A program made the position numbers and the translations under genes. The notes under the pieces were generated by a model. That model saw only the letters and a list, made by a program, of their open reading frames with translations, searched no databases and was not told where the DNA came from. Source: Spirochaetaceae bacterium (lineage in GTDB: Bacteria; Spirochaetota; Spirochaetia; SZUA-6; Bin103). From it: a DNA stretch of 15,386 nucleotides. Shown one piece after another: positions 1-15,386 of this stretch (position 1 is its first letter; each line of letters begins with the position of its first letter). The stretch is from the NCBI GenBank assembly GCA_028820215.1, contig JAPPKD010000221.1, forward strand, positions 1 to 15,386. The letters run 5' to 3'.

Positions 1-26
1 TTGCTCGGCGCACTCCGCACCTCCTG

Positions 27-59
27 GCGAAAGCCCATGCCGGGCGCAGCAATGAAGAG
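27..59 (-). repeat. Copy 1 of a block shared with 8222-8260, abutting the terminator hairpin
   Basis: On the plus strand this reads GCGAAAGCCCAT, then GCCGGGCGCAG, then CAATGAAGAG. The block at 8222-8260 reads GCGAATGCCCAT, then a 5-nt insertion, then GCCGGGGCGCAG and ACATGAAGAG. Both copies sit immediately beyond (on the minus strand) a strong hairpin that follows a solute-binding-protein gene, and CTCTTCAT is the first sequence after or within the end of each hairpin. The similarity is seen directly. Its function (part of a terminator module, a dispersed repeat, or an RNA-processing site) is unknown. Confidence 0.6.
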
Positions 60-91
60 CGGCTCCGAATCCTCGAGGATCCGGAGCCGCT
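58..91 (-). terminator. Long hairpin after the solute-binding-protein gene, probable transcription terminator
   Basis: The arms AGCGGCTCCG (58-67) and CGGAGCCGCT (82-91) are perfectly complementary. After one A-C mismatch the complementarity continues through ATCCTC/GAGGAT (69-80), so nearly the whole 34 nt is self-complementary. It lies 22 nt past the stop codon of the gene at 114-1691, in the right place to end the leftward sugar-uptake operon. The sequence after it on the minus strand (CTTCATTGCTG) is only moderately T-rich, so it is not a textbook intrinsic terminator. Confidence 0.7.
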
Positions 92-113
92 GAAAGCGCA
101 CAGCTTCTGTCGG

Positions 114-1691
114 TCAGTTCACGAACTGAGACAGCGGCTGCAGGTGCGGGACACCTTCGACCAGGTTGTCCATCTTCAGTTGCTGGTACTCGTCGAGCCC
201 GGCCTTCTTCAGCTCGGCGATGTACTCGTCCCACTGGGAATCGACGTCCGCCTGTCCGGTCGCGAACTTGCCCAGCCACTCGCTGATGATCGGGCCGATC
301 TGGGCGCCCAGGTCGCTGTGGCGCTGGCGGTCCTTCTCGTCCGCGAACGCGATCACGTCACGGGTCTCCAGGTAGGCGCGGTCCTTCACGCGTTGATCCA
401 TGTCACGCAGCGTCTGGTAGAGGGGGATCGACGACACGCGGACGACGTCCGGCATCATCATGAACGCGGCCTCGCCGATGTAATCGGGATCCTTGGTGGG
501 CAGCACGCGGCCGAGGCCGTCGTCGTCGTAGTCCCAGGCGACTCCCTGCTTGCCCCACTCACCGGTATGGTGACCGCTGGCGTCCGGCTGGTAGATCCAG
601 TTGAGCAGCCGCATGGCGGCGTCGACGTCCGACACCGTGGTGCTCACCGAGAGACCGCTGTCCTCGAAGCCGCCGCGGGTGCCGCCGATGCACCCCGGCA
701 CCACGTCCGCGCCGGGCTCGACCGTGATCGGATCCAGGAAGCCGATGATCTCGTGGTAACGGGCCGCGTATTCCTTGGCGGCCGCTTCCGACCTCTTGGC
801 GGCTTCGTAATCCTCGGCGGTGATGCCGTGTTCGGCCATGAACGCGCCTACGCGCCCCGGCATGCCGAATGCGCCGAAGCCGTTCTCCATCGCCACCCGG
901 CCCGCGTTGAAGGCCTGCTTGAGCTGCTCGTCGCTGCCCGTGAACCACTCCTGGTCGATCAGGTCGTTCACGTAGAGATCGGCCAGGAACCTGAGCATGT
1001 CGCGGTAGCGATCGGAGGCCTGATAGACCGAGCCCATGGGCTCGAACGCGAGTCCGAACATCTCGCGGAACCACATCCGGGTAGCCCAGCCGGCGCGGGT
1101 CATGATCGGGATCATGTCCGGGAACATCGCCTTGATCGCCGCGGCCGCTTCGCGCAGTTCGGCGGTGGTGGTCGGCGGATCCATGCCGATGGCCTCGAAG
1201 ACGTCCACGCGGTACGAGACGGCGTTGCAGATGCCGGTGTAGGCGAAGCGCGGCGCCATCCAGAACTCGCCCATGCCGTCGCCGAACAGCCCGGAGTGGG
1301 CGGCGATGTTCAGGCCGCGCGCCTCGATGGACTGCCACAGGTTGGGCACCTTCTCCATGGTGATGTCGCGGAGCGGCATCAGGAACCCGTCATGGCCCAG
1401 CGGACGCACGACGTTGTCGATGATCCGCCCCATCATGTCGGGCATGTCGCCGGCGGCGGCCGCGAGCTGCACCTTGTCGCCGTAGGACTCCTCCGGAATC
1501 CCGGTGACGTCGAGCTGCACCTGCGCCTCCTCCAGGACGATGGCGTAGACCGCAGCGTCCGAGGTCAGGTTCGGGTTGTCGGTCCAGTAGACCAGCGTCG
1601 GCGCCGCCGCGGAACCCTCCTCCTCGCCGGTCGCAAAGGCTCCCGCTGCGACCAGCGCGAGTATCGTTGGGATGAGAATCAGTTTCTTCAT
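114..1691 (-). CDS. Extracellular solute-binding protein of a CUT1-type sugar ABC transporter (LplA-like)
   Basis: This is a predicted periplasmic receptor that captures a sugar or oligosaccharide and delivers it to the two permeases encoded just upstream. The 525-aa length is typical of the large LplA/YtcQ-type receptors. Residues 1-20 form a signal peptide (MKKLILIPTILALVAAGAFA) with a probable signal peptidase I site after AFA. There is no lipobox cysteine, so the mature protein should be soluble. The mature N-terminus is acidic and Glu-rich (TGEEEG), a style common in spirochaete binding proteins. The ATG start is preceded by AGGAAGG at good spacing. The gene is last in a five-gene operon, 96 nt after the LplC-like permease, and is followed by a hairpin. 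The ligand cannot be read from the sequence. The neighbouring PcRGLX/YetA-like gene suggests a pectin-type oligosaccharide (inference). Confidence 0.9.
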   Translation of the reverse strand: MKKLILIPTILALVAAGAFATGEEEGSAAAPTLVYWTDNPNLTSDAAVYAIVLEEAQVQLDVTGIPEESYGDKVQLAAAAGDMPDMMGRIIDNVVRPLGHDGFLMPLRDITMEKVPNLWQSIEARGLNIAAHSGLFGDGMGEFWMAPRFAYTGICNAVSYRVDVFEAIGMDPPTTTAELREAAAAIKAMFPDMIPIMTRAGWATRMWFREMFGLAFEPMGSVYQASDRYRDMLRFLADLYVNDLIDQEWFTGSDEQLKQAFNAGRVAMENGFGAFGMPGRVGAFMAEHGITAEDYEAAKRSEAAAKEYAARYHEIIGFLDPITVEPGADVVPGCIGGTRGGFEDSGLSVSTTVSDVDAAMRLLNWIYQPDASGHHTGEWGKQGVAWDYDDDGLGRVLPTKDPDYIGEAAFMMMPDVVRVSSIPLYQTLRDMDQRVKDRAYLETRDVIAFADEKDRQRHSDLGAQIGPIISEWLGKFATGQADVDSQWDEYIAELKKAGLDEYQQLKMDNLVEGVPHLQPLSQFVN

Positions 1692-1787
1692 CCTGCCTTC
1701 CTCTGCCTCACCCTCCCTTGGGGTGAAGCGTGGTGTGTGCGCCTCCCTTTGACAAAGGGCCGGCCGCGATGAGGCGGCCGCGGCGCG
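1692..1787 (-). other. Hairpin-bearing spacer between permease and solute-binding-protein genes
   Basis: The spacer holds three inverted repeats: CGGCCGC/GCGGCCG (1761-1767 and 1774-1780, 6-nt loop), CCCTTTG/CAAAGGG (1745-1751 and 1753-1759) and CACCC/GGGTG (1709-1713 and 1721-1725). The first lies 7 nt after the permease stop. By analogy with the malE-malF spacer of E. coli, such structures can stabilise or attenuate transcript segments so that the receptor and membrane subunits are made in different amounts. That role is inferred here. Confidence 0.45.
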
Positions 1788-2678
1788 TCATTCCTTGAGT
1801 GACCCGATCATCACTCCCTGTACCAGGTACCGTTGCACGAACGGATAGATGATCAACATGGGTATTATCGACACGAATACCGTCGCGTACCGAAAATTCT
1901 GCGTGTAGGCGGCGTACCTCGCCTCCCGCTCCGCGTCGAACGCGTCGCCTGCCAGCTCCTGGCGCTTGAGCACCACCTCCTGCAGCACGATCTCGCGCAC
2001 GATCATTGGCAGCGGGTACTTCTCCGCATCGTTGAGGTAGATCAGCGCGCTGAAGTAGTCGTTCCAGTGGTCCAGGGCGTAGAACAGGCCGATCGCGGCC
2101 AGGCCCGCCTTGGAGAGGGGCAGGACGATGCTGGCCAGGATCCGCCACCGCCCGGCGCCGTCCAGGAACGCCGACTCCTCCAGGTCCTCCGGAATCGACT
2201 GGAAGAAGGTGCGCAGGATGATCATGTTCCATACCGCGATCGCGGTCGGGAAGAACAGCGCCCATATCGAGTTGACCATCCCCAGCGCCCGCACCAGCAG
2301 ATAGGTCGGGATCAGCCCGCCGGAGAAGAACATCGTGAACACGATCAGGAGCGTCACGAACTTGCGCCCCACCAGGCGCTTCTTGGACAGCGGGTAGGCG
2401 CACAGGCAGGTCATGATCAGGTTGATGGTCGTCCCGAGCACGACGTAGATCAGCGAGTTGCGGTAGCCGACGCCGATCATGGGGTGATCGAGGATGAACT
2501 CGTAGGCGCTCAGGTCGATGTGGCGCGGCAGCCAGGTGATGCCGCGCGCCACCTCGTTCGGGTGGCTGAGCGAGATGGAGAACACGTTGATGACCGGGTA
2601 CAGGGTCGCGGCTCCTGCCAGGAACAGCACCGCGACGACGATCAGGTCGAACCGCTCGATGCGGCGTACGCCTACCAC
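1788..2678 (-). CDS. Carbohydrate ABC transporter permease, LplC/YtcP-like (CUT1 family)
   Basis: This is a 296-aa inner-membrane subunit that pairs with the LplB-like permease encoded immediately upstream to form the sugar channel. About six hydrophobic segments are visible, starting at FDLIVVAVLFLAGAATLYPV. The cytoplasmic EAA-type loop that docks the ATPase reads EDLEESAFLDGAG, followed by RILASIVLPLSK. The C-terminus (QGVMIGSLKE) is characteristic of the LplC/YtcP group. The reading frame is open further upstream, but I chose the GTG at 2676-2678. It overlaps the end of the upstream permease gene (stop at 2672-2674), gives the usual family length and has GGAG 8 nt before it. Translation is therefore probably coupled to the preceding gene. 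No ATPase gene is nearby. Confidence 0.9.
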   Translation of the reverse strand: MVGVRRIERFDLIVVAVLFLAGAATLYPVINVFSISLSHPNEVARGITWLPRHIDLSAYEFILDHPMIGVGYRNSLIYVVLGTTINLIMTCLCAYPLSKKRLVGRKFVTLLIVFTMFFSGGLIPTYLLVRALGMVNSIWALFFPTAIAVWNMIILRTFFQSIPEDLEESAFLDGAGRWRILASIVLPLSKAGLAAIGLFYALDHWNDYFSALIYLNDAEKYPLPMIVREIVLQEVVLKRQELAGDAFDAEREARYAAYTQNFRYATVFVSIIPMLIIYPFVQRYLVQGVMIGSLKE

Positions 2679-3649
2679 AGGGAGGTCTCCGACACCTTGG
2701 AGCTGACCTTGTTGACGATCGTCAGCAGCACCAGGCCGACGACGGACTGGAACAGCCCCACCGCGGTCGCGAACGAGCGCTCCGCGCCGAGCAGCCCGAC
2801 CCGGTACACGTAGGTCGCGATCACGTCGGAGACGCGGATGTTGAGGTCGTTCTGCATCAGGAACACCTTCTGAAAGCCCACCGACAGGATGCCTCCGGTC
2901 TGCAGGATCAGCAGGATGATCGCCACCGACGCCAGGCTGGGCACCGACACGTACCGGATGCGCTGCAGGCGGCTGGCGCCGTCCACGGTGGCCGCCTCGT
3001 AGAGCTCGGGATTGGCGCGGCTGAGCGCGGCCAGGTAGATGATCGCCCCGAAGCCCACGCTCTGCCAGATGCCGGACAGGACGTAGATCGGGCGGAACCA
3101 CCGTGTGTCGGCCATGAAGTAGACCGGCTCCAGGCCCAGGAGGGCGATGATGTGGTTGACCGATCCGTCGCGCGGCGACAGCAGCAGGGTGAGGATGCCG
3201 ACGATGGCGACGATGGAGATGAAGTGCGGCAGGTAGGTGACCGTCTGCACCGTCTTCTTGAAGCGCGGCAGGCGGCATTCGTGCAGCAGCAGGGCCAGGA
3301 TGATCGGCGCCGGGAAGCCCGCCAGCAGCGACCAGAAGGAGAGCTGGAAGGTGTTGTTGATCAGGCGGAAGGATGCGTTCGAGGAGAAGAAGCGGATGAA
3401 GTGATAGAAGCCGAAGTCATCCGCCCAGGGGCTGCCCAGGATGCCGCCCCTGAAGTTGAAGTTCTTGAACGCGATGATCACCCCGTACATCGGCTGGTAG
3501 TGGAAGATCAGGAAGTACGCGACCGGCAGCGCCAGCATCACGTACAGGGCGGGATCCTTGCGCACGCGCGTGATCAGCGCCGTCACCCTGCCGCGCAGGC
3601 CGGCGGGCGCGCGGGCCGCCTGGCTGACCCCGGGCGGTTGGCTGGCCAT
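2672..3649 (-). CDS. Sugar ABC transporter permease, LplB-like (CUT1 family)
   Basis: This 325-aa integral membrane protein is the first of the paired permeases of this uptake system. After a polar ~30-residue N-terminus comes a hydrophobic segment (ALYVMLALPVAYFLIF) and the family signature QPMYGVIIAFKNF. The EAA-type ATPase-docking loop is ELYEAATVDGAS, followed by RIRYVSVPSL near residue 220. The C-terminus (VSETSLW) is like the GEYGIW-type ends of LplB proteins. The ATG lies 2 nt after the stop of the PcRGLX/YetA-like gene. A GGAAGG is present but 12 nt away, so translation probably depends partly on coupling. Its 3' end overlaps the start of the LplC-like permease. It is a distant paralogue of the permease at 11060-12028. 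Confidence 0.9.
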   Translation of the reverse strand: MASQPPGVSQAARAPAGLRGRVTALITRVRKDPALYVMLALPVAYFLIFHYQPMYGVIIAFKNFNFRGGILGSPWADDFGFYHFIRFFSSNASFRLINNTFQLSFWSLLAGFPAPIILALLLHECRLPRFKKTVQTVTYLPHFISIVAIVGILTLLLSPRDGSVNHIIALLGLEPVYFMADTRWFRPIYVLSGIWQSVGFGAIIYLAALSRANPELYEAATVDGASRLQRIRYVSVPSLASVAIILLILQTGGILSVGFQKVFLMQNDLNIRVSDVIATYVYRVGLLGAERSFATAVGLFQSVVGLVLLTIVNKVSSKVSETSLW

Positions 3650-3651
3650 GC

Positions 3652-6600
3652 TCAGCGCGGGCCTTCCGCCGCGCCGTCGTTCAGCGCCTGCAGCAGCGTC
3701 GGGATGTAGCGCGCCTCCTGGGTCAGCGCCTTGCCGACCCGCGGGCGGCCGATCAACTCCTCACCGGTCAGCCCGATGTCGGCCAGGTTGCGGCGCAGGA
3801 TGGCCGCCACCTCGGCGCTGGGGGCGATGCGGTTGCCGTCGGCCAGCCCTTCCAGCACCTGGATCGACCACTCGGGCGAAGGGTCGCCGCCGGCCTCCGG
3901 GCACGACGTGTAGCGGAAGTGCCCGGCGCCGCGGTCGTAGGTGTGCTCGACCAGCCAGCGCACGCCTCCCGTGATCGCCTCCGCCACCCTCTGATCGCCT
4001 GTCAGGTCATGATAGCGGCGCAGCGCCGACAGCAGTACCCCTACCATGAAGCCGGCCTCGCCGAGCGGGCGCGGCAGCCCCCGGCCGCCGTGGCTGGCGG
4101 TGAGGACCCGCTGCCAGCCGCCGCCGGGGCTCTGCGCGGCCAGGACGTGCTCGACGATGATGGCCGCCGCGTTGAGGTAGCGGGGATCGTCGCCCAGCCG
4201 GTCCAGGGCGCACAGGTGGGTGAGCTGCCAGCCGCACTCGCGGGCGTTGTCGAGCGAGAACCAGCGCAGGTTGGCGGTCATCCAGCGCGCCGTGTGCTCC
4301 AGCACCTCGCGGGCGAAGGGGTCGCCGGTGAGCAGGAAATGGAGCGCCGGCCCCTGCACCCACATATGCGACGGGACGGCCGTGGAGCCGGCCATCTTGT
4401 TACGGAAGAACGGCGGCAGGTAGCCGCCGACGTGGCCGGCCATATGCATGACCTGCGCGCCGACCTGCGCCGGGTCGCGGGAGTGGTTGCAGGTGTCGAT
4501 GTCGAGCGTGTGTCGCGCCGTCTCATATCCCAGGGGCAGCCAGCGCGGGTCGCCGCCGCGCAGGAACTCGACCAGGTGGCACCAGGTGGCGTCGTACTCG
4601 TTGTTCTCCCAGAAGCCGCCGGCCTCGGCATCGCCCTTGAAGGTGTCGCCGTAGTTCATGAAGCCGACCTCGTGGCGGCTGGAGCGGTGCTCCAGCCACT
4701 CGGCGAGCGCCCGGTCGACCATGCGCTCGTAGGGCGGATGGGGCGAGTCGTGCTTGGCGGCCAGCGGCTCCAGGACGCCGGTGCTCGCCAGGTAGCCGAA
4801 GTCGGGGCGGACGGCCAGTCGGCCCTGAAACCAGTCGGCCGCCGCGGTCTGCCGCTCGCCGTCGGCGGCGAAGCAGAGCATCAGCTCGGTGGTGAGGGCG
4901 CTGCCCACCTTGATCCGGTAGCAGCCGGACGGCCGGTCGAGCCAGAAATAGAGGCGGTGCCATTCGCGCTCGAAGTCCGGCAGCTCGACCTCCTCGCCCA
5001 GGGCCGGCAGCAGCTCGACGGCGAGCGTGTCGGCGTCGCTGCGCACGGCCTTCGGGTAGAGCTCCCAGAAGTCGCGGACCGCCAGCAGGCACGGGCCGGC
5101 CTCGCTTTCGATGACGAGGCGGCCGGATGCGTGGCCTTCGACGGTGTGCGACCGGCCCTCACCCTCCACGCGGTAGGCGCGGTCGTGCTCGTGCGCCAGG
5201 CGTACGGGCGCGCCGGGAGCCGGCGCCGCCGTCGAACCGCCGGGCATGCCCGCCACCCGGATCGGCTGCCACGGCAGCCGCAGCTCGAGCGAGCGCACGC
5301 GCAGCAGCGACGCCTTCTCGTGCTCGGCACCGTCGATGTCGGCGTCTGCCTCGCCGGAGTCGGCCAGGTGGCTCAGGTCGCCGTGCATGGCCGCGCCGGC
5401 CAGCGGACTGACCACGACCAGCCGCTGCGTGAGCGTCAGCAACGGCTGGCCGGCATTCAGCTGCACCAGCACGGAAGCGCGCAGGTGCTCGACGCCGTTC
5501 GGGTCGGCGACCGGCAACTCGGCGCGGATCGCGACCCGGCGCGGCCCCGCTTCCTCGATGCGCACCTCCTCGACCGGCCCGGAGGTCAGCGGCACGCCGC
5601 TGCCCAGCGCGCCGTGCAGGCCGCCGCCGCGGCAGATGGTCGGCCATTCCCCGTCCCGGAGCACCTCGATCCGCTCGAAGAGGCCGCCGCCTTGCCGCAT
5701 CGTCACCCGCACGTGGCCGTTGCCCGCGGTTACCGCGCCGCCCTCCCGGCTCCAGGTCAGGTCGCTGGCGCTCGCGGGAGCCGTAGCGTCCGCGTCGGTG
5801 AGCGTGACCATGCCGACGGCCGGAGGGGCGCCGCCAGGGCAGCCCGTGTCCAGCAGCGCCCAGCGCGCACTGCCATCGGGCCAGCGCGCATGCACGCGCA
5901 CCTGCGCCTCCTCGCCGTCCCGATCCGCGTCCGGGTCCGCGGCGGACGCGGCCAAGCTCACCCGCGCCGCCGGCTGCCGCAGCGCGCCTCGCGGCAACGG
6001 CACGGCGAAGGTCAGCGGCATACCCGTCGCCGCGTCTCCGCATCGCGCCGCGCCGGTGCTGTCCTCACGCCCGCAGTCGACCACCTCGATCGGGATCCGA
6101 ATCTCAGCCGCGTCCGCATCGGGCGCCGGAGCGGCTGCCGGCAGGTCGACCGTTGCGCGGGTGACCTCGCCGCCGGGCTCGCGAGCCTCCACGTCGATCC
6201 GATAGGGCAGGCCGGGGGTCAACCCCCGCAACGGCAGCGCCAGCAGCGGATACGGCTCGCCGCTGGCCGCGCTCACCGTGGCGCCGACCCCCTCCAGCGG
6301 TGTCGCCGTCGCGGTCACCGAAACCGGCTCGGAGGCGATGCCGTGCAGCTCGATCGTTCCGGGGCCGGTCACGCGCGTGCTGAGGCGGTCCAGGCGCGGC
6401 GCGAACGACGACGCCTCGGGCAGCTCGGTGAGAAACAGCAGCTTCTCCAGGTAGCAGGGGCCGGTACCCTCCGCGCGGACCGTGAACGGCACGCCGGCGC
6501 CCAGGATCTCGACCGGGCGCTCGGCGACGATCAGGTGCCTGCGGTTGTCCAGGCGCTGCGGACGTACCGTGCCCAGGAGCTCTGCGCCGGCCTGCAGGGT

Positions 6601-6945
6601 GTAGCGGTAGTCGTCGCGCTCCGACGCGTACAGCAGCATCCCGATGTACTTGCGGCCGCACACTTGCTCCTTCTCCGGTGGCAGCCAGAATCGATGCCGC
6701 AGCACCGCCGGCATGCCCGACGCGGCCACCGACGGCGTCCGGTAGACCCCGTAGCCGACGCGGAACGGCGTGTTCTGCTGGCCGACGTTGATCTGCCAGC
6801 CGTCGAGCGTCTCCGCTTCGACGGCGTTCACGACGACGATGTCGTCACGGGCGGCGATCGCGTCGATCCGGTCGTCGCCGGCCACGTCGACATGCCCGAT
6901 ATCGACACGGCCGACATCGCCGTCGCCGACGGGCCGCTCGCTCAT
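3652..6945 (-). CDS. PcRGLX/YetA-like protein, putative exo-rhamnogalacturonan lyase-related glycan enzyme
   Basis: This 1097-aa protein resembles the exo-rhamnogalacturonan lyase PcRGLX (PL26) and B. subtilis YetA, whose gene lies beside lplABCD. From about residue 280 it has the N-terminal barrel-like domain with MPLTFAVPLPRGAL and ARWPDGSARWALLD. A beta-sandwich region follows at roughly 410-700. An alpha/alpha-barrel region with NYGDTF (~763), WENNEYD (~780) and CNHSRDP (~818) runs to the C-terminus. Residues 1-280 look like additional beta-rich domains (including FRVGYGVYR and CYLEKLLFLTEL) that I cannot name. No signal peptide is visible, so it should act in the cytoplasm on imported oligosaccharides. 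I chose the ATG at 6943-6945, 17 codons inside the open frame, because it overlaps the upstream stop as ATGA. Lyase activity is inferred from family resemblance; the exact substrate is open. Confidence 0.75.
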   Translation of the reverse strand: MSERPVGDGDVGRVDIGHVDVAGDDRIDAIAARDDIVVVNAVEAETLDGWQINVGQQNTPFRVGYGVYRTPSVAASGMPAVLRHRFWLPPEKEQVCGRKYIGMLLYASERDDYRYTLQAGAELLGTVRPQRLDNRRHLIVAERPVEILGAGVPFTVRAEGTGPCYLEKLLFLTELPEASSFAPRLDRLSTRVTGPGTIELHGIASEPVSVTATATPLEGVGATVSAASGEPYPLLALPLRGLTPGLPYRIDVEAREPGGEVTRATVDLPAAAPAPDADAAEIRIPIEVVDCGREDSTGAARCGDAATGMPLTFAVPLPRGALRQPAARVSLAASAADPDADRDGEEAQVRVHARWPDGSARWALLDTGCPGGAPPAVGMVTLTDADATAPASASDLTWSREGGAVTAGNGHVRVTMRQGGGLFERIEVLRDGEWPTICRGGGLHGALGSGVPLTSGPVEEVRIEEAGPRRVAIRAELPVADPNGVEHLRASVLVQLNAGQPLLTLTQRLVVVSPLAGAAMHGDLSHLADSGEADADIDGAEHEKASLLRVRSLELRLPWQPIRVAGMPGGSTAAPAPGAPVRLAHEHDRAYRVEGEGRSHTVEGHASGRLVIESEAGPCLLAVRDFWELYPKAVRSDADTLAVELLPALGEEVELPDFEREWHRLYFWLDRPSGCYRIKVGSALTTELMLCFAADGERQTAAADWFQGRLAVRPDFGYLASTGVLEPLAAKHDSPHPPYERMVDRALAEWLEHRSSRHEVGFMNYGDTFKGDAEAGGFWENNEYDATWCHLVEFLRGGDPRWLPLGYETARHTLDIDTCNHSRDPAQVGAQVMHMAGHVGGYLPPFFRNKMAGSTAVPSHMWVQGPALHFLLTGDPFAREVLEHTARWMTANLRWFSLDNARECGWQLTHLCALDRLGDDPRYLNAAAIIVEHVLAAQSPGGGWQRVLTASHGGRGLPRPLGEAGFMVGVLLSALRRYHDLTGDQRVAEAITGGVRWLVEHTYDRGAGHFRYTSCPEAGGDPSPEWSIQVLEGLADGNRIAPSAEVAAILRRNLADIGLTGEELIGRPRVGKALTQEARYIPTLLQALNDGAAEGPR

Positions 6946-8207
6946 GGACGCGCGTAGCTCACCGCAAGCATGGCGTCGACGTCCATCGGATCGCACCCGA
7001 GCTGCTTGCGCAGCACGGCGAGCTGCTCCTCCTCGGAGCGGAGCTCCAGGTCGGCCGCCAGCGGCAGCGCCAGCTCCACGCCGCCGCGCAGTTCGGACTC
7101 GTCGCAGGCCTGACTCATCTCCATCGCCGCCAGCGCATCGCGGTCGGTGTACTCCCAGCCCCGGCTCGCCAACTCCGCCGCCGCCTCCTGCGAACCGTTG
7201 TGCCGGTGCACGGCCAGCACGAAGTCGACGATGTGGCCGGCCACCGCGGCGCCGTAGTAGGGGCGGCCGGTGCGGGTGGGAACGCGATACGGGTTGACGT
7301 ATTCGATGGTCCTGCCCGGGACCTCGACCGTGGAGCGGGTCCAGACGTCGTCGGCCTGCTCATGGACGACCGGGCCGATGATGTCCGCCTTGCCGCCCGC
7401 GGCGAGCGACTCGTCGCTGCAGATGCGCACCTCGGCGACTCCGGTCCAGTTCTCGGCCGGCGTCTGCACGACCGTGCCGCGGGCACCTGCGAGCTCCGTA
7501 TACCCGGGCCGCGGATGCCGGCCCAGGTTGCCCTTGACGTTGCCCGCAAGGTCGACGACGAAGCGGTCCTGAGGGAACGTGAAGAAGTTGCAGTGGAACC
7601 CCTCGTCGACGTGGTGGCGGTGCGGCATCGAGTTGTACGGGGCCACCGGCATCTTGTGGCTGATCGTACGCGCGGTCAGCGGGTGCGACTCGTAGAAGAC
7701 GATCCAGCGCGAGTTGTTGTGGTAGCCGGTGTGGTCGTACATGCACAGCACCCGCCGAACCTCGCCGATCGCCCCTGAGGCCGCCACCGCCTTGCTGATC
7801 CGGTCGATCGGAAAGCGCCAGAAGTTCTCACCAATGCGCAGGACGACGTTGCCGTCCCTGGCGCGTTCGGACATCTCCCGGCCCTGCTTGAGAGTCACCG
7901 CCATGGAGGTCTCCACGTCGTGGTGGATGCCGTTCGCGGAGAGAAAGGACGAGATGGAGTGATGCGAGGGCACCGGTGTGACCACCAGCGCCGCCTCCGC
8001 CACCTGCGAGTCCACCAGTTCGAAGATGGAGTGGAACGGCCGGGCGCCCAGTTGCGCGGCCAGCGCGTCGGAGTGCTCGGCCACGGGGTCGCACACCGCG
8101 ACCAGGTCCAGCCACTCGCCGAGGTGGGGGAGAATCGGCGCGTAGACGGTGCTGGCCCGGTTGCCGGCGCCGATCAGTGCCACGCGCAGGGGTTTGTCAT
8201 TGCTCAT
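6942..8207 (-). CDS. Gfo/Idh/MocA family NAD(P)-dependent oxidoreductase
   Basis: This 421-aa cytoplasmic enzyme probably oxidises or reduces a sugar or sugar acid released by the neighbouring glycan enzyme. The N-terminal Rossmann domain starts LRVALIGAGNRAST (GxGxxA-type loop at residues 13-18) and has the acidic residue after strand 2 in VAVCDP. The usual Glu-Lys-Pro motif that follows the Rossmann core is replaced by Glu-Thr-Ser (VETSMA, residues 98-103), so the canonical lysine is missing. The C-terminal half is His-rich (MPHRHHVDEGFHCNFF), which may supply other catalytic residues. The ATG at 8205-8207 lacks a clear ribosome binding site. The gene is the first of module 1, downstream of the hairpin at 8258-8292, and overlaps the next gene by 4 nt. 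The exact substrate is unknown. Confidence 0.88.
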   Translation of the reverse strand: MSNDKPLRVALIGAGNRASTVYAPILPHLGEWLDLVAVCDPVAEHSDALAAQLGARPFHSIFELVDSQVAEAALVVTPVPSHHSISSFLSANGIHHDVETSMAVTLKQGREMSERARDGNVVLRIGENFWRFPIDRISKAVAASGAIGEVRRVLCMYDHTGYHNNSRWIVFYESHPLTARTISHKMPVAPYNSMPHRHHVDEGFHCNFFTFPQDRFVVDLAGNVKGNLGRHPRPGYTELAGARGTVVQTPAENWTGVAEVRICSDESLAAGGKADIIGPVVHEQADDVWTRSTVEVPGRTIEYVNPYRVPTRTGRPYYGAAVAGHIVDFVLAVHRHNGSQEAAAELASRGWEYTDRDALAAMEMSQACDESELRGGVELALPLAADLELRSEEEQLAVLRKQLGCDPMDVDAMLAVSYARP

Positions 8208-8221
8208 GGCGGCAGTCTATC

Positions 8222-8260
8222 GCGAATGCCCATTCCCTGCCGGGGCGCAGACATGAAGAG
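8222..8260 (-). repeat. Copy 2 of the terminator-flanking block (compare 27-59)
   Basis: The plus strand reads GCGAATGCCCAT, TCCCT, GCCGGGGCGCAG, ACATGAAGAG. Apart from the TCCCT insertion, one extra G and three substitutions, it matches 27-59. It lies between the hairpin that ends module 2 and the start of the oxidoreductase gene, so it is also in the 5' leader of module 1 if transcription reads through. Function unknown. Confidence 0.6.
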
Positions 8261-8292
8261 AGCCGGGCCTGCAGATCGCCGGCCCGGCTCTC
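8258..8292 (-). terminator. 12-bp GC-rich hairpin after the second solute-binding-protein gene, probable terminator
   Basis: GAGAGCCGGGCC (8258-8269) and GGCCCGGCTCTC (8281-8292) form a perfect 12-bp stem with an 11-nt loop. It lies 43 nt after the stop of the gene at 8336-10054. The sequence following it on the minus strand is CTTCATGTCTG, with no clear T-run, so termination may be partial and some transcripts could continue into the oxidoreductase gene 50 nt further on. Confidence 0.65.
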
Positions 8293-8335
8293 GGTCGACC
8301 TCGTGCGAGGTCTTCAGGCTACACGCCTGATCGGT

Positions 8336-10054
8336 CTACTTGACGGTGTCGAACCACGCGTTGGCTTCCTCCGTCAGGATGTCGCCGCCGTTGCGCCGCC
8401 ACTGAGCCACCACGTCGTCGTAGTCGTCGACACTCTGCGTGCCCAGGACGACCTTGTAGAAGAACTCCTTGAGCACCTTGTCGACGTCCGCGTACTCGGC
8501 CTGCGAGGGCAGCGCCACCTTCAGCGGCTGCTCCACGGTGTTCTGGCTGGCGATGGTGTCGTACAGCGTCTGCCGCTGCACGCCGCTTGCCCCGCGGCTC
8601 ACGTTGTACCACGGCGCGTACACCCAAAACGGGTTCGTCGAGAAACCGCCGGCCAGGTTATTGCCCAACTCGCCCTGGCGGCGCGGGTCGGCCAGCCAGT
8701 CCTCGGTCTGAGCGAATCTGTCGCCGTACTCGGAGCCGTCAAACGGCACCCATTCCCAGGGCGTCGCTTCCTCACACACCTTCGTCGTGTCGCCGACGAA
8801 ACAACCGAGCGCCGCCGCATAGTACAGCGCGCGGTCGGTGGCGATGGTGTTCAACACCTGCAGCAGGCGATGAAGCTTGTCCTCATCCCGTTCGAGTTGC
8901 CGTCCGAACGTCACGTACAGCGGCTGCAGGCCGCGTATCGACATTCCGGCGTCGCCGCGCGGTCCGATCGGCGGCTCGCCGGCCACGTACGGATGGTAGT
9001 CGGTCACCGACGCGTGGGCGGCAGGATCGATCTCCGTGAAGGCGATGATGCTGTAGTGCCCCTGGCCGGCGCAGTCGTCCGGCCAGCAGTCGGGATCGTC
9101 GTAGATGTAGGCCCGGTGCTCGGGATGGGCCATGTGCCACTTGCGGTTGAGGTGGCCGCCGCCGTCCCACTCGGAGTCGTCGGAGCCGAGCGAGGAGACG
9201 TAGCCGATCTTCTCGTTGGCGAACTTCCACGAGACGTCGTTGGCGCCGTCCTTGCGCCCGATCTCGGTGACCCACTCCGGATCGATGATCTCGTTGGCAT
9301 ACCAGTCGGCCAACAGCGCCAGCGCCTCCTTGGTGCCGGGATCGGTAAAGCCGTATTGCAGCTTGCCGTCCTTCTCGATCCACTGGAACGCGAACGTCCC
9401 GTGGGCGCCGAAGATCTCCTGGAAGAAGCCGGCAGGGGCGGTCTCCTGGTCACCCGGTGCGGTGAACGCGTAGGTGTCCTTCGCGTCGCTCTGGTTGGGG
9501 TCGTCATTGCGGAACTTGAGATACGCCTCCTCGAACTCGTCCAGAGTCTCCGGAACCTTGTCGATGCCGACGTTGTGCAGCCACTGCGCGTTCCAAGCGA
9601 TGCCGCGACGGTAGATGTTCCACGGGCTGATGATCGGCAGCCCCATGTGCTTGCCGTCGATCTCGCCGTACTTCCACACCCGCTCGTCGCCGAACGACGA
9701 GACGTGAGCGTAGTACTCCGGCATCACCTCGCGGATGGTGTCCACCGACAGCTCGGCCAGGACGCCCTGATCGGCGTAGGTCGCCAACTGCACGGGGTTC
9801 ATCCGCATGGCGATCATGTCCGGAATCTCGCCGGCGGCCAGCAGCACGTTGAGCTTCTCGAACTGGTTCTCCGTGGTCACCCAATCGAACTGGACGTCGA
9901 AGTACTCGTCCAGCCAGCGCTTGGTCATATTCAGTTCCGGGTTCCGGCGATGCATGTTGGTCGCCGCGCTGGTATACGTGTACTCTTGGGCCGCCAGCTC
10001 GAGGGCGAACCCGCCGAGCAGCGCCAAGACCAGCAATATTGAGATTTTGCGCAT
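8336..10054 (-). CDS. Extracellular solute-binding protein of the second CUT1-type transporter
   Basis: This is a 572-aa predicted periplasmic sugar or oligosaccharide receptor for the permeases encoded at 10157-12028. The signal peptide is MRKISILLVLALLGGFALELAA with cleavage near AAQ-EY. No lipobox is present, so the protein should be free in the periplasm. The body has the features of large LplA-type receptors, such as the early VTTENQFEKLNVLLAAGEIPDM segment (split here as ENQFEKLNVLLAAG and EIPDMIAM). It has four cysteines in two close pairs, CWPDDC and CFVGDTTKVC, which could form disulphides in the periplasm. The frame is open 28 codons upstream, but the ATG at 10052-10054 is chosen because it begins the signal peptide and follows AAGGAAGGA. 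It is the last gene of module 2, before a strong hairpin. Ligand unknown. Confidence 0.9.
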   Translation of the reverse strand: MRKISILLVLALLGGFALELAAQEYTYTSAATNMHRRNPELNMTKRWLDEYFDVQFDWVTTENQFEKLNVLLAAGEIPDMIAMRMNPVQLATYADQGVLAELSVDTIREVMPEYYAHVSSFGDERVWKYGEIDGKHMGLPIISPWNIYRRGIAWNAQWLHNVGIDKVPETLDEFEEAYLKFRNDDPNQSDAKDTYAFTAPGDQETAPAGFFQEIFGAHGTFAFQWIEKDGKLQYGFTDPGTKEALALLADWYANEIIDPEWVTEIGRKDGANDVSWKFANEKIGYVSSLGSDDSEWDGGGHLNRKWHMAHPEHRAYIYDDPDCWPDDCAGQGHYSIIAFTEIDPAAHASVTDYHPYVAGEPPIGPRGDAGMSIRGLQPLYVTFGRQLERDEDKLHRLLQVLNTIATDRALYYAAALGCFVGDTTKVCEEATPWEWVPFDGSEYGDRFAQTEDWLADPRRQGELGNNLAGGFSTNPFWVYAPWYNVSRGASGVQRQTLYDTIASQNTVEQPLKVALPSQAEYADVDKVLKEFFYKVVLGTQSVDDYDDVVAQWRRNGGDILTEEANAWFDTVK

Positions 10055-10128
10055 GTTCTTCGATCCTTCCTTGTGTTTGCTTCGCGCGCCTGGCGAATCG
10101 CTCGCGTTCAAGCCGCGCGGTCCATGTT

Positions 10129-10145
10129 CGGCCCGCAAGGGGCCG
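10129..10145 (-). other. Hairpin in the spacer between the second permease and binding-protein genes
   Basis: CGGCCC (10129-10134) and GGGCCG (10140-10145) form a 6-bp stem with a 5-nt GCAAG loop. It lies just after the permease stop within the 102-nt spacer 10055-10156, mirroring the hairpin spacer at 1692-1787 in module 1. A role in setting receptor and permease amounts is inferred from that recurrence. Confidence 0.4.
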
Positions 10146-10156
10146 GCGGGGCGATG

Positions 10157-11047
10157 CTACCCCTTGAGAGACCCGATTATCACCCCCTTCACGAAGTATT
10201 TCTGGACGAACGGATAGACCATCAGTATCGGCGCCATGGCGACGAAGATCGCCGCCGAGTTGAGGGTTTCCGGCCGCACCGGCCGCAGCGCCGCTTCGTC
10301 GAATGCCTGCTCCGCCTCGATGGTGAGCGTGTCGTTGGCCGTGATCACGATGCGCTGCAGCCAGATCTGCAGCACGTGCTTGTTTCGGTCGGTGACGTAG
10401 AGGAGCGAGTCGAACCACGCGTTCCAGTGCCCGACCGCGCTCCACAGTCCGATCGTGGCGATGACCGGCATGGACATGGGGGCGATGATCCGGAACAGCG
10501 TGACGATCTCATTGGCACCGTCGATGCGCGCGGAGTCCTCTATCTCCGTCGGGATGGTCATCAGGAAATTGCGCATGATGAGCAGCCAGAACGCCGGCGC
10601 CAGACCGGTCAGGACAAACACGAGCGGGACCTTGTTGATGAGGCCCAGGCTGCGGATCACTATGTAGGTGGGAATCAAGCCGCCGTGGAAGAACAGCGTG
10701 AAGACGAAGATCCACGTATAGAAGTTGCGATGCGGCAGGTACTTCTTGGACAACGCATAGGCGGCGCCCAGCAGCACCAGGACCGTCGCGAAGGTGCCGG
10801 CCACGGTGCGAGCGATGGTGACCAGATAGCCCATGTAGAGTTCGTTGTCACCGAGAATCGCGGCGTACGACTTGGTGGAGAAGGGACGCGGCCACAGCAT
10901 CACGTTGCTCAGGTACGCGCTCGATCCATGCGTCAGGGAGACCGCCAACAGGTTGACGAACGGGAACAGGATGGTGACCGAGAACAGGATCAGGAACAAA
11001 CCGTTGAAGACGCCGAAGACCCGTTCTCCGGTGGTGCGGAGTGCCAC
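10157..11047 (-). CDS. Carbohydrate ABC transporter permease, LplC/YtcP-like, of the second module
   Basis: This 296-aa membrane permease, the same length as its paralogue at 1788-2678, is the second half of the module-2 sugar channel. The first membrane segment is VFNGLFLILFSVTILFPFVN. The ATPase-docking EAA-type loop is TEIEDSARIDGAN with FRIIAP. The C-terminus KGVIIGSLKG matches the LplC/YtcP pattern. The start is GTG (11045-11047), preceded by GGGAG 8 nt away. The spacing from the upstream permease stop is 12 nt, consistent with one transcript. No nucleotide-binding subunit is encoded in the window, so a shared ATPase is expected. Confidence 0.9.
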   Translation of the reverse strand: MALRTTGERVFGVFNGLFLILFSVTILFPFVNLLAVSLTHGSSAYLSNVMLWPRPFSTKSYAAILGDNELYMGYLVTIARTVAGTFATVLVLLGAAYALSKKYLPHRNFYTWIFVFTLFFHGGLIPTYIVIRSLGLINKVPLVFVLTGLAPAFWLLIMRNFLMTIPTEIEDSARIDGANEIVTLFRIIAPMSMPVIATIGLWSAVGHWNAWFDSLLYVTDRNKHVLQIWLQRIVITANDTLTIEAEQAFDEAALRPVRPETLNSAAIFVAMAPILMVYPFVQKYFVKGVIIGSLKG

Positions 11048-11059
11048 GCCGGAAGCTCC

Positions 11060-12028
11060 CTACCAGATCCCGTACTCACCGAAGATCTTGGCGGCGCGAT
11101 TGACGATGATCACCAAAATCAGGCCGATCACGTTCTGGAACAGCCCCACGGCCGCGGCGAAGCTGTACTTCAACTCCGCCAGGCCGACGCGGTAGACGTA
11201 CGTATCGATGATGTCGGCTACCTCGTACACCGCCGGGTTGTAGAGCAGGAAGATCTGGTCGAAGCCCGCTTCCAGGATGTCGCCCACCCGCAGGATGAAC
11301 ACGATGATAATCACGGGGATGATCGACGGTATCGTGATGCTCCACGCCTGCCGGATCTTGCCGGCGCCGTCGACGATCGCCGACTCGTGAAGCTGCGGGT
11401 CCACGCCGGCGATGGCGGCCAGGAAGATGATCGATCCCCATCCGACCTGCTGCCAGACGCCGGTGGCGATCAGGACGGTCACGAACCAGTTGATGTCGGC
11501 CAGAAAGTGGATCCGATCACCGCCCAGGCCGGTGATGATCAGGTTGACCGCCCCGGTGGAGGGGGAGAGGATGGTCCGGATCACACCGCCCAGTACGACC
11601 CATGACAGGAAGTGCGGCAGGTAACTGATCGTTTGCACGGTGCGCTTGAAGTGGCGTTGGCGCACCTCGTTCAGGAGCAGCGCCAGGATGATCGGCGCCG
11701 GGAAGCCCCAGAACAGTCGATACAGGCTGATGAGGACGGTGTTGCGGAAGACCCGGCCGAAGTCGGTGGTGCCGTTGAACATCCGCACGAAGTGATGGAA
11801 CCCGACCCACTCGCTGCCCCAGATACCGTCGAAGAACCGGTACTTCTTGAACGCGATGATGATCCCGTACATGGGACCGTACCTGAAGATGATGGTCCAG
11901 ACGAGCGCGGCTGCCAGCAGGACGAACAGATAGCGGTGGCGGTAGTACTGCTGCAGGATCGACGGACGGTTGAGAGAGGCGAGGTCGACGTGAACGGCGG
12001 TGTTGGGAGCGGATCGACGCAGCGCCAT
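11060..12028 (-). CDS. Sugar ABC transporter permease, LplB-like, first gene of the second module
   Basis: This 322-aa integral membrane protein has the LplB signature GPMYGIIIAFKKYRFFDGIWG after a first membrane segment (YLFVLLAAALVWTIIF). The EAA-type loop reads PQLHESAIVDGAG, followed by WSITIPSI. The C-terminus is IFGEYGIW, typical of this group. The ATG at 12026-12028 has no obvious ribosome binding site in the preceding 15 nt (TTTCGGCTCTA), so initiation may be weak or leaderless-like. It is the first gene of the leftward cluster. The 500-nt region upstream, which carries the left lox-like site and any promoter, separates it from the recombinase gene. Confidence 0.9.
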   Translation of the reverse strand: MALRRSAPNTAVHVDLASLNRPSILQQYYRHRYLFVLLAAALVWTIIFRYGPMYGIIIAFKKYRFFDGIWGSEWVGFHHFVRMFNGTTDFGRVFRNTVLISLYRLFWGFPAPIILALLLNEVRQRHFKRTVQTISYLPHFLSWVVLGGVIRTILSPSTGAVNLIITGLGGDRIHFLADINWFVTVLIATGVWQQVGWGSIIFLAAIAGVDPQLHESAIVDGAGKIRQAWSITIPSIIPVIIIVFILRVGDILEAGFDQIFLLYNPAVYEVADIIDTYVYRVGLAELKYSFAAAVGLFQNVIGLILVIIVNRAAKIFGEYGIW

Positions 12029-12351
12029 TAGAGCCGAAACGCTACCAGTTCAGGTGGATAAGGTTCGAATGAATGCAGATGCTAACGTGGCCGAACGAAC
12101 GGCTTTTCCCTTCCCCGACTAGCATTTCAAGATGATCTTTGTTACGATCGTGGATCTGACATCTTCGTCGGCGTAAGGTCTCTTATGTACTCCGCTGGAG
12201 GGCGGAAAGTCCACTGACAGCACCGTCGCCATGCTCGTTAATCGGATTACGCCAGGAATTGCCGTGCGGTCCCTGTGAGCTACTAACTCTGCCTCGGATC
12301 GACAACTCAGGTCGCTCCGAGCGGCAGTTTCATCTCTTCGCCGCGACGCAG

Positions 12352-12385
12352 TTAGGCACCGATAACTGCGATTGTCGGCACCTGA
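12352..12385 (+). repeat. Left lox-like recombination site (13-8-13 bp)
   Basis: Left arm TTAGGCACCGATA (12352-12364), spacer ACTGCGAT (12365-12372), right arm TGTCGGCACCTGA (12373-12385). The two arms are inverted repeats of each other at 9 of 13 positions. The site matches the reverse complement of 13729-13762 at 28 of 34 positions, including 7 of 8 spacer bases. The geometry is that of loxP, and the site lies about 170 nt beyond the 3' end of a Cre-like recombinase gene. That it is the recombinase's target is inference. Confidence 0.65.
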
Positions 12386-12434
12386 CGGACGACTTCGGCT
12401 CGTATCGTCGAGAGCGTTTTCGCCAGTCATCGGC

Positions 12435-12466
12435 ATTACCAAAGCATGCCGCGGCGTAGTTGTCAA
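12435..12466 (-). promoter_or_regulatory. Weak candidate promoter pointing out of the recombinase segment toward the sugar operon
   Basis: On the minus strand there is a consensus -35 hexamer TTGACA (12466-12461). The best downstream -10-like hexamer, GGTAAT (12440-12435), has only 4 of 6 consensus bases and a long 20-nt spacing. It lies between the recombinase stop and the left lox-like site, inside the predicted invertible segment, and reads leftward. Treat it as a lead only. Confidence 0.2.
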
Positions 12467-12554
12467 TCCCCCGTCAGCCGCCGCCCACGCTGCGAGGGCG
12501 AGTGCGTCGCCGGCATCTTGCTGCTTGCCGCGAGGTTGGGAGCCGCGGCTCGCG

Positions 12555-13592
12555 CTACGCCGCCACCCCGTGCCTGAGTCTGGCGACTGCGCCTCGCTCC
12601 GCAAGCTGATGCCGCGCGTAGTGCCCAGGCATGCTCGGTGACTTCCAATCGCCCGCACGCTGCAAGTCGACCAGACTCGCCCCGGCTGCTACCAGCGACT
12701 GGACCGCCCCCACACGCAACGAGTGCCCGGATATGCGACCCACGATCCCGGCAGCGGCCGCACGCTGCGTGATGATCCGCCGGATCGACCGCACGCCGAG
12801 CCCTGCGCGCACGGCGCCGCCCTTGTTCACCCCGCAGAACAGCGCGCCGGCCTCGATCCCGGCCGCCTGCAGGTAGCGCCGCACCGCATCCACCGTCGAC
12901 CGGCCCACGTAGCGCACGTGTCCTCGCCCGTGCTGATCCGTTTTGGAGCGCCGGACCGTGATCGTGCCGCTGCCGTCCGGCTTCACGAACAGGTCGCTGA
13001 CCACCAGCGACGCCAGCTCGGATACGCGCAGCAGAGCATCGCTGCCCAGACGGAGGAGCGCAGCGTCGCGCAGGCCGGCCAGTGAGCCGTCGCTTTCGGC
13101 GAGCGCGGCGGTTCGATCGACGTCCTCCCAATCCAGGCCCTCGACCTGACCCCGGCCCCGGTTGCAGTAGGTCGCGCCGATCGAGCGAAGCGCGCGCCGT
13201 ACCGCTCTGGAGGCGGTGGGATCGACCGCACCGACGGCGCGGTGCGCTGCGCCGATGGCGGCGCGATCCACATGCACGGTGGCCGGCGCCCTGCCGGACT
13301 CGGCGCGTGCCGTGAGGTAGACGGCCACCCACTTCGGAGCGGCCGGGAATGATCGCACGCCGTGCTCGGACGCCCACGTCCGCCACCGCTCCCAGCCGCG
13401 GACGTAAGCGCGGCGCGTGTTCTTCGCGCAGTAGGCATCGGTGAGCGCAGCCACGACGCGCGCCGTGGCCGCGTCCATACGGAGGACGTGAGCGGCGGCG
13501 CACAGTCGAATCGCGTGGTCGTACGCGGCCGACAGGGTGGCGATGGAGTTGGCGACCGAGACTACGGAGAGGGCGAGTAGATCGAGTGCCAT
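12555..13592 (-). CDS. Cre-like tyrosine recombinase
   Basis: This 345-aa site-specific DNA recombinase would cut and rejoin DNA through a tyrosine-DNA intermediate. The N-terminal helical region includes AYCAKNTRRAYVRGWERW, comparable to the core-binding domain of Cre. The catalytic domain has R189 (LLRVSEL), K217 (RRSKTDQ), H290 and R293 (SGHSLRVGA), W316 (AGDW) and nucleophile Y325 (GHYAR). P1 Cre is 343 aa with R173, K201, H289, R292, W315 and Y324, and its SGHSARVGA segment is strikingly alike. I chose the ATG at 13590-13592, 22 codons inside the open frame, because GAGGAG precedes it at 7 nt. It is flanked by inverted lox-like sites at 12352-12385 and 13729-13762. No phage structural, replication or partition genes are visible, so it does not look like part of an intact P1-type element. 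Confidence 0.9.
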   Translation of the reverse strand: MALDLLALSVVSVANSIATLSAAYDHAIRLCAAAHVLRMDAATARVVAALTDAYCAKNTRRAYVRGWERWRTWASEHGVRSFPAAPKWVAVYLTARAESGRAPATVHVDRAAIGAAHRAVGAVDPTASRAVRRALRSIGATYCNRGRGQVEGLDWEDVDRTAALAESDGSLAGLRDAALLRLGSDALLRVSELASLVVSDLFVKPDGSGTITVRRSKTDQHGRGHVRYVGRSTVDAVRRYLQAAGIEAGALFCGVNKGGAVRAGLGVRSIRRIITQRAAAAGIVGRISGHSLRVGAVQSLVAAGASLVDLQRAGDWKSPSMPGHYARHQLAERGAVARLRHGVAA

Positions 13593-13612
13593 GGCGAAAC
13601 TCCTCGACGATC

Positions 13613-13633
13613 GGAATGGTGCGCTCCCATTCC
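13613..13633. promoter_or_regulatory. Inverted repeat just upstream of the recombinase start, candidate operator
   Basis: GGAATGG (13613-13619) and CCATTCC (13627-13633) form a perfect 7-bp inverted repeat with a 7-nt spacer, ending about 20 nt upstream of the recombinase ATG. The position suits an operator or a leader hairpin near the ribosome binding site. A 9-bp direct repeat, CACGGTTCC, occurs further upstream at 13646-13654 and 13702-13710. No regulator is known, so the role is inferred from position alone. Confidence 0.35.
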
Positions 13634-13728
13634 AGGACCGCACCCCACGGTTCCACACGCACGCGTGTTGGGCACGTCGTGCATCGCGGCAGCGCCGCTG
13701 ACACGGTTCCGCTCTCTCCTGCCGGCGC

Positions 13729-13762
13729 TCAGCAGCCGACAGTCGCAGTTATCGGCACCTGA
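13729..13762 (-). repeat. Right lox-like recombination site (13-8-13 bp), inverted relative to the left site
   Basis: On the plus strand: left arm TCAGCAGCCGACA (13729-13741), spacer GTCGCAGT (13742-13749), right arm TATCGGCACCTGA (13750-13762). The arms are inverted repeats at 10 of 13 positions. On the minus strand the spacer is ACTGCGAC, against ACTGCGAT in the left site. The right arm plus the next three bases repeats 12373-12388 at 15 of 16 positions. It lies 137 nt upstream of the recombinase start codon. Confidence 0.65.
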
Positions 13763-13770
13763 CGGGGCCT

Positions 13771-13786
13771 CGGTGTCTGGACACCG
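13771..13786. promoter_or_regulatory. Palindrome next to the right lox-like site
   Basis: CGGTGTC (13771-13777) and GACACCG (13780-13786) are perfectly complementary around a 2-nt centre, giving a dyad typical of a protein-binding site. It starts 8 nt outside the right lox-like site and ~90 nt upstream of the DsbA-like gene. It could bind a regulator or an accessory recombination protein. No direct evidence for either. Confidence 0.3.
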
Positions 13787-13878
13787 CTAACCGCCGTAGA
13801 CCGCAACTCACCCGATACGCCTCGGCACCATCGCCGCATCGCCCGGAGGCCCATGCGCTGCAGGCGGCGCGCTGTGCG

Positions 13879-14901
13879 GTGTCGGTGGTGGCCCTGCTGC
13901 TGTCGGCGCTGACGGCGTGGTCTGATCCAGCGGCCCGGATCGGCGGCGCAGAGGCGCTGAGCCTGACCGACCTGTACGCGGCGGCAGCGCCCGCGATCGA
14001 CGGACACGAAGCCGCGCTGCTGCGCTGTCAGCTTGACGCCGAGCGCAGCCGGGACGAAGCGTTGCAAACGATCCTGCGCGACTTGGTGCACGCGCGGCTG
14101 CGCACGATGGAGGCAGCGCGCCTGGGACTGTCGGCCGAGGCGCTCGCGGCCCACATCGACGAAGCGGTCGAGCCGGTGACCGACGCCGAGGTGAGCGCCT
14201 TCCATCGGGAGCGCGGCATCACCGAGCCTCTGGCTGAGATCGGGCCGCAGATACGCGCCTACTTGGAACGCCAAGCGGTCGAGGACGCCCGCGCAGCGGC
14301 GTATGCCGAGATGGAGCGCCGCTACGCGGTGGCGTACCTGCTGGAGCCGCTACGCGTCGAGGTAGCGGCCGAGGGGTTCCCGTCGCACGGGCCGGCGGAT
14401 GCGCCGGTGACGATCGTCGAGTTCTCGGACTTCGAGTGCCCCTACTGCGCGCGCCTGGCGCCGGTGCTGGACGAAGTGAAGGGCTACTACGACGACACGG
14501 TGCGGGTCGTGTACCGGCACTACCCGCTGAGCGGCATACACCCGGATGCCTGGAAAGCGGCCGAGGCGTCGCTGTGCGCCCATCAGCAGGGGCGGTTCTG
14601 GGAGTTCCACGATCTGTTGTTCGCGGACCAAGGCGCGTTGAGCGCTGCGGACCTGAAAGCGAAGGCGGAGCGGCTGGACCTGGACGCGGAGTCGTTCGGG
14701 GAATGTCTGGACTCCGGGCGCCGCTACGACGCGGTGCTGGCCGACGTACGCGCCGGCGACGCGGCCGGGGTGTCCGGGACGCCTGCCATGTTCGTCAACG
14801 GGCGGTTCGTGGGCGGCGCGGTGCCGTTCGCGACGCTGGCCGAGCTCATCGAAGACGAGTTGCGCCGCGCGGCACAGGCCGCGAAGGCGAAGAAATCATG
14901 A
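13879..14901 (+). CDS. Secreted DsbA-family (thioredoxin-fold) protein with a SurA-like N-terminal region
   Basis: This is a predicted periplasmic thiol-disulphide oxidoreductase of 340 aa from the GTG at 13879. A hydrophobic segment (VVALLLSALTAW) suggests a signal peptide. Residues ~60-155 are helical and SurA/PpiC-like (including VEPVTDAEVSAFHRERG). The thioredoxin-like domain starts near 170 with PVTIVEFSDFECPYCARLAP, active site CPYC at 187-190, and the cis-proline loop is GVSGTPAMFVNGR. The start is uncertain because GTG lacks a ribosome binding site and gives almost no charged N-region. A CTG at 13858, in frame and 8 nt after GGAGG (13845-13849), would restore an Arg. An ATG at 13853 begins MRCRRRAVR in the other frame, so a 1-nt indel would give an ideal signal peptide. 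The frame is open back through the right lox-like site. A small lipoprotein gene follows. Confidence 0.85.
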   Translation: MSVVALLLSALTAWSDPAARIGGAEALSLTDLYAAAAPAIDGHEAALLRCQLDAERSRDEALQTILRDLVHARLRTMEAARLGLSAEALAAHIDEAVEPVTDAEVSAFHRERGITEPLAEIGPQIRAYLERQAVEDARAAAYAEMERRYAVAYLLEPLRVEVAAEGFPSHGPADAPVTIVEFSDFECPYCARLAPVLDEVKGYYDDTVRVVYRHYPLSGIHPDAWKAAEASLCAHQQGRFWEFHDLLFADQGALSAADLKAKAERLDLDAESFGECLDSGRRYDAVLADVRAGDAAGVSGTPAMFVNGRFVGGAVPFATLAELIEDELRRAAQAAKAKKS

Positions 14902-14983
14902 CGGCGCCGGCGAGGCCGGCAGGCGGACGCGACGGCGCCTCTTCCCTTTGGGAAGGTCATTGCGCCCGCCGGCCGCTTCGCGG

Positions 14984-15211
14984 GTGACCCGATGGCACAC
15001 AGCGTGCTGCATCGGGCTGTGTTGCTGCCTGCTGGCCGGCTGCGGCACGCCGGGCGAGTTCCGCGTGAGCGTGAACTACGACATGAACCCGACGCCGCCG
15101 GCGGTGTCGGTCACGGTCGATCAGTTCACGTGGTTCTCGTTCGGCCATGCGTCGATGAGTGTCTCCACGACGGGTGCCGCGACGGCCTCGGTGACCGTCT
15201 ACCTGCCGTGA
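14984..15211 (+). CDS. Small predicted lipoprotein of unknown function
   Basis: This frame encodes 75 aa from the GTG at 14984-14986 (VTRWHTACC start). A short basic N-terminus and a Cys-rich hydrophobic stretch (CCIGLCCCLLAGC) end in a clear lipobox, LAGC, so the mature protein would be a lipid-anchored peptide of ~55 residues. The mature part is Thr/Ser/Val-rich with alternating polar and hydrophobic residues (SVNYDMNPTPPAVSVTVDQF), suggesting beta structure. No ribosome binding site is evident, and a TTG further upstream at 14948 is also in frame. It lies 82 nt after the DsbA-like gene on the same strand, with a CTTCCC/GGGAAG hairpin between. I do not recognise the family. The lipobox argues that it is real despite its size. 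Confidence 0.55.
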   Translation: MTRWHTACCIGLCCCLLAGCGTPGEFRVSVNYDMNPTPPAVSVTVDQFTWFSFGHASMSVSTTGAATASVTVYLP

Positions 15212-15262
15212 CGCCGCCCGCTGCCGGCCGCCCCGATCCCGTTCCTGAACCTGAACAGACAC

Positions 15263-15280
15263 CGGCGCCCTGGTGCGCCG
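15263..15280 (+). terminator. Weak candidate terminator hairpin after the small lipoprotein gene
   Basis: CGGCGC (15263-15268) and GCGCCG (15275-15280) form a 6-bp stem with a 6-nt loop, 51 nt after the lipoprotein stop. There is no T-run, and the region runs into low-quality sequence, so support is weak. Confidence 0.25.
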
Positions 15281-15289
15281 TGATCCCTG

Positions 15290-15386
15290 CCGCGGGGGGC
15301 CCCCCGGGGACCCCAACACCGGGCGCGCGCCGGGGGGGGGGGGGGGGGGGGGGAGGAGGATTGAACCCCCGGGGGGGGGGGGGACA
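15290..15386. other. Low-complexity contig end, probable sequencing or assembly artefact
   Basis: The final ~95 bases contain long G runs (over 20 consecutive G near 15332-15353 and over a dozen near 15370-15383) and GGGGGGCCCCCC stretches with no codon structure. Poly-G tails are typical of two-colour Illumina chemistry when signal is lost. No feature is called here. Confidence 0.8.

Follow-up and report, generated by a model that had tools for sequence, protein, structure and literature searches.

A candidate self-inverting DNA segment carrying a Cre-type recombinase gene between paired lox-like sites in a Spirochaetaceae bacterium

A Cre-type recombinase gene in the window (the entire 15,386-nucleotide stretch of Spirochaetaceae DNA analysed here) lies between two inverted lox-like sites, and we consider it somewhat probable that this segment is a self-inverting promoter-inversion (phase-variation) switch. 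In the mechanism we propose, the two sites delimit an inversion module of 1.34 kb: the recombinase is predicted to bind both inverted sites, strands would be exchanged across their identical central 6 bp, as relatives suggest, and the segment with the recombinase gene and its leader would flip. The flip would alter the DNA directly upstream of a divergent gene encoding a DsbA-like protein, which would thereby be joined to, or cut from, regulatory DNA in the segment, giving an on/off switch. In relatives, the gene layouts suggest that the same enzyme family acts either on a recombinase-containing segment or on a short promoter segment beside the recombinase gene, and that the controlled gene often encodes a secreted or surface protein.

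The lox-like site on the 3' side of the recombinase gene (12352..12385, plus strand) has a 13-8-13 geometry and reads inward as TTAGGCACCGATA-ACTGCGAT-TGTCGGCACCTGA; its inverted counterpart on the 5' side (13729..13762, minus strand) reads inward as TCAGGTGCCGATA-ACTGCGAC-TGTCGGCTGCTGA. The original prediction of two 34-bp sites flanking the gene, matching each other in inverted orientation at 28 of 34 bases with spacers that differ at one position, was reproduced on the sequence; the mismatch is at the last spacer base, and the central six (CTGCGA) are identical. A repeat search joined the pair into a single inverted repeat of 45 nt with 78% complementarity and 1343 nt between its arms, in agreement with the predicted distance of ~1343 bp. 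The stop codon is followed by a gap of 169 nt (12386..12554) up to one site, and a leader of 136 nt (13593..13728) separates the ATG at 13592 from the other, compared with 170 and 137 nt as first given; both would lie inside the putative invertible segment, and neither they nor the segment as a whole yielded a sigma70-like promoter match. The best inverted 34-mer match between the 450-bp flanks scored 28, against a mean of 21.0 (s.d. 0.97) and a maximum of 27 in 1000 first-order shuffles of the flanks, so that no shuffle equals the observed match, although the highest falls just one base short of it. With as many as 5 mismatches allowed against the 20-bp core, no third copy was found in the window. 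Inverted sites with identical crossover bases round a segment, and a recombinase encoded in or beside it, are the arrangement expected of an inversion switch, and both are present here.

The site arms are imperfect, as had been remarked, with the 13-bp arms of the two sites palindromic at only 9/13 and 10/13 positions. Their 4 and 3 mismatches exceed the up to 2 arm mismatches allowed in a search rule for 34-bp 13-8-13 lox sites (PMC4957104, in the part available), and by that rule we do not file the unit as a lox system; it may work in a Cre/lox-like manner. Cre/loxP, Dre/rox, Vika/vox, Nigri/nox and Panto/pox resemble the window in using a tyrosine recombinase, the window enzyme being closest to Cre, and a 34-bp 13-8-13 site beside the gene is the architecture by which, according to the same partial source, nox and pox were found (PMC4957104). 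The window differs from these relatives in having two inverted sites instead of one and less symmetric arms.

The recombinase gene (12555..13592, minus strand) encodes 345 residues from the ATG at 13592. An alternative GTG at 13658 would extend the open reading frame to 12555-13658 (367 residues); the ATG is preferred because the closest homologues (P0002-P0011) have 342-346 residues. The protein belongs to PF00589 (E 2.6e-15), and its best match in the PDB is Cre (E 4e-23 over residues 80-362). A Foldseek search with an AlphaFold model (mean pLDDT 78.5, pTM 0.59) placed Cre first (E 3.1e-14), with ranks 1-33 all occupied by Cre or the Cre-derived Tre. The model superposes on Cre with a TM score of about 0.5 and an r.m.s.d. 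of about 14, the overall arrangement not being reliable, and the Cre assignment therefore relies on sequence. In 43 sequences, the window's included, R189, R293 and Y325 are invariant and K217, H290 and W316 nearly so. We matched these positions, through our own alignment with Cre, to the set R, K, H-x-x-R, W and Y described for Cre-type tyrosine recombinases (PMC7096588, seen in excerpt). Judged in this way, the window enzyme is a Cre-type tyrosine recombinase that has kept its catalytic residues.

Homologues of the recombinase are numerous (1852 proteins at E 0.001 among 7998 candidates scored); of the best 120 of these, which were listed, two carry the name Spirochaetaceae (71 and 62% identity). 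In a tree of 93 rows the window falls in a well supported clade with 24 listed homologues that include both of these, and the window site pair is the only one analysed within its Spirochaetaceae clade. A contig scan confirmed 154 related genome stretches, of which the best 80, with 37-54% identity in the best segment, were analysed. None of these 80 is titled as a spirochaete; many are metagenome-assembled genomes of Poribacteria, Nitrospinota, Dadabacteria and Gammaproteobacteria, whose bin names we take to denote sponge metagenomes. Two poribacterial relatives carry an N-terminal GIY-YIG nuclease fusion (PF01541; L061 6384-7643 and L067 1271-2491), L050 being similar by alignment, and five loci (L030, L041, L048, L186 and L188) have a tandem pair of recombinase genes behind one promoter segment.

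The original prediction proposed looking for the same sites round homologous recombinases, and part of the family bears this out. The recombinase lies between inverted sites in 19 of the 80 loci (16 gammaproteobacterial loci sharing one motif, plus L012, L021 and L029), and 12 further loci have two inverted sites, spaced by 168-213 bp, on the upstream side of the recombinase (L002, L004, L006, L007, L009, L030, L031, L035, L041, L048, L064 and L076), hereafter called promoter-pair loci; the remaining 49 have no recognised site pair. The count of 19 rests on motif and position: a blind pair score misses the gamma loci L042, L059 and L066, which the motif scan finds, and in ten more loci (L001, L015, L017, L019, L022, L023, L025, L031, L036 and L051) repeats not accepted by us as bracketing sites score above the maximum of the locus's own 12 shuffles. 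L054 and L056 are nearly identical (99% over 9.2 kb) and independent cases are therefore fewer than the count; L046 is close kin of L002. At both sites of L048 and one site of L030 the core is CCGATAATTGCGATTA, close to the window's CCGATAACTGCGATTG. When the recombinase-inside label is placed on the tree, 3 changes are needed, at least 2 of them forced by well supported branches. The tree covers 12 of the 16 gamma loci, which form one clade (L056, L058, L059 and L066 were left out), and L012 sits on a long branch with unsure placement.

The main evidence that pairs like the window's may recombine is a footprint of the kind that strand exchange would leave. Across 11 homologous loci with sites 168-179 bp apart (ten of the 12 promoter-pair loci plus L175), the central 6 bp match within the locus in 11/11 cases and occur in 7 versions between loci. 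None of 100,000 permutations was as good, in a test that ignores relatedness, some loci being close kin with a common spacer; the outer- and inner-facing arms show no covariation (p 0.95 and 1.0). The score used to choose the site pairs counts the identity between the two sites, and we trust the pairs because the spacing holds throughout and the segments are homologous (L009 in part). L002 and L004, whose segments lack homology to the other 11 and which were left out for that reason, each have identical 8-bp spacers at their two sites; the central bases of the L021 pair are identical at 5/6 positions. Tyrosine recombinases exchange strands across the spacer bases and usually need these to match, and we know of nothing else that would make the spacers change together as the arms drift. 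Spacer covariation without arm covariation would thus be the mark expected of strand exchange. A lack of cross-recombination has likewise been ascribed to incompatible spacers (PMC4957104, available in part).

The gammaproteobacterial elements carry a similar signal. In 12 gamma-family genomes the site pattern gave 45 matches (in 9 genomes) compared with 1 for the reversed control. Of these, 34 form 17 in-contig pairs, about 1.15-1.22 kb apart and convergent in 17/17 cases. The 11 unpaired matches comprise two in G017 and one in G011:C115 that have a mismatch-bearing partner, four near contig ends that carry element homology (L148, L150, L159 and L169), and L166, L173, G180:C587 and G012:C183. 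Identical central bases occur in 18 of 19 distinct gamma elements (p 0.0003, carried by three loci with rarer spacers), four of the 19 coming from genome searches outside the 80 loci.

These patterns bear on the possibility, which we regard as quite unlikely, that the pair is inert or locked, the sites being operators or relics bound for autoregulation with no natural inversion. Operators would have no evident reason to match variable spacers while their arms differ; the convergence of every gamma pair and the retention of the catalytic residues likewise speak against it. The limited palindromy of the window arms (9/13 and 10/13) would suit such a pair, as would the fact that every intact copy scored is in one orientation. 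None of the promoter segments at 11 distinct loci is flipped, all having one orientation, and in the gamma elements no secreted gene lies opposite the recombinase start (13 to 0), so that the scored relatives (11 and 13) do not show both of the orientations expected of an inversion switch. An assembly retains the majority form, but a balanced 50:50 switch should still have shown flips, and flipping is therefore rare, strongly biased or selected one way. Inversion by a Cre-type enzyme, as originally predicted, thus gains from the enzyme, the inverted sites and the footprint in relatives, and finds no counterpart in an intact flipped copy among the relatives scored.

Two loci, each a single case, look like recombination products. 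In the degenerate locus L173 an apparent recombinase leader is joined to a right tail across one site, the kind of junction that a flip would make. The tail matched a profile built from six loci of our choosing (E 7e-6), and neither an 18-locus tail profile nor a leader profile matched; in pairwise comparison the leader reached 34, the null maximum being 24, whereas the tail at 24 only equalled its null maximum of 24. In L166 (1501-1514, G180:C416) a solo site is flanked by the secreted-gene leader and, opposite it, by sequence resembling a right tail, and no recombinase match was found in the locus. The basis for this reading is pairwise comparison (scores of 81 and 48, with null maxima of 29 and 25), the leader and tail profiles having given no match.

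L166, with its secreted-gene leader, one site and right tail and no recombinase match, could also be counted in favour of an IS-like mobile unit, in which the recombinase and its lox-like ends, with or without the secreted gene, would move as a block and the sites would be its ends. We hold this to be unlikely as an account of the window. It draws support from L042 and L044, where a 1.2-kb unit 95% identical occurs in different contexts of one genome and homology stops near the sites, and from two genomes that lack the insert at one locus (G022:C117 and G130:C16), the missing piece being larger than site-to-site. Yet Cre-type enzymes acting on inverted sites produce inversion, not excision; the spacers covary between a locus's two sites; and conservation, judged by eye, extends some 40-70 bp beyond the right site, and between some loci it reaches the secreted-gene leader. 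The moving block is therefore larger than the site-to-site unit, and the conserved tail past the right site weakens a purely IS-like reading. Mobility and switching can both be true.

It had also been suggested that the window sites mark an old attL/attR-like pair left by phage or plasmid integration. A Cre-like enzyme adjoining site-like sequences would fit such an origin, and the sites do align as direct repeats (77% over 30 nt), but their inverted match is better (28/34), the recombinase is the sole gene-like ORF inside the segment among the ORFs listed, and relatives repeat the inverted layout; this is not the layout of an integration pair, in which direct sites would surround mobile-element genes. 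A search of 50,697 phage records gave no match, none was confirmed in viral contigs, and 164 plasmid records all fell below 60% identity (best listed, 39.7%). No tRNA target sites were found in the window or in 16 relatives. We consider an integration origin very improbable, and return to the preferred reading of an inversion switch.

If the segments are switches, the relatives point to what may be switched. In the 11 homologous loci with sites 168-179 bp apart, a TTGACA-type promoter inside the segment is aimed at the recombinase in 10 cases (L009 has no strict match) and away from it in none; in L002 the promoter toward the recombinase overlaps the inner site, so that 10 of the 12 promoter-pair loci have such a promoter. 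From the layout, a flipped promoter segment would aim at a surface gene. The divergent surface gene begins some 200-550 bp past the outer site, not at it, and a long divergent ORF lies upstream in 9 of 12 promoter-pair loci, the contig being too short in the other 3. Those scanned encode collagen-PKD proteins (L030 and L048) and a giant Ig-like protein (L004); a Pfam scan of the upstream proteins of L041 (lipoprotein-like) and L065 found no family. Surface-type neighbours also occur at loci without a recognised pair, namely L005 (TonB-receptor-like) and L072 (an LRR-Ig-like giant).

At L021 and its paralogue L029, divergent porin genes (PF13609) stand on either side of the segment. The porin leaders align from the site outward and the insides of the two ends differ; a flip would swap which porin follows the inside DNA. 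The Campylobacter fetus sap element similarly has an invertible promoter segment between divergent surface protein genes, and differs in being much longer, with many alternative genes. The two porin pairs (L021 6841-10482 and L029 1-3707) are paralogous within one Rhodobacteraceae genome, and a search of 295 genomes of that family at E 1e-40 found a match in this genome and in none of the others.

Of 17 scoreable gamma elements, 13 have a gene with a signal-peptide-like start just outside the site nearer the recombinase start; on the opposite side, none of 19 does. The heuristic is our own and its cut-off of 1.6 was set after the scores had been seen (lowest kept 1.65; next L059 at 1.52 and L039 at 1.44); as a scan over the loci it had no control and serves as a list only. 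Nine near-site ORFs on the upstream side (L012, L026, L034, L042, L058, L073, L075, L078 and L116) matched no Pfam family at E 0.001. Orphan-like proteins with signal peptides were seen at L026, L034, L042, L044, L049, L054, L073, L074, L075, L078, L096, L116 and L210; by eye they differ between loci, some leaders or signal peptides being alike (L068/L074 and L044/L073), and they are possibly fast-evolving secreted proteins.

The candidate switch target in the window is the DsbA-like thioredoxin-fold protein encoded divergently from the recombinase (13879..14901, plus strand; PF13462, E 4.7e-27; PF01323, E 5.6e-22). Our heuristic scan for a signal peptide gave it a score of 0, and we infer its export from its family. 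Beyond the other side of the segment lies a gene (11060..12028, minus strand) that, by its look, is presumably a sugar-type ABC transporter permease. A small lipoprotein-like ORF with the motif LAGCG and no Pfam match (14948-15211) follows the DsbA-like gene, and the end of the window (15296-15386) contains long G runs and looks low-quality or misassembled.

Counting the window, there are 8 cases in which a homologue of the DsbA-like protein and one of the recombinase lie on contigs of equal size (28352, 15029, 17519, 2665, 33526, 6606, 37421 and 3395946 bases), the chance figure for those below 50 kb being about 0.2. On the 2665-base contig the two must be neighbours; in the other cases, their equal size suggests that they apparently share a contig. 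The recombinase had been described as standing alone as a unit. The family does not support this description: DsbA-like homologues appear on the contigs of recombinase homologues, and in several relatives the corresponding place is taken by a gene for a secreted or surface protein.

Nor is a recombinase inside its own invertible segment without described precedent, as had been supposed. In Hin/hix of Salmonella flagella the recombinase lies, as in the window, inside its own invertible segment, of 966 bp, and controls a surface protein, to which we liken the candidate switch here (PMC5903667 and PMC9368917, in the portions available). Hin, however, belongs to the serine recombinases and works with an enhancer, and enzyme and sites are unrelated to those of the window, whose enzyme is a PF00589 tyrosine recombinase (PMC3798978, in extract, for Hin). 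An 844-bp fimbrial segment of Providencia stuartii holds a recombinase ORF inside imperfect inverted repeats in a window-like manner, although its repeats are of 14 bp and at a fimbrial locus, and we liken it by layout, not recombinase class (PMC5903667, same portions). PsrA/CreX of Streptococcus pneumoniae has a tyrosine recombinase gene among hsdS copies whose segments invert, and differs in inverting hsdS coding parts at a 15-bp repeat (PMC4948785, partial text).

Taken across phyla, these loci may represent a family of Cre-type enzymes in probably marine-sponge symbionts, each enzyme forming part of a small module that flips itself and switches a single gene for a secreted or surface protein (porin pairs, collagen-like, giant adhesin-like, signal-peptide orphans and DsbA-like), with the enzyme repeatedly moving inside and outside the flipping segment; we put this wider reading at close to an even chance, leaning slightly against. 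In a literature search that covered few subscription papers and preprints, and sources available in part, a family of Cre-type enzymes that combines paired lox-like sites, two alternative layouts and neighbouring genes for secreted or surface proteins, in several phyla, appears to be new. Spacer covariation between two inverted sites without arm covariation offers a cheap test for other recombinases. If the reading is true, nature would hold a family of Cre-type enzymes with new self-paired target sites in several spacer versions sorted by evolution, and uncultured bacteria belonging to several phyla would repeatedly make use of phase variation of exported proteins.
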